Below, one piece after another: positions 1 through 64,000 of a stretch of DNA of 64,000 nucleotides (positions within the stretch are counted from its first letter, which is position 1; every line of letters starts with the position of its first letter). A model generated the notes under the pieces. The model was given only the letters and a program-made list of their open reading frames with translations, did not search any database and was not told where the DNA came from. The DNA is taken from NCBI RefSeq assembly GCF_039555335.1, contig NC_092640.1, forward strand, positions 37,269,569 through 37,333,568. The letters are read 5' to 3'. Source of the DNA: Amphiura filiformis. Lineage: Eukaryota; Echinodermata; Ophiuroidea; Amphilepidida; Amphiuridae. The translations under genes and the position numbers were made by a program.

Positions 1-607
1 GGCGGCGCGCGCCTGACTATATCTCTATCAACTATTGTGAGATATTATACACCCGAAAACCAATCAAATTACGTGAATTCTTTACAAGACGCACCCATTG
101 AATAAGAATGTTCCATAACCTTGGGACTGCAACTGCAAATATTAATAAAATATCATATTTTGACAGTAAACATTATCGAAATTGTTATTTCATTAGAAGA
201 TTTTCAACAATTTTATTGTTAATTCAATATTGACCACTCTGAAAAGAATAATTCTATGTACCAATGACAAAGCTGGTTTTATCATGTCAACCGTGTCCAA
301 TGGATTCACAGTTCAAAATGTACTAAATGCCCAAGGGTGGTTTTTAACTTTTTGTTCAAGATTAATAACAATAGTAATGATTACTTTATTCTTAAATATG
401 ACAAAATATAAAGTATTTCCCGGTCTTTAGCTTAGCTCAAAATTCCCAGGGTGGTATATTTTACACGGAAAAACAATGGCGTGATCGACGGGAATTGTAT
501 AAATAAACATTAATTTTCACCAGGTTCGCCGTCGCAAATAATAAAGGAGACAAGGAGAGGAGATAAGTTTAAGTGACCGCTTATGGGTTCGAATTTCAAC
601 CAGCCTA
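1..607. other. Intergenic, no gene seen
   Basis: I see no coding signal, tRNA or long repeat here. The first dozen bases are GC-rich and the rest is AT-rich. The only open frames are short and unlike known proteins. Confidence 0.5.
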
Positions 608-680
608 ATCATGATGGCCAAGTGGTTAAGGCATAGGTCTCGTAAACCTGAGGTCCTAGGTTCGATTCCCAGGCGGGATC
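608..680 (+). tRNA. tRNA-Thr(CGT)-like sequence, probably degenerate
   Basis: The D-arm and A-box region (TGGCCAAGTGGTTAAGGC) and the anticodon loop CTCGTAA match the eukaryotic threonine tRNA with anticodon CGT. The anticodon stem TAGGT/ACCTG pairs fully with one G-T wobble. The T-loop TTCGATT sits in a stem with one mismatch. The acceptor stem (608-614 with 673-679) has at least two mismatches and no intron is present. It may be a decayed tRNA gene or the tRNA-derived head of a SINE. A functional gene is less likely because of the acceptor arm. Confidence 0.6.
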
Positions 681-2430
681 AGGTATATTTTACATTTACT
701 AGTAGAAAATTTATAACGATAATTTTTTCAAAGCGATGAGAATTGGACAAAAGTATGAGATTTGAAAATTTTCTCATCCAAATGAATGAGAAATGTTAAT
801 TAACGTGTCAACCACCTGTCACATAGTTTTAAATGAGGAATTTAAGTTTCAACCGTCATCCTTGCGTGCTATATATAACTACAATCAAGTGATAATTTGC
901 TGGGATGCTTCCATAGTTTAATGACTCTCCCCGGTCCCCTTATTCAATGTTGTATAACAAACGCCGCAATTATTTAATGTGCTCTATGTCTGCTCCAACA
1001 TTGATTGGTGGGGGAGGGAGGGGATAAAACTTAGGCCTTTTTCTTTGTTTTTGTTTTTGTAGAAGTAACAATTTTGTGCTTTTAAGTTAAGGAACGCGTT
1101 ACGTTTTGCAAACGACAGCCAATAAGCTTCAAGCTTAGTCGTATGGATCATTCTACCGGTGATGTGCTCTCTAGTTCCATTAGGAAGCAAAAAACGAGCT
1201 ACAGTGACAATCTCTATACAGCGTGTTCCAATAAAATATCGGTCTGATGGCAAAAGTAAAAAAAATAAAAGCTTACCCAATATTTCTTTTAAGAAACTCC
1301 TCAAAAAAGTTCGGACATTTTTATTTCAAGCATCTATACCTCAGATTATTTGTGACATGTAACTAATGCAGCCACAGTGGATGGCTTGCGACGAATCCTG
1401 GTAATAAGGAATGGAAGAAATGCCATCTTACAGCAACATAAAACGCTGATACAACACCGCCGCCTCATTCAGAAAGAAAAACATACCAAATCGGGACATT
1501 TTAGAACAAATAAATGTTTCAACATTCATCAGTCATGCCTTAATTTTAAGAATGATAGCACTAGTGTTAAGCATGGGCTTTGATTTCAAAACACGTGAAT
1601 CGAATCATAGGAAAAGTTAAAAAAAATTAAGCGAACATTTCTTATAATGGCGTTACAGCCCTTCACCAGATATTCTTGTTATTGGTATATACTCTGTCTC
1701 TGTCTAAATAACTCGTATGTTTCAAAATCAAACTTGCATACATGAAATATTGAAATGTTGAAACAGTATTGGCCAAATCTTATTATTTGATACTGCTACG
1801 CTATGATTTATGTGGCTATTGTAAATTTTGAATTGTATTCGTGTATAAAAGAAAGCTGTTGAAATTAATTAACAAGATGCTTCATGAATGGAAGCAATAT
1901 ACCAACAGAGATATTTTACTTTTCACAGACAATGGTAATCGCTAATAACAATTTTAATAACATATGAAATAATCGGTAAATGAAAATGAAAACATCGAGT
2001 TATACCGTTTGTTTCATTCTTTGATTATTGTATTCCTCTACATCAAGTGTTTATAAGTACCAACATGCCATTGCGATTTAATTATCACAGTGCACGTAAA
2101 TATAAGCATAGTGTCTCAATTTTCATGTGGTCCTTTAAAAAAAATATTTCCCACTAATGGCTCTGTCACACTATGACGGACTGGGTCAACGAACATCATC
2201 GTATACAAAAATATTTTATCCGGTCGAAAAATCACCAGTCCGGCAGAAGATTCGGTGGGATTTGGGGTCCGATTCCCGTTCGTATCTCTATGCGTTGTAG
2301 CCGCTAATAATCCTGCAGGCGTCTTATATCCGGCGAATGGTCGACGAATCCATGCCAAGTGGCACCAGCAGGGACGTCGACCCAATCAGAAAAGTGGGGA
2401 ACAGATGGTGTTTGAGAGGGTTTGAGGTCC
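681..2430. other. Intergenic; holds one repeat copy (about 900-1035)
   Basis: No supported gene. The part at about 900-1035 resembles the duplicated repeat at 50550-50812 and 52427-52686: all three share CCCCTT near the start, then CAACATTGATTG and a GGGAGGGGATA-like stretch. Nothing else is recognisable. Confidence 0.4.
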
Positions 2431-2655
2431 CTCAGAGACAGTGGCGTAGCAAGCACTTTTTCAGAGGGTGGACAAAGTGGGGAAAGACCACTTTTAAGGG
2501 GAAAAACTTTGACGAAAATTGTCAAAAATAGGCTAAAAAGAACAAAACAAAATACAATCTTACACATCAGGGCAACCAGCGACCGAGGGCCAAGCCAAAT
2601 GAAATTAATGAGGAGGGCTATAATAAGTCCCTTATTAATGTCGTAAATACTCAAA

Positions 2656-3126
2656 TTATATGGCATTCTTGAACTCATTCAAGCTTAGTGAATCCAAATT
2701 AGCACAGAGATTAAAAGGAAGTCTATTCCATGAAGTGGCATCTCTATAATGAAATGTTCTCTGCCCAGAGGACAATTTCCACCTTAGAACAACCAATTTG
2801 TTATGAGATTGACTTCGAGTGTTCTTAGAATGCGTAGAGGAGGTGAAGGTAAATCGAGGTGACAAATAATGTGGAGCAGTGTTCTTTAGACATTTAAAAA
2901 CTAAAATAAGTAACTGATTCTCCCACCTACTATTAAGTTTAACCCAGTCCAGATCTTTCATCATATTATCCACTGATATTCTTATGTCTGCAGAAAGTAA
3001 AATATCGACAAGTCTATTCGGCAGAATCTGAACCTCATGTTTGTGGGAAGCACTAAAATTTGACCTAACAGAGCTGCAGTAGTCAAAATGAGTAAAGACA
3101 AGGGTTTGATTCGTTGTTATTGTCAT
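2656..3126 (-). mobile_element. LINE (CR1/L2/Jockey-type) reverse transcriptase C-terminal fragment
   Basis: This minus-strand frame of 156 codons matches the C-terminal end of a non-LTR retrotransposon reverse transcriptase. Landmarks in order are VFTHFDYCSS, LPNRLVDILL, MMKDLDWVKL, ILVFKCLKN, APHYLSPRF and ATSWNRLPF, a run typical of CR1/L2/Jockey-group elements downstream of the catalytic palm. The catalytic YADD region and the endonuclease domain are absent, so this is a 5'-truncated dead copy. The frame itself is open to its own stop, suggesting moderate age. Family assignment beyond non-LTR would need a database search. Confidence 0.8.
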
Positions 3127-3440
3127 TATGGGTTTGTTTTAAATAATACCATTTGATTTGTGCTTGACAGTTATTTTTCTTACATTGGCATAATGTTATG
3201 ATCGCCGGAGACTCCCTTTAAAGCAATTGAAGGCATTGTGGTATTGTAACATACATTCTCAATTAGGTTGAGCTAAAACATTGAGCAAAACATATTTGGT
3301 TTTTTAAATTAAAGATTGTTCTGCATTTGGAGAATGATGATACTGCCATCATGGTAACAAGATTGCTACTGGTCAATTATATTTTCAATTCACCTTTTCT
3401 GTAAATTCCATAAGCCTTTGCGAGTACACCTGGGGAGGGT

Positions 3441-3515
3441 CTTTCTTTCTTTCTTTCTTTCGTCCTTTCTTTCTTTCTTTCTTTCTTTCTTGCTTTCTTT
3501 CTTTTTTTCTTTCTT
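3441..3515. repeat. (CTTT)n microsatellite
   Basis: Imperfect CTTT tandem repeat with a few interruptions (CGTC, TGC, a T run). Confidence 0.95.
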
Positions 3516-3529
3516 TATTATTTGAATAT

Positions 3530-3800
3530 TTTATATAATTGATTGATTGATTGACTAATTGATTATTTCTATTTAATTCGTACATTCGATATATCATTAT
3601 TGAATTACTCCACCAATTAATATCAAGGATTAATATCGCACTTCTCACAGCTTCCAACTTCCTGTTGCAGTGGGTTTATATGCTTTACACACCCGAGAAG
3701 TCCCCGATTCCATTCCCAGCTCCTCCTCAATCTGAATTGAAATTTGAATCTGGACTCCAACGGTAGACGAAAGGGCCTGAAGATCAGTTTAATACAAATA
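3530..3800 (+). repeat. Diverged copy of the composite repeat also at 20.6-21.2 and 57.1-57.8 kb
   Basis: It shares GATTGATTGATTGA, AATATCAAGGATTA, CGCACTTCTCACAG and then a decayed tRNA-like stretch (GGGTTTATATGC, GATTCCATTCCCAGCTCC) with the copy at 20820-21070. The order is the same and the tRNA-like part is more degraded here. Confidence 0.55.
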
Positions 3801-3996
3801 TGGGGCAACAAATCTGAAGGCATGAACAAGCGCAAGAGGCGTTGACTTCATACAATTTTTTTCTTTTTAAATTTTCACGCCACTCTCTAGCTTTTATTGT
3901 AAAGATTTCTTACAAACAAATTAGATTATAAGCTTAAAACCCTACCTTTTCAGAGTCTGAATTGAGCAGCAGCGTCGTCATTCAGCGTAGTAATTA

Positions 3997-4236
3997 TTAC
4001 TCTCCTCCGGTCACCTGACCACCTGGTGGGTGATCAAGTGACCGCACATCGTCATAGACGGCGGGCAGGTCATATCCGGCATCCCTGTTGAATGTGGGTC
4101 TTTGAGCCTTGATCCCTAAGGCTTCTCTGATCTTTCGAAGCCAAAAAATATCCTCCTTGCCGATCACTTCGTATGTTTCAAATCCTTGATTTTGTGTATG
4201 TTTTGTTTCGTCAGCGTTTTCATTTCCTACGTGCAA
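3997..4236 (-). mobile_element. Penelope-type endonuclease C-terminal-like fragment
   Basis: This 79-codon minus-strand frame contains a W-x-R-KIREALGIK stretch followed by QRPTFNRDAGYDLPAVYDD. That run (REA-I, then NRD-G-LP) is the usual end of the GIY-YIG endonuclease of Penelope-like retroelements and related elements. The YIG motif and reverse transcriptase are missing, so it is a fragment. It ends at a natural stop after GGQVTGGE. Identification is from the motif pattern only. Confidence 0.55.
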
Positions 4237-5498
4237 ATACTAAATGCCGCTTAAACTGGCTAAATAAGCAGCTATAAGCGATATTGCTTCGTCACAGGAG
4301 AGTTGTTTGAATAGTTCACGGGCGTACAATCACGGTGTATATGACTCGCAATATGTTCTACATTCCTGCTTGCTCTGTCCTTTTCCTTTTCGCACCGTTA
4401 CCAAAGATTTCTAACATATTTCTTATGCCATTAGGTTATATACCACTAATAGGCCTATACGACGAGTAACTATTTGTTTGCATGGCATCTGAAAAGACTG
4501 CTTTAAAATCGCTGAAATTGACCAAGTAAATTGAATAACAGTTTGTCCTAAAAGTACTTTTTAGGGTTTGCTGCTTCAAAATGGTATATTTTCTCTTATT
4601 ATATGACATTTTTGTTGTAATATATAGTACCAAAATTCATAGGCAGGGCTTCGGTTTAAAAAAAAAATTAGCCCTACCATATTGTAACTTTCAGCTTCGA
4701 GGGCTCACTGCCATTTTAAGGTGTTTACGGTTCAATGCGTTAAACAATAAAAGTCTCATGTCAACCTGTGTTCATTTTTTGATCATTTAGCATCTAAATC
4801 ATATAGTTTCACCTGATATTAGTGGCATTTAACTCTGAGAGTTCTGAATATGAGAAATTCCACCCGAAATTAAGCATTACCCCATTGAAACCTGTGTAAT
4901 ACATAATTAGTGGTATTGAACCATTAGTCTAAACAAGTAAAGTAGTCGAAAACGTATATTTTAAAGGCTATAAACAGCTCTTTATTTTAATTACATTAAA
5001 GAGGACAATTCAATAAAAAAAAAAGATTTTAAATCATATTTTAAAAAGCTGCCACTGACTGTATGAACAACAATATTTTAATAGAATTATCAACATTTCC
5101 CCCAAAGGAAGTACAAAAGGAATCTTTGTTATCCTGCGTTGTTCAGAAAGTAATTTACGAAAACACAATTGGGTAAATTGGCACTGCACGGGATATTAGA
5201 TAATCGTAAAGTGAATCTTCGCTCGCTGTTACAAATGTAATAACGTTAAGTTGCAATGATTTATATTTTTCATTCCAAGTTAATTTAATACCAAAGTGTT
5301 CTGTGATTTAATTTTAGTATAAACTGGCATTGTGGAGTGAATAATGTTGATAAAATAATAAAATAAACACTGGTTCGGGGTGATTATCGTAATGGATGAA
5401 ATTTGATTTTACTTAAAATGCTCTCAGCTTTATGCACACATATTGATATGAAGTGTAACACAAGTTTATCATATGACAAGTCCCATGAAGTAATAAAC
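4237..5498. other. Intergenic upstream of the first family C GPCR
   Basis: No gene recognised. The last 110 bases or so (from TTGATTTTACTTA at 5403) can be aligned to the sequence just 5' of the paralogue at 31170, so the duplication included a little 5' sequence. The promoter is not identifiable. Confidence 0.4.
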
Positions 5499-8400
5499 AT
5501 GCTTGTCCATCGTATTACCCCATTCGCCAGGTTTATCATGGTAATATTGCTGTACTCATTACATGGCAATTTGGGAGCATATATACCAGAACAAGCCTGC
5601 GAAATTCACTATCAGCCAGGATCTGTTACGATAGGGGGAATTGTTCCTACCTATTATTCTGACGAAATTGCTTGTGATGGAGCGTACTGGGTTCCACTGA
5701 TTTCGATGGTGGAAAGTATGACTTATGCCATTCATTTAGTGAACCAATGGCAATATATTCTTCAGAATGTGTCGTTGGGTTATGAGATACGGAACAACTG
5801 TGGTGATGAGGATGTAACGGTATGGAGTGTCTTAACAATGGTCAGCCCTTCAGCGAATGTGGACTATGAAAAGACCTGTTCTAAACAACGTCAAGAATCC
5901 GGAAAGATCATTGGTATTATCGGAACTGGAAGAAGCTCCACAAGTTTACTTGCTGCAAAGGTTACTTCTGTTTACAATGTACCTATGATTTCATACTACG
6001 CAACTAGCGATGAACTTAGCAACACAGACCGATTCCCGTTCTTTCTCCGCACCGTTCCCCCGGACAAATTTCAAGTTGGAGCCGTAATAGATCTTCTGTT
6101 ACACTACAACTGGAAATACATAGCGTTATTTTATTCAATCGACTCATATGGGGTGCACGGAGCTCGGCAAATACAAACAATGGCAGAGAATTTAGACATT
6201 TGCATTGCTATTAATCTACCAGTTTCAAATGCACCCTCAGAAACAGAAATTAAGGACATTGCTGATAAGTTACTTGAAAATGAAAAAGTCACTGTTATTG
6301 TGATATTTTCTCTTTGGCGCCCTGCGTTCGGTGTCCAGCAAGCTATTCTGGAGCACAATATCCGGAGACGTTTTACGTTTGTTGGCAGTGACGGGTGGGG
6401 AGGTGATTTGGTGAATCCTGGAGGCACTAATGAGCTCTTGCATGGTAGTCTTTTCATAAGACAATACGAACAACCAATCAAAGAATTCCGCGATTATTAC
6501 AAAGAATTATCAAACAACCAAGATCTTTCTAGCGAATGGTATCAGAACATGCTTCATTGGATTGGAGAAGAGAATGAATGTTCAGATTGGACTTCGTGTC
6601 CGCTTCCAGAATCTAGTATGGAAATGCAAGTCATAAACGCAGTGTTTGCATTCGCCATCGCCTTAGACAATAGCATTAAAAGCAACTGTGTGGATAATAA
6701 TCTCTGTGATGAGGCGATAGAGGGTAATACGTACTTAGGACACTTATTGAATGTTTCTTTTGATGGTCCAGGAGGTTACTTTACGTTTGATGAAAACGGC
6801 GATACGTCTGGTAAATATCTGATCAAAAGCTGGCAGCCTGTTGATGGTATGTATAATATGGTGGACGTAGGTGTGTGGGATCCTGATGACACTGAGTATC
6901 GTCTACATATCGACGAAGACATAATTGAATGGAATGGAGACATAGGAGACATACCTGAATCATTGTGCTTCGAATTATGTGGTCCAAATGAAATATCAAT
7001 CCCGTTAAAGAAGAAATGCTGCTGGGGTTGTCAGTCTTGCGCAGATCACGCAATTGTCGTCAATGCCAGTAGCTGCGAAGAGTGCTCCCTTTTTGAATGG
7101 CCAAATGGTAACTTCACAGAATGTTTGCCAATATACCCAGATTATGTTAGCATCAGGAACCCAATCATTCTAGCCATCGTCGGTATATCGTCCGTCGGTA
7201 TCTTATTGTGCTTTTTGGTAATTGTCGGCATATGGGTGTACCGACATCACCAACTAATCAAAGCCACCAGTCGCGAGCTTAGCTGTGTTAATCTAATCGG
7301 ACTTACAATGGCATGCGTAGCATCACTTCTTACTGTTCTAAGGCCATCAGCTTTCTCATGTAGTATATCTGATATCTGTATTTCGTTGAGCTTCAGTTTC
7401 ATTTTTGCGCCTATTTTGTTTAAAGTTAACCGTATTTGGCGTATCTTTCAAGCAGGAAGCAAATCAGTGCAACGCCCTCGATTTGTGAGCCCAAAACAGC
7501 AACTCGTTTTAACATCGGCAACCATCCTTGGTCAGGTAAATGCTCTCTTAAATGCAAATCAAAGATCAGACAATCGGATACTATTAGGCCACCCTTTAAT
7601 CTAGTGCTCAGGCAATATTTGGTACCTACCTGGTCTCTTGGCCAAGTTGTTATGAATGAATGAATGAATGAATGAATGAATGAATGAATGAATGAATGAA
7701 TGAATGAATGAATGAATGAATGAATGAATGAATGAATGAATGAATGAATAAATAATAAATAAATAAATAAATAAATAAATAAATAGATAAAGGTGACTAT
7801 CTTCGTGCAGAGTGCTCGATGCATTAAAGCAGAGCTAATAATACGAGTAGAACTTGTGGAACGAAAGTTCCACAAGTTAAATAATGCGATCATCAGACAA
7901 CTGATCAGTTGATGATCGCATTAGCGTGAAACTCAGAGTTACAACTTTCGTTCCACAAGTTCTACTCGTAAATAAATAGATAAATAAATAATTATATGAT
8001 ATGATATGATTATAATAATATGAGACAAATCATAAGAAAAGAAAAGCAAAAAACCAACACTCCTAAAAAACTAAACAAAACAAAAAACCCACGTAACACA
8101 AAACAAAAACAAACAAATAAACAAATAAATAACATACTTGGAACAAACAAAACAAACTTCAAACCGCATAAAAGTAGTTTTGCTTTTTTAAGGAAAAAGG
8201 CGTTACGCTGGGAAGGTTGAGGCCTATATATTTTAAATATAAATTTACAATGTGACGAGACGCGGTCGTATTTAATATTTTAAACCTCATAACGAGACCA
8301 ATAACATTCAATTTTATTAGGATGCAACATTTTTATAAACGTGGTCAGACAACTTTCAAAGTTTCAAAAAAAAGTTGCCAAAACGACATAATTATATATT

Positions 8401-8932
8401 TAATTACTATTTCTTAACAGTTGTTTTATGTATCTATTTACAGGCCATAATTGCTGCTTTATCATCATTGTTTGGCCCTTCAACACCAACCATACTCATC
8501 CCAGCTCAACGTCAACCAATCCTAGGAATCTATTGTCAACTTAGTACCGGCTTCATAACATCATGCATCTACAACCTGCTCCTCGTTATTACTTGCTGTT
8601 ACTTCGCTTTTCGCGCCAGAAAGGTTCCCAGCAATTACAACGAGTCTAAATTCATCGCAATTAGCGTGTATTCAACCCTGGTTGTGTGTTTAGCAGCAGT
8701 ACCCGTGTATTCTACAGCGGTTGATGTTAACCAGATGGTGGCCACTTTATGCGTTGCTCTACTGCTGAATTCTTATCTCACATTGTTGTGTATCTATTTG
8801 CCAAAGTTGTACGCCATACACTTTGCCGGGGATGAGCTGTCCATTGAAACGTGGAGAACCTGGACAGAAAATCGCAATTCCGTTCATGCTATTCAAATAC
8901 AGTCAATCCAAAACCAGAGTAGCTCGACATGA
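5499..8932 (+). CDS. Family C GPCR (mGluR-like), two exons 5499-7535 and 8444-8932
   Basis: Predicted 841-residue plasma-membrane receptor. Residues 1-28 are a hydrophobic signal peptide. About 35-480 form the Venus-flytrap ligand domain, with GSDGW at 296-300. A nine-cysteine domain spans 490-542. The seven-helix domain starts near 555 and carries the mGluR hallmark RFVSP (661-665), FRARKVP and, in the last helix, PKLY. Exon 1 ends GGTCAG|GTAAAT and exon 2 starts after TTTACAG, phase 0, joining TILGQ to AIIAAL inside a helix. AATAAA lies at 8971. The frame stays open 5' of 5499, but this ATG aligns with the paralogue's start and a 1-base indel just upstream breaks frame between them. Aligned to mGluR1, S146, T169, D189, Y217 and D298 match the amino-acid backbone contacts; side-chain contacts (mGluR1 Y74, R78, R323, K409) are P66, M70, D303 and M374. 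The ligand is therefore unknown and probably not glutamate. Confidence 0.9.
7652..7790. repeat. (TGAA)n-(AAAT)n microsatellite
   Basis: About 90 bases of uninterrupted TGAA repeat passing into AAAT repeat, inside the intron of the receptor gene. The minus-strand frame across it is a low-complexity artefact. Confidence 0.95.
7842..7970. mobile_element. Palindromic MITE with perfect 28-bp terminal inverted repeats
   Basis: The first 28 bases (7842-7869, starting TACGAGTAGAACTTG) are the exact reverse complement of the last 28 (7943-7970). A second inner palindrome, with AATGCGATCATC arms, lies near 7882-7922. No coding capacity. It sits in the receptor intron. Confidence 0.85.
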
Positions 8933-8970
8933 ATTTACAGTACTCCAAAGATGCGCAAATTCATTGTAGA

Positions 8971-8976
8971 AATAAA
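8971..8976 (+). promoter_or_regulatory. Poly(A) signal AATAAA of the first family C GPCR
   Basis: Canonical AATAAA 38 bases after the TGA stop at 8930-8932. It is the first one downstream of the stop. Confidence 0.6.
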
Positions 8977-11144
8977 GGTACACATATAAGAGCCTATATA
9001 TTTTATATGTAAAATATTGTTAACATTTTTAATTATCAGTGGACAAATATCAATCATATTTCTTGACTATAAGTAGGCATATCACCTTAAAATATAAGCA
9101 GAGCAGAAACACGTTATTTCATGTTTCTACATGAATGAGCGTCATTAAAGGGCAGATCTATTGCAAAAACAAGTTTATCTCTATTCGAAGAGAATAATTA
9201 TTACATTACAAGTTGACACTCGTTGCAATTTTTTTTTTGGTAAAGTTCGGGCTCGTACGTGTTCTTCCCCCGTTTGAAGCGAAATTAATTTTCAAGGTAG
9301 CGGGCTATTGTTCTCATTTGGGAAACAAAGCCTCACACAGTATTGTTACTATGCGTTTGCTATGTAATATTTCATCCAACTGAAACTATAATAAATAATA
9401 GCATTGCAATATCGCTCAGGGAAATCAGATACATGAGTGTGTGGACTTAACACGGTTTATATGCTAGTCTCAGATTGATCACGCTGAAATTCTAAGCTCA
9501 AATTATTTTTTTATTTTTTTAGCCCAAATATTTCTCATGATATTGATTTTATCCATATGTTTAAAAACCATTAAATTTGTAATACTTAATTCAGAGTTTT
9601 TCTCTGTGAACAACAACAGTATACGTTCTGTGCATTGAGAATGTTTATAGTCCCTTCTCGCAAAGCAGGCACAGTCATTTCATGACGTCAACTTTTTTCT
9701 AGGTAAAATCTGTCTCGTTCGAAGGAACTCATCGCTTAAGTCGGTTTTTGCGGCATATCAATTTTAAACGTCTTATTTTCTCAAAAAAAGAGTCATTTTC
9801 ATTGTCCTCATAATATTAGCTTGCCAATGATATGATGTTGTCCGAGCAATATATATAACCTTTAAAGCATCAAAAATCAAAAAACGGAATTGAAATCGGT
9901 CAATGCATTGTGATGTAGTGTGAATTTTAAGAATGCTCATAAATGGAATAAAAACCTGCCACAAATGGCTATAATGACAAATTTGGCACATTTCGAGAAA
10001 AGCAGCGTTAATTTAAGTATCACAGGTTAAATGCCAATCTTTCCTGACTTCGTTAAAGAAAACAAAATTTAAAAATCTATCATTGAATAATTATAATAAA
10101 TTAATCAAATATACTATTTTAGCAATTTCGGCCAATCTGCAGACAAATTAAAGCTGAAAAAATGACGAAGTTCAGCAAATTAATATGCAAAATTGATGCC
10201 AATAGAAAACCGTACATGATATCAGGGTACGGTTTTTTTGCACACGTATGTATACGAAATTCTTCAATTGATTACACAAAAAGTAATTAAATATGCAAAT
10301 TAGCTAATCACACCTAATTTTGTATTTATTATATTATTATGTAAATTAGGCATGAGTAATTTTTTTTTCCAATATTTAATGAAAGTCTTTTCATTCATCA
10401 TAAATTTCATTTCATAAATTTGTCAAGTATCAAAATGGAAAAGAATTTTCATTTTTCTTCTGTAAACAAGGTATGTGTCACTGTTGCTCAAAGCAAGACC
10501 CGGAAAGTAGAAATAAAAAAATCATTTGCAATGCGACTTTAAATTAACATTTTGTTATCTGAATTAACAAGTGAGGACAAATGGTAAAAGGAACCGCCAT
10601 TCCACTATAGCGCGTATACAAAAATAGTGTAGCATTGGACACACATAATGGGGTAGAGCTATCGTGGTTTGGAAAACTACTCCCTATAAGATTTCTTTGA
10701 TAATGTTATGTTTCAACTAGTTTCCCTCAACCAAAGAATGGAGCCAACTTTATGCTCATTTTGTGAGGGCTGGTCATAGTGAGTTACGGCTTTCTGGTTC
10801 TGAACCCTCGCTATATGTTAGGTCGTGTACTATCTCATCCAGATGTACTCATGGATGCCAAAAGGGACCAACATCAACGTAATCTTCACACTCGCCTTCT
10901 ATTTATAAAATGCGAAGGATACAGAGGGTATCTACATCAGTAGTAAACTGGTAATAAAACTTAAACTTCGCAAAGTGAGTTCAAGAGTTCTTCTGTCTGA
11001 AAAATTCTAAATCGAAAGTCAAAAGGTTAAAATTATCCTAAAACCAAAATCATACTTCATGGCTTTTATAAAAACAGATAATCAAAAGCTATGTCCAAGT
11101 AAACAAAAACACCAATCATTTGAATTCCATTAACAATGTCTGGT
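8977..11144. other. Intergenic, no gene seen; small hairpin at 10206-10236
   Basis: AT-rich sequence with no recognisable protein or RNA gene. At 10206-10236 there is a 10-bp hairpin (AAAACCGTAC with GTACGGTTTT) followed by a T run, with no gene before it. Confidence 0.45.
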
Positions 11145-11299
11145 AGCTCTGAAAAAGAGTCGTTTATTATCTTGTTTGGAACCCGTTCTCTGTCTCTTTG
11201 GTAAAGTCTGATGGCTCTGAAAAGAACCATTCATTCTATGGTTTTTTAAACACGTATTCTTGTCTCTTACATAGAAACTTGGTGGCACTTAAGGGCGCC
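11145..11299 (-). promoter_or_regulatory. Three tandem histone-3'-end-like stem-loops (degenerate)
   Basis: On the minus strand, 11228-11213 reads GGTTCTTTTCAGAGCC, which fits the 16-base animal histone mRNA 3' stem-loop consensus at every position and is followed by ATCA. About 14 bases later comes CCAAAGAGAC, like the purine-rich histone downstream element bound by U7 snRNA. Weaker versions lie at 11299-11284 (GGCGCCCTTAAGTGCC then ACCA) and 11161-11145 (loop one base longer, then ACCA), spaced about 70 bases. No histone coding sequence is seen upstream on that strand, so these may be relics of histone gene 3' ends or a repeat that copied them. Confidence 0.4.
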
Positions 11300-12373
11300 G
11301 TGTATTATTATGGTTAATACAGCTATTTTAACCTGTGGAACCAATAAATATTTAATCATTTGCTACCAAGCACAAACAAATGACCAAGAACATGGAAAGA
11401 AACGTTGTTGGATTTTTTTATGAAAAGGGTAAAAGAGTAAGTTTTAACACTTCCTATAAGAAATATTAAAGAAATAAAATGTAGCAAGAAAATGTCAAAC
11501 ATCTGTGCAGAATTTCAGCTGTATTAAACGAATCTTGTTTCTCTACAGCAGTAAAATAGCTCACCTTTTGGGTAGCTTTCTGTCTGCAATTCGCTAGAAT
11601 AAACTTGGTAGAGAAAGAAATGACAAATAAAATTATCTAGAAGAAAGTAGCAGAAAAAAACAGATTTAGGAAGGTAAAGGCAGCTAACGCCCTCTCTCTA
11701 GTGAAGAATCTGCCACTTGATTCAGTGTAATTTCACGAACACTTTTTGAGGGCAGTGATTAACAAATTCAAACAGCGATAAAACTGTAAGAGAATTACAA
11801 ATCATTAAGAGATATCCTTTGTGACTGTAAGATATGCAGAAATTGTATAAGGCATAAGCACTAAAGTAAAAAAGTACATTAAACTAAAAACAAGGCAGTT
11901 ATGTTCACCAAAATATGTCCAAATTAAAACCAGCAGCCAATTATATCTGTACCCTTTAGCTCTGAGACCTCATTTGGTGAAATTGGTTGAGAATTAAAGA
12001 AACTGTAATCGAAAATCCAATGAAAAGAACGAAATCAAAATTTACATTTTAATGTTCTAATCCATGAAAGGCAGTGCGCTAATTGTCTAGTACGAGAACA
12101 CTTTATGTACACAAATTTAAAATAGGGCATCAGTTGCAGCAATCTGCACATTTAAACTTGCATCTTCCTTTGGATTTTGGATCACCGTGTCTTTATTTCT
12201 TGATCGATTTCAACGAATGAGCTTTTAAATCTGAGCTAATTAAAAGATGCGGCTATTGGCTGCTGGTTGTAATTATTACATATCTTTCTTTGTTTAGGAT
12301 ATATAAGGGGGGAAATTAACTGGAACATTAATTAGTTTGCTGTCTGTAGTATACAGCAATAAAATCACATTGC
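11300..12373. other. Intergenic, no gene seen
   Basis: I found nothing I can name. A short stretch near 11727-11770 (ACGAACACTTTTTGAGGGCA) weakly resembles 23150-23190. Confidence 0.4.
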
Positions 12374-12795
12374 TATAATGAAAGACAAAGATAAAAAGAC
12401 TAGTTTGCGTCTGAAGTCACTGTCAATCAAATTCTCTACGATCCTTGATTGGCTAATAGCGCGTATAAGGAAGGTCGATTCATCTGGCTGGTGCCGATCG
12501 GAGAAAAGGAATAGCAGTGAATGGCGAAAAATACGTACGCTTCAAGGCAAAAAGCAACTTTTCTAGGCATTGTGGACATGGTGCTTTCACCAAAGAAAGT
12601 TTCCTACTATTAAGACCTAACTTTTGAGATGGTTTGTATGTTTGATGGTGCAAAATTAACAATAAGGCGCCCGGTTTTACCGCCGTGTTCAGCAACTCAT
12701 ATCATCACGACACTTGTAAACAAACCGTGCTCGGAGTTTGATTGACAGATGACGTCAGACGCAAACTAGTCTTTTTATCTTTGTCTTTCATTATA
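12374..12795. mobile_element. MITE with 46-bp terminal inverted repeats
   Basis: The first 46 bases (beginning TATAATGAAAGACAAAG) match the reverse complement of the last 46 with one mismatch, and both contain GACTAGTTTGCGTCTGA. Apparent frames at each end that start MKDKDKKTSLRL are the same terminal repeat read on opposite strands. A single terminal fragment with the same core lies at about 56130-56156. No transposase is present. Confidence 0.85.
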
Positions 12796-13481
12796 ATAAC
12801 TAGATTGCTAGATAAAACAAAAGCATTCTGAAGGTTGGAAAGCAAATTAACATAGCAAGGGCGTGTTGCACGGACTGTTGACATTTCGGACAAGGAATAA
12901 TGGTAGACTGTTTTCAATTGCCATCGTTTGCCACAGGTGGAATGGTTATGAAAAGTGAAAGTAAGAACAAAACATTTTCAACACAAAACTATTAAGAAAT
13001 GTTTGCTTACTAGATGTTTCGAACTCTTTATTTACCAAGTATAATGGTTGATAACGTTTGTGAAATTTTAACATGCTCAATAAATGGTCCTATAATGATG
13101 GGATACACTTGTCAGTAGATAGAAGAATTCAGAAATTTTAAAATACACAATTGGGGATGGTATCGTAACATTGCATCGTACGCACCATAGGATAAGTAGC
13201 AACTCTCCATAACATTATTTTGTAAGTAGCCAGGATTCTGCATACTCCTCTTTTCGCCAAACGGCAAGAGTTTCTAGAATGCTGCTAAAATAAGAAAACT
13301 TGTAATGCTAATTTATTGCACATTCTAGGGAAGCGTGGTTACTTTTTTAAATAGCCGAGTGAGAGGGTTTTCAATGGAATATTTCAATATTATGTTAGGG
13401 AAATGTGGCTGGGAGAAGGTATGTATGGCGAAGAGTGGTGTGGATTCTGCAACTGCAGATTTCTCACTCTTAAGCTGAATG
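12796..13481. other. Intergenic, no gene seen
   Basis: AT-rich spacer with no recognisable coding, RNA or repeat signal. Confidence 0.4.
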
Positions 13482-13605
13482 TATACTACATCGCTGAGCG
13501 ACGAGCGATTGGTACTTGACCAATGAGGTGACGCGCTTTTCCCAACGCAACAAAAAGCGCTCCACCTCAGTGCTATCGCTCTAGCTCCGAGCAGCGATGT
13601 AGCAT
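13482..13605. mobile_element. Small inverted-repeat element
   Basis: CTACATCGCTG (13486-13496) is answered by CAGCGATGTAG (13592-13602), with further imperfect pairing inward. The stretch GAGCGACGAGCGATTGGTA is also seen, slightly changed, at about 45866-45885. Confidence 0.5.
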
Positions 13606-13693
13606 AAATTTGATTATCCCGAAACTCATTTCCTCATGAAGTCATTTAGATACCATTTCCAAAATTTGAATAATTCGAAACATTTGCGCTAGA

Positions 13694-13806
13694 TTATTTT
13701 AGATTACTTTTATGCGCTAAGTGGCGTACAGACAAGGTACTCAAATTGGCTTCATCTTCAAGCTGATTGTATTTATAGCAACCACATGACTTACAGAACG
13801 CATTAC
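13694..13806 (-). pseudogene. Orphan C-terminal fragment of a rhodopsin-type GPCR (copy C)
   Basis: Translated on the minus strand this gives AFCKSCGCYKYNQLEDE, then NLSTLSVRHLAHKS and a stop after NLK. It matches the last residues of the receptor encoded at 15206-16330 (AFYKSLGCCKYSQRVDE...NTLSTHQSAHY). No transmembrane part of the receptor is found next to it. It is the more diverged of two such tail fragments, and I infer a relic of a tandem duplication. Confidence 0.65.
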
Positions 13807-14011
13807 AGTATACATGATATACCACTGGTACTGAAACACATTACACAAATAAGTGTAGTCTTTATAATTTATGAATATTCACTTTATATTAACGTTTTAT
13901 TATGCGATCAAGTGCTTTCACAAATACGTCACACCTACTACATTAGTTATCATGTACAATTGTTTTATTTAATAATCCAATACTATTAACTACATTTGAC
14001 AACAAAATCAT

Positions 14012-14125
14012 TTACGCATGATTCCTGTAATGCACTGACTGATGCGTAGACAAGATACTCAACCTAATTTCATCTACACGCTGACCGTATTTATAGCAAC
14101 CAAATGACTTAAAGAAGTCTACGAT
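14012..14125 (-). pseudogene. Orphan C-terminal fragment of a rhodopsin-type GPCR (copy B)
   Basis: The minus strand reads FFKSFGCYKYGQRVDEIRL, then SILSTHQSVHYRNHA and TAA, collinear with the C-terminus of the receptor at 15206-16330 up to and including the stop position. The similarity continues past the stop (shared TTAACTA-ATTTGACA and ATCC-ATA-TATTAACTA blocks, 13965-14011 versus 15165-15205), so a 3' end with its UTR was duplicated. The seven-helix part is missing. Confidence 0.75.
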
Positions 14126-15205
14126 AAATAAAATAGTGATGTATGAATGTATGAGTACGAGACACCGGTGAAGTAATTGTCCTTATACCTAGGGGCTTGA
14201 AATATGGTAGAATTGTCATTTAAAAAGGTTATCACAGTTTATAAAGTGGTCAAAGTTTGTGTTTGGTCAAATCTTATAGTCAAAAAGCATAGTTTGACCT
14301 ACCTGCTATTTACGAGTTATAAGCAAATGGTCAATGGTCACGTTTTGAGCTCCACAGAGGTCAACGTCATAAAAATGCTCTGATTTTAATCAAAGGTATC
14401 TGAAATGGTTTCACTTTCAAAACTGTTTTAAATTAATAATAGTTTGCCGCGTCTATTGTGTTTTTATTTTACATATGTATCATAGCACCACAGTTGTATT
14501 CTACAGGTCCTACTAGTTACCTTAATACCCACCTACCGTTTATAACATTCCAGTTAAATTTGCTTAGGTCACTGGGTATTACTTGGAACGATGAGCAATT
14601 CAGAATGAGAAGCTGCGTCATTTTGTTTCAAAATGTTTCGAAATGAACCAGAATATTGACTATGAAAGAGTGACCCCGTTTCTGTCGTGTAGCTCAAAAC
14701 TCTTTTACGGTTGAAAGTACTTTTCTAAAAAAGTTATGGAAAAAAAGTACTATGCATCGGATGAAATGGTCTTCTTGTTTTCAAAGAATTGTCTCACCAT
14801 AAAACATCCTTATCATTGTTTATTACATTCTATTAAACTACCCCATGGCTACTTGCCGTAGAAGTAGTTACGTAATCGGATTAATTACCATCGTAGCAGT
14901 ATTGCACATAGATTATCAAAGAACACGGATGAAGACCTGGATTGTAATTCAATACAATATTCATGTTGATCAGTCACACCTATAAGATTAGTATCTTTGA
15001 AAATAGCAGTATTATATTCAATTTATGAATTACAGACAACAGATCACAAGTGCAAGATTATGTATATTTGACAACAGCAGCATTTTCTTTTCACTCACTA
15101 ACTCTTGTTTTTCTCTACATGTTTAAGGCATTTATATCAACCAAATGACTTGAATATTTTTTAATCATCCAATATTATTAACTATACATTTGACCATAGA
15201 CGCAT

Positions 15206-16330
15206 TTACGCTTGGTTACTGTAATGCGCTGACTGATGTGTAGACAAGGTATTCAACCTAATTTCATCTACACGCTGACTGTATTTACAGCAACCAAGTG
15301 ACTTATAGAAAGCCCTACGATAGATGGAACTGGTACCAAAATACACTATTGGATTGATGCCCGAATTAATAACCACGAAACATCGTGTGATAATAAGCAA
15401 CTGTCCGTATTGAACTTTCGTAAATAGACCAGTACCTGTTATATGTTCGACCATGCCATGAATAGACGCGATACGACTTGGTGCTTGGCAGATGAAGAAT
15501 AACAAGCCATTCAGAATGAGCAGTCGGGCCACCTGATTCCGTACTTGAGTGATGCGGTTGCTGGCTGATGGCTGAGTAACGCTTGTTGAAGAGCGATTCG
15601 TTAAAGTCATTATAATATGACTGTACATGAATATATTGGCAATCATAGCGAGGACAAAGGGCATAACATTCAATATTTCAGAGAAGAGGAACAAGTCTGA
15701 AGGAAGAGGCACGCAGAATCTAATCACACTTGGAAAATCCACAAATTGGTCACTTTTCGGCCAAATGGCGCAATACGAAACCTGTCCACCGTAGTTTGGG
15801 ACAGCACAAGCTGCAAGAAGAATGCCAATAATCCATGACGCTATGATGAGCTTGATGGTGCGACTTTTACCGCTGACAAATCTATGGTGCAGTGGTCTAC
15901 ATATGGCGCAGTATCTTTCAATAGCTACCAGGGTGAGCAGGGCCAGAGAGCTGTTGTACATTACGAATGTAACTCCATACGCAGCTGAGCAACCTATCAA
16001 GCTTTTATAAATCCTGTCATACCGTACAGGTGAAGCAAAATATTGTACAAAATGAGAACCGGCCCCGACAAAAACAAAGAGAAAGTCAGCTATAGACACA
16101 TTCACTAAATAAGCATTGGGTATAGTGTGCATAGATTTAACACGAATAACGGTGAATATGAAAGCAAGATTGGTAATAATGGCTATAGCTATTAGAATGG
16201 GAAGGCCAATCCTGAAGAAGCGATGTTCTGTTGTAGAGTACAGCATTGTTGAAGCGGCCCATACGTGAGAGAGATTCAAAGTAACGAAACCGTCGCATTC
16301 TTGCAAATCTGTGTTCAAAGTGGTATCCAT
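15206..16330 (-). CDS. Rhodopsin-family GPCR, peptide-receptor-like, single exon
   Basis: Predicted 374-residue seven-helix receptor. The frame is open slightly upstream of the first ATG (16330), with no earlier ATG. There is an N-glycosylation site NLS at 19-21. Helix 1 is at about 42-64 with N54; helix 2 has ADF at 81-83; helix 3 runs from C114 to the ERY motif (138-140, a DRY variant) followed by CAICRPLHH. W166 lies in helix 4, C187 is the likely disulphide partner of C114, helix 5 has P224, and helix 7 carries NPIVY (326-330). CC at 347-348 is a likely palmitoylation site. Helix 6 reads FFICQAP, so the usual toggle tryptophan of CWxP is glutamine 282. The overall pattern resembles neuropeptide receptors such as the TRH-receptor type, but the ligand cannot be read from the sequence. 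Fragments of its 3' end lie at 13694-13806 and 14012-14125. Confidence 0.9.
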   Translation of the reverse strand: MDTTLNTDLQECDGFVTLNLSHVWAASTMLYSTTEHRFFRIGLPILIAIAIITNLAFIFTVIRVKSMHTIPNAYLVNVSIADFLFVFVGAGSHFVQYFASPVRYDRIYKSLIGCSAAYGVTFVMYNSSLALLTLVAIERYCAICRPLHHRFVSGKSRTIKLIIASWIIGILLAACAVPNYGGQVSYCAIWPKSDQFVDFPSVIRFCVPLPSDLFLFSEILNVMPFVLAMIANIFMYSHIIMTLTNRSSTSVTQPSASNRITQVRNQVARLLILNGLLFFICQAPSRIASIHGMVEHITGTGLFTKVQYGQLLIITRCFVVINSGINPIVYFGTSSIYRRAFYKSLGCCKYSQRVDEIRLNTLSTHQSAHYSNQA

Positions 16331-19300
16331 ATATTGAACGATGATCAAACTCTAAGGACGAAGCACTCCTAATAAAGTCTAATGATAGTGAACACGATGT
16401 TGTGACAAAGACACTCCGATTCAAAATATACGTTAAGTAATCTAAACTCCCTGGGATGTTATCATGTTTTTACATTGCACCATGTTGTGGATTGACGTAA
16501 TGTAGAGGGGCGCTCAGCAAATAACCAATAACGACCCGATAATCAGTGGCGTTGCTGGGATTTTATCATGGGGCAAGACTGTGTTAAAATATCAAAGAAA
16601 ATTATTTAAAAGAAGAATTAACAAAGGGATCACTTTTCGTGATAAATAAATATCCTTTAAAGTAAATATTTTGCAATAAAGTGACTTTTGTGGGGAAAAG
16701 TCCATATTTTGGAATTCCACGCCCCTTCCACGAAGTATAATGAGTCATTTCTCTTTACCTTGTGGATATTCGACTTATATTTACAAACAAAAGTAATACG
16801 TTTCGATTTTCTTCGCATATTGGACAAAGGGAAAATGGCAAACTTAGTCTTTCAAAGAAATTGCAAGCTCCGCGAGAAAAAAATTGTAAGTTACTTTTGC
16901 ATAATTTTATGTTAAATGGGCGCGAAGCGGTTACACAATTTCAAATTGAATTTAGTTTTGGCCAAGTAAATTAATTAGTACTTTGCCTTATTCGGGCTCG
17001 GGGTTTCTTAAAAAATTAATAGGCGCATTTACCATTGATATGAGCAGTACCATATAATTGTATTTAAACTTAAATTTGACACTGCACGTTTGAAACAGCT
17101 CCAAAAAGATGGTAAATAACCAAATCGGCAAATCCTGCGGCGATATCGATCATTTTCGACCACAGCCTTCTCGACCCCAGTTTTAATTTTAGGTAGTCTT
17201 TGTTTAATATTGCTTGACCAATTTTGTGCAATTTTGTATTTTTTGAATTGTCGTTTTAGCGACTTTCTAATTCGTCGCTCGGATGATATAGTGATCACAA
17301 AAATGGCAATTTTGAGATAATCGCATTTGACCCGTTTGACATTACCTCAATTAAAATGGATAAAATACATTGTTGACATTCACCAATTAATTGTAATTAA
17401 ACTCATAACTTCGTCAGTATGTCAAATATTTTTCGAAAATGATTCGCCATTCAAAATTGACATACGACACATGATACCTCAGTATGTCAAATTCATATCT
17501 GTATCAAAGAGTCACGTAAAGTCCTTTTTCATGATCATGCACTGTGCGTAAGTATTATGAACGAGTGTATACAATCACAGTGTTTAGGGTCCTTTGAGAA
17601 AATGTAGCATGATATTGATAATCATGATAAAAAGTTAAAAGTTTGTGTTTGAATTTGTGTTTTACCAGTTCTTATGAAGGCTATTATGGTCTATAAAATA
17701 GAAAATGAATAATCGGCTTGCTTCTAAATGGGAAAATGTCAGTACTTGTTTAGGGTTGGAAATTGCACTTGTCATACTTGTTTACGCAAACCTCTCAAAA
17801 ACTTTATTGTGTTTTTAAAGACTTGGAAAGGGCATTGATTTCATACTCCCAGAGTATTTTGTAACACAAAAATACGAATTTGTTAAGAGATTCTTTAATC
17901 TAATCTACGTGTAACATATCACTTTGATATATCTAATTTAATTATATTGAAGAAACGGACATGGAAACGCCTATTTTACAATAAAATAAATAAAAATGCA
18001 TTATATTATATGCATGGCACTTCTGAATTGTTGAAGTGCTATCATTGCTTTCAAATATCTCCTATCTAAAGCATAATTTAATTATTTTGATGAGATTGAC
18101 AAAACACAAATTTCATAAATAAAAACATATATCTAGTATTATCTATAGCACTTTGTATTCCACCTGATAACTTCATGAATTCATTTCTTTACATAAAGCA
18201 TGACTACCTTTATCATAAATTTTAATTATACTGAAAAAACTAGACAAACATAAAAACCACAAATTTCATCATTTAAAAGAGTTTGTGTGAACATGGTGCA
18301 TTCATTTCTTATGTAAGCTGTTTTATATCACGTTGTACATGGTAAATAGGGAATTTTAAGCTTAGGTCGCTAAAGTGATTACTGGCGTAATACGTAAAGC
18401 CATATTGTACGATCTTTTAAAATGAAGTTATATTTTCAAACTTGCGATGACATTTTGGCATAATACACATGTTTGAACTTATCTGTGATTTGTTGGGAAA
18501 ACTTTTTTTTCAATATATTACGGATTTTTGTCTCCTAGTGTCTTTTGAATCAGTCAAATTGTTTTTGTTTTTAGGACAACACACAATTATCATACTCAGA
18601 AAATGATTAGGTAGGCTGAAACCGGCTGTAGTCTCATGTAGCATCATGACGCTACAGCCTGTTTTCGCGGGAGAAGCAGTGAACCAAGTCACTTTTAAGA
18701 AAGCCATCGTCGAAGATGTATCTAATGATTTTCTGATTTCGCATAATGTTTTTGGTAATGGAGCATGGATGAATTTTGAAATAGCTGTAATTATGTTTGT
18801 AATCCTTTATCTTGAGTGAAGTTGAAAAGCAAAAGCACAAGCCTACACACCCCGACTGTACATATTTTTAATATATCGCCCAGCACTCGAAGTAGGTTGC
18901 ACTCATCACCTGCGTACATCTGCAATCATAGATTGACTACAATACCGCTCTTTCTGAAGATACAAGATACTAATCTTACAGGTGCGAGTGATCAACATGT
19001 TCAATGCAGAGATACCACGTGAACGTACTAGTGCAGTGCGATATAAACGAATCCAACGAGCCAATTCATGGTCAGGATTTGATCGGCCATGACTGGGTCC
19101 CCGCAACACCAAACTGGTGTTGTGACTGCCCAATATTGGGTGGATTTCATAAATCCGCTTAAAATTCGATGTTAGATTCTTTTGTGTTGTAAACTGTCGT
19201 CATTCTTTTGTCTATGTGTAACACGGGTGATAGAATGCAGTTTAAAATACCCTCCAAGGCCGCATCATTTCACATTTTAGGTGAGATGGAGCCGACGGGG

Positions 19301-20400
19301 ACCCAAATATGGCTGCCATTGAGGTGTAGGAATGCGTGAAATTGGATTCTTCTATACTCAAAATTTGTTTTAACCTATTGCTATGGTAGTGTATCCTGCC
19401 CGGGCTATCCTGTTACATCATCTTTCTATGGGGAATACTATATGTACTTTCAAAAGTAATTCGATAATAATGTCCAAGGATAATGAAAATAACCTTTACG
19501 TTCGGATATCTATCCGTGCAAAAGCTAAATATGATTTCACGTAAGTTTAATATAATTTCTATTCTATCACCAAGTGTATAAAGGGACGTCGTTAGGGAGT
19601 ATTGTGCGTGGGATACCTATTCATAGATGATGTAGGCAAACCGTTAATGTTGTCGGCCGGCAAAGTGCAATAAGCCGTATGTTAAATGTGCGTTGCTGGG
19701 CGTATGAGACGATGGATTGCAATAGGCATGTGGTTAAGGGCTGGGGTATGAGCGACCTTCAAGTTCCGGTATCTGGAGAGGGGAAGCAATGAGTTACCCC
19801 AAATCACAGCGGCAGGTAGTGACTGGGCCGCCGAGTGCTAATATATATTTATTTTGGAAGGTTCGTGTTTGTTTTAAATTTTGGGGCGTTTTTCCAAAAT
19901 TTGATATTTTTGGTCATATTTCAAAAGCGACATGCCAAAGACAACTCTTTGGGCACATAGTTTGTTATTGTTATTGCAGTTCTTTTCCACATACCTACGT
20001 TAACATTCGATTGGGTGATTTACTAATATTATATATTTTATGACTGCAATTTGGCGTTTTCAATGCGTTTTACACGTATCATGAAATTAACGCAAATATC
20101 TAGTCACGCTGCTTTTTAGAATTTTTACCTGATCGTCGGCTTTTGCAGGCAACAGAATGCAGATTGGCTCACTATAGATGTCGTATTCCTCTATGTGGTT
20201 CACTCATTGATAAAATGAGTTTGCATTCCTTGTAACAACACACACATTGCCGTCTGGAAACCGGGTCTGGTACTGATTTTGGGACAGCCAATAGACTTCA
20301 GCGCCGTATCAAATCTCATAAAAACCACACGACTGACGACTATGTGTTTATGTTTCCCGCACGAAAGCTTGTGTCTACATCTATTACTATACTTCTTTGG
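16331..20400. other. Intergenic, no gene seen; scattered repeat fragments
   Basis: No supported gene. At 16544 there is CAGTGGCGTTGCTGGG, like the ends of small hAT-type MITEs. At 18395-18435 a fragment (AAAGCCATATTGTACGATC) matches the ends of the MITE family at 49473 and 54846. At 19733-19755 a fragment (TTAAGGGCTGGGGTATGA) matches the ends of the family at 24373 and 38772. A small hairpin (GGCTGTAG/CTACAGCC) lies near 18610-18660. Confidence 0.45.
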
Positions 20401-20568
20401 AAACGTTGACCTTTGACCATTCTTTGTATAACGCCCTGATATGACCTTGATATGTTCGCTTGATTGGGTACGTTATAGCATCCATTTCATTGAGGTGTTA
20501 GGACTTGGTCAGTATAATACTTGCAGGGATACAATAGTTTAACATGGTGTGTGAGCATGGTGAAAGAC

Positions 20569-21240
20569 TCATTATTGATTAGGCGCGGACATATTAAAGG
20601 CACAGGTCCTTTGCGTGTATAGCAGAAAATTATAATAGAATGTGTGAATAGAATGTTTGGAATTTTGCAACTAAAATACTAACTGCATTCTGCATTATGT
20701 ATTTATTTAGGCCTATGCCTATTTATTTATTTACTGACTTATTTATTTATTTTATTTATTTGGTATATTAGTTAGTAGGCCTAGTTAGTAATATTCCATG
20801 ATAGGCCTACGTCGGTTTATTATTGATTGTTGATAACTTGACAACTTGATTGATTGATCGATTGATAGTCATTTCACATTATATTCCTAGTTTATAGGCC
20901 AATTTGAATAACATCGTACATTAGATAAATAGACCTATCAGTATTGATTTATTCTATTCAGCAATATCAAGGATTACTATCAAACTTCTCATAGCTGATT
21001 GTCAGTTGGCTCAGTGGTAACGCAGTAGGTTTTACAACACCGACGTCCCGGGTTCGATTCCCACCTCTGCCTATTTTTTGCAAGGCTGAGAAAAAAATGA
21101 AATTTCTGGACTGCAAACTTATTTGGCGAGCGATCTGAGCTGGTCCTTTTCTGGTGGCTGTGTCTGTTACAGGCACACTCCCTCTGCATCCAAACCAGGT
21201 TCACGCTCATTAGACCTCCCTTAAGGATACGATCCACGAT
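20569..21240 (+). repeat. Composite interspersed repeat with tRNA-like segment (copy 1)
   Basis: This stretch is collinear with 56348-57760. Shared blocks in order are ATTATTGATTAGGCGCGG, GTGTATAGCAGAAAATTA, AATGTTTGGAATTTTG, TTTATTATTGATTGTTGAT, CGTACATTAGATA, ATCAAGGA, a tRNA-like segment and a SINE-like body (TTACAGGCAC, CTCCCTCTG, ATCCAAACCA). The copy at 56 kb is interrupted by two MITEs; this one is not. An ATTT-rich run lies at 20700-20765. Confidence 0.7.
21001..21215 (+). repeat. tRNA-derived SINE-like unit
   Basis: It begins with a tRNA-like head: A-box-like TGGCTCAGTGG, a TAC anticodon-like loop, and an exact B-box GGTTCGATTCC at 21050-21060. A body common to the copy at 57582 follows: ACTTATTTGG, CTGAGCT, CCTTTTCTG, TTACAGGCAC, CTCCCTCTG. 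The acceptor stem does not pair, so it is not a working tRNA. Confidence 0.6.
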
Positions 21241-21304
21241 TTAGCGACAAGTGACTCATTTCGGAATGCGATCATGAATTTCGAAGAAAAAAAAAGTTCC
21301 CACA

Positions 21305-21385
21305 GGCTTCGAGGGGACTCGAACCAACGATTCCACGCGTCGTTGATTATCAGTCCCGGTCTTTACCGCTCTGCCACGGAGGCAG
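21305..21385 (-). other. tRNA-like sequence (minus strand), degenerate
   Basis: Reverse complement contains GTGGCAGAGCGGTAAAG (A-box-like) and GGTTCGAGTCCCC (B-box-like). Between them lies a CTGATAA loop and a CAACGA/TCGTTG hairpin. The acceptor and anticodon stems pair poorly, so a SINE head or decayed tRNA is likelier than a functional gene. Confidence 0.4.
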
Positions 21386-23763
21386 ATGAACAGAAGAGTG
21401 TAATAATAAAAGATAAATCTCATAATGCTATCTTTAGCCTTTTGTTTACATTAAAATGACGCATTTTGTAAAGATAGATTGGTCGTTTTATGTATAAATA
21501 GCACGAACATTTGGAAAAGGGCTCAAACAAATAATAAAGATACTGATACGATGATGAAATTGCATATATATTGCAATATCTGCGTCGCAATGTTTTGTTT
21601 TGATTTTAGAAATTTGACCTTAAAATTTACGACGTTAAGACACTATCATTCGAAATCAACAAAAGATATTTCAGCAGTATATGGCAAAATTCTTTCTCTA
21701 GAGTGTTTTAGACATGTATGTGAAATAGCTTCAACACTGATTCGCTGCATAATGGTAAAAACAGCCTTGACCTGAAAAAGGGCGAGAGGTGCCATATTTA
21801 CGGATTCAGGCTAAATTCAAAATTTGTATAAAACGTTTGGTTTTTGATCGATTACAAAAATTCATTTTTTTCATTAAAAGAAATTGTATCTGGCGTGAAT
21901 TACACTACAATTTATATTCCTAGGGCTCTTTGATTTCTTTAAATATTTTTTTATAATGATAGAGTGAATCCCCTGGCCCTCTATAATTACGCACAAAAGA
22001 CCGACCCCCCTTAAAGACCCACCCAGTTGACCAGGCATAAACTTACGAGGGCAACCCAATTAAGTTGGCTTAAAATATGATCAAGTCAATGTTCACCACC
22101 AAACTTTACACCGCTTCCAACTTCATATGTTTTCCAAATATATGTAGCGGCCTTTAAACGAAGTTACTATTGAAAAACCTAATTTGTGAAAACGATTGTG
22201 GGTCAACCATTCCTCAATTTTAGTCTGCAAATAACCATCAACTCACCAGACCCGCCCCCACCCACACACCTAGTGGTCTAGCGAAGACACCTGCCGTTGG
22301 AACATTTTCTTAACATTACTATCATATTGTGAGGGGCCAATAGCGTAGGTGTCTGTACCTGATGACCCAATGTTCAAATTTGCTCAATAAGCTGTATGTT
22401 TGCACAAACATGGCAAAAGAGTACCGTGATTCATTTCATTTATCGTCATTTTGACCCATGTCTTACTGAATATAATTAATTTCATGTACATGTATATCGA
22501 TAACTACACCTGCTTTTCCGAACTATTGGGTGTTTTACCCGATGTTTTCTAATCTAGGTACCTCACTACTTGCAGTTCGCGAGGAAGATCTATTCTTTCT
22601 CATGCCTTAACTTTGTCAGCACTATCGTGTCGGGCAACTAGCCAAATGAAAAGCTTTCAGCAGAACAGGGAGTTTTTTCTATCCGACATACTGGAATCTA
22701 AAGTTGAGCACTAAACGTAGTTTTTTTGGTTTGTTTGTTTGTTTGTTTTCGGTTGGACTGGTACCCAAACAAACAAACAAACCAGAAAGTTTCTATCCAT
22801 CAGATGTGTGGCTGGTGCTTTAGTTCATCTCTGTTCTTTGTTAAAACATGGCTAGGTACTTGTCTTTCTACGAGATGAAGTTTGCTGAGGAAGGGTGTTT
22901 AACTGATATAATCATGGCAACAATTATAAGTATAGGTATTAAGTAAAGGCTACAGTATGAATGATATCTGTATAGTTATACAATCATGATAATAATAATA
23001 ATAATATGTCCAACAATAGAATTTTAAATTTAATGGTGATTTTTATCAATGAAAAGTCAGTTAGTCTTAAAGCGTTTAAAAGTGCGAATAGCTCACGCAT
23101 TTACGTGTCATAATGCTGACGTTTTCCCATGGTTATGTTGCCAGTGTTCACTAATTTTACGAACACCTTTTGAGTGCAATGATTCAAATATAATTGCACC
23201 CGTTTAAACATAGACGAAAATGAGTATGCAATTGAAATAAACTTACAAGCAATGACGAATTATAGAATTGAACAGTTACTTTTTGATTCAGGTTTACATA
23301 TGCAAGGGATGGTCAAAAAAGGATCCTGCAACTATTATGTATCTATGCTCATGTATGCGGGAACTTATTGATCGTTCCTTGTACGAACCTTGTGACAGTT
23401 GGTAAACCCTTATCAGTGATCAATATCACATTACTAATAGCTAAAATACATTCGATAAAATTTAACGATAAAAACTACATTACGAAAAATAATTGACAGC
23501 ATCTTAATCCTTTAGTCTACGTGGATAGGAAGAATATGCTGCACTTGGAAATCATTACGCTGCTACAACAAAGTCGTCCATTTTATCAGTCAGACGGATT
23601 GCGACATTATGTTACGTTATGTTAGCTTAACTCATAGCGGTGAACGTTCCAACGTTATAACGTTTGGGTCCTTTGACACAATTCAAGGAAAATGTTTAAA
23701 ATAGTATTTATACAGTGTTCATTTATATAGTGAACAGTTACGTATAAATTTCCACGATACACA
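21386..23763. other. Intergenic, no gene seen
   Basis: No coding signal. At 22728-22783 an 18-base (GTTT)n arm faces an (AAAC)n arm across a 20-base loop, making a simple-sequence hairpin. A short (ATA)n run lies at about 22988-23006. Confidence 0.45.
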
Positions 23764-25334
23764 TACAGGGTGAGTCAAAAAAGTGCAATAGAGCAAAGAA
23801 TCGATATTTATGTAAGAACCATGTTGAACTTTCCAATTATTGAAAGTTTCTATAAATGCCACACTCAATACGCACCCGTTGTGAACAAATGAAGTCAATC
23901 ACATCTACCGTTTAATTTTTATGAGTCCTTTTGCTACGATACCCAATTTCATTATTTGTCCACGAGGTACCATGTATTTTAAATGAGAGCACACAATGCA
24001 CGATAAAGGAACCAGCTCTGAAACTTACTAAGGTTGATTTTTGCGTTATTTCAATTTCATTTTTCTGTTCAAACAAACTTTCTTACATTACTTTTAGTCC
24101 TTCATACCTCACTCGACTTCAACTCCATTTTTTTTTTTTTAAATCCCAATATGTCCAACTTATTGGATATTTTATAATTCACTCCACTTCAATTTGCGCG
24201 CATTTCGACATTTGAATAAATCGGCCTACAAATGTGTATGTTTTTGATAGAGAATAAACATCTTTAAAGTAAAGGTAAAATGAAAATAACAACAAATAAT
24301 GTTTCTTTTCCTAAAACAAGACCAAGGGAAATAACAATTTTGGTGCTCCATTTTATTTCAATGCCAATGAGGTTAAGGGCTGGGGTATGAACGTTTGGAC
24401 AGTATTTATTTTGGGACATTAGAGCACATCAGACATATCGAATTGCATTCTGAATACGAAGAATGTCATTCTGATATCAAATAATTTAGATTTTTTGAAA
24501 TTCGCAATTTGATACACATTTTATGGCAAATCATTAAAATTGATATTTTTGATATTTAACAGTACTTGAAGTAAACTTTATAAATCTGATGATTTATACT
24601 TAAAGTGTATGTAGGTGGGATGAAAAGCCGACGATCAATTGAAAATGTTGACCTTTCGTATTGAAGATATGGATTTTTTTTCCCAAAACACCAAAAAAAA
24701 TTAGGTCTTTTGGGGAAAAAAATCCATATCTTCAATATGAAAGGTCAAAATTTTCAATTGACCGTCGGCTTTTCCTCCCTGCTACATACACTTTAAGAAT
24801 ATATCATTAGATTTATATAATATATATTTATATATATCATTAGATTTATTACTTCGAGGACTGTTATATATCAAAATTTTGAAAAATATCAAATTTTTAT
24901 AATTTGTCATAAAATTTGTATTATATTGTGATTTTAAAAAAATGAAAATTATTTGATATCAGAAAGACATGCTTCGTATTCAAAATGCAATTCGATAGGT
25001 CTGAGGTGCTCTCATGTCCCACAAAAAATACTGTCGAAACGAAATAAACGCTCATTTTGATCCCTTAAGAAAATAGCCGTTGTTCCAAATCTACCTTACA
25101 CAGAGTGGGCTGACATTCAAATTTTAGATGTTTCTTGGACAGATATTAAAATTGGGTATCGTTATAAAATGTGTCATAAGAACAAAACGGTAAATGCTAA
25201 TTCCTTGGTTATTTCACAAAAGGTCACTAATGGATATACCATTTATAAAATGTTTTAAAACCTAAAAGGTTCAAATCGGTTCTTAAATTAAAATGGATTC
25301 TTTTCTCCATTGCACTTTTTTGACTCACCCTGTA
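23764..25334. mobile_element. Mariner-like non-autonomous element, interrupted
   Basis: It starts TACAGGGTGAGTCAAAAAAG and ends with the matching reverse complement, both continuing into GTGCAAT. TA at each tip fits the TA target duplication of Tc1/mariner elements. No transposase remnant is seen. About 45 percent of its length is the separate element at 24373-25068, which inserted into it. Confidence 0.8.
24373..25068. mobile_element. Long-palindrome MITE with TTAAGGG...CCCTTAA ends (copy 1)
   Basis: The two halves are imperfect inverted repeats of each other along almost the whole length: ATTGCATTCTGAATACGAAG near the left end is answered by CTTCGTATTCAAAATGCAAT on the right. AAAGCCGACGATCAATTGA and its partner flank the centre. 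TTAA at both tips would fit a TTAA-targeting (piggyBac-type) transposase, which is inference. A second copy is at 38772-39429. Confidence 0.8.
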
Positions 25335-25852
25335 GTATGCGTCTTTACACTAAATTAGTGCGTTCAACAAACATGGCACATGGAAATCATATAAAACCAG
25401 TGCTGATTGGTTACATTTATGTGGATGGATTAGTTGACATGACGTCATCATGGTCTTTTGTAAAGAATCGACGTAACTTTCCAAAGCAGTCAGAATTACT
25501 CGAGAAACCGTTCGTTATGATGATAAATATGACCTCACCCTAATCCTCTGGACACCCTAATCCTCTGGAATTCAAATAATTGGATTGAACCGATGAAAGT
25601 CAGTCACATGCCTGAACCAAGAATGGTTGAATTCATCCTGACGTCATCTTATAATAGTATAAACCAGAGTGAAAAAGGTCTTTTTGGTAGCTTTTCATTT
25701 ATCTGACGTGCATTTAATTGTGATAAGGTTAGTTTTAAGATCTTAGTGTAATTCATACTAAAAAAAATTACACACAATCATATTGTATGGATTTAAGTAT
25801 TAAACCTAGTAATCCTAATTTTGATTACAAGACAATAATATAAGATAAACGT

Positions 25853-26222
25853 AAAGTGGTACTACACCCCTTGATAAATTTTGTTACTAATTTTGCATTT
25901 ATCTCAAAAAATAAGTACACACTGGTAACAAAAGTTATGTATAGTATAGGAGCAAGGAATCGAATTACTTCACTGACATTTCAGTGATTCAAGACAAGTG
26001 AGTTCATTATATATGTTAAGAAATGAGGTACATTCTAGTGCTACAAATTTTCATTCTTATCATAAATAATGTACCGCTTGTCTTGAGTCATTGAAATTCC
26101 AGTGTAGTAACTGGATTCCTTGCCCCTATAATATACATAACTTTTGTTACCAGTGTGTTATTAATTTTTGAGAAAAATGCAAAAATAGTCACAAATTTAT
26201 CAAAGGATGTAGAACCACCTTA
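25853..26222. mobile_element. MITE, imperfect palindrome
   Basis: AAGTGGTACTACACCCCTTG at the left end pairs imperfectly with the right end (GGATGTAGAACCACCTT). Inner pairs include GTAACAAAAGTTATGTATA with TATACATAACTTTTGTTAC. No coding capacity. Confidence 0.8.
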
Positions 26223-26680
26223 AGCCTGAGAAAATACATCAAATCAAATTAAAATTCATTATTGAGTTGAGTGTTTTTACAAAGAAGTGACCGTTATTGA
26301 GCGGACATATTATGATAATGTAATTGAATCAAACCAAGATATGGACATTGTTATTGATTTGGAACGGACAATGAGGGAACATTTGATATTTCTACAAACA
26401 AATACAATTCAATTTATTATAAACACACTGGCCAAACTTATTTATTGCAGCATTGCTAAAAACGAATTCGGCAAACTAAAGTTAACACAGCCAGGATTTA
26501 GTGTCAGGGGCAAAGCCAAGTTTTCGTCCACAATTTGTTGTTACGTTATTAGTCAACTTGATGGACACTTTGAAGTTCCGAGTTGAAGTCCCCATTTTAT
26601 TGTTTTTATTTTCGATGGGGGAGTGGGCAAAATACCCCCTTGTTTCTGGAATATTATTCTATATTTGTATTATCAATTCC

Positions 26681-28001
26681 AATGGCAATTGTAAATTTGG
26701 CAACTACAGAGGAATCAGCCTACTTAGTCACTCATGCAAAGTTCTCACCCTAATTCTTCAAAGACGCATCATGAAAAGGGCTGAAAAAATCCTTTCAGAA
26801 GCGCAAGCGGGGTTTATACCAGGCCGGTCAACAATTGATCAACTGTTCACCCTGAGACAAATTATGGAAAAACACCTCAAAAAGGACAAAGGACTCTTCT
26901 GCTGCTACATTGACTTCGAAAAGGCCTTTGATTCTGTGTGGCAGGAGGGCCTGTGGAAGGCACGTGGATTCTTCGGATTCCCCAACAAAATTATAAAGCT
27001 GCTTGAAGCACTCTACCGGAAATCTGAAAGTGCTGTAAGAGTTAACGGAGAGTTAACAGAATGGTTTACTACTATAGTTGGAGTGCGACAAGGGTGCGTG
27101 ATTTCACCTCAGCTATTTAATATCCTCCTTGAGCTGGTCATGTTATATGCTCTACACGACACAAACATAGGAGTAAACATTCAGGGACAGCTTATCAATA
27201 ATCTACGCTTCGCGGATGACATTGCACTTGTTGCTGGGAGTAAAAACGACCTACACACTCTTGTTGACCTTGTGCATAAAAACAGCACTTGGGACTGAAA
27301 ATCAACACAGAAAAAACTGAATTACAGGCAATCACCAAAAAGTACACAAAGATAGATATAAAAATCAATGGAGCACCACTAGCCCAGGTTGAGGAGTTCA
27401 CATACTTAGGAGGGAAGGTCTGTCAAACGGGATCCTGCACCGAAGACGTAAAATTACGCATTGGGAAAGCCATAGGGACTGTTCAAAAACTCCACAAGAT
27501 ATGGAGCACCAAAGACATACAGAGAAGCACTAAGATCGAGCTCTACAAAGTACTTACCCTCTCAATACTGCTGTATGGAGCGGAAACATGAACTCTAAAG
27601 AAAGAAGATGAAAACAGACTTTCAACATTTGAAATGATGTGCCTTCGTAAAATAATGGGAGTGTCACGTCTCGACAGGATCAGAAAAACCACCATTCGCA
27701 AAACCCTTGGCATGGAGTTTACCATCCTGGACAGAATATCAATAAAAATAAAAAGACTCAGATACTTCGGCCATATCCAGAGAATGCCACCATCACGTTT
27801 TCCCAAATTAGCGCTTGAGGCACATATCCATGGCAAACGCCCAAGAGGAGACCACCAAAAAGATGGAGTGACTGCCTGAAAGCCGATTGTAGCAAAGTAA
27901 ACATCAGCTCTTTGGGCGAAGCTAGCAGGCCAGCTCAAGACAGAAGGAAGTGGCAGGACATCATGAAGCAGATGGCACCACTCAACCCCAAGTTGGAGTG
28001 A
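26681..28001 (+). mobile_element. Non-LTR retrotransposon reverse transcriptase, 5'-truncated and broken
   Basis: Homology starts abruptly at NGNCKFGNYRGISLLS and runs through the palm motifs AGFIPGRST, CYIDFEKAFD, VRQGCVISP and the catalytic FADD (about 27210-27221). It continues through YLGGKV, SILLYGAET, RKIMGVSRLDRIR and LRYFGHIQRM to a natural TGA at 27999-28001. Three lesions break it: a frameshift near 27290-27298, a TGA replacing an expected tryptophan codon at 27589-27591, and a one-base loss near 27847-27852. The endonuclease domain is missing. This is a dead LINE copy; the C-terminal pattern is of the endonuclease-bearing non-LTR group, exact clade not determined. Confidence 0.88.
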
Positions 28002-28123
28002 ACGCCATAGGTCAAGGTAGGTGAAGGTTATTTATAATTAAGAAATACAGTTGAATTTGCCATTTTGGCTAATAACATTTCGTCTAACATCCATTTCTCC
28101 TAGATATTTATTTAGATATGGTC

Positions 28124-28217
28124 CAGTGGCGTAGCGTGGGTCATTACATTTGGCAATTTTCATATGGGATTTTTTTTTTAGATTTCAGATCGGTGCCCTA
28201 ATGACGCTACGCCACTG
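28124..28217. mobile_element. Tiny MITE with CAGTGGCGTAGC ends (hAT-like)
   Basis: 94 bases long. CAGTGGCGTAGCG at the left end is the exact reverse complement of the right end. Similar end sequences occur at about 2440 and 16544. CAGTGGCGTAGC-type ends are common for hAT-derived MITEs in animals. Confidence 0.7.
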
Positions 28218-28243
28218 ATTTGGTCTATATCCACTAATTCCAT

Positions 28244-28490
28244 TGATCATTTGGTCCTATAACCATTTGGCCTGATAACCATTTGGCCCGATAACCATTT
28301 GGTCCGATAACCATTTAGTCTCATAACCAATAAGCCTAAAACCATTTAGTCTAACAAAAATTTAGTCTAATACCCATTGTTCTATAACCAATAAGTCTAG
28401 CAGCATTTTTCGCTACAAACCATTAAGTCTAACAATTAAGCATTTAATATACTAACCAGCTGGTCTACTTACCTCTTGGTCTAATAGCAC
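28244..28490 (+). repeat. Tandem repeat, about 16-bp unit GATAACCATTTGGTCC
   Basis: Roughly a dozen imperfect copies of a 16-17 base unit (ATAACCATTTGG and ATAACCATTTAGTCT variants). They are best preserved at 28258-28330 and decay rightward. Confidence 0.8.
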
Positions 28491-29286
28491 GTGTGCGGCT
28501 GCAAAGGCGGAATAACGATAGTACACATACTGTGAGGTCATAGTCCGGGTGGTCTTAAAGGAAGACCTGTTCTGGGATTTCATAAACAGTGTAACCGGCC
28601 AATACATAATCTACACGTAACTCCATATTCAAATTACAAAAACAGGAAAACTCCCATTTTTGGTGAAAGGTGATGTGCCCTATAAACTCCTTGAAAATAT
28701 TACACCGTCAAGGTATTTGTTTAGTCCAACTTGCTTGAGCAAAATGCTCTAAATAGCAAAGCACGGTTGTTTGATGTGATCATTTATTAGTTTTTCAAAC
28801 AAAACGTCATGTACTACCTAATTTTAGACTTAAACAGCTAAAAGCGGTATTATGCTAATGTATACAGTTGCTTTTGAGTCATTTTCAACTTTAATTTTCA
28901 CATATTTACAACATTTTTCACGTTCAAATCATTTTTAAGGCTTTTGCGGATAATAAATGTATCGATTTATGACAAGATTGGTGGCGCTATTTAGTTACTG
29001 GAAACTACACTTTCAAGCTTTTATTACAAATAATTTCTCTTCTTTGTTGATAAAATATGTTTATAAAATTTCTTTGTTACTTATTTCACCTATTCCATCT
29101 GTTTTATTGGCAGTATTGATTACCAACCCCTTCCAAATTATGAAATATGATTTAGGATAAATAGCGCCATCTATAGTTTGCATTTTCTTAATAATGAAGC
29201 CAAATCTATATACATCAAACAACCGTGAAAGCTTGTGATTGGCTGTTAGTCCTTCAATGAAGCAAAACTTGATTATGATTTGCTAT
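28491..29286. other. Intergenic, no gene seen
   Basis: CACGGTTGTTTGATG near 28763 is inverted near 29213 (CATCAAACAACCGTG), so an unclassified inverted-repeat element may span about 28760-29230. Nothing else seen. Confidence 0.4.
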
Positions 29287-29535
29287 TTGAAGAGCTTTGT
29301 TTCAAAACCCCTTACATCCACTTGCCCATTTGTAAGAACCCATCAAAAAATCATCAAAAAATCACTGATATATGGGAGTTTGCAACAAAAGCAGTTTTTG
29401 GCGAGATGCTTGGGTAGGATGAGCATCCTGCCAAAAACTGCTTTTGTTGATATCAGTGATTATTTATATGATTTTTTGATGTTTTCTCAAATTTGGGCAA
29501 GTGGATGTAAGGGGTTTTGAAACAAAGCTCTTCAA
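29287..29535. mobile_element. Hairpin MITE, about 41-bp terminal inverted repeats
   Basis: The left end, from TTGAAGAGCTTTGTTTC to CTTGCCCA, is an almost exact reverse complement of the right end. The interior also folds: GCAAAAGCAGTTTTTGGC-like arms at about 29381 and 29430. Confidence 0.88.
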
Positions 29536-31169
29536 TTTTGGTGATGTATATGGTAGCATGAGTCGTCGCTTTAACATATTGCTTGGAAGACGGTTGAATC
29601 CGTCGTGCTACCGACAAATAGGTTTGTCGGTTATGGCAAACGGTATAAAGGATGCTATGCTTGGACACTTGTCTTTGTTTGGGAATATCTTGACTTCTTT
29701 TAAAACTCATAAAGACAGCTATTATAAATTTAAACTATTAAAGTGTACTATTATGAAATCACGGTGGAGTATGGTGCTTATAAACGTTTGGTGTAGAGGA
29801 CTATTAAAGCAAACCGTATAACACAGCCGGGGGTAGGGGGCGGGCAAATCGTCCCGCTGACAGGCCCGAAATATTGCTTGCCGACTAGAATGCTTAATGT
29901 TGACCCCAAGTTTTTACGCCAAGAAAGAATCTAAAAGTATTTTTCTTTAAGTCATCAATTTTATTATTACTAATGTTGAACAACAATAAAACAACCTTAG
30001 ATTTATTGTGTTCAAGTATTGAGTGACACTACAGTGAATGCGTAAACAATAATATTGTTGAATATCTTATAATAAAATGAATTTTTAAAATGAAAATTTT
30101 TCAATTATTATCATGTTTACTTTCAAAATTTGAAATTTTCTTAATAAATTCTAAATGTATTATCTTAAGGTGGCTGGGCTTTTACAGTTGCAGTCCCAAG
30201 GTTATGGAGCAATATCCAAAACACCATGCATATTGTGTATTATTTATTTATCTTATCGTTGCTGCTCTTTCATAACCTCATTATGTGAATATTTTTGCGA
30301 AATTGACTTTTTTACTATTTAGTTTCCTATGGAAATTACACAGATAATGGAATTGTATTAAATTCCATCGGCTAATCAGAAAGTAATAAATCGTCATATT
30401 TAAACGATTTGTTTACCCCTGTGTGGCCAAAGAAATCTGGTCACCCCCAGCTTTGACCATTTTGACTGTAACTCAAACTATACTTTTTTATAAATTCTCG
30501 AAATGACAAAAATACTTGGCATGGTTTTCAACTAAATTTGAGCAACTTTAAAATTTGATCTCTGTGTGATTTTGTAACATCTTACGTAATGGTATAGGAC
30601 CAAAAAAGGAAGCTAAAAAGTTAGTATGGTATATTTTCCCAGTATACGCACGAATGCACAAAAACTGTTTGTATGAGTTGTATGATACTATTTAATGAAA
30701 AGTATAGTGACAACCTTCTAGACTAGAAGGTTGTCACTATACTTTTCAGTTCTAGTGCACTCAAAGTACCGGACGACCCTCTGAAATAATGTCCAGTTCC
30801 AATTTTGTAATTATTCCACGACAATATAAATACTTTGATTTTACTTTCACCATTCACTCCATATCTTTTCTCTGGTTTTACCGATTCAGAGCAAGTATAT
30901 TTTGACATATATCTGCGATGCATGTTTCTCGAGTTATAAGCAAAGGTCAAAGATCACATTTTCACTACTTGTATATACTTGTCAATTTGAGCGACTAGAT
31001 GCGGTGTAGTAAGTTTATTTACAATTGCTATGGCAATGACCACCTACTTCCGAATTCTTTATTGAAATTGATTTTACTTACAACATTGTTAGTTTTTCGC
31101 ATATATATGTAAAATTCATGCAAGGTAAACCATGTGTAGCGTAGGACGAGTCCCGTGAACTAGTAAACA
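29536..31169. other. Intergenic upstream of the second family C GPCR
   Basis: No supported gene. It holds the 51-base palindrome at 30697-30747, and its last 100 bases align with the sequence 5' of the first family C receptor. Confidence 0.4.
30697..30747. repeat. Perfect 51-bp palindrome (25-bp arms, 1-bp centre)
   Basis: The arm from GAAAAGTATAGTGACAACC to TCTAG is followed by a single A and then its exact reverse complement. No mismatch in 25 pairs. Confidence 0.97.
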
Positions 31170-34075
31170 ATGCTTGTTCGTCATATTACTTCATGCACCA
31201 TGTTTATCATGGTAATATTCATGTATTTCTTAAAATGCAATTTCGCAGCATACATACCTGAACGAGCCTGCGAAATCCATCAACAGCCAGGTTCTGTAAC
31301 AATAGGAGGGATTTTTCCTACATATTATTCAAACAAAATTGCTTGTGATGGAGCTTATTGGGTTCCGATAATATCGATGGTGGAAAGTATGACTTATGCC
31401 ATTCATTTAGTGAACCAGCGGCAAGATATTCTTCAGAATGTGTCGTTGGGATATGAGATACGGAACAACTGTGGTGATGAGGATGTAACGGTATGGAGTG
31501 TCTTGACGCTGCTAAGCCCTTCAGGAAATGTAGACTATGAAAATGTGTGTTCAACACAACGTCAAGAATCAGGAAAGGTCCTTGGTATTATCGGGACAAA
31601 AAGAAGCTCCACAAGTCTACTCGCAGCAAGAATTGCTTCTGTTTACAATGTGCCTATGATTGCATACCAAGCAACAAGTGATGAACTTAGCAACACAGAC
31701 CGATTCCCGTTCTTTCTCCGCACCGTTCCCCCTGATAAATTTCAAGCGTCAGCCATTATAGATCTTCTGTTGCACTACAATTGGAAATACATTGCGTTAT
31801 TTTATTCAATCGACTCATATGGGGTGCACGGAGCTCGGCAAATACAAACAATGGCAGAGAATTTAGATATCTGCATTGCTATTAATCTGCCGGTTTCAAA
31901 TTCACCCTCAGAATCGGAATTTAAGGACATTGCTGATAAATTACGCGAAAATGATAAAGTCACTGTCATTGTGATATTTTCTCTTTGGCGCCCAGCGTAT
32001 GGAGTCAAGCAAGCCATTTTGGAGCATAATATCAATAGACGCTTTACGTTTGTAGGGAGTGACGCATGGGGAGGTGATGTGGTGAATCTTCAAGACACTA
32101 ATAAACTCCTGCATGGTAGCCTTTTCATCAGAATATACGAACACCCAATAACAGAATTCCGTGATTATTACAAAAAACTATCAAACAAACAACATCTTTC
32201 AAGCGAATGGTATCAGAACATGCTTCATTGGATCGGAGAAAAGAATGAATGTTCAGATTGGACGTCGTGTCCGCTTCCAGAATCCAATATGGAAATGCAA
32301 ATCATAAACGCGGTATTTGCTTTTGCAATCGCCTTAGACAATAGCATTAAAAGCAACTGTGGGTATAATAATCTCTGTGATGAGGCGATAGAGGGTAATA
32401 CGTACTTAGGACACTTATTAAATGTTTCTTTCGAAGGTCCAGGAGGTTACTTTACGTTTGATGAAAATGGCGACACATCTGGTAAATAATTTATCAAAAG
32501 CTGGCAGCCTGTTGATGGTATGTATAAGATGGTGGATGTAGGTGTGTGGGATCCTGATGACACTGAGTATCGTCTACATATCGACGAAGACATAATTGAA
32601 TGGAATGGAGTCATAGGAGACATTCCTGAATCATTATGTTTCGAAATATGTGGTCCGAATGAGATATCTATCCCATTAATGAAGAAATGTTGCCTGGGTT
32701 GCCAGCCTTGTGCAGATCACGCAATAGTAATCAATGCCAGTCGCTGTGAAGAGTGTCCACTTTTGGAATGGCCGAATGATAATTACGCAGAATGTTTGTC
32801 GATATACCCAGACTATGTCAACCTTAGAAACCCCGCTATTCTAGCCATCGTTAGCATATCATCTTTCGGTATATTGTTGTGTCTGTTGGTTATTGTTGGC
32901 ATATGGGTCTACCGACATCATCAACTTGTCAAAGCCAGCAGTCGCGAGCTTAGCTTTGTGAATCTAATCGGACTTACAATGGCATGCGTAGCTTCGCTTC
33001 TTACCATCTTACGACCATCACTTTTCTCATGTATTTTCTCTGAGATCTGTATTTCGTTGAGTTTTAGTTTAATTTTTGCACCCATTTTGTTTAAAGTTAA
33101 CCGAATTTGGCGTATCTTCCAAGCAGGAAGCAAATCAGTGCAATGTCCTCGTTTTGTGAGCCCAAGAGAGCAGCTCGTTTTAACATCGGCAACTATCCTT
33201 GGTCAGGTAAGTAGATCTTCGCTCTTTTTTCCCTTTTAAAAATATCAGACAATCGGGCATAGAAGAGTTAGTACATAAAACCACAATCCTCTTATCTTAG
33301 GTAGAATGCAAAAGTTGTCAATGTATATAGAGCAGCTTTTTCAATATGGCTCATTGCACTACCCCTTAATATGATAATAATAAGACAAAATACAAACCAA
33401 ACCAAAGCAAGAAAGCCAACCAATCAAACATCAAACAAACACAAAACAGGCACACAAACGAATAAAAAAAATCTTACACGCGTGGTTATTGTAACCTGTA
33501 CGAACATCTAGACTCTGGAAAATGTATTAGAGAAGTAATAACGTTTTTCTATTAAAGACTTTTCTTATTTACGTATTCATTTCCAGGCGATTATTGCTGG
33601 TTTATCATCATTGTTGAGTCCTTCAACACCAACCATACTCATCCCAGCTAAACGTCAACCCTTTCTAGAAATCTATTGTCAACTTGGTATAGGCTTTAAA
33701 ACATCATGCATCTACAACCTGCTGATCATTATTACCTGCTGTTACTTCGCCTTTCGCGCCAGAAAGGTTCCGAGCAATTACAATGAGTCTAAATTCATCG
33801 CAATTAGCGTGTATTCAACCCTGGTTGTGTGTTTAGCGGCCATACCCGTGTATTCTACAGCCGTTGATGTCAATCAGATGGTGGCAACTTTATGCGTGGC
33901 TCTACTGTTGAATTCGTATCTCACATTGTTGTGTATCTATTTACCAAAGCTGTATGCCATACACTTCGCAGGGGATGAGCTGTCGATTGAAACATGGAGA
34001 ACCGGAACAGAAAATCGCAATTCTGTACACACTATTCAAGTACAGGCAGTCCAAAACCAGGAAACCTCGACATAA
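31170..34075 (+). pseudogene. Family C GPCR paralogue with one in-frame stop (exons 31170-33206, 33587-34075)
   Basis: It aligns codon for codon with the receptor at 5499-8932: 679 codons in exon 1 and 162 plus stop in exon 2, with the intron at the same phase-0 site (GGTCAG|GTAAGT, TTCCAG|GCG). The only lesion is TAA at 32487-32489, codon 440, where the first copy has tyrosine (GGTAAATAT versus GGTAAATAA); the frame continues without any shift. The stop falls at the end of the ligand domain, so a truncated product would lack the cysteine-rich and membrane parts. Signal peptide, GSDAW (296-300), nine cysteines, RFVSP, FRARKVP and PKLY are all kept. The same ligand-contact changes are present (M70, D303, M374). 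It could be a young pseudogene, a segregating null allele or a sequencing error. Confidence 0.85.
33207..33586 (+). other. Intron of the second family C GPCR
   Basis: A 380-base intron with consensus donor GTAAGT and acceptor CATTTCCAG. It has no MITE or tetranucleotide array, unlike the intron of its paralogue. Confidence 0.85.
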
Positions 34076-35753
34076 TACATGTATTCAGAAGTTGCGCTGT
34101 GCATATTGTATTCTGAAGCAACAATAGTCCTTTGGAATACACACTAAGGTCTGATCTAAACGATGTTAGATCAGACTAACCGATCAGACTAAGTAATTGA
34201 AGAACTTCAAACGAAATATAACAATATTGGTCTTAAAATAATAAATAAATAAATACATTTATATGTACACAGCAGTTTCTATAGCTCACCTGTAATGGGT
34301 TTGAGCACTCTAAATTCCAAAGAAAGTTACAATAGGTAGGGCGAATATTTACTAAAAAAAACGATCAATTGCACATAATTCAGTGTGTAAAATTCTATAT
34401 ATTTTCTGAATTCTTATGACATGCGTGTTAACAAGATTTAACCAACTTTGAAATTCACCCCCTGCATAAGCGGCCATTTAGGATTGTGAAAATTAGTATA
34501 TAACTGTTTCACTACTTGGATTTTCGGAGATTTTGTATATGTTTTAGTGGTAGATGATTTTATAATTTCACTGGGCTATTAATAATGTTATGAATAATTG
34601 AACGGATAACAATATACCCTGCATGCCCAATATATTCATTCATTTATAAAATGAAAACCGTGTGGAGTGAGTATAATTGTAAGAAGTCATTTCTTACAAA
34701 ATTCACTTGTAAGTCTTAGAAGTTATTTACAAATCAGTGAAGGCCGCATTTGTGATGCGATCAACCAAAATCAGTCGGAACTCAGCAATCCTAGTTTCCA
34801 GATATAGGCAAATATGCCTATTGGAGGAAAATCAAAGTTAATTTTCTTATAAAAATAGAAAGGGAATAAAATCCTTCTTTAATGAAAGTCCGAAGGAAAC
34901 ATGTTAAAAAGGTGACTCGTTTGACCTCCATCCAACTTCGATAGTGAAATTATTCCAAAAGAAGCACGGATTTAATATTTAGCGTTTTGATTATGGCAAT
35001 ATCTTAAACCAAAACTACCGTTGCTAAGTTGACTATGTATTTACATGCATTTTTGATGTGCTAAATATGATTCGATTTAAGTACTCTAACTTCAAACTTG
35101 ATTTTATCCCTTTATTTTCTTTTGAATGTACCGGTGTTAAAATTGTTGTAATTTTTTAACCAAAGGTTGATTGACATTGACCGAATCACATCTAGTGTAA
35201 CATGGAATTTAAATCATATGAAATTGCTTATTTTTAGAGGAGGGAACGTCCACATTTCAAAATTGATCCATTTTTTTTGTTTCTACCTACGAGTCTTGGT
35301 GCCATTCATTTACCGCTGTCTACCCAATAAATAATATTATCCCTAAAGTTCGGGCAAGAAATAATAAATATTACAGTCAGTGGCGCTCTTCCGTGCCATT
35401 TCCTTCTATTTGCTGAAATGTCACTAGCATCTAATCTTGTATTGTTAGAAGAGGGCGCATAATAGTGGCAGCTGTGAATTCCCTCTGCAAATTACAAAGG
35501 GATTTTGATGCCTGCCCTGCAATTCCCATACCATGCAATTGAATAAAACTAGAACTAAACTAAATACAAAGTAAACTATATTAAATACAGATTAGCTTGG
35601 CGACACAAAATGGTCTAAATTAGCTTGTTTTGAAGGTTTGCTCTGGTTCGCAACGTTAAAGTGACGTGTTGTAAGAGTAAGTTTATAGGTAATCTTTGAA
35701 CAAAATGAATATGTTCTAATGAGTCCTGTTATCCCTTTTGTAAATTACGGTAG
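34076..35753. other. Intergenic; half MITE at about 34751-34860
   Basis: No gene. GTGATGCGATCAACCAAAAT then CAGTCGGAACTC at 34752 is the end of the MITE family complete at 57919-58173; its other end is missing here. An AAAT run with possible AATAAA signals lies at about 34238-34255. Confidence 0.5.
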
Positions 35754-36638
35754 TATACAGCCTGTCTCAAAATTGTGCACGTGAAAAGCGCCCTCTCTGG
35801 CAATTAGAAAATACCGTTGTGAAATAATGCTTACATCCACGTCAAGGGTGTAGTCTTAGCTCTCACATGCCGTTTGTTCTGTTCAATTTGCTTGTTTTAA
35901 TCTCGAGATATGTTTAGTTAAAGACGAAAGGGTAAAATCACAAATGTGCCACTTTTACTAGGGAAGAGGGCTTTACATGTAACAGTGATAGCATCAAGTT
36001 TATCAAGGGTTCCTTCGTGAAATCAAAAGAATGCAAAATTGTTTGACTGTTTTTACTGTTTTATCATGATGCAGAAATGATGATTCTCTTTTTCCACTTA
36101 AAAGAGATTAAAAGATAGATAAATATTTCACATTCTGCTGTAAAAAATGGATTTCACATTCTGCTGTTCTGCATGTGCATGTCAAAGATTTTATCATGGT
36201 AAATACTGTTCTCTTAGTCACTTAAGACATGTTAAAAGACAAGCAAATATAGGGCACTTATACATGTTATAAGTTAATGAACGCGTATTACTTGTTGGGA
36301 GATATATTAGACAAAATAATGCCCGCGTGCTGATGTTGATGCGTCTAATACATGCGCCCCGAAAGGGGGAGTGCATTAGACGCATCAACATCAGCTATCA
36401 TTGATTTACATGTACAGCTCTCTTCTCTAGTAAAAGTGGCACAATTGTGATTATACCTTTTCGTTGTTAAATAAACATATCTCGAAATTGGAACAAGCAA
36501 ATTGAACAGAACAAACGGCATTTGAGAGCTAAGACTGCGCCCGTGACGTTGATGTAAGCATTATGTCACAACGGTATTTTCTAATTGCCAAAGAGGGCGC
36601 TTTTCACTTGCACAATTTTTTTTGAGACAGGCTGTATA
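35754..36638. mobile_element. Long-TIR Tc1/mariner-type MITE, 885 bp
   Basis: It begins TATACAGCCTGTCTCAAAAT and ends with the reverse complement, with TA at the tips. Pairing extends more than 250 bases inward (ATCTCGAGATATG, GCCACTTTTACTAG and partners). A strong hairpin of about 24-bp arms (GCTGATGTTGATGCGTCTAA) marks the centre near 36310-36395. No transposase. Confidence 0.85.
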
Positions 36639-37440
36639 GAAAAAAGGATCGATATTATGAGTTATTAAGAAATAAGCATTAAATTAAAATCCATTAAGCA
36701 TGACTTGATTTATAGAAGAGTGGCGATGCCTCAAATAGGCGGGATCTTTAAAACCCGGGTCCGAATATAGGCTATTGATTATGCTGATTTTCTTCAACTT
36801 TTATCAACATGATTAATATCAACCAGAAAAATAGGTAATTATTATGACCAAATTTAGAACCATATTTGCCTTGTAAAATAATCACACAACGATCAGGTTA
36901 AATCAAAGCAATTTATTTGATAAACGTATGGAATACAATCCCTTATGTCCTATGCGAGTTTTTTTGGTTTTTTTTCTTTTTTATTTTGCAATTGTGTTTT
37001 AGGGTTTTTTGGTTCAACAAGAACGCCACCCCAAGTTGCATGCCTTACCAAAATTTAATTCTAACTATTTTAACCGTCACCTCCTAAACCCCTAACCTAT
37101 GCTAACTAAACCCTTACCCTGACCTAAAATTACAAATATGCTAATAAATTCAAACCCTTAAAACTGAAAAAACAAGATCACACAACGTGACAATGTAATG
37201 CTGTGGGTAATTTCAATGGTGCCAACTTCAGCACCCCAAATGTTGATGTGCCCCACTAATTTACTATTTTTCCACATTAAAACATTACCGTAAGTAAGGA
37301 GTACAAAAAGTGCACTTTTATGTGTTGAAGAAACTCCAATATTTACTCGGCATGACATGAAAATAAGTTAAAGGGTGATCTTTTCTCTTGTATATCGATA
37401 TCAATCGAGCAGTAAAAATTTGTTCCCAGTGACGGTGTTA
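36639..37440. other. Intergenic, no gene seen
   Basis: Only a short run of CCTAAACCCCTAACC-like sequence near 37081-37125 stands out. It is too short and irregular to be telomeric. Confidence 0.4.
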
Positions 37441-38194
37441 TCATAGTGCAGTTATGTCCACGGCAAATTCACCGTGACCTTTCCAGCCATAAACCCGCTT
37501 ATTGAAGATTAAACCGATATATGCAGTACTAAACCATTATATAGTAATCTATTGTCCAATGCAAATTTATTACCACCTGATAATATTAATCCAATGAGCG
37601 ACCGAATTGTCCGCTACAGACGACTAATCCAATCAATAATGACGCTATTGACATGTACGAGCGGAGCTCCACTGACCGCGTTTTGGGGTATTTTTCACTA
37701 TTTTGCAGCTGTTTGCTGTCATTTACTCATCAAGGCGGACCACCGTTATTATAAGGACTATGCCAATTATTTAAAGATTGACATGTAGAGAATAAGCCAT
37801 ACTTGATTGACAGAAAGTACAAAATTTGTACCTATGACGGTTTTATGACACCAATCCTCTAAATACGACCAAGTCAGGGCTGCCCTGTGAAGCAAAATGG
37901 GCATTGGAATAACACGGTGAGTTTGGATAGATGGTAGGATTTCTTTTTAATAAAAATGCATGTTCCCCCGTTATTAAACCTTGTACCGGGTTGAAAATTC
38001 AGATATTTGGAAAAGAATAAGTAATTGAAACATAGAGCAAGTACTAAAATCATAGCTTTTATACTTTTTGATATATGATGCTAACTAGTTCATCCCCTAT
38101 AGCTAAAACACAGCGCTACCAGTAGGGTTCAATTGCCTATTGTAAGTGCCCCTGTGTTGTGTGCATACATGTAGTTAACAATAACTGCATGATG
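37441..38194 (+). repeat. Unclassified repeat, inverted partner at 60815-61510
   Basis: The whole stretch aligns, inverted, with 60815-61510. Shared blocks include TCACCGTGACCTTTCCAGCC, GGTTTAATC relatives, ATTGTCCGCTAC, AATGACGCTATTGACATGTA, GTACAAATT and CTGTGTTGTGTGCATACATG. A 78-codon frame at 37552 (TTG start) and a 68-codon frame at 61199 keep similar translations, with a pair of compensating indels. The family is not recognised. Confidence 0.75.
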
Positions 38195-38771
38195 TAAAAG
38201 GCACAGCCGAGATATATAAGTAGAGTTGATTACATACTGTTTCAATAGATCAATATTCGGAGCGAACGATGTGATAATGTTTTTGGAGTATTATTTTTCA
38301 CATTTTGTCAGAAATAATAATTGTTAATTGTTTTGTGCCCAAAATGTAATTTTTGGAAACTACGCTGATTTTATCATTACACAAAAAATCACCATATCAA
38401 TTTGTAAGCGATCATTAGCAAAGTCATAGTTTATTGAATTTACAACCGTATGACAAAACAGGCGAAAATAGTAACTTTTTGCACAATATTTGCAAAATTA
38501 AAGAGAATTGGTCATTGCTCACTAAACGTTATTTGTTGACCTAATGGGGAAAATGTTTCTAGGGCAAAGTGTTAGCTTTCGTTTAATATATAAAAAAAAA
38601 TCTGATTGGATGAAGGGAAAACTTGAGGTTTCGACAAAAACCAATCACAGAGGCCTGTTTTCCAGCTGGAAACTTGCACAGCTCTTGTAGTGTAATCAAA
38701 CACTGTGACAATTCACTGCTTGCTTGGAAGTGTGCTCATGTGTATCGAAGTGGAAACTGTGCATAGATTGT

Positions 38772-39429
38772 TTAAGGGATCTGGAATGAGCGTTTTGAGC
38801 GTTTCGACAGTATTTTTTGTGGGACATGAGAGCATATAAGACATATCGAATTGCATTCTGAATACGAAGAATGTCTTTCTGATATCAAATAATTTTCACT
38901 TTTGAAATTACGATATAATACAAATTTTATGACAAATTATAAAATTTGATATTTTTCACATTGTTGATATATAACAGTCCTCGAAGTAAATGTGATAAAC
39001 CTAAGGACATATTCTTAAAGTGTATGTAGCTGGGAGGAAAAGCCGACGATCAATTGAAAATTTTGACCTTTCATATTGAAGATATGGATTTTTTTCCCCA
39101 AAAGACCTAATTTTTGGGTGTTTTGGGAAAAAATTCCATATCTTCAAAACGAAAAGTCAAAATTGATCGTCGGCTTTTCATCCCACCTACATACACTTTA
39201 AGTATAAATCATCAGATTTATAAATTTTACTTCGAGTACTGTTAAATATCAACAATATCAATTTTTAATCATTTGTCATAAAATGTGTATTACATTGCGA
39301 ATTTCAAAAAATCAACATTATTTGATATCAGAAGGCCATTCTTCGTATTCAGAATGCAATTCGATATGGCTGATGTGCTCTAATGTCCCACAATAAATAC
39401 TGTCCAAACGTTCATACCCCATCCCTTAA
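38772..39429. mobile_element. Long-palindrome MITE with TTAAGGG...CCCTTAA ends (copy 2)
   Basis: Same family as 24373-25068 and in the opposite orientation: the end that is on the right there (GAGCG, TTTCGACAGTATTTTTTGTG) is on the left here. TTAA at both tips. The central palindrome (AGCCGACGATCAATTG, GAAGATATGGATTTTT) is kept. Not nested in another recognisable element. Confidence 0.8.
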
Positions 39430-39713
39430 GAGATTGGTTTTTGTATACAAACCTTTGAAGCAGGTATATCCCACGTCATGCGATGGCGTCATCATGTGAA
39501 CAGTCATATGGCGACAGAAAGCTTGGCCAGGCACACACAAGCTACACACACGTTTCAAGGTAGGGGTGTGCACGGGCGTGGCACCCGAGGGGACAGGGGT
39601 TCAAAACCGCACCCGAGAAAAATCTTTCTCTGCTTACTTGGAGCTAAAAAGCGCACGATAAACATTCGCAGCCGGCCAGCTCTTTGACTTTCGTACGGGT
39701 TACAATGGGACAC

Positions 39714-39793
<80 letters not shown>

Positions 39794-39852
39794 TATTAGT
39801 GTTATTATTATCATTATTATTATTATTATTATCATTATTATTATTATTATTA

Positions 39853-39920
<68 letters not shown>

Positions 39921-39932
39921 GTGTTATTATTA

Positions 39933-40009
<77 letters not shown>

Positions 40010-40055
40010 TATTAGTGTTATTATTATCATTATTATTATTATTATTATTGTAGTA
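39714..40055. repeat. (TTA)n microsatellite, about 340 bp, with repeated interruptions
   Basis: Nearly pure TTA/ATT triplet array. The block ATTAGTGTTATTATTATC recurs three times (about 39796, 39918 and 40012), giving higher-order structure. Long frames here (poly-Leu, poly-Asn) are artefacts. Confidence 0.95.
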
Positions 40056-40559
40056 AAATATTTCAAATAATATTAATAAGTCAGAGTTCAACGTTTCCTA
40101 CAACTTCAAAAATTTTAATGCCGATTTGACTTAGCAAGACGTTCTTTGTCCTGTGAAATTATAATGTACGATTTTAACAGGAAATTTGCCTGTCCATCTT
40201 AAGCGCTGAACGCCATTTCAAACTATTGGGGACTTGGCGAGTTAAGTTTACTTTTAATAAACAAAGTTATTTAGGCTTAGTCTTTCACTGGGGATAGGTA
40301 CACCAATCATGCAAAAAGTACAAATTAAACAAAAAATCGAGGGCGCCGTTATATTGCTTTAACTCTTTTATTTTCTCAAGAGAGGAAACACACTAACGAC
40401 ACTTCCTAGGCTCGAACTCGCACCCTGAATGTATTGGGCCTTACTAATTGAATACGATTGAATATGAGTAATGCTATTTATTGATGAATTTATGACTATG
40501 AAAATGTTCACTTACGTGAGCTTTCGGCTTGCGGTCGCTAAGCCTTTTTCAAACTGATG

Positions 40560-40860
40560 TTATTGATGAGTGTCACTTGACGAGTTGTTGTCAACAACGT
40601 CATGTGACAGGATGTTCCGGCAGACGGGTGCCAGGTCGTGTCGTCCCTTGTCCTTGTTCAGGTTGCTGGGGTGTCTGTGAATATTAATAGCTTCCCTCAC
40701 TCCTCTGTTGTACCAGTTGGAGTCATGATCCAGTACTTTGACATTGTTCCAGTCGATGGTGTGTTTGGACGCTTTGACATGTTGGGCCACAGGGGAGGAG
40801 GTACGGTCTTCGGTGCTCAGCTAACATAGCTTTTAGTGAGCGTTCCGATTCACCGATATA
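40560..40860 (-). mobile_element. Penelope-like GIY-YIG endonuclease fragment, frameshifted
   Basis: On the minus strand YIGESERSLKAMLAEHRRP (40860 leftward) is followed, after a one-base frameshift near 40795, by AQHVKASKHTIDW, VKVLDHDSNWYNRGVREAI and NLNKDKGRHDL. This is the order of the YIG half, the R-EH-RP helix and the W-R-VKEA-I / LN-DKG-LP end of the endonuclease domain of Penelope-like elements. The upstream reverse transcriptase is absent here. Confidence 0.78.
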
Positions 40861-40889
40861 GGCCGCTGTTTATTCCGAATATAAATTGT

Positions 40890-41235
40890 CTTTTTTGGTG
40901 TTGTTTGCCACAGACAAAGTTTCAGCATTTAAAGAAAAAGTACACACGATTTTTGCATTCTTGGCGCGTTTGAACTAAAGTATTTACATAAACGCAAACT
41001 GATATGGATTACTTCAGTAAGTAGCTGTCAAGTACTAACAAATTCAAATATTTTGATAGCTTGACACATAAGTACGTTCCTTTTAAATGCGGAGTCAGTA
41101 TTTTTTACAATAGTTAATTAATTAATATATTTATACAAATATTGTACCGTATTGTCTTAAACAAAGAAAGATTTGTATACATATGAAGGTATGGCTATTT
41201 AAAATTCAGAGAATAACATTTTTTTAAATTCATAA
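40890..41235 (+). repeat. Diverged repeat, partner at about 52715-52925
   Basis: Shares CTGATATGGATTACTTCAG, AAGTAGCTGTCAA and ATATGA-GATATG-TTATTTA-AATTCA blocks in the same order with 52735-52915. No coding content. Confidence 0.4.
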
Positions 41236-41510
41236 AGGAGAATGACTAAAAATGAAAATATGGAATGTCACATACTGGTACCGTAACATTTCCAATAAAA
41301 AAATGATTTTTAATATTTCCTCACAAAATGTTAGTTTTCATTGTCAGATATTAGTATGTCCCATTCTAATTTTTAAGGCTAACAATATGAAGCGAACAAG
41401 GAAAAATACTATTAATATCCGCGCCTTTTGTTGCCATTGCAGCCGCTTACTGTGTTATGAACATCAAGTTATATATTGAAGATTATGAAGTTATCTCAAA
41501 CGTGTGATTA

Positions 41511-42011
41511 TAAACATCTCAAAAAAGTAACTAACCCCCCTTAAATAATTACCATTATTCAAAAACGGGTGATTGTATTACGTATCTGTAAAATGCGCGG
41601 AAGCAGAATTTTTTCTGCACATTTTGACACCTCATTTGTAGCAATTGACTAAATATTGACGTCACAGCGTACATTTAAATCAATGTAACCCAAGATTTGA
41701 AAGTTGAAGTAAATTCTATTGATTTTGCATTCAGTGTAATGGAAGGAAATCTGTGCAATGATATCTGAGTGTTTTTGTATTGTAAAAATTTGTATGTAGT
41801 GCAACTTTCAAATCTGGACCTCACTACATTAAATTGACCGGTGTTTTTTTTTTGTTTTTTGTTTTTTCTGGGCTATCGTATCAAATGAGGTGTCAAAATG
41901 CGCAGAAATAAATTCTGCTTCCAACGCATTTTACAGATTTGTGATACAATAGCCCCTTTTTGAAAAATGGCCATTATTTAAGGGTGTTTGTTACTTTTTT
42001 TGAGATGTTTA
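41511..42011. mobile_element. MITE, 501 bp, imperfect palindrome
   Basis: TAAACATCTCAAAAAAGTAA at the left is the reverse complement of the right end. Inner pairs: AATGCGCGGAAGCAGAATT with its partner, and TTTGACACCTCATTTG with CAAATGAGGTGTCAAA. Confidence 0.85.
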
Positions 42012-43740
42012 TTTGTAGTTATCTTTAATCGCATTTACCTTTATAGTCATGGATTTGCTTTCTCATATTCGGGTTTAGGATAACAATATTAAAGAAGAAA
42101 CAAAAGAATACGAAAACAAATCAAAAAAAGTTGAAGTCATAATATTACGATGTACTTCTTTAACTTTTATCATGTAGCCGTGAAGAAGAGAAAAAGGGTG
42201 ACCTGCTTTTAAAATCATTCACTATGGACCACCATGGCCTCATCCCAATGGCAAAGTTTAATAACCTCAATTAAACAATCATAGTGCAAAATTTGACCTC
42301 AAGTTGCAGGGTACGAGTTTTCGTACCCAAATTTTCAGATGTCATTCAATGAATGTACAGATATTTGGGGGTAAAGAACCATGCCCTGATAGATGAGCAT
42401 ATTGTGGATCCTAGTGATTTGAATATGACGTTTGTTTCACGTTTTTTACTTTTAAGGCAAGCTGGAGCGGTGCCTGAGCTAGCTGTATTTGGACTCAAAT
42501 ATTCAGAAAACAAAAAAAACCCACACTCACAGGAAAAGGCATGTGTACAATACGTGAAATCCCAAGGCTCATTGTAATTCAGTTTATTAATCCTCCAAGT
42601 ACATGTTTTTTCCTGGAAAGGAAGAAATGAGTTTGGTTCTAAAAGGCGATAACTCCAACGGCTGCTTTGTGTAAAATTAATTTGAAGATATTCCTAAGAG
42701 AAGCAGTAACCTTGCCAATCTAATAACATTGGACCACTAGAATAGTTATAAAAAAAATTGCAAATCTCTACAACCTCCCACGTGCGAAGACGTAAATTAT
42801 AAATATAAAAGAAAATTATTTTTTATTCCAAAAGGAGCTAACTCCAATGGCAGCCATTTTTAAATTTTGCATTGGAGAATTTTTAGGGACATAATGATGT
42901 TGAGAATAGTTGAAGACATAAAAAAAAAACCCAGAAAGTGTCTAGCCTGGGCAACTTACAATCAACTTAAACAATTTCCATCCCCAAAGTAAAACGAACG
43001 ACCATTACAACAACAAAAAATTTTCAATGCATATGTGTGATCTTTTTTCTATATAACTGTGAATAATATGGACAATAACAACAAAAACTCGAACACAATA
43101 TTGATGAACAATGTAGCCATCAGAAGAACTATATAGCCATTACAAAATCAGACAAAATGACTCGCAGACGAAACACCAGTACGCCAAGCCCTAGCTGAAT
43201 TCAAACAGAAAATTAAACGCACTTTTGGGCGACCGAAACCAACGTGGGTGGCGTGGCGCTAATGCAAAAAGAATTAAACGCACAGACTCTGACACAAACC
43301 AAAAGCAGAACAGCATGGAGAGCAGTAATAGCGTGCGTATGGCAACATTAGCCGGGAAGTGTAGATGACGGCAATTACCAAAATTGGAAATACATGTCCT
43401 GTAGGATCCGACTAGCCTTAAAGTGAGAACTAACTTATTCTCTCGGAAAGTGCATTATCCACTTAGCAGATATTATATCATCGGTTGAACTATTTGAACT
43501 TCTTTATAGTATCATTTAAAGAAGAACGTTGATGTTTGATGAATTAAATCGGTTATAATTCAATAACAGGGTTTGAAAACGCATACTAGTAAATTATTCA
43601 CCTTAACAGAACACTTTACCGCAACTTAAGACGTATTCAATATTATGTTATTGAAGTTATATGATCCGTCATTACAAAGTAAAGAATTACTGGGACTTGG
43701 ATTTGGTAGCCAATAGGGATCAGTCCCGATATAATAAGGG
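42012..43740. other. Intergenic; weak direct repeat
   Basis: CCAAAAGG-G-TAACTCCAA-GGC is repeated at about 42637 and 42828. A 74-codon frame at 42353-42577 contains LAVFGLKYSENK, similar to LAVFALNIESNK in a frame at 58720-59142; no known protein family recognised. Confidence 0.35.
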
Positions 43741-43815
43741 CCTAGGTAGCTCACTTTGTTAAAGCACTGCACATGCGGACATGCAGCGCAGGTCGCTTGT
43801 TCGAATCCCGCTTCA
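43741..43815 (+). other. tRNA-like sequence, degenerate
   Basis: GGTAGCTCACTTTGTTAAAG resembles a D-arm and A-box. CTGCA/TGCAG could be an anticodon stem, but with an oversized loop. TTGTTCGAATCCCG is a B-box-like T-arm. Likely a SINE head. Confidence 0.4.
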
Positions 43816-44164
43816 AACGTTATAACAAACACCGGCTTTTAATTAACCTAACGTATCCCTTAAAACAATATAATACAATAAGGCATATCTAATGTGTATT
43901 CATTTTTTAACTCATGCAACTGCATGTGTACTATACTATTATAAGCAAAGAAAAATATTGTGACAGGCCTAAAAAAATTAGAGTCTACCGGTCGGCTCTT
44001 TGTCATTTTTTAACAATCTCGTTTCTAAAAAGTAATCAATGTTTAAGCTGTGATCTATAAAGGATAAGTCAACAAATTCAATTAAGGGTACTTGCCCATC
44101 AATTTCATTCAGGGGCGTGTTTGAAAAACGGCACAGCGCATTAGTAAAAAGAATTAAAAAAATA

Positions 44165-44245
44165 CTAAACTTTTCACCAGGGTTCGAACCACTGCCAATT
44201 GCACTATGAATGCTAAAGATGCCTACTGTGCCACGGTAACTGTGG
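44165..44245 (-). other. tRNA-like sequence (minus strand), degenerate
   Basis: Reverse complement holds CCGTGGCACAGTAGGCATC and AGTGGTTCGAACCCTGG. Arms are spaced like a tRNA but do not pair well. Confidence 0.35.
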
Positions 44246-45393
44246 TTAACATTCGGCGATTTTCAAAGATATACATATCAACACGTTTCTAGTGTATTGA
44301 AAATCAGATTTTGGTAGGAATACAGTCATAGAAAGAAATATGACTCTACTTGTCTGTTTGTTTTTCATTTAATACAAATTAATTTTTGATTAATTGAACT
44401 GGTACGACTCTTAGGACTCGTGATAAACGACGATTAATTTTGTAATAATAAAATGAAAACGCTGGGTCACTCACGACGTCATTTGTAATTCATGTCAAAA
44501 CCTGGGAGGACCGCACACATCCGTGTTACTGTATACGTGCGCAATCGATACTCAATGATCCAGACAATACCGTTTGAATATACCGCCCTTATGTATGCAC
44601 CTGCTTGACACATCTTGTCACTTGCGGGAAGATATACTATAGGCCTACCCTAATAGCTTACAATAGATACCCCACCGTAAATAGCTCTCTTCATTACCTC
44701 GCTGTGTCATTATATACGCGTAGTGTACGAACTTTTGAACCATATTTTGTTCAAAAATGATAGGAAGGGACTGTTTTGTGGTTGGTTATCAGCAGATGCT
44801 TAATGATACCGGGAAGTGTTGCAGAAAGGTAAGCGTACTCTTTATTTATTCAAAATATCACATATCAATGAATTTAAATTGGAAATCCAAAAAGGAAATG
44901 TCAGGTCAAAGTTCTCACCTTAGAATTATTGTGAAATAAAATCAAACCAAATTTAGGCTCCGCAAACAACGTCCAATTATTCCCATTGGTGTTTGCTACA
45001 CGTGCATATAATAAATTAAGATTTGTGGCTAATTTGAGAAGAGTTAATGCCTCGAGTTTCAAAATACACCGAGTGATGTTTTTGATCAAAACATCAACAA
45101 TTCAAGACTCTGTAAAAACAAATCAAGAATTTTCTGGGATAATTGCAACTAAGTATAATGAAAGTTATGATCTAAGCTACCAGATGCATCATTAATTTCC
45201 TGACTATGATATTTAGTTGTGGGAAAAGATTACTTTAATGTTTTGGCGGGATTATTTCCCGCCAAAAATTTCAACCAAAAAGAGCATTCAGTTCAATTCA
45301 AAGCAGTTTATTCACAAATAAACGCAATTTGAAAGGCTTCAAATTGGACGCACTGCTGGCATATGTCCCACAGTGTCGATACCATTAAGAATT
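44246..45393. other. Intergenic; one possible exon start
   Basis: At 44757 an ATG opens a 24-codon frame ending in AGAAAG|GTAAGC, a good splice donor at 44829, with a TATA-like TATATACG about 45 bases upstream of the ATG. No matching downstream exon was found, so it stays unsupported. Confidence 0.25.
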
Positions 45394-45544
45394 AAAGGGT
45401 AATGCTTTATCCTTTACACCCAAATAATGTGTCCGAGGCAGTAAAAACGTAAATAATGGGTGAGGCGCAGCCGAACCCATTATTTAAACGTTTTACTGCC
45501 GAGGACACATTATTTGCGTGTAAAGGATAATGCTGCACCCTTTA
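45394..45544. mobile_element. Inverted-repeat element, about 55-bp arms
   Basis: AAAGGGTAATGCTTTATCC... at the left is answered by ...GGATAATGCTGCACCCTTT on the right. Arms include AATAATGTGTCCGAGG and GCAGTAAAA. The centre holds a GGGTGAGGCGCAGCCGAACCC hairpin. Confidence 0.75.
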
Positions 45545-46484
45545 TTTCTATTCTATTACCAGAAAATAGTGCGATTTAAAGAGAAAATATCATTTTTTGG
45601 CACAAATATTTTAAGTAGTTTACTTCAAGGTGGAGCGCGTACGCGTATTTAAAGTGACAGCGCGTATCGCGGAAATATTGCACGGGTAACCAAGCGTAAC
45701 GCTGTTCGTAGAATGTATTACGGCGCTTGACCCATTATTGCAGAATACTGGGCTCTCACGTGACGCGTTTCAACAAATCACAGTGCGCGATTTTGAATAA
45801 TGGGTCGTGGAGGTAATAGAATGTATTATAAAGATTTTTCCCTGCAAGTTAATACTCCGTTGGTGAGCGACGGGCGATTGGTATTTCACCGAACGCAAGA
45901 AAAGGAGTCCTATCTGATTGGCTAGGAATCGATCGCTAGATCGTTCAGTGCTGAAGTACAAACTCAAAATGTATTCAATTCGATAAAAATCAATATTCTA
46001 TTATTGACGCAGATAAAGAAAGTTGCATAGTGTCTGGATAGCTCTCGATATAGTGCATTGTATTATAGACTTGTGATTTAATATTCTATAGAGCACGTGG
46101 ATCTGATTTTAATTCTCAAACAGTTGAATATATCACAATTTTAATGTGCGATTTAAAAATCGTAATGTATAAAATGCAGTAAACTATATGCGTATAACGA
46201 CAACAACAATCGCCTATTAGTGTATTGAATTTCCAGTTAGTGTATTGAAAACAAAACCTGGGTTTTACCTGACAACAAATCGAATTTTCTTGTCATTTGT
46301 AATGGCAACACCATATGGGGTACTGAGCAGGCGCAAATCGTAAAAACGTGTATAATAGGGATAGGGATATGGGATAGATTAATACTGTGTCATGATTTCT
46401 TTTGAAAGTTATAATTATGAAGAAAATATAAAAAGGAAATCCTGCAGAAAGAGATAGATTCCTTGCTGTAAAGTGAGTATTATT

Positions 46485-46690
46485 GTGCTTGTTGTTTCGT
46501 TGCTATCGTAATGCCATTTTACCTGTTGCCGGGGTATTTCTTTCAATAAAAAGTTAATTAAAATGTATCATGCTTGTAAGGTGTCAAGAGCTACTTGACT
46601 TTTTATATTGCTGTTATTGATGCTATGAAAACAACCTCTGAATACGAAATATAATAAAATAGATGTGACGTGATGATGTTACATTTTAGA
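46485..46690 (+). repeat. Noncoding duplication block, partner at 58172-58380
   Basis: Collinear with 58172-58380: GTTTCGTTGCTATCGTAATG, TGCTTGTAAGGTGTCAAG, GCTACTTGACTTT, TATTGCTGTTATTGATGC and ATGAAAACAA-CT-TGAATACGAA. Confidence 0.7.
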
Positions 46691-47974
46691 GCTCATTATA
46701 GTTAGGTGGCTAAATTGGTTTTCTTTAAGTCAGCTTAAACCCTCCTGACAGTTGTAATTGATGTTATGTCATAATATTTGGCGCATAATAACAGAATCAA
46801 TATTTGACCGAAATCATATGATAGTATTATTTTCAGATGGATTCCTATATACACCAGACACAAAAAGAAACTCGTCAGTTAAGTCATCATTGCTGTTCAA
46901 CAACCTGATAATTTTGATTTTAACGATTCAATTGTACCTGTTACACTGTGTGCTTTATTGATTGGCCCGTGGTGCTTGTGTGCAATACAACGATGCGTTC
47001 CCATTGCAATGATTTTGGGGTTTGACGGTTTGGAGGCGCATATCTTGGTCAATTCTTGTTCGATTTTCACGAACAGGGTGTCAAATGAGAAAGCAATGTC
47101 CAATCACCAAAATGTATATTTCAGAATAATCCGGTAATTATCAGGTTGTTGGACAGTAAGGATGGCTATAACTGACGAGCATCTTTTTGTTGTATTAAAA
47201 TTGTACTGTAACGCCTACTGAAAGGTTCTCTAAGGTATGGCCTAAACTGTAAACATGGCTTATATTGACAGAATGGTGTATGTTAAAAATAGTACATGTT
47301 CGGGTGTTATTCAAACCTGGCCCGGAGACATGCCTCCAAGAACCTGATAATAGACCCATGTTTGTACCAATTTTCCAATAGTTTTTTTTATTAATGCTCA
47401 AAATTAAAGACAATTTCGCAAGTTTTTTTTTTTACCAAATTACACTTTAAAAAAATTTAGTTTAGACTCAAGTTGAGGTCACATTTGGGTACTCTTCTCA
47501 GCAAACAAAACGTTTTGGACATCATTTGCAAAAGGCTAGAAAAGGTTGCCAGAAAACGTTTAAATGTCGGTTTATATAAAGGGCATAAAAAGGGTATAAA
47601 ATGTTTTCATAACATTCAAAAACATTTGTTGATAATCTCCTGCAAATATTCTAACTTGATGTTATTTAAGTGTTGACAAAATATTTGGCAAAACATGTTT
47701 GCAAAAAATATATTACAATAAAACATTTTAAAAATATTGTTGCAGTGTGTTTTCATACAAAACGTTTTAAAGCGTTTTCTTGACCTTTATATAACCCACA
47801 TCTAATGTTATTAAGACGTTTTAATCTAAACCCAAACCCAAACTATAACCTGCTTAAAACGTTTTTGGGTTTCCTGGGTTTCGAACAAATTTGAACAAAC
47901 GACTCATTTCATTTCAAATTCGTATTTTATTTATTAATTGATTTATCTTGCAAATCTCCGTATGGTAATTTGTA
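46691..47974. other. Intergenic; AACGTTTT-rich segment
   Basis: No gene. From about 47505 to 47870 the octamer AAACGTTTT or close relatives recurs many times, on both strands. It looks like a decayed repeat rather than a regulatory cluster. Confidence 0.4.
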
Positions 47975-48390
47975 CCGAGTATACCCCGGGGCTTGTCATA
48001 AGCAAGTAATCGTGGGAATGGTTTTCACTTCAAAATCATAAATTACTTTAGTAATGCATCAATGATAATGAATTATTTCTGTTTTGTATTTATTGAATTT
48101 TCCGCTCGCTACAGCAAATGTAATTAACAGATGAAATTAAATTGAATGGAAAGTTGACCATTCGAATGCAAAAAGAGGTAAAAACATGCATGACTTCTCT
48201 TTGTGATATTCTCTGGGGCAATGATCCACAGGTCATTCATTAGTGCTAATAAAACTGGGTATATGTCCAGATGGGACTTGATGAATTATTAAAGGGATCG
48301 TAATTTATTGACTTCTTTGGGATTTGTGATACAAAATTGATATTGCTACAGTATTGTTCTTATAGTTAAAGCTTAGAATGGGTTACTGTA
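47975..48390 (+). repeat. Noncoding duplication block, partner at 59420-59830
   Basis: Shares ATTACTTTAGTA, ATCAATGATAATGA, GATGAAATTAAATTGAATGG, GCATGACTTCTCTTTGTGAT and CCACAGGTCATTCATTA in order with 59450-59690. Confidence 0.7.
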
Positions 48391-48694
48391 ACAGTTTATA
48401 TTAACTTTTGTCTATTGTTTCGTATTTTGTCTAACTGTTCCACAAAACAATCAACAGGGTGCTTTTGATCATATCGCATTGTTATTTTCATAAAACATTA
48501 AGATTAACCCGTTCTGTAAGTTGAAACTGTGATCCACCGTGTCCACTGCTCGCGCAAATATGTTATACTATATTCAAACAAATGTGAAAAGTCCAACTAT
48601 GGCATCATTGGACGATTAAACCATCTTTGAGAGGGCTTACTCTAAAACTTCGTCATAATCAAATCACTTACAATTAGACCAATAAAATGGATGT

Positions 48695-48696
48695 GG

Positions 48697-48772
<76 letters not shown>
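48695..48772. repeat. (GTT)n microsatellite
   Basis: About 25 perfect copies of GTT without interruption. Confidence 0.97.
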
Positions 48773-49472
48773 AAATAACCTATGCGTATCTATTCAGATG
48801 CTGGAATCACGGATGATGGTTTAAAAAGAGGTCGACTGGTACTACTGACATTTTGGAGTCATTATACATAATGTTGGTATATCTAAAATAACCGTAGAAC
48901 GGAAGAGAACCTGATAAATTTTAGGTCCCGACAATAGGCAAAAGTTCATAATACAATTACACGTCTTCCACAATAACAAACACCATATGCATTCAAGCAA
49001 GTGAATGGTGCAAGATTGGTTGGAAGGACTAGCAATGTTTCCGAGTTAGAAAGCGCACATAATAAAGGACATATTTTTCAATGTCTTCACCAGATTGCTT
49101 TCATTTTTATCACTTATCTAATGCGGGTTTCTAAAATGCAAATATCCGAATTTTAACTCTCTGCACGCGTGTGTCGACAGCAAACGACAAGTTCATTTAT
49201 TGTTTTATTCAAAAATTTCATGACCATATTTGGATTCAGCATGAAAAATACAAACAAACCCAGTACTGGTTCAGTGGTTCATTTTTTTTTCTTTTTATGT
49301 TGAAGACTATGGCAACCACGGAGAGCATTAATGAATAATGTAGGGTGTTCTGGTTGCTTATAATCCATATAATTAGTATTATTGGTCATCTCAAAACGCT
49401 CTTAATAAAAATAAATTCACTCCAAAACAACTGAAACGCCCGTATAAACACTTCAAATGTTAACGCAAAATG
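48773..49472. other. Intergenic, no gene seen
   Basis: Nothing recognisable on either strand. Confidence 0.4.
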
Positions 49473-49841
49473 TTAAAGCCTTAATGTACGATTTCCTTCA
49501 AATTTTAATTTTGTTATTCTTTATTCAAAATGTTGAAATAATATTAGTAGTAACTGCCGGAAAGGGTTGCTGTCCATTTTAAGTTGAAATTTAACAAGGT
49601 AAAGTGAAAGAAACTCCACTGGTTATTTTGGCCATTTAACATGGGAGGACATATTATCATATTTTTTTAAATTATGATAATATGTCGACCTATATGTCGA
49701 CCTATAAAGACAACAAATTTGGCCGATTCCATTTAGGTGCAAGTTGCGATTTGTGTAAACATTAGAAATATACAAAAACATTTTTATGAAAAAAAATTAC
49801 CAATTTCATATATATTATAAGATCGTACATTATGGCTTTAA
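49473..49841. mobile_element. MITE with TTAAAGCC...GGCTTTAA ends (copy 1)
   Basis: Ends carry TTAATGTACGAT and its inverted partner. An inner TATTATCATA/TATGATAATA palindrome sits at about 49655-49685. Same family, inverted, at 54846-55221. Confidence 0.82.
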
Positions 49842-49858
49842 GTAAGTTACTAAATAAA

Positions 49859-50030
49859 TAAGGTAAGGTGTTTGTTTACTAACATGTAACTACTTTGCTT
49901 ATAAATATATCCATGAACCCAGGGTCATACCACCCTTTATGTGGGTGGTGCACTCAAGCCCTAATGCACTTCCGTCAAGTTAACACTTTCTTCTCGCATG
50001 AATACACTAACGACATCGTACCCTCACGCA
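49859..50030 (+). repeat. Short repeat, partner at 61769-61900
   Basis: Shares AAGGTGTTTGTTT, TAACTACTTTGC, CTTTATGTGGGTGGTGCA-like blocks in the same order and orientation with 61769-61900. Confidence 0.55.
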
Positions 50031-50031
50031 G

Positions 50032-50460
50032 TACCGTAAAATGGGGTAACTTCGGTCAGCGGGTAACTTTGGTCGGTCAAATCATTTTTTTTAAATGGTC
50101 ATATTTCCAAACAGTAATATTGTTTTTAGTCATATTTTTTTACTTTTTTTAGCATCTTTGTGAACAAGGATGTGTGCTTGATTAATTTTGCAGGGGTTCA
50201 AATGTCACAAAAAACAGCAACCTGTCAATACAGCGAAGATCAATTCTTTTGAATTATTTTTCTTCATGGAATGTAATACTGTGACCGAAGTTAATCCAAA
50301 TGAGGGGTAACTTTGGTCGGGCTATTTTTAACCCCTAGGGCACCCTTAAAAAATTTAGAATCTTTGGTGTAGAGAGGAACTCTAATGTCTTAAATAACAG
50401 TTAATTAGAAATATAATTGGTTTTGTTAAAAGTGGCACAAAGTTACCCCATTTTACGGTA
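50032..50460. mobile_element. MITE with TACCGTAAAATGGGGTAACT ends
   Basis: 429 bases. The right end AAAGTTACCCCATTTTACGG with TA is the reverse complement of the left, allowing one mismatch. TA tips fit a Tc1/mariner-type target duplication. Confidence 0.85.
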
Positions 50461-50549
50461 GCGTCTTAAACATGGGATGCTAGTTACTTTGTCCTCCGGA
50501 GTACAACACCCTGTATTATTCTCAAGTTCTAGCACCTATAATCATGGAA

Positions 50550-50812
50550 AAAAGTCTCGGGACAGTTTAGAACCATGCACTGAATCGATCCCCTTCCCAC
50601 CGTAACAATGTTGATCGGGGTCTTATTTTCAAGCTCCGTGCTGGACTCTGCAACATTGATTGGTAGGGAAGGGGAGGATATAGCTTACAGGAGGATTGAC
50701 GCTACACGTAGAACATTATTTGAAAAACGTCCATCAACATCTACGTGACTGGGGAAGGAAACAAGGAGTATAATTGTCCACGTGTCCCAAAACATTTTTT
50801 CCATGATTGTCT
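50550..50812 (+). repeat. Direct repeat, partner at 52427-52686
   Basis: Shares GGGACAGTTTAGAAC, CCCCTTCCC, AAGCTCCGTG, GGACTCTGCAACATTGATTG, ACAGGAGG and CACGTGTCCC then ACATTTTTTCCATGATTGT. A more decayed third copy is near 900-1035. Confidence 0.75.
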
Positions 50813-51367
50813 GAGCGAAGTCGGAACAATCGTATGTACATTTCATTTTTTGTCACGTCCTTTTTATTATCAGCCCTATCATGCCTATTGAAGCCATTTT
50901 TCACCACAAAGTGTTAATGTTATAGCGCCATGGACATTACAATTATTCAAGCGTTATTTAGGGATCGGTCATAAGAAATATTCATATGGTGGCTTTTCCC
51001 CAGTAAAGCGGCAAGGCAGACACATATATAATAATAATAAAAGAAATAAATGTAAAAAAACACCCCAGATTTAATATATGACATTTTAAAATATATACCA
51101 TTTATCTTGGGATAGCCATTTAAAAACAGAGACATGTTACTTTCCTTAACAATGGTAAACATAACCTTAGTACAGTTAGGTCTACTTGTGCACGCGCTTG
51201 AGCACATTGATAAGATGATCACATTAAAAACAATAAATGTAATATTTTTCTTCAAGTTTAATATGATTTAAAAACTTGGAAAGTTGGAAATACATTCTAG
51301 CCAAAAATGAAGGGTTGCAGCGAGTCTCGAACGCGTGACAAGCGAGAATTCGAGCACTGAACTATTA
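50813..51367. other. Intergenic, no gene seen
   Basis: A B-box-like GCGTTCGAGACTCGC on the minus strand near 51316-51332 is the only hint, possibly another tRNA-derived remnant. Confidence 0.35.
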
Positions 51368-51747
51368 AGTCAAGTTAGCTCAATCGATAAGGCGTTCGAC
51401 TATGGTGCGAGAGGTTGCGGGTTCGAACCCTGGCGGTGCCTAGTACGCTCTCGTGGAAAAATTGAGTTAGCTTGAAATTCCCATGGACAAGGAACTCACT
51501 GCTAATTTGTCTCGTTGTAACCCGTACGAAACTCGGGGAGCTGATCCTGGTTGCGAAGGTTATTTGTGGAATGTCTAGGGTGTGCGCTCTTGAAGCAGCA
51601 AAGTCCCTGAAATGCTGTTAAATGGTTTATGGAATGATGTGGGCCATAGTGGTCAGCGACAACCTGTAAAGTGTGCTGAGGCTTGTGGATCAACGTCTAG
51701 GCGTTGTGCCTGTGCGTAGCGCAATATAAATCACTGCGCTTTTTTTT
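51368..51747 (+). mobile_element. tRNA-derived SINE, about 380 bp, T-tailed
   Basis: The head (51368-51440) has an A-box-like TAGCTCAATCGATAAGG, an anticodon arm TTCGA-CTATGGT-GCGAG with an ATG loop, and an exact B-box GGTTCGAACCC. The unpaired acceptor ends rule out a tRNA gene. A unique body of about 300 bases follows, ending GCGTAGCGCAATATAAATCA then CTGCGC and a run of eight T, a tail layout known from other animal SINEs. Confidence 0.7.
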
Positions 51748-52426
51748 AAAGGACGATCTACATGGGCATAGGAAAAGTAATGGTATAATAATATACCGTT
51801 GGCATACATAATGGTTAACCGATTCGGTTAACCCGTATTGAAAAGCATGCAGCAAACTCGATTCACCAAGACAAATAACTAAAGTATTATACATCTTTGT
51901 ATATAATAGAGGGGTTTATAATAGAGAGTGTGTGCGATTCAATGAGTGTAAACCGAATCGGTTTGCTATCGCATAACGTGTGCCTTAAAAAGAACTAGAC
52001 GCAATGAGCAGATTAAGTATGTCGTGTGGTGTGAGGGGGAGAGGTTGGTTATTACAGTGTGCTTGTAGGAGTGATGGCGGGGTTGGCGTAGACAATTTGT
52101 GTGAAAGACGGTTTAAAGATGTATTTGTATAACATATTATTGTTAACAAAATTTCATCGTCAACTTTTATGATACAAAACATTACGTCTTCGTAAAGCTC
52201 AATTCGTCGAAGATTTGACCAAAACACAGTGAAAATAGCAATGGTGTACATTAAAAGTGACCGTACCCTAAAACTACACACTGTATTTTGAAATTTGTTA
52301 TTGTTCTGAAAATATTAGGATTTTCTATGGACCGAGGGGATATTTTATTGAAATCAATGCATCCTTTCATTAAATAATGCATAGCAAAAAGTGTAATATC
52401 GTTTGGACCTCGGACCTCGGAAATCT
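51748..52426. other. Intergenic, no gene seen
   Basis: ACCGATTCGGTTAACC near 51818-51833 and AAACCGAATCGGTTT near 51951-51965 form an inverted pair. No gene. Confidence 0.4.
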
Positions 52427-52686
52427 TGGGACAGTTTAGAACTATGGACTGAAATCGGTCCCCTTCCCCCGTAACACTGTTATCAAGCTCGTCATCAAGC
52501 TCCGTGTTGGACTCTGCAACATTGATTGTTTGGGAAAGGGATGGATATAACTTACAGGAGGGTTGAAGCTACACATAGAACATTATTTATCTAAAACATA
52601 AAACATGTAAATTTATATAAGACTGGGGGTGGATACAAGGAGTAAAATTGACCACGTGTCCCATCACATTTTTTCCATGATTGTAG
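52427..52686 (+). repeat. Direct repeat, partner at 50550-50812
   Basis: Second copy of the repeat described at 50550, with an extra AAACATAAAACATG segment. Confidence 0.75.
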
Positions 52687-52951
52687 ATTGCCATTTTTTG
52701 TTTGTTTGCTTTTGTATAAATTTTATTCGCAAAAAAGCCTGATTTGGATCACTTCAGCAAGTAACTGTCAATAATAAGTTTAGGTGTGGAGACACCATTG
52801 TATACAAGAGCCCATTTATTAATTCATTTATGCAAGTTCAAGTACCAAGTCTTATTTTGGTTTAGCAAGACAAGATATGCAAATATAAAGATATGATTAT
52901 TTAGAATTCACAGGGACGGCAATATGATAAATTATTCAGACGTCTTAGATA

Positions 52952-53824
52952 TAAACTCCTCACAAAAAGTTTGGAAACTTTCCAAAACGGCTATATATAT
53001 CAGAAGTATTTGAAATTTATTTCCATATTGTTTCATATCAATACAACCATTTTTCTTTCCTGTCAAACAAATTTATGACCATAACTTGTTCCACGGTTGA
53101 GTAACTGTCTTTGAAAGACAGAGAGGTCTCAAACAAAATGTGCCAATTCTGCCATTGTCTGCGCCATTTGCATAAGTAACCATGAGTAAGGAATATCACA
53201 CTGTTTCATTAGTCTACGGTTTCGAAGTGCTGGCAGCCTGATGAACCGTTCTTCTGCAGCCGTTGTTTTTCTTAGGCGACCACTTATGGGTTTGTCTTTC
53301 CGGCCTGACGAAACTTGGCTTTTACCTTGGAGATCATACTGCGGAAACTCCAAAAGTTGCCGCAACTTGATTTTGAATATGCCAGCCTCAAGCTGACCAA
53401 TAGCTCAAGATAATAGAACCATGGTTGATTAGAACTCTCTTGCAAATGAACACTGTGAAGAAGAGACTAACAAGAGAGATTGACTTGCGTTGATCCATTT
53501 TGATCCATCTGTAGAACTGTTAATCCCATCCCAGCATTTTTCATTCAAAATGATAATACTGCAAACAACTTTTTATTAATTCTTTTATTCAAGCATCAAC
53601 GCACTCATTCATTCATACCAATGGTCAGTTTGACACATTTTCTTTGAGACCTCTCTTGTCTTTCAAAGAAAGTTACTCAGCCGTTATCGTCACAAATGAG
53701 GTATCATTGTTGACAGGAAAAAACAATGTTTCACTGATACGAAACAATATGGAGATAAATTTAAAAAAAATCTGATATCAGTACAGCCGTTTTTGAAAGT
53801 TTCCAAACTTTTTTGAAGAGTTTA
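52952..53824. mobile_element. Tc1-like DNA transposon remnant
   Basis: Ends are inverted repeats: TAAACTCCTCACAAAAAGTT on the left pairs with AACTTTTTTGAAGAGTTTA on the right, and further inverted blocks (GGAAACTTTC, ACTTTCTTTGAAAGACA-like) run inward. TA tips. At 53129-53365 on the minus strand a 78-codon frame contains SGRLRKTTAAEERFIRL then ALRNRRLM, the N-terminal DNA-binding segment typical of Tc1 transposases. The DDE domain is missing, so it is internally deleted and inactive. Confidence 0.78.
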
Positions 53825-54845
53825 GTTTATCTTGAATATTCGAATATTTAAATATCTAGAATAGAAATTTTTAATATATTATATTATAAAAACATATTAT
53901 TGAAACTAATAATTCGGCATTACGGAGAAGCACTCTTTGCTGATAATTGGATATGGTGGCTAATCAACTCTAATGCGAATATGCAAATGCTGGTTCGAAT
54001 CTCGCTTCAGTTGTTCGTTTTTGTTGTTCTTCTTCCGTTAGGCCAAAAACATAAATTGTTGACTTGTTTTCCCTCCAGTGACATTTATGAGGTTTTTTCT
54101 TCTGTTTTTTTTTTTCTTTCTTTTTTTTAATCAACGGATCGCATGTTATTGGTTATTGATAAGTTGAACATATTATTCGTATAATTTAACATAAAAAATA
54201 ATAACACATCATTAAGTTTTTAAAAGATATAAGTAATTTGGAGACAAAGAACTCATCTCTTAATTGAGTAGCCTACTATTACAGTAAAGAATTAATGTTG
54301 TTTGCTGAATGTAAAGCAGAACTGATATGCATATATTTTCTCATAATATTCTTCAATTCAAAATGCAACATGCAAGTATACTTGTAAGTTGTTTGAAGTT
54401 GTTTGAAGAGGCGGTAAATTATATCATTTTATGTTATCAACACAATATTCATCAAAAATTTTAAAGGAAGGCAGAAACAATTAAATCAATCTGGTTATAT
54501 TCAATAATAATTTAAATATAACAGGTATCTGAGCAACCCTCGAAGTACATTGGAAGCGCTTAGGACGATTATGATGAAAGTTATACTGTCATTCAGCATA
54601 AAGCTAAAAATGGTTGTTTCCGCTAGGGCGAGGGCATTTCGTGTTTTTTTTTTATATTCGGGAAAATCAAGAAAACAAAATGATATTTCATAATTTTCCT
54701 AAAACTTGTAATTTTATATCTGACCTAATGTACACTGATTTGACATTATTTGGTTTTTAATTTGAGTAATCATATTCCTAGTTCTAAAGAGTACAAACTA
54801 CATTTCTTATTTTGCCTTTTATGTTAAACAATTTAAGGCTAATAT
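53825..54845. other. Intergenic, no gene seen
   Basis: At 53955-54012 a weak tRNA-like stretch (GCTGGTTCGAATCTCGCTTC) resembles the one at 43741. Confidence 0.4.
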
Positions 54846-55221
54846 TTAAAGCCATAATGTACGATCTTATAATATGAAATTGGTTAATTTTTTTCAAACC
54901 TGATTTTTTGCATATTTGTAATGTTTACACATGTCCCAACTTGGATCTAAATGGAATCGGCCAAATTTGTTGTCTTTGTGGGTCAACAGAGCAAAGTTCG
55001 ACATATTATCATAATTTAAAAAATTATGATAATATGTCCTCCCATAGAACTGCATGTTAAATGGTCAAAATAACTAATGGGGTTTCTTTCACTTAACCTT
55101 GTTATTTCAACTTAAAATGGACAGCAACCCTTCTCGGCAGTTATTACTAATGTTATTTCAACATTTTGAATAAAAGATAACAAAATTAAAATTGGACGGA
55201 AATCGTACATTAAGGCTTTAA
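54846..55221. mobile_element. MITE with TTAAAGCC...GGCTTTAA ends (copy 2)
   Basis: Inverted relative to 49473-49841. It shares ATAATGTACGATCTTATAAT, GGAATCGGCCAAATTTGTTG, CATATTATCATAATTTAAAA and TTTCAACTTAAAATGGACAG. Confidence 0.82.
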
Positions 55222-56347
55222 TACCATACAGCGGAAACATGTCATGTTGCTTATGGGGGTCGACGCTAAGTCAGGGTTGTGTGTGCGAACTCAAAAATAG
55301 CGCAAATAGCGCGAGAGTATACAAAAGTAACTTCGCGCGTGAGATGAGCGTTGTTGCAAGGTCTGAACGCTGTACCGGGGTCAGCTGAATTCAAGTACGA
55401 TTAGAGAGCACAGGCATATTCCAATCTGTGTGTTATTAATCTAAGTTTAATGCAGTAACACAATTGAAATGTCAGTATATTAATATACAGCACAGTGGGT
55501 AATTCTGAGATTTAAGGGCTATATAAAAGCATTAATGCATGCTTCATTATAAAAGATCATTGTGTTACAAAACCAGTTTTTAAATCTTATAGATACAAAT
55601 TACATCTACAAAGCTCATCTCTCTTCTCAGAAAGTCCGTTAGAATTTTACAAACATTGGATCTAGCTCATCCCATAGATTTGGGTCATGGATGGAAATTC
55701 AAAATTCTAGAATATCTGAAAATGCATATGTATCCTTGTCATGAGGTGCTTTCTTCACATAATCGACCTAATAACATGTTTATCGTCAACAGGTATTATC
55801 AAGCAAATATACACGTGCTGTGTGAGTTATAATACTTTTAATAGTTTTCGTTGGTTGATTATATACAGCCAATACATGGGGAACGTGCGTATAAATGTAC
55901 GTTTAAACGCGCGTGCCGCACATGGAACATCGCAATCTCTTGCGTAACCAAAGATGTTTTATTTTAGTAAAACTAGATACGGTGATGCGTATACTGTTGC
56001 ATGGTCGTGAACGTAACAGTCCCAACTGAAATCCAGAAATGACGTCATTTATTCTGGTGCTGTCACTTCCGGGTTTAACTCTTATAATGCCCTACCATTT
56101 AGCAAACCGCCTATAATTGAAGACCGAATTAAAAAGACTAGTTTGCGTCTGACGTAAGGGCAACGGCGCGGTGAGATTGGTTACTGACCTGCGCAGTGCG
56201 ACATTTTTGGTCTGGTTGACAGGCCTGTTAGGCTTGATTGGACACTGCGTCTATTACAAAGCATCCAGTTTAAGACTGAGTGGTTTAGGGTCTGGTCACT
56301 ACATAATCCTACATGGAACAAGTCAGTTTGACAATGGAGTGAAATAC
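55222..56347. other. Intergenic; fragment of the 12374 MITE at about 56130-56156
   Basis: Only AAAAAGACTAGTTTGCGTCT with GACGT matches another part of the window. No gene seen. Confidence 0.4.
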
Positions 56348-56481
56348 CCATTATTGATTAGGCGCGGATAAAAACACAGCTCTGTTGCGTGTATAGCAGA
56401 AAATTATAATAGAATGTTTGGAATTTTGTAACTAATACTAAATGCATTCTGCAAAATGTTTTCTGACCAAACATTATTAAA

Positions 56482-57071
56482 TGTGACCCGGCAGCACAAA
56501 CGAGCCGTAAATTCCCTAAATTGTATTCTGAGTTACGGTGTAAAATGTGTACGAAGGTCGTATTCATCGGTAACTTAAGCTGGCCCGACATCCGTCTCAT
56601 TTTGATAGTCAAAAACTAATCAATAATCCTATTGTTGAAGTGGATAATAAGCTTCTACCTTTTAATGGCTATAGAACTTTTAATAGCTATGGTCTTTGTT
56701 TGCTTTTGATAAATCCTGTTCAAGTGGTGGGTTACCAGGCATTGTATTTTGTACAGGTATGCATAACCAACAATTAACAATGAGAGAACTTTCTTAAACC
56801 TCGTTGACTTGGGGATGATTTGAAATGACCGCCAATTATGACTGTTTGATATTTATTGCCAGCAATGTGGAAAAAGAGACACATGTAAAAACGTAAAAAG
56901 CTATAATTTTGTTGAAGGAGCAAAGTTTAACAAACCATAACCCCGCTTCTGGATATCGTTTGAAGTCAAATGATATACCATTTTTAAGTTTATGATGTTT
57001 ATTTTTAACACGAAATAAAACAAAATTGTCCATGGGAGGAATTTACGGCTCATTCTCCGTGAACGGTCACA
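56482..57071. mobile_element. MITE with TGTGACC ends, inserted in the composite repeat
   Basis: TGTGACC...GAGCCGTAAATTCCC on the left matches the inverted GGAATTTACGGCTC...GGTCACA on the right. The surrounding composite repeat is continuous across it when compared with 20.7 kb. Confidence 0.7.
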
Positions 57072-57302
57072 AATATCTTTCTTACTTTATTTCGTTTATT
57101 TACTTATTATTTGGTAGATTAATAAGTAGTTGTAATATTCCTCGGTTTATTATTGATTGTTGATTACTTGAACACTTGATTCATTGCTTGATTGGTTGAT
57201 CGATTGAGAGGCATAATACAGACTTCTATTTGAATAGCACCGTACATTAGATACATTGATAGTATTAATTTATTCTATTAAGCGATATCAAGGACAATTA
57301 TA

Positions 57303-57558
57303 TCATGATTACAGTGATTTGAGCATGTTTAGCCGTATGATAGTTTTTACTATCACATGGCATGAAAAGAAACCATGTGATATCATGATATAAAACAAAT
57401 GTTACATGCCAATATTCGTGTAATAGTAGAAATATATCATTTGGTCAAATTTTGACTGATCTATTTCATTCGACTACGCCTCGTGAAATTGAAAAGTCAA
57501 AATTTGACCTCATATGATATAGTTTGTACTATCACACTCATAGGCATGTAATGTATAC
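57303..57558. mobile_element. Hairpin MITE inserted in the composite repeat
   Basis: ATGATAGTTTTTACTATCAC and ACATGCCAATATTCGTG pair with inverted blocks on the right (TATGATATAGTTTG, CATAGGCATGT). GGTCAAATTTTGAC/GTCAAAATTTGACC flank the centre. TATA at both junctions may be the target duplication. Confidence 0.65.
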
Positions 57559-57581
57559 TATCGCACATCTCACAGATGATA

Positions 57582-57735
57582 GTTAGTTGGTGTAGTGATA
57601 ATACACCGTGTTTCACAACCTGGGCTCGATTCCCAGCTGTGCCAACTTATTTGGTGCGCGTCGCGACCTGAGCTAGTTCTTTTCTGATGACTGTGTCTCT
57701 TACAGGCACCCTCCCTCTGGAATCCAAACCACCCC
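57582..57735 (+). repeat. tRNA-derived SINE-like unit (second copy)
   Basis: TTGGTGTAGTGATAA (A-box-like) and a perfect T-arm CTGGG-CTCGATT-CCCAG are followed by the same body as at 21001-21215 (ACTTATTTGG, CTGAGCTAGT, TTACAGGCAC, CCTCCCTCTGG, ATCCAAACCA). The anticodon region is shortened. Confidence 0.6.
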
Positions 57736-57918
57736 CCCCCCCCTTAACACCCCCTTTGATATACGCATTTAAAATGTATTTATCTTTAACAATGATACTT
57801 AGCCCTCCCCCATGCATTTCTGTCCTTACTACTAATGGTCTATCAAACATAATGTCCAGGAACTCCGTGTTACATCATTTGCTTGTACAACATAAGCATG
57901 ACAAAATGAGTCTAGGTA

Positions 57919-58173
57919 TATGTGATGCGATCAAGCAAAATCAGTCGGAACTCGGAAATATTGATTATGAGATATAGCCAAATAAAGGACATATTTCCTT
58001 TTGTTTCTTCTTGTTTTGGAAACTCTTTAACTGCTCATATCTTTGGAACTGGTTGTTCAATTTCAATGGGGTTTTCTGCAAAATCCAGCTTTGTAAATGT
58101 TTTTTACTATCCTGTAAGAAACTGAAAATTTATTATTGCCGAGTTCCGACTGATTTTGCTTGATCGCATCACA
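57919..58173. mobile_element. MITE with TGTGATGCGATCAAGC ends
   Basis: About 35-bp terminal inverted repeats, from TGTGATGCGATCAAGCAAAA to CGGAACTCGG, nearly perfect. A half copy is at 34751. Confidence 0.85.
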
Positions 58174-58380
58174 TGTTGTGCCTGTTGCTTCGTTGCTTGC
58201 GTAATGCTATTTTACCTGCACTTCTTTCCATAAGAAGTCAATGCGAATTTACCATGCTTGTAAAGTGTCAAGGGCTACTTGACTTTTATATTGCTGTTAT
58301 TGATGCAATGAAAACAAGCTTTGAATACGAATGTAATATCTGGCGTGACGATGTAACACTTTCTCGGCAAGTACTGACTT
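58172..58380 (+). repeat. Noncoding duplication block, partner at 46485-46690
   Basis: Begins at the edge of the MITE that precedes it. Same order of blocks as the partner. Confidence 0.7.
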
Positions 58381-59419
58381 TAACTTGGTTGTGTAGGGGT
58401 ATGTTTGGGGAGGCGTGTGCCTTTAAATGATATGGGTAGGTGGCGTGAAAGGGTGAGTGGTGTGTTTGTCCTTGGTTGTGTGGTTGTTTGTATATACCCG
58501 TGATTTCTCTTAAACAACACCTAATTCCTGGGCGAGGTACTTAATTATGTATTCAATTGATTGAGTGTCATAGGTTTAAGAAGATATAAAACAAACAAGC
58601 AAAAAAATATACTGCATCATTTAAAAGAAATCGTATTATATGTCTAAAAGAAATCAACATGATTTTAAACTATCGATAACTTTGATTACAAGTTTGTGCA
58701 ATAAGGACGTTATCTGACCATGTTTTTCAATATTATTTATTTCAAGTGTGTCAAAATGTGGCCAAAGCTTGTAACTTTAACCTTGGAGATGTGGTTGGGG
58801 TGTAATTTTATTCCTTTTGCCCTTACCAAATTATCAAATTTCTATATAATTTCCCGTTCTCCCTCATTAAGGCGGGTTGAAGAGGAGCATCACCTAGCAG
58901 TTTTTGCACTTAATATTGAGTCAAATAAAGCTAACACGCAAGAGAAATACATGTACCTTACTGTGGGTTCTATAATGATTCACATGTGCCTTGTTTGTGG
59001 CCTGAGAATGATTTTTTCTCGGGAAGGTGAAATCACCCAAAACTCTTTGTTTGTGTGTTTGTTTGTTTTATTTATTTATTTATTCTTTTGCCTGAGTTAC
59101 TCATTCAGTGGATGTTTTAAGGTATCCTCTGTTCTTCCATGATGCCCACGAGGCCCTGTAAGATGAATGTGTTATTATCAAGTATTATTTTAGTTAAATG
59201 GCTAAAATATGGCTTCAGACATCCCTCTCTGCGATAGCAATATCCATCGTACTGTAACTGGTGACCTTTAGTCATAGTCATAGTCATTACGTTTTTGCGA
59301 GTGGCAATATTTCATAGTTATTTATAGTTCTAATTTATAATTAGTTCTAATTTCATAGTTATTTATACCTGGATGAATGATAATCTTCATAGTCGCATAT
59401 AATAAATAATTTCTGATCG
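58381..59419. other. Intergenic; one unexplained 140-codon frame
   Basis: The frame 58720-59142 has no recognisable domain. Its middle (LAVFALNIESNK) resembles part of a frame at 42353, and its end is a simple TTTG/TTTA repeat. I do not call it a gene. Confidence 0.35.
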
Positions 59420-59830
59420 GAGTTTGCTTAGCAAATACTGAAACAATTGTAATTTTTGTATTGAAAATCAAATTACTTTAGTATCAATGATAATGACGTA
59501 TTTTTTATCTGTATTCCAAGTTTGTTTTCCATTTGCTACAGGAAATGTATCAATCAACAAATGAAATTAAATTGAATGGAAAGTTGATGTCAATAAAATA
59601 GAAATAAAATAATGCATGACTTGTCTTTGTGATATTCTCCAGGGCAACAAGCCACAGGTCATTCATTACTACTAATAAAACTGCATAAGCCCGGATGTGA
59701 CTTCGTTAATTATATTAAAAGGTGTCTAAAATTATTGGGTCCGTCACGATTTGTGATGTAAAATTATCTTCGTATTGCTGCTTCAGTTAACCTTTATCGT
59801 GTTGTTTAAAGTTTTTGCGATTATATCTAT
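59420..59830 (+). repeat. Noncoding duplication block, partner at 47975-48390
   Basis: Partner of the block at 48 kb, more diverged at its ends. Confidence 0.65.
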
Positions 59831-59989
59831 GTCTAAGGCTCGGGTGGAGTCGGGCCGTAGATAGCTGGTCGGACCAATTTTACAGGGCAGGCAAGTGTAG
59901 CCAACAATCCGGCTTATTACCCTGATCGGAACCGACTGTAACGAGGTATTTTATCATGAGTCATCTGTTTGTTTTTGTTTTTGTCCTGT

Positions 59990-60066
59990 GGGGAATCGCA
60001 CCCGGGGCCTCTCGCACCGAAGGCAAAGACCTTAACTTGTGTGCCACACTGCTCCCGCGTGGCACA
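59990..60066 (-). other. tRNA-like sequence (minus strand), degenerate
   Basis: Reverse complement has TGTGGCACACAAGTTAAGG and CCGGGTGCGATTCCCC. The B-box has one mismatch (GTGCGA for GTTCGA) and the stems are weak. Confidence 0.35.
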
Positions 60067-60814
60067 CTGCTTTGAAATACACTAGGCCTATTTGTTTTTG
60101 ACCTAACCAATTGTAGGTCTTCTTCCACCTGGATTTTCACCCTGATGTGGCAGTGACGTCTGCGCGTTCAGGCAGCAGTTTCGCCCGCGCATCTATGCGG
60201 CGTATTTAAGCGCGTGGGTGCGTACGCCAGCGCTTTGATCGAACGCTAGCTAGTTGAAGCTGCGCCCGATAGTCATGCACCTAATGTTTGGTACGAAACA
60301 TTTGATCAAACTACTCCTCCAAACGACCAGTTACAATAAAATCAATTTTGATCAAAATCATTTTATCTCAATTTTATAAAAAAAACTAAATTGCACAGGT
60401 TTCTGAATTTCACAGCTCACTCGTGAGATAATAACCATAATAAAAGATTTTGAGTCTATACGAGCTGCACTCACCATTGTCATTCGTTTGTTCCTAAATT
60501 GCAAAATTAATCAGAATTTTGACGGATTCTAGGGTATTCTGGACACTGATAATTCTTTAATTAGTAAAATGGTCAATCCCAAAGCGCCCTCAATCGATTT
60601 ACCCCAAAGCAACACCCCATCTACTATATGTGAGAATATTTTTAAGCTGTCTATATAATACCCGATCTAAACACATTAAACATGAATTATAGAGAGTGAA
60701 GCAGCCCAATTCTGAATTGCTATGTCCTAGCAAAGGATACATATATAATAAATAATGATGTGAAGCTCAGGCAAACTGGCACTATAATAAAGGAAAGAAA
60801 AACCAGAACCGTTC

Positions 60815-61510
60815 CATCATGCAGTTATTGTTAACTACATGTATGCACACAACACAGGGGCACTCACAATAGGCAGTTGAACCATATACTGGTAGCGCTG
60901 TGTTGTAGCTATACGAGATGAACTAGTTAGCGTCATATATGAAAAAGTATAAGAGCTATGATTTTAGTACTTTCTCTATTTTTCAATTACCCGGTACAAG
61001 CTTTAATAACGGGGGAGCATACATTTTTATGAGAAAGAAATATACCATCTATATCCAAACTCCCGTGTTATTCCAATGCACATTTTGCTTCACCGGGCCG
61101 CCCTGGCTTGGTCACATTTGCAAGAGGCGTGTCACGAAACCGTAATAGGTACAAATTTAGTACTTTCTCTCAATCAAGTATGGTTTATTCTCTACGTGTC
61201 AATACATGTCCTTATAATAACGGTGGAGCGCCTTGATGAGTAAATGACAGCAAACCAGTGAAAAATACCCCCAAAACTCAGTCAGTAGAGCTCCGACCGT
61301 ACATGTCAATAGCGTCATTATCAATTGGATTAGTCGACCGTAGCGGACAATTCGATCGCTCATTGGATTAATGTTACCACGTGGTAATAAATTTGCGTTG
61401 GACAATCGATTACTATAATGGTTTAGTACTGCATATCACGGTTTAATCTTAACTAAGCGGGTTTATGGCTGGAAAGGTCACGGTGAATTTGCCGTGGACA
61501 TAAGTGCACT
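60815..61510 (-). repeat. Unclassified repeat, inverted partner of 37441-38194
   Basis: See the partner. Here the left edge is CATCATGCAGTTATTGTTAA and the right edge is GGACATAAGTGCACTATG. It directly abuts the palindrome at 61514. Confidence 0.75.
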
Positions 61511-61513
61511 ATG

Positions 61514-61667
61514 CGGATTCGAACCAGCGCACACTCACGATTACTTGTCGTTGAGTTCACCACCACACGCCACAACTGCTTGGCAGGCACATCCGCCATA
61601 AACTGTTATGACGTGTGGTGGTGACCTCGACGACATGCAATCGTGAGTGCGCGCTGGTTCAAATCCG
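61514..61667. repeat. Palindrome of two tRNA-like arms
   Basis: 56-base arms (61514-61569 and 61612-61667) are inverted copies with a handful of mismatches. Each outer end carries a B-box-like GGTTCGAATCC (left, minus strand) or GGTTCAAATCC (right, plus strand), so two tRNA-like sequences lie head to head. Confidence 0.7.
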
Positions 61668-61768
61668 AATGGTTTTATTGTAGTGCCAGTTTGCCTGAAC
61701 TTCACTTCTTATTAAATATGAAAGCAGAATGTTAACTAACTATATAATATGTGGTCATAAGAGTATTA

Positions 61769-61900
61769 AGGTGTTTGTTTCTCTATTAATAACTACTTTG
61801 CCAATATATATACCCACCAACCCCTCAAGTCATATTACTCTTCATGTGGGTGGTGCAGCCAAGCCTCGGGTTCAATTCACGCACATCCGTAAATTCCCTT
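61769..61900 (+). repeat. Short repeat, partner at 49859-50030
   Basis: Same order of blocks as the partner (AAGGTGTTTGTTT, CATGTGGGTGGTGCA). Confidence 0.55.
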
Positions 61901-62136
61901 GAAATGTTCGCCCTGCAAAAAATAATAATAGATTTATTAAGTTTTGCTGTTTATAATAATACGCTATAATGTGGTTTTAACTCTTATGAGCTAAGCGATC
62001 GATCAAATTATCTGAAAAGCTTACTCACAGAAAATAGAATGCGATTTGTATTTTGATTTCTATGACTAATTAAAACTAAATATTGGAAAAAACTTATCGA
62101 GCACTAACCTCTTTCAAGTCATATTAGGTCATTAAC

Positions 62137-62763
62137 TAAACACAGCCGAATTAAAAAGTCGCCACTAGTTCCATCCCTAAAATCAGAGTCTGATAAGTTT
62201 ATGGCAAAATAATTTATATAATAAGTTTCTATACACTTTCCTTCGAAGATTGGAACCAAATTTGATATAAAAAGTTTAATCATCGTGAGCATAGGAACCG
62301 TTGTTTGGAAATTCGTGCAGTTTTAAAAATGACATAGGGAGTTGTATCACGCAGAGCTAGCGTGAGTACCAAGAATTACGTCGCCTGAATAGGCCTGCAG
62401 ATTAATCAACATCTACACATCTACACGCATTTGAGAGGTCTAATTTCATTGTCATTAAAGGTTTACCCATGCATGTCAAAATGCAAGTGTACAATGATTC
62501 CTGTACGGGTTGCTTCGGGCCACATAACAAGCCGATACCATGCATTGTGTTTTGCGTGGTCAATTCGTAATTTGTCATTTTTAAAATTTCCAAACAACGT
62601 TTCCTATGCTCACGATGATTAAACTTTTGTTATCAAATTTGTTATCAACCTTCGAAGGAAAGTGTATAGAAAATTATTATATAAATTATTTTGCCATAAA
62701 CTCATCAGACTCTAAATAAATGGGGATGGAACTAGTGGCGACTTTTTTATTTGGCTGTGTTTA
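62137..62763. mobile_element. Long-TIR MITE, 627 bp
   Basis: TAAACACAGCCGAATTAAAA, then GTCGCCACTAGTTCCATCCC, is answered by the reverse complement at the right end. Further inward ACACTTTCCTTCGAAG and GATGATTAAACTTTT-type arms pair. No transposase. Confidence 0.85.
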
Positions 62764-62774
62764 TGATATATATA

Positions 62775-62870
62775 GTTAATGAGCTAAGATGACTATCTAT
62801 AATATAGTTAATGAGCTAATACATGTAGAACTGTTTATAATATTGTTAATGAGCTCATGTGACTTTTGAT
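62775..62870 (+). repeat. Short tandem repeat with TAGTTAATGAGCT
   Basis: Three imperfect units of about 35 bases, each containing (T)AGTTAATGAGCT or TGTTAATGAGCT, immediately right of the MITE. Confidence 0.6.
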
Positions 62871-64000
62871 TATTGATAAAAACAATACAATGAAATTTAA
62901 GTGTGTGTATATTATGAAAACCATGAAAACGATTAGCTTCAAACAAAAGGCATATTGATTAGTGTACTTTGCCAAACTCGATTAATCTTGTTTCGAACTT
63001 GTTTATAAAATGGAGTAAAATGAGACTCTTAAGGGTATACGAGGTATTGCTGGTCGAAGCAGCCCAAAAAATCGATTTTCATTATCTAAATCAATATATT
63101 ATTGAAACATAACACTTTGGTGTTTTGCAAAAGTTCATTTTACAAATCATATACTTTGAAAACCTGCTTAATTAATGTTGTTAATGAGTTATGTACGTTT
63201 TACAAAAGTGTTGTTGTTTCAGCCCTCTTTACAACATTACTCAAGAACCACAGGACCTACAAAAATATATCTGTGGTATTTGCATTCTTCTACACGCTCG
63301 CTATGAATTGAGCAATGCAATTTTTGCTAACGCTCACTACCATTCGCAAGATGCTGTGGACTACATTTTTTGCTTCTTCGACCAACAATACATCGTATAC
63401 CCTTAAGCCATTTCCAGCTTTCTCTAATCTTCATCATCATCCCCCATGTCAAATACAAATTCCATTAAAAAGAACACCCCATTAAAAGTTGCACAAAATG
63501 CTAATTGAGCAAATGCATAATTATTCAACGCACTCGTCTCTATCGCACTGGCATGTATGGCATTTTCAAAAACTACCATCTGAACATAGGGGTGCTATGT
63601 CGGGGTAGTTGGGTGTGTGTGGGGTTGAGGGGTACATGGAGTGTGTCGGTTGGGTTTGGTGTGTGCAGGTTTTGTGGGTGGGGTGTGTTGGAGGTGAGTC
63701 GGGTGCGTTTGTGTGGTAGTGGTTTGGAGTTTGGAGGGGTGGTTTCATGGGTGTTAAGGGGGTATTAGTGTATAACCGTAATGTGTCTTAAATATAAAAA
63801 TTGACGTAAACCAAATAAAGTACATCTAATAGCGTATTATATAATTAGCTTGATATCTAATATGATATGAAGCAGATATGGTAACATAAGATATCGTCGT
63901 CTGTATTCCATAGTGGCGTATAGTGGGGCGCCGCGAATAAATAACTTTTCGAGAAAATCGGGTTTGAAGAAATGCCAATTTAAAATCGAGTTGTGTAAAT
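62871..64000. other. Intergenic; G/T-rich block at 63600-63765
   Basis: No gene recognised. From 63600 to 63765 the plus strand is almost free of C and holds many GGG runs. GGGG, GGG, GGGG and GGGG at 63602-63632, with loops of 5, 7 and 4 bases, fit the quadruplex pattern. Confidence 0.5.

Follow-up and report, generated by a model that had tools for sequence, protein, structure and literature searches.

We identified, in a 64,000-nucleotide stretch of Amphiura filiformis DNA (hereafter the window), a gene (copy 1) that probably encodes a working mGluR-like family C GPCR lying outside mGluR classes I to III, in which the grip on the amino-acid part of the ligand is kept and the distal pocket is remodelled, together with a truncated duplicate of it (copy 2). 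Receptors of this kind are already known: a fly receptor was proposed as a non-glutamate binder in 2004 (as cited in PMC6307864), and a wider class followed in 2018. Copy 1 would be a divergent addition to the invertebrate receptors that have the mGluR amino-acid grip but no glutamate contacts, for which the only ligand found in the literature searched is that of DmXR, and its residues M70, M374, D303, R145, W273 and R274 offer a clear set for mutation.

Copy 1 is laid out as follows:
5499..7535, + strand: exon 1, with signal peptide (by eye), Venus flytrap, cysteine-rich linker and TM1 to about TM5 (Pfam, PDB matches, splice donor and frame)
8444..8932, + strand: exon 2, with the remaining 7TM, a short C-tail and the stop included (7tm_3 at 96 bits with 8339-8932 as query; splice acceptor)
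5580..6950, + strand: Venus flytrap ligand domain, residues 28-484, limits approximate (ANF_receptor on residues 72-446, 181 bits)
6951..7133, + strand: nine-cysteine linker, residues 485-545, with 9/9 cysteines kept

The product of 841 aa is encoded by these two exons in a frame that is open throughout, and the intron between them (7536-8443) has GT..AG ends and is in phase 0. Copy 1 is a family C GPCR of the mGluR/CaSR type, since the flytrap, the nine-cysteine linker and the 7tm_3 domain lie in one chain, with Pfam scores of 181 bits for ANF_receptor and of 86 bits (exon 1) and 96 bits (exon 2) for 7tm_3. The linker domain NCD3G scores 34.4 bits, under the Pfam cut-off of 38.9; nonetheless, all nine linker cysteines are present and align with those of mGlu1, mGlu2, mGlu8, CaSR and T1R3. 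C235 and C507 are the counterparts of C234 and C518 in mGlu2, the cysteine pair tying the flytrap to the linker (PMC12394075). In a search of solved structures with exon 1, extended by 30 bases of intron read-through, the best matches were mGlu8 (280 bits), mGlu2 (275 bits), and mGlu4 and mGlu7 (267 bits each), followed by mGlu1 (250 bits), whereas CaSR reached at most 197 bits. Likewise, when both exons were compared with six references, mGlu1 scored 321 bits, mGlu8 279 and mGlu2 273 (the latter two reference sequences being cut in TM5, here as in the tree below), and CaSR was again the weaker match with 245 bits. Thus, the description of the gene as an mGluR-like receptor, given in the first-pass annotation, is borne out both by the order of its family C domains and by its best solved relatives, although the two copies are only 29-30% identical to mGlu1/2/8, and 28% identical to CaSR. 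The intron of copy 1 contains a palindromic repeat (7842-7970) adjoining a GAAT/AAAT microsatellite, which has no blastn match in the intron of copy 2.

The residues of the ligand pocket, and those around it, are located in copy 1 as follows:
5694..5708, + strand: P66 to M70 (mGlu1 Y74 to R78), distal pocket with its basic residues lost, by alignments
5931..5936, + strand: R145 and S146 (mGlu1 S164 and S165), the former basic and the latter a kept contact
5997..6005, + strand: Y167 to T169 (mGlu1 S186 to T188), with T169 kept and Tyr at residue 167, where copy 2 has Gln
6048..6074, + strand: R184, D189 and Q192, signature residues, kept
6147..6152, + strand: Y217 and G218 (mGlu1 Y236 and G237), signature residues, kept
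6315..6320, + strand: W273-R274 (mGlu1 G293-M294; mGlu2 S272-E273), lower lip of the cleft, by alignment
6390..6407, + strand: D298 (mGlu1 D318, kept), G299 (Ala in copy 2) and D303 (mGlu1 R323)
6618..6620, + strand: M374 replacing mGlu1 K409, by phmmer and a three-sequence alignment; gapped in a six-sequence alignment

We anchored the mGlu1 numbering on K409, and the letters at 14 other checked mGlu1 pocket positions agree with expectation. The alignment confirmed the earlier claim that the contacts to the alpha-amino and alpha-carboxyl groups are conserved, as mGlu1 S165, T188, D208, Y236 and D318 correspond to S146, T169, D189, Y217 and D298 in copy 1. The eight-residue signature of amino-acid receptors (S, S/T, R, D, Q, Y, G, D/E; PMC1764893) is kept in full (S146, T169, R184, D189, Q192, Y217, G218 and D298), and 70 of the 143 VFT columns that are invariant in mGlu1/2/8 are kept in copy 1, these eight residues among them (hypergeometric, 0.003). 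By its aligned residues, copy 1 carries the signature of an amino-acid-sensing family C receptor. In the distal pocket, by contrast, the four contacts listed as different in the first-pass annotation do differ: Y74, R78 and R323 of mGlu1 are P66, M70 and D303, and K409 is M374 according to both phmmer (against mGlu2 and mGlu8) and a three-sequence MAFFT alignment. A six-sequence MAFFT alignment opened a gap at the last of these positions; however, since both copies lack any Lys or Arg from C367 to Q377, the loss of K409 holds under any alignment. All four replacements are also found in copy 2. As losses of glutamate contacts, those of R78 and K409 stand, since of the four distal contacts only these two are common to mGlu1, mGlu2 and mGlu8, whereas the positions of Y74 and R323 vary among mGluRs (R57/L300 in mGlu2 and K71/K314 in mGlu8). 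R78 and K409 together form the side-chain criterion of mGluR classes I to III, and both copies have M70 and M374 in their place. The calcium-sensing receptor likewise keeps the amino-acid residues (S147, S170, D190, Y218 and E297, which serve in amino-acid binding in its pocket), and its counterpart of R78 is W70.

A phylogeny against mGluR groups, the check proposed in the first-pass annotation, was built with mGlu1, mGlu2, mGlu8, CaSR, T1R3 and GABA-B2 as references. The mGlu1/2/8 clade leaves the two copies outside with a support of 97.3/94, and in the best tree they are sister to this clade with a weak support of 75.1/72. Two alternatives, which move them toward the root or toward CaSR/T1R3, have AU values of 0.256 each and are not rejected; an earlier tree built without T1R3 supported their position relative to CaSR with 20.2/46. 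Grouping the copies with mGlu2, with mGlu8 or on the mGlu2+8 stem gave AU p values of 0.024, 0.013 and 0.029, respectively, while grouping with mGlu1 was not rejected (p 0.062); under the more conservative SH test, neither the mGlu2+8 stem (0.076) nor mGlu1 (0.090) was rejected. The two copies sit on a long branch of about 1.6 substitutions per site. Such a placement fits a class IV mGluR but would suit an unclassified divergent mGluR as well, where class IV is compared by its published description only. Relatives were sought in viral contigs, with exon 1 of copy 1 and with an alignment of copy 1, mGlu2 and mGlu8, and in genome contigs with the same alignment, and none was confirmed in either.

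Class IV mGluRs, for which a literature search on class or group IV found PMC6307864 alone, are the sister of classes I to III and occur in all bilaterian phyla examined except vertebrates (PMC6307864). According to that description they resemble copy 1 in keeping the backbone contacts, in having non-polar residues for R78 and K409 and in lying outside classes I to III; however, they are described as well conserved overall, whereas the copies here are long-branched. The same source reports intact glutamate contacts for no more than about half of the non-bilaterian orthologues of classes I to IV. DmXR (mangetout) of Drosophila, likened here by description, similarly keeps the alpha-amino and alpha-carboxyl contacts and has changed gamma-carboxyl contacts; it responds to L-canavanine but not to arginine or glutamate (PMC2695807), and so has a tested ligand, whereas copy 1 is known here from its sequence. 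A planarian receptor was given the same description of kept and changed contacts in 2011 (PMC3261222). A different lesson comes from SjGRM7 of Schistosoma japonicum, a divergent mGluR-like receptor that has lost R78 as copy 1 has: six of its seven key contacts are changed, including R78L, and it is still activated by L-glutamate (PMC9750798), even though it is also without most of the backbone contacts that copy 1 keeps.

Since the signature is kept, an amino acid or a close derivative would be expected to close the flytrap of copy 1, its glycine part (the alpha-amino and alpha-carboxyl groups) being gripped between the lobes by S146, T169, D189, Y217 and D298. The side chain would then be read by the remodelled distal pocket, comprising M70, M374, P66 and D303, with R145 and W273/R274 placed at the mouth of the cleft, so that glutamate would not be bound in the usual manner. 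As the linker cysteines and the 7TM domain are kept, we infer from the known relatives that closure would be transmitted through the linker to the 7TM domain in the manner of mGluRs. Ordinary glutamate binding by copy 1 is unlikely, because its side chain would meet the changed distal pocket and because R78L in rat mGlu1 lowers glutamate potency 1,000-fold (quoted in PMC9750798); still, some glutamate activation is conceivable, since SjGRM7 responds to glutamate despite its changed contacts. That copy 1 is an amino-acid receptor without the usual glutamate tuning is a well supported reading of its residues, and it matches the published descriptions of class IV mGluRs and DmXR.

The first-pass annotation went further and proposed an uncharged, hydrophobic or basic ligand. 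Its non-glutamate part fares well, as just described, but the step to this ligand class is weak, given SjGRM7 and two basic residues that the annotation had overlooked, R145 and R274 (the latter with its neighbour W273), which lie near the pocket by alignment and thus closely approach what the annotation itself had named as contrary evidence, namely other basic residues in the distal pocket. R145 aligns with mGlu1 S164, which is among the residues that hydrogen-bond glutamate, directly or via water (PMC5372683), and with mGlu2 Y144, while W273, which R274 adjoins, aligns with mGlu2 S272; R145, W273 and R274 are identical in both copies. As the distance between Y144 and S272 of mGlu2 is a published measure of ligand-domain opening (PMC12394075), R145 and W273 should face each other on the lips of the cleft. 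Since an acidic D103-E104-D105 stretch occupies the loop of mGlu1 H111-S113, the charge around the distal region would be mixed.

Copy 2 lies 25.7 kb downstream of copy 1 on the same strand:
31170..33206, + strand: copy 2 exon 1, with an in-frame TAA at 32487-32489 (codon 440)
33587..34075, + strand: copy 2 exon 2

The two proteins are 86% identical without an indel over 841 codons, and the changes described above are shared by both, as claimed at the outset. However, we rejected this agreement as independent support, because the copies are such close duplicates; copy 2 also has a premature stop. Blastn similarity between them is confined to the exons plus no more than about 50 flanking bases, and no blastn match was found between the two introns. 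The copies differ at residues 144 (Gly/Lys), 167 (Tyr/Gln; mGlu1 S186) and 299 (Gly/Ala; mGlu1 G319), and they have synonymous changes at codons 169 and 189. Purifying selection has acted between the two copies: over 840 codons, dS is 0.38, dN is 0.071 and dN/dS is 0.187, a ratio that compares the copies with each other and therefore cannot tell which of them changed. Where copy 2 has the TAA of codon 440, copy 1 has TAT (Tyr), and the sequence is constrained to either side of the stop; dN/dS is 0.216 before it (0.18 when the fast signal peptide is set aside and the flytrap taken alone) and 0.159 after it, with 95% of 500 bootstraps of the difference falling between -0.165 and 0.038. Since the sequence after the stop is similarly constrained, the stop is probably recent, allelic or an assembly error, and copy 2 would be a tandem duplicate truncated by a stop of recent look; in view of the lack of indels and the two ratios, we rejected the reading of it as an old pseudogene. 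Read only to its stop, copy 2 resembles SmGBP of Schistosoma mansoni, which is mGluR-related and without a 7TM domain (PMC3206071); however, SmGBP is an expressed cDNA, whereas copy 2 retains constrained 7TM sequence past the stop.

The stop and the long branch might also be taken to mean that both copies are decaying pseudogenes whose pocket changes reflect drift. We regard this as very improbable, as the frame of copy 1 is fully open, no indel has accumulated in 841 codons, dN/dS between the copies is 0.187 and the constraint is similar after (0.159) and before (0.216) the stop. The long branch, with its about 1.6 substitutions per site, would also suit a flytrap that has lost its own agonist, the receptor serving as a partner subunit in a heterodimer. 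There are precedents for such partner subunits without an agonist of their own in the GABA-B and T1R receptors. Nevertheless, a non-binding subunit need not keep the signature, whereas all eight signature residues are kept here, even at codons 169 and 189, where the copies differ synonymously, and this explanation seems improbable.

The remaining alternatives accept a binding flytrap and concern what it binds. Copy 1 could still be a receptor of acidic amino acids, even of glutamate, in which R145 and R274 would have taken over the positive charge of R78/K409 and would hold the distal carboxylate from the cleft mouth. The position of R145 at a glutamate contact of mGlu1 (S164), the placing of R145 and W273 at positions opposed across the mGlu2 cleft, the identity of R145 and R274 in both copies, and the glutamate binding of SjGRM7 without the usual contacts (PMC9750798) all speak for it; on the other hand, D303 and the loop of D103-E104-D105 are negatively charged, and R78L in rat mGlu1 brings a 1,000-fold loss of glutamate potency (quoted in PMC9750798), so that we hold it to be unlikely. 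It is a somewhat fainter prospect that the pocket has been rebuilt for a new ligand class, with R145 on the upper lip of the cleft and W273-R274 on the lower one replacing the charges of R78/K409, and that the copies, which differ at 167 and 299, diverged in ligand before copy 2 was truncated. The preferred reading is a working amino-acid receptor with a remodelled distal pocket.

When 2,911 reading frames of at least 15 aa in the window were searched with a profile, the five expected frames were found; three more frames with E-values of 1.5 or worse, and two weak tblastn hits obtained with reference receptors at other places (E 0.37 and 0.54), were taken as chance and not as further receptor copies. 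None of ten further, neighbouring reading frames (105-162 aa) matched a Pfam family at E 0.01. A single-exon frame of 380 aa at 15206-16348 (- strand) encodes a rhodopsin-type GPCR (7tm_1, 106 bits), for which the thyrotropin-releasing hormone receptor scores best among solved structures (61.7 bits), and a reverse transcriptase fragment at 26501-27298 (+ strand; RVT_1, 103.5 bits) is likely part of a LINE-type element. A tRNA-Thr (anticodon CGT) lies at 608-680 (+ strand). Finally, the window holds inverted or palindromic repeats of 0.37-0.76 kb that are 80-87% alike, as in MITE-like elements:
24373-25068 / 38772-39429: inverted/palindromic repeat
37442-38197 / 60812-61513: inverted/palindromic repeat
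25852-26222: inverted/palindromic repeat
38796-39414: inverted/palindromic repeat
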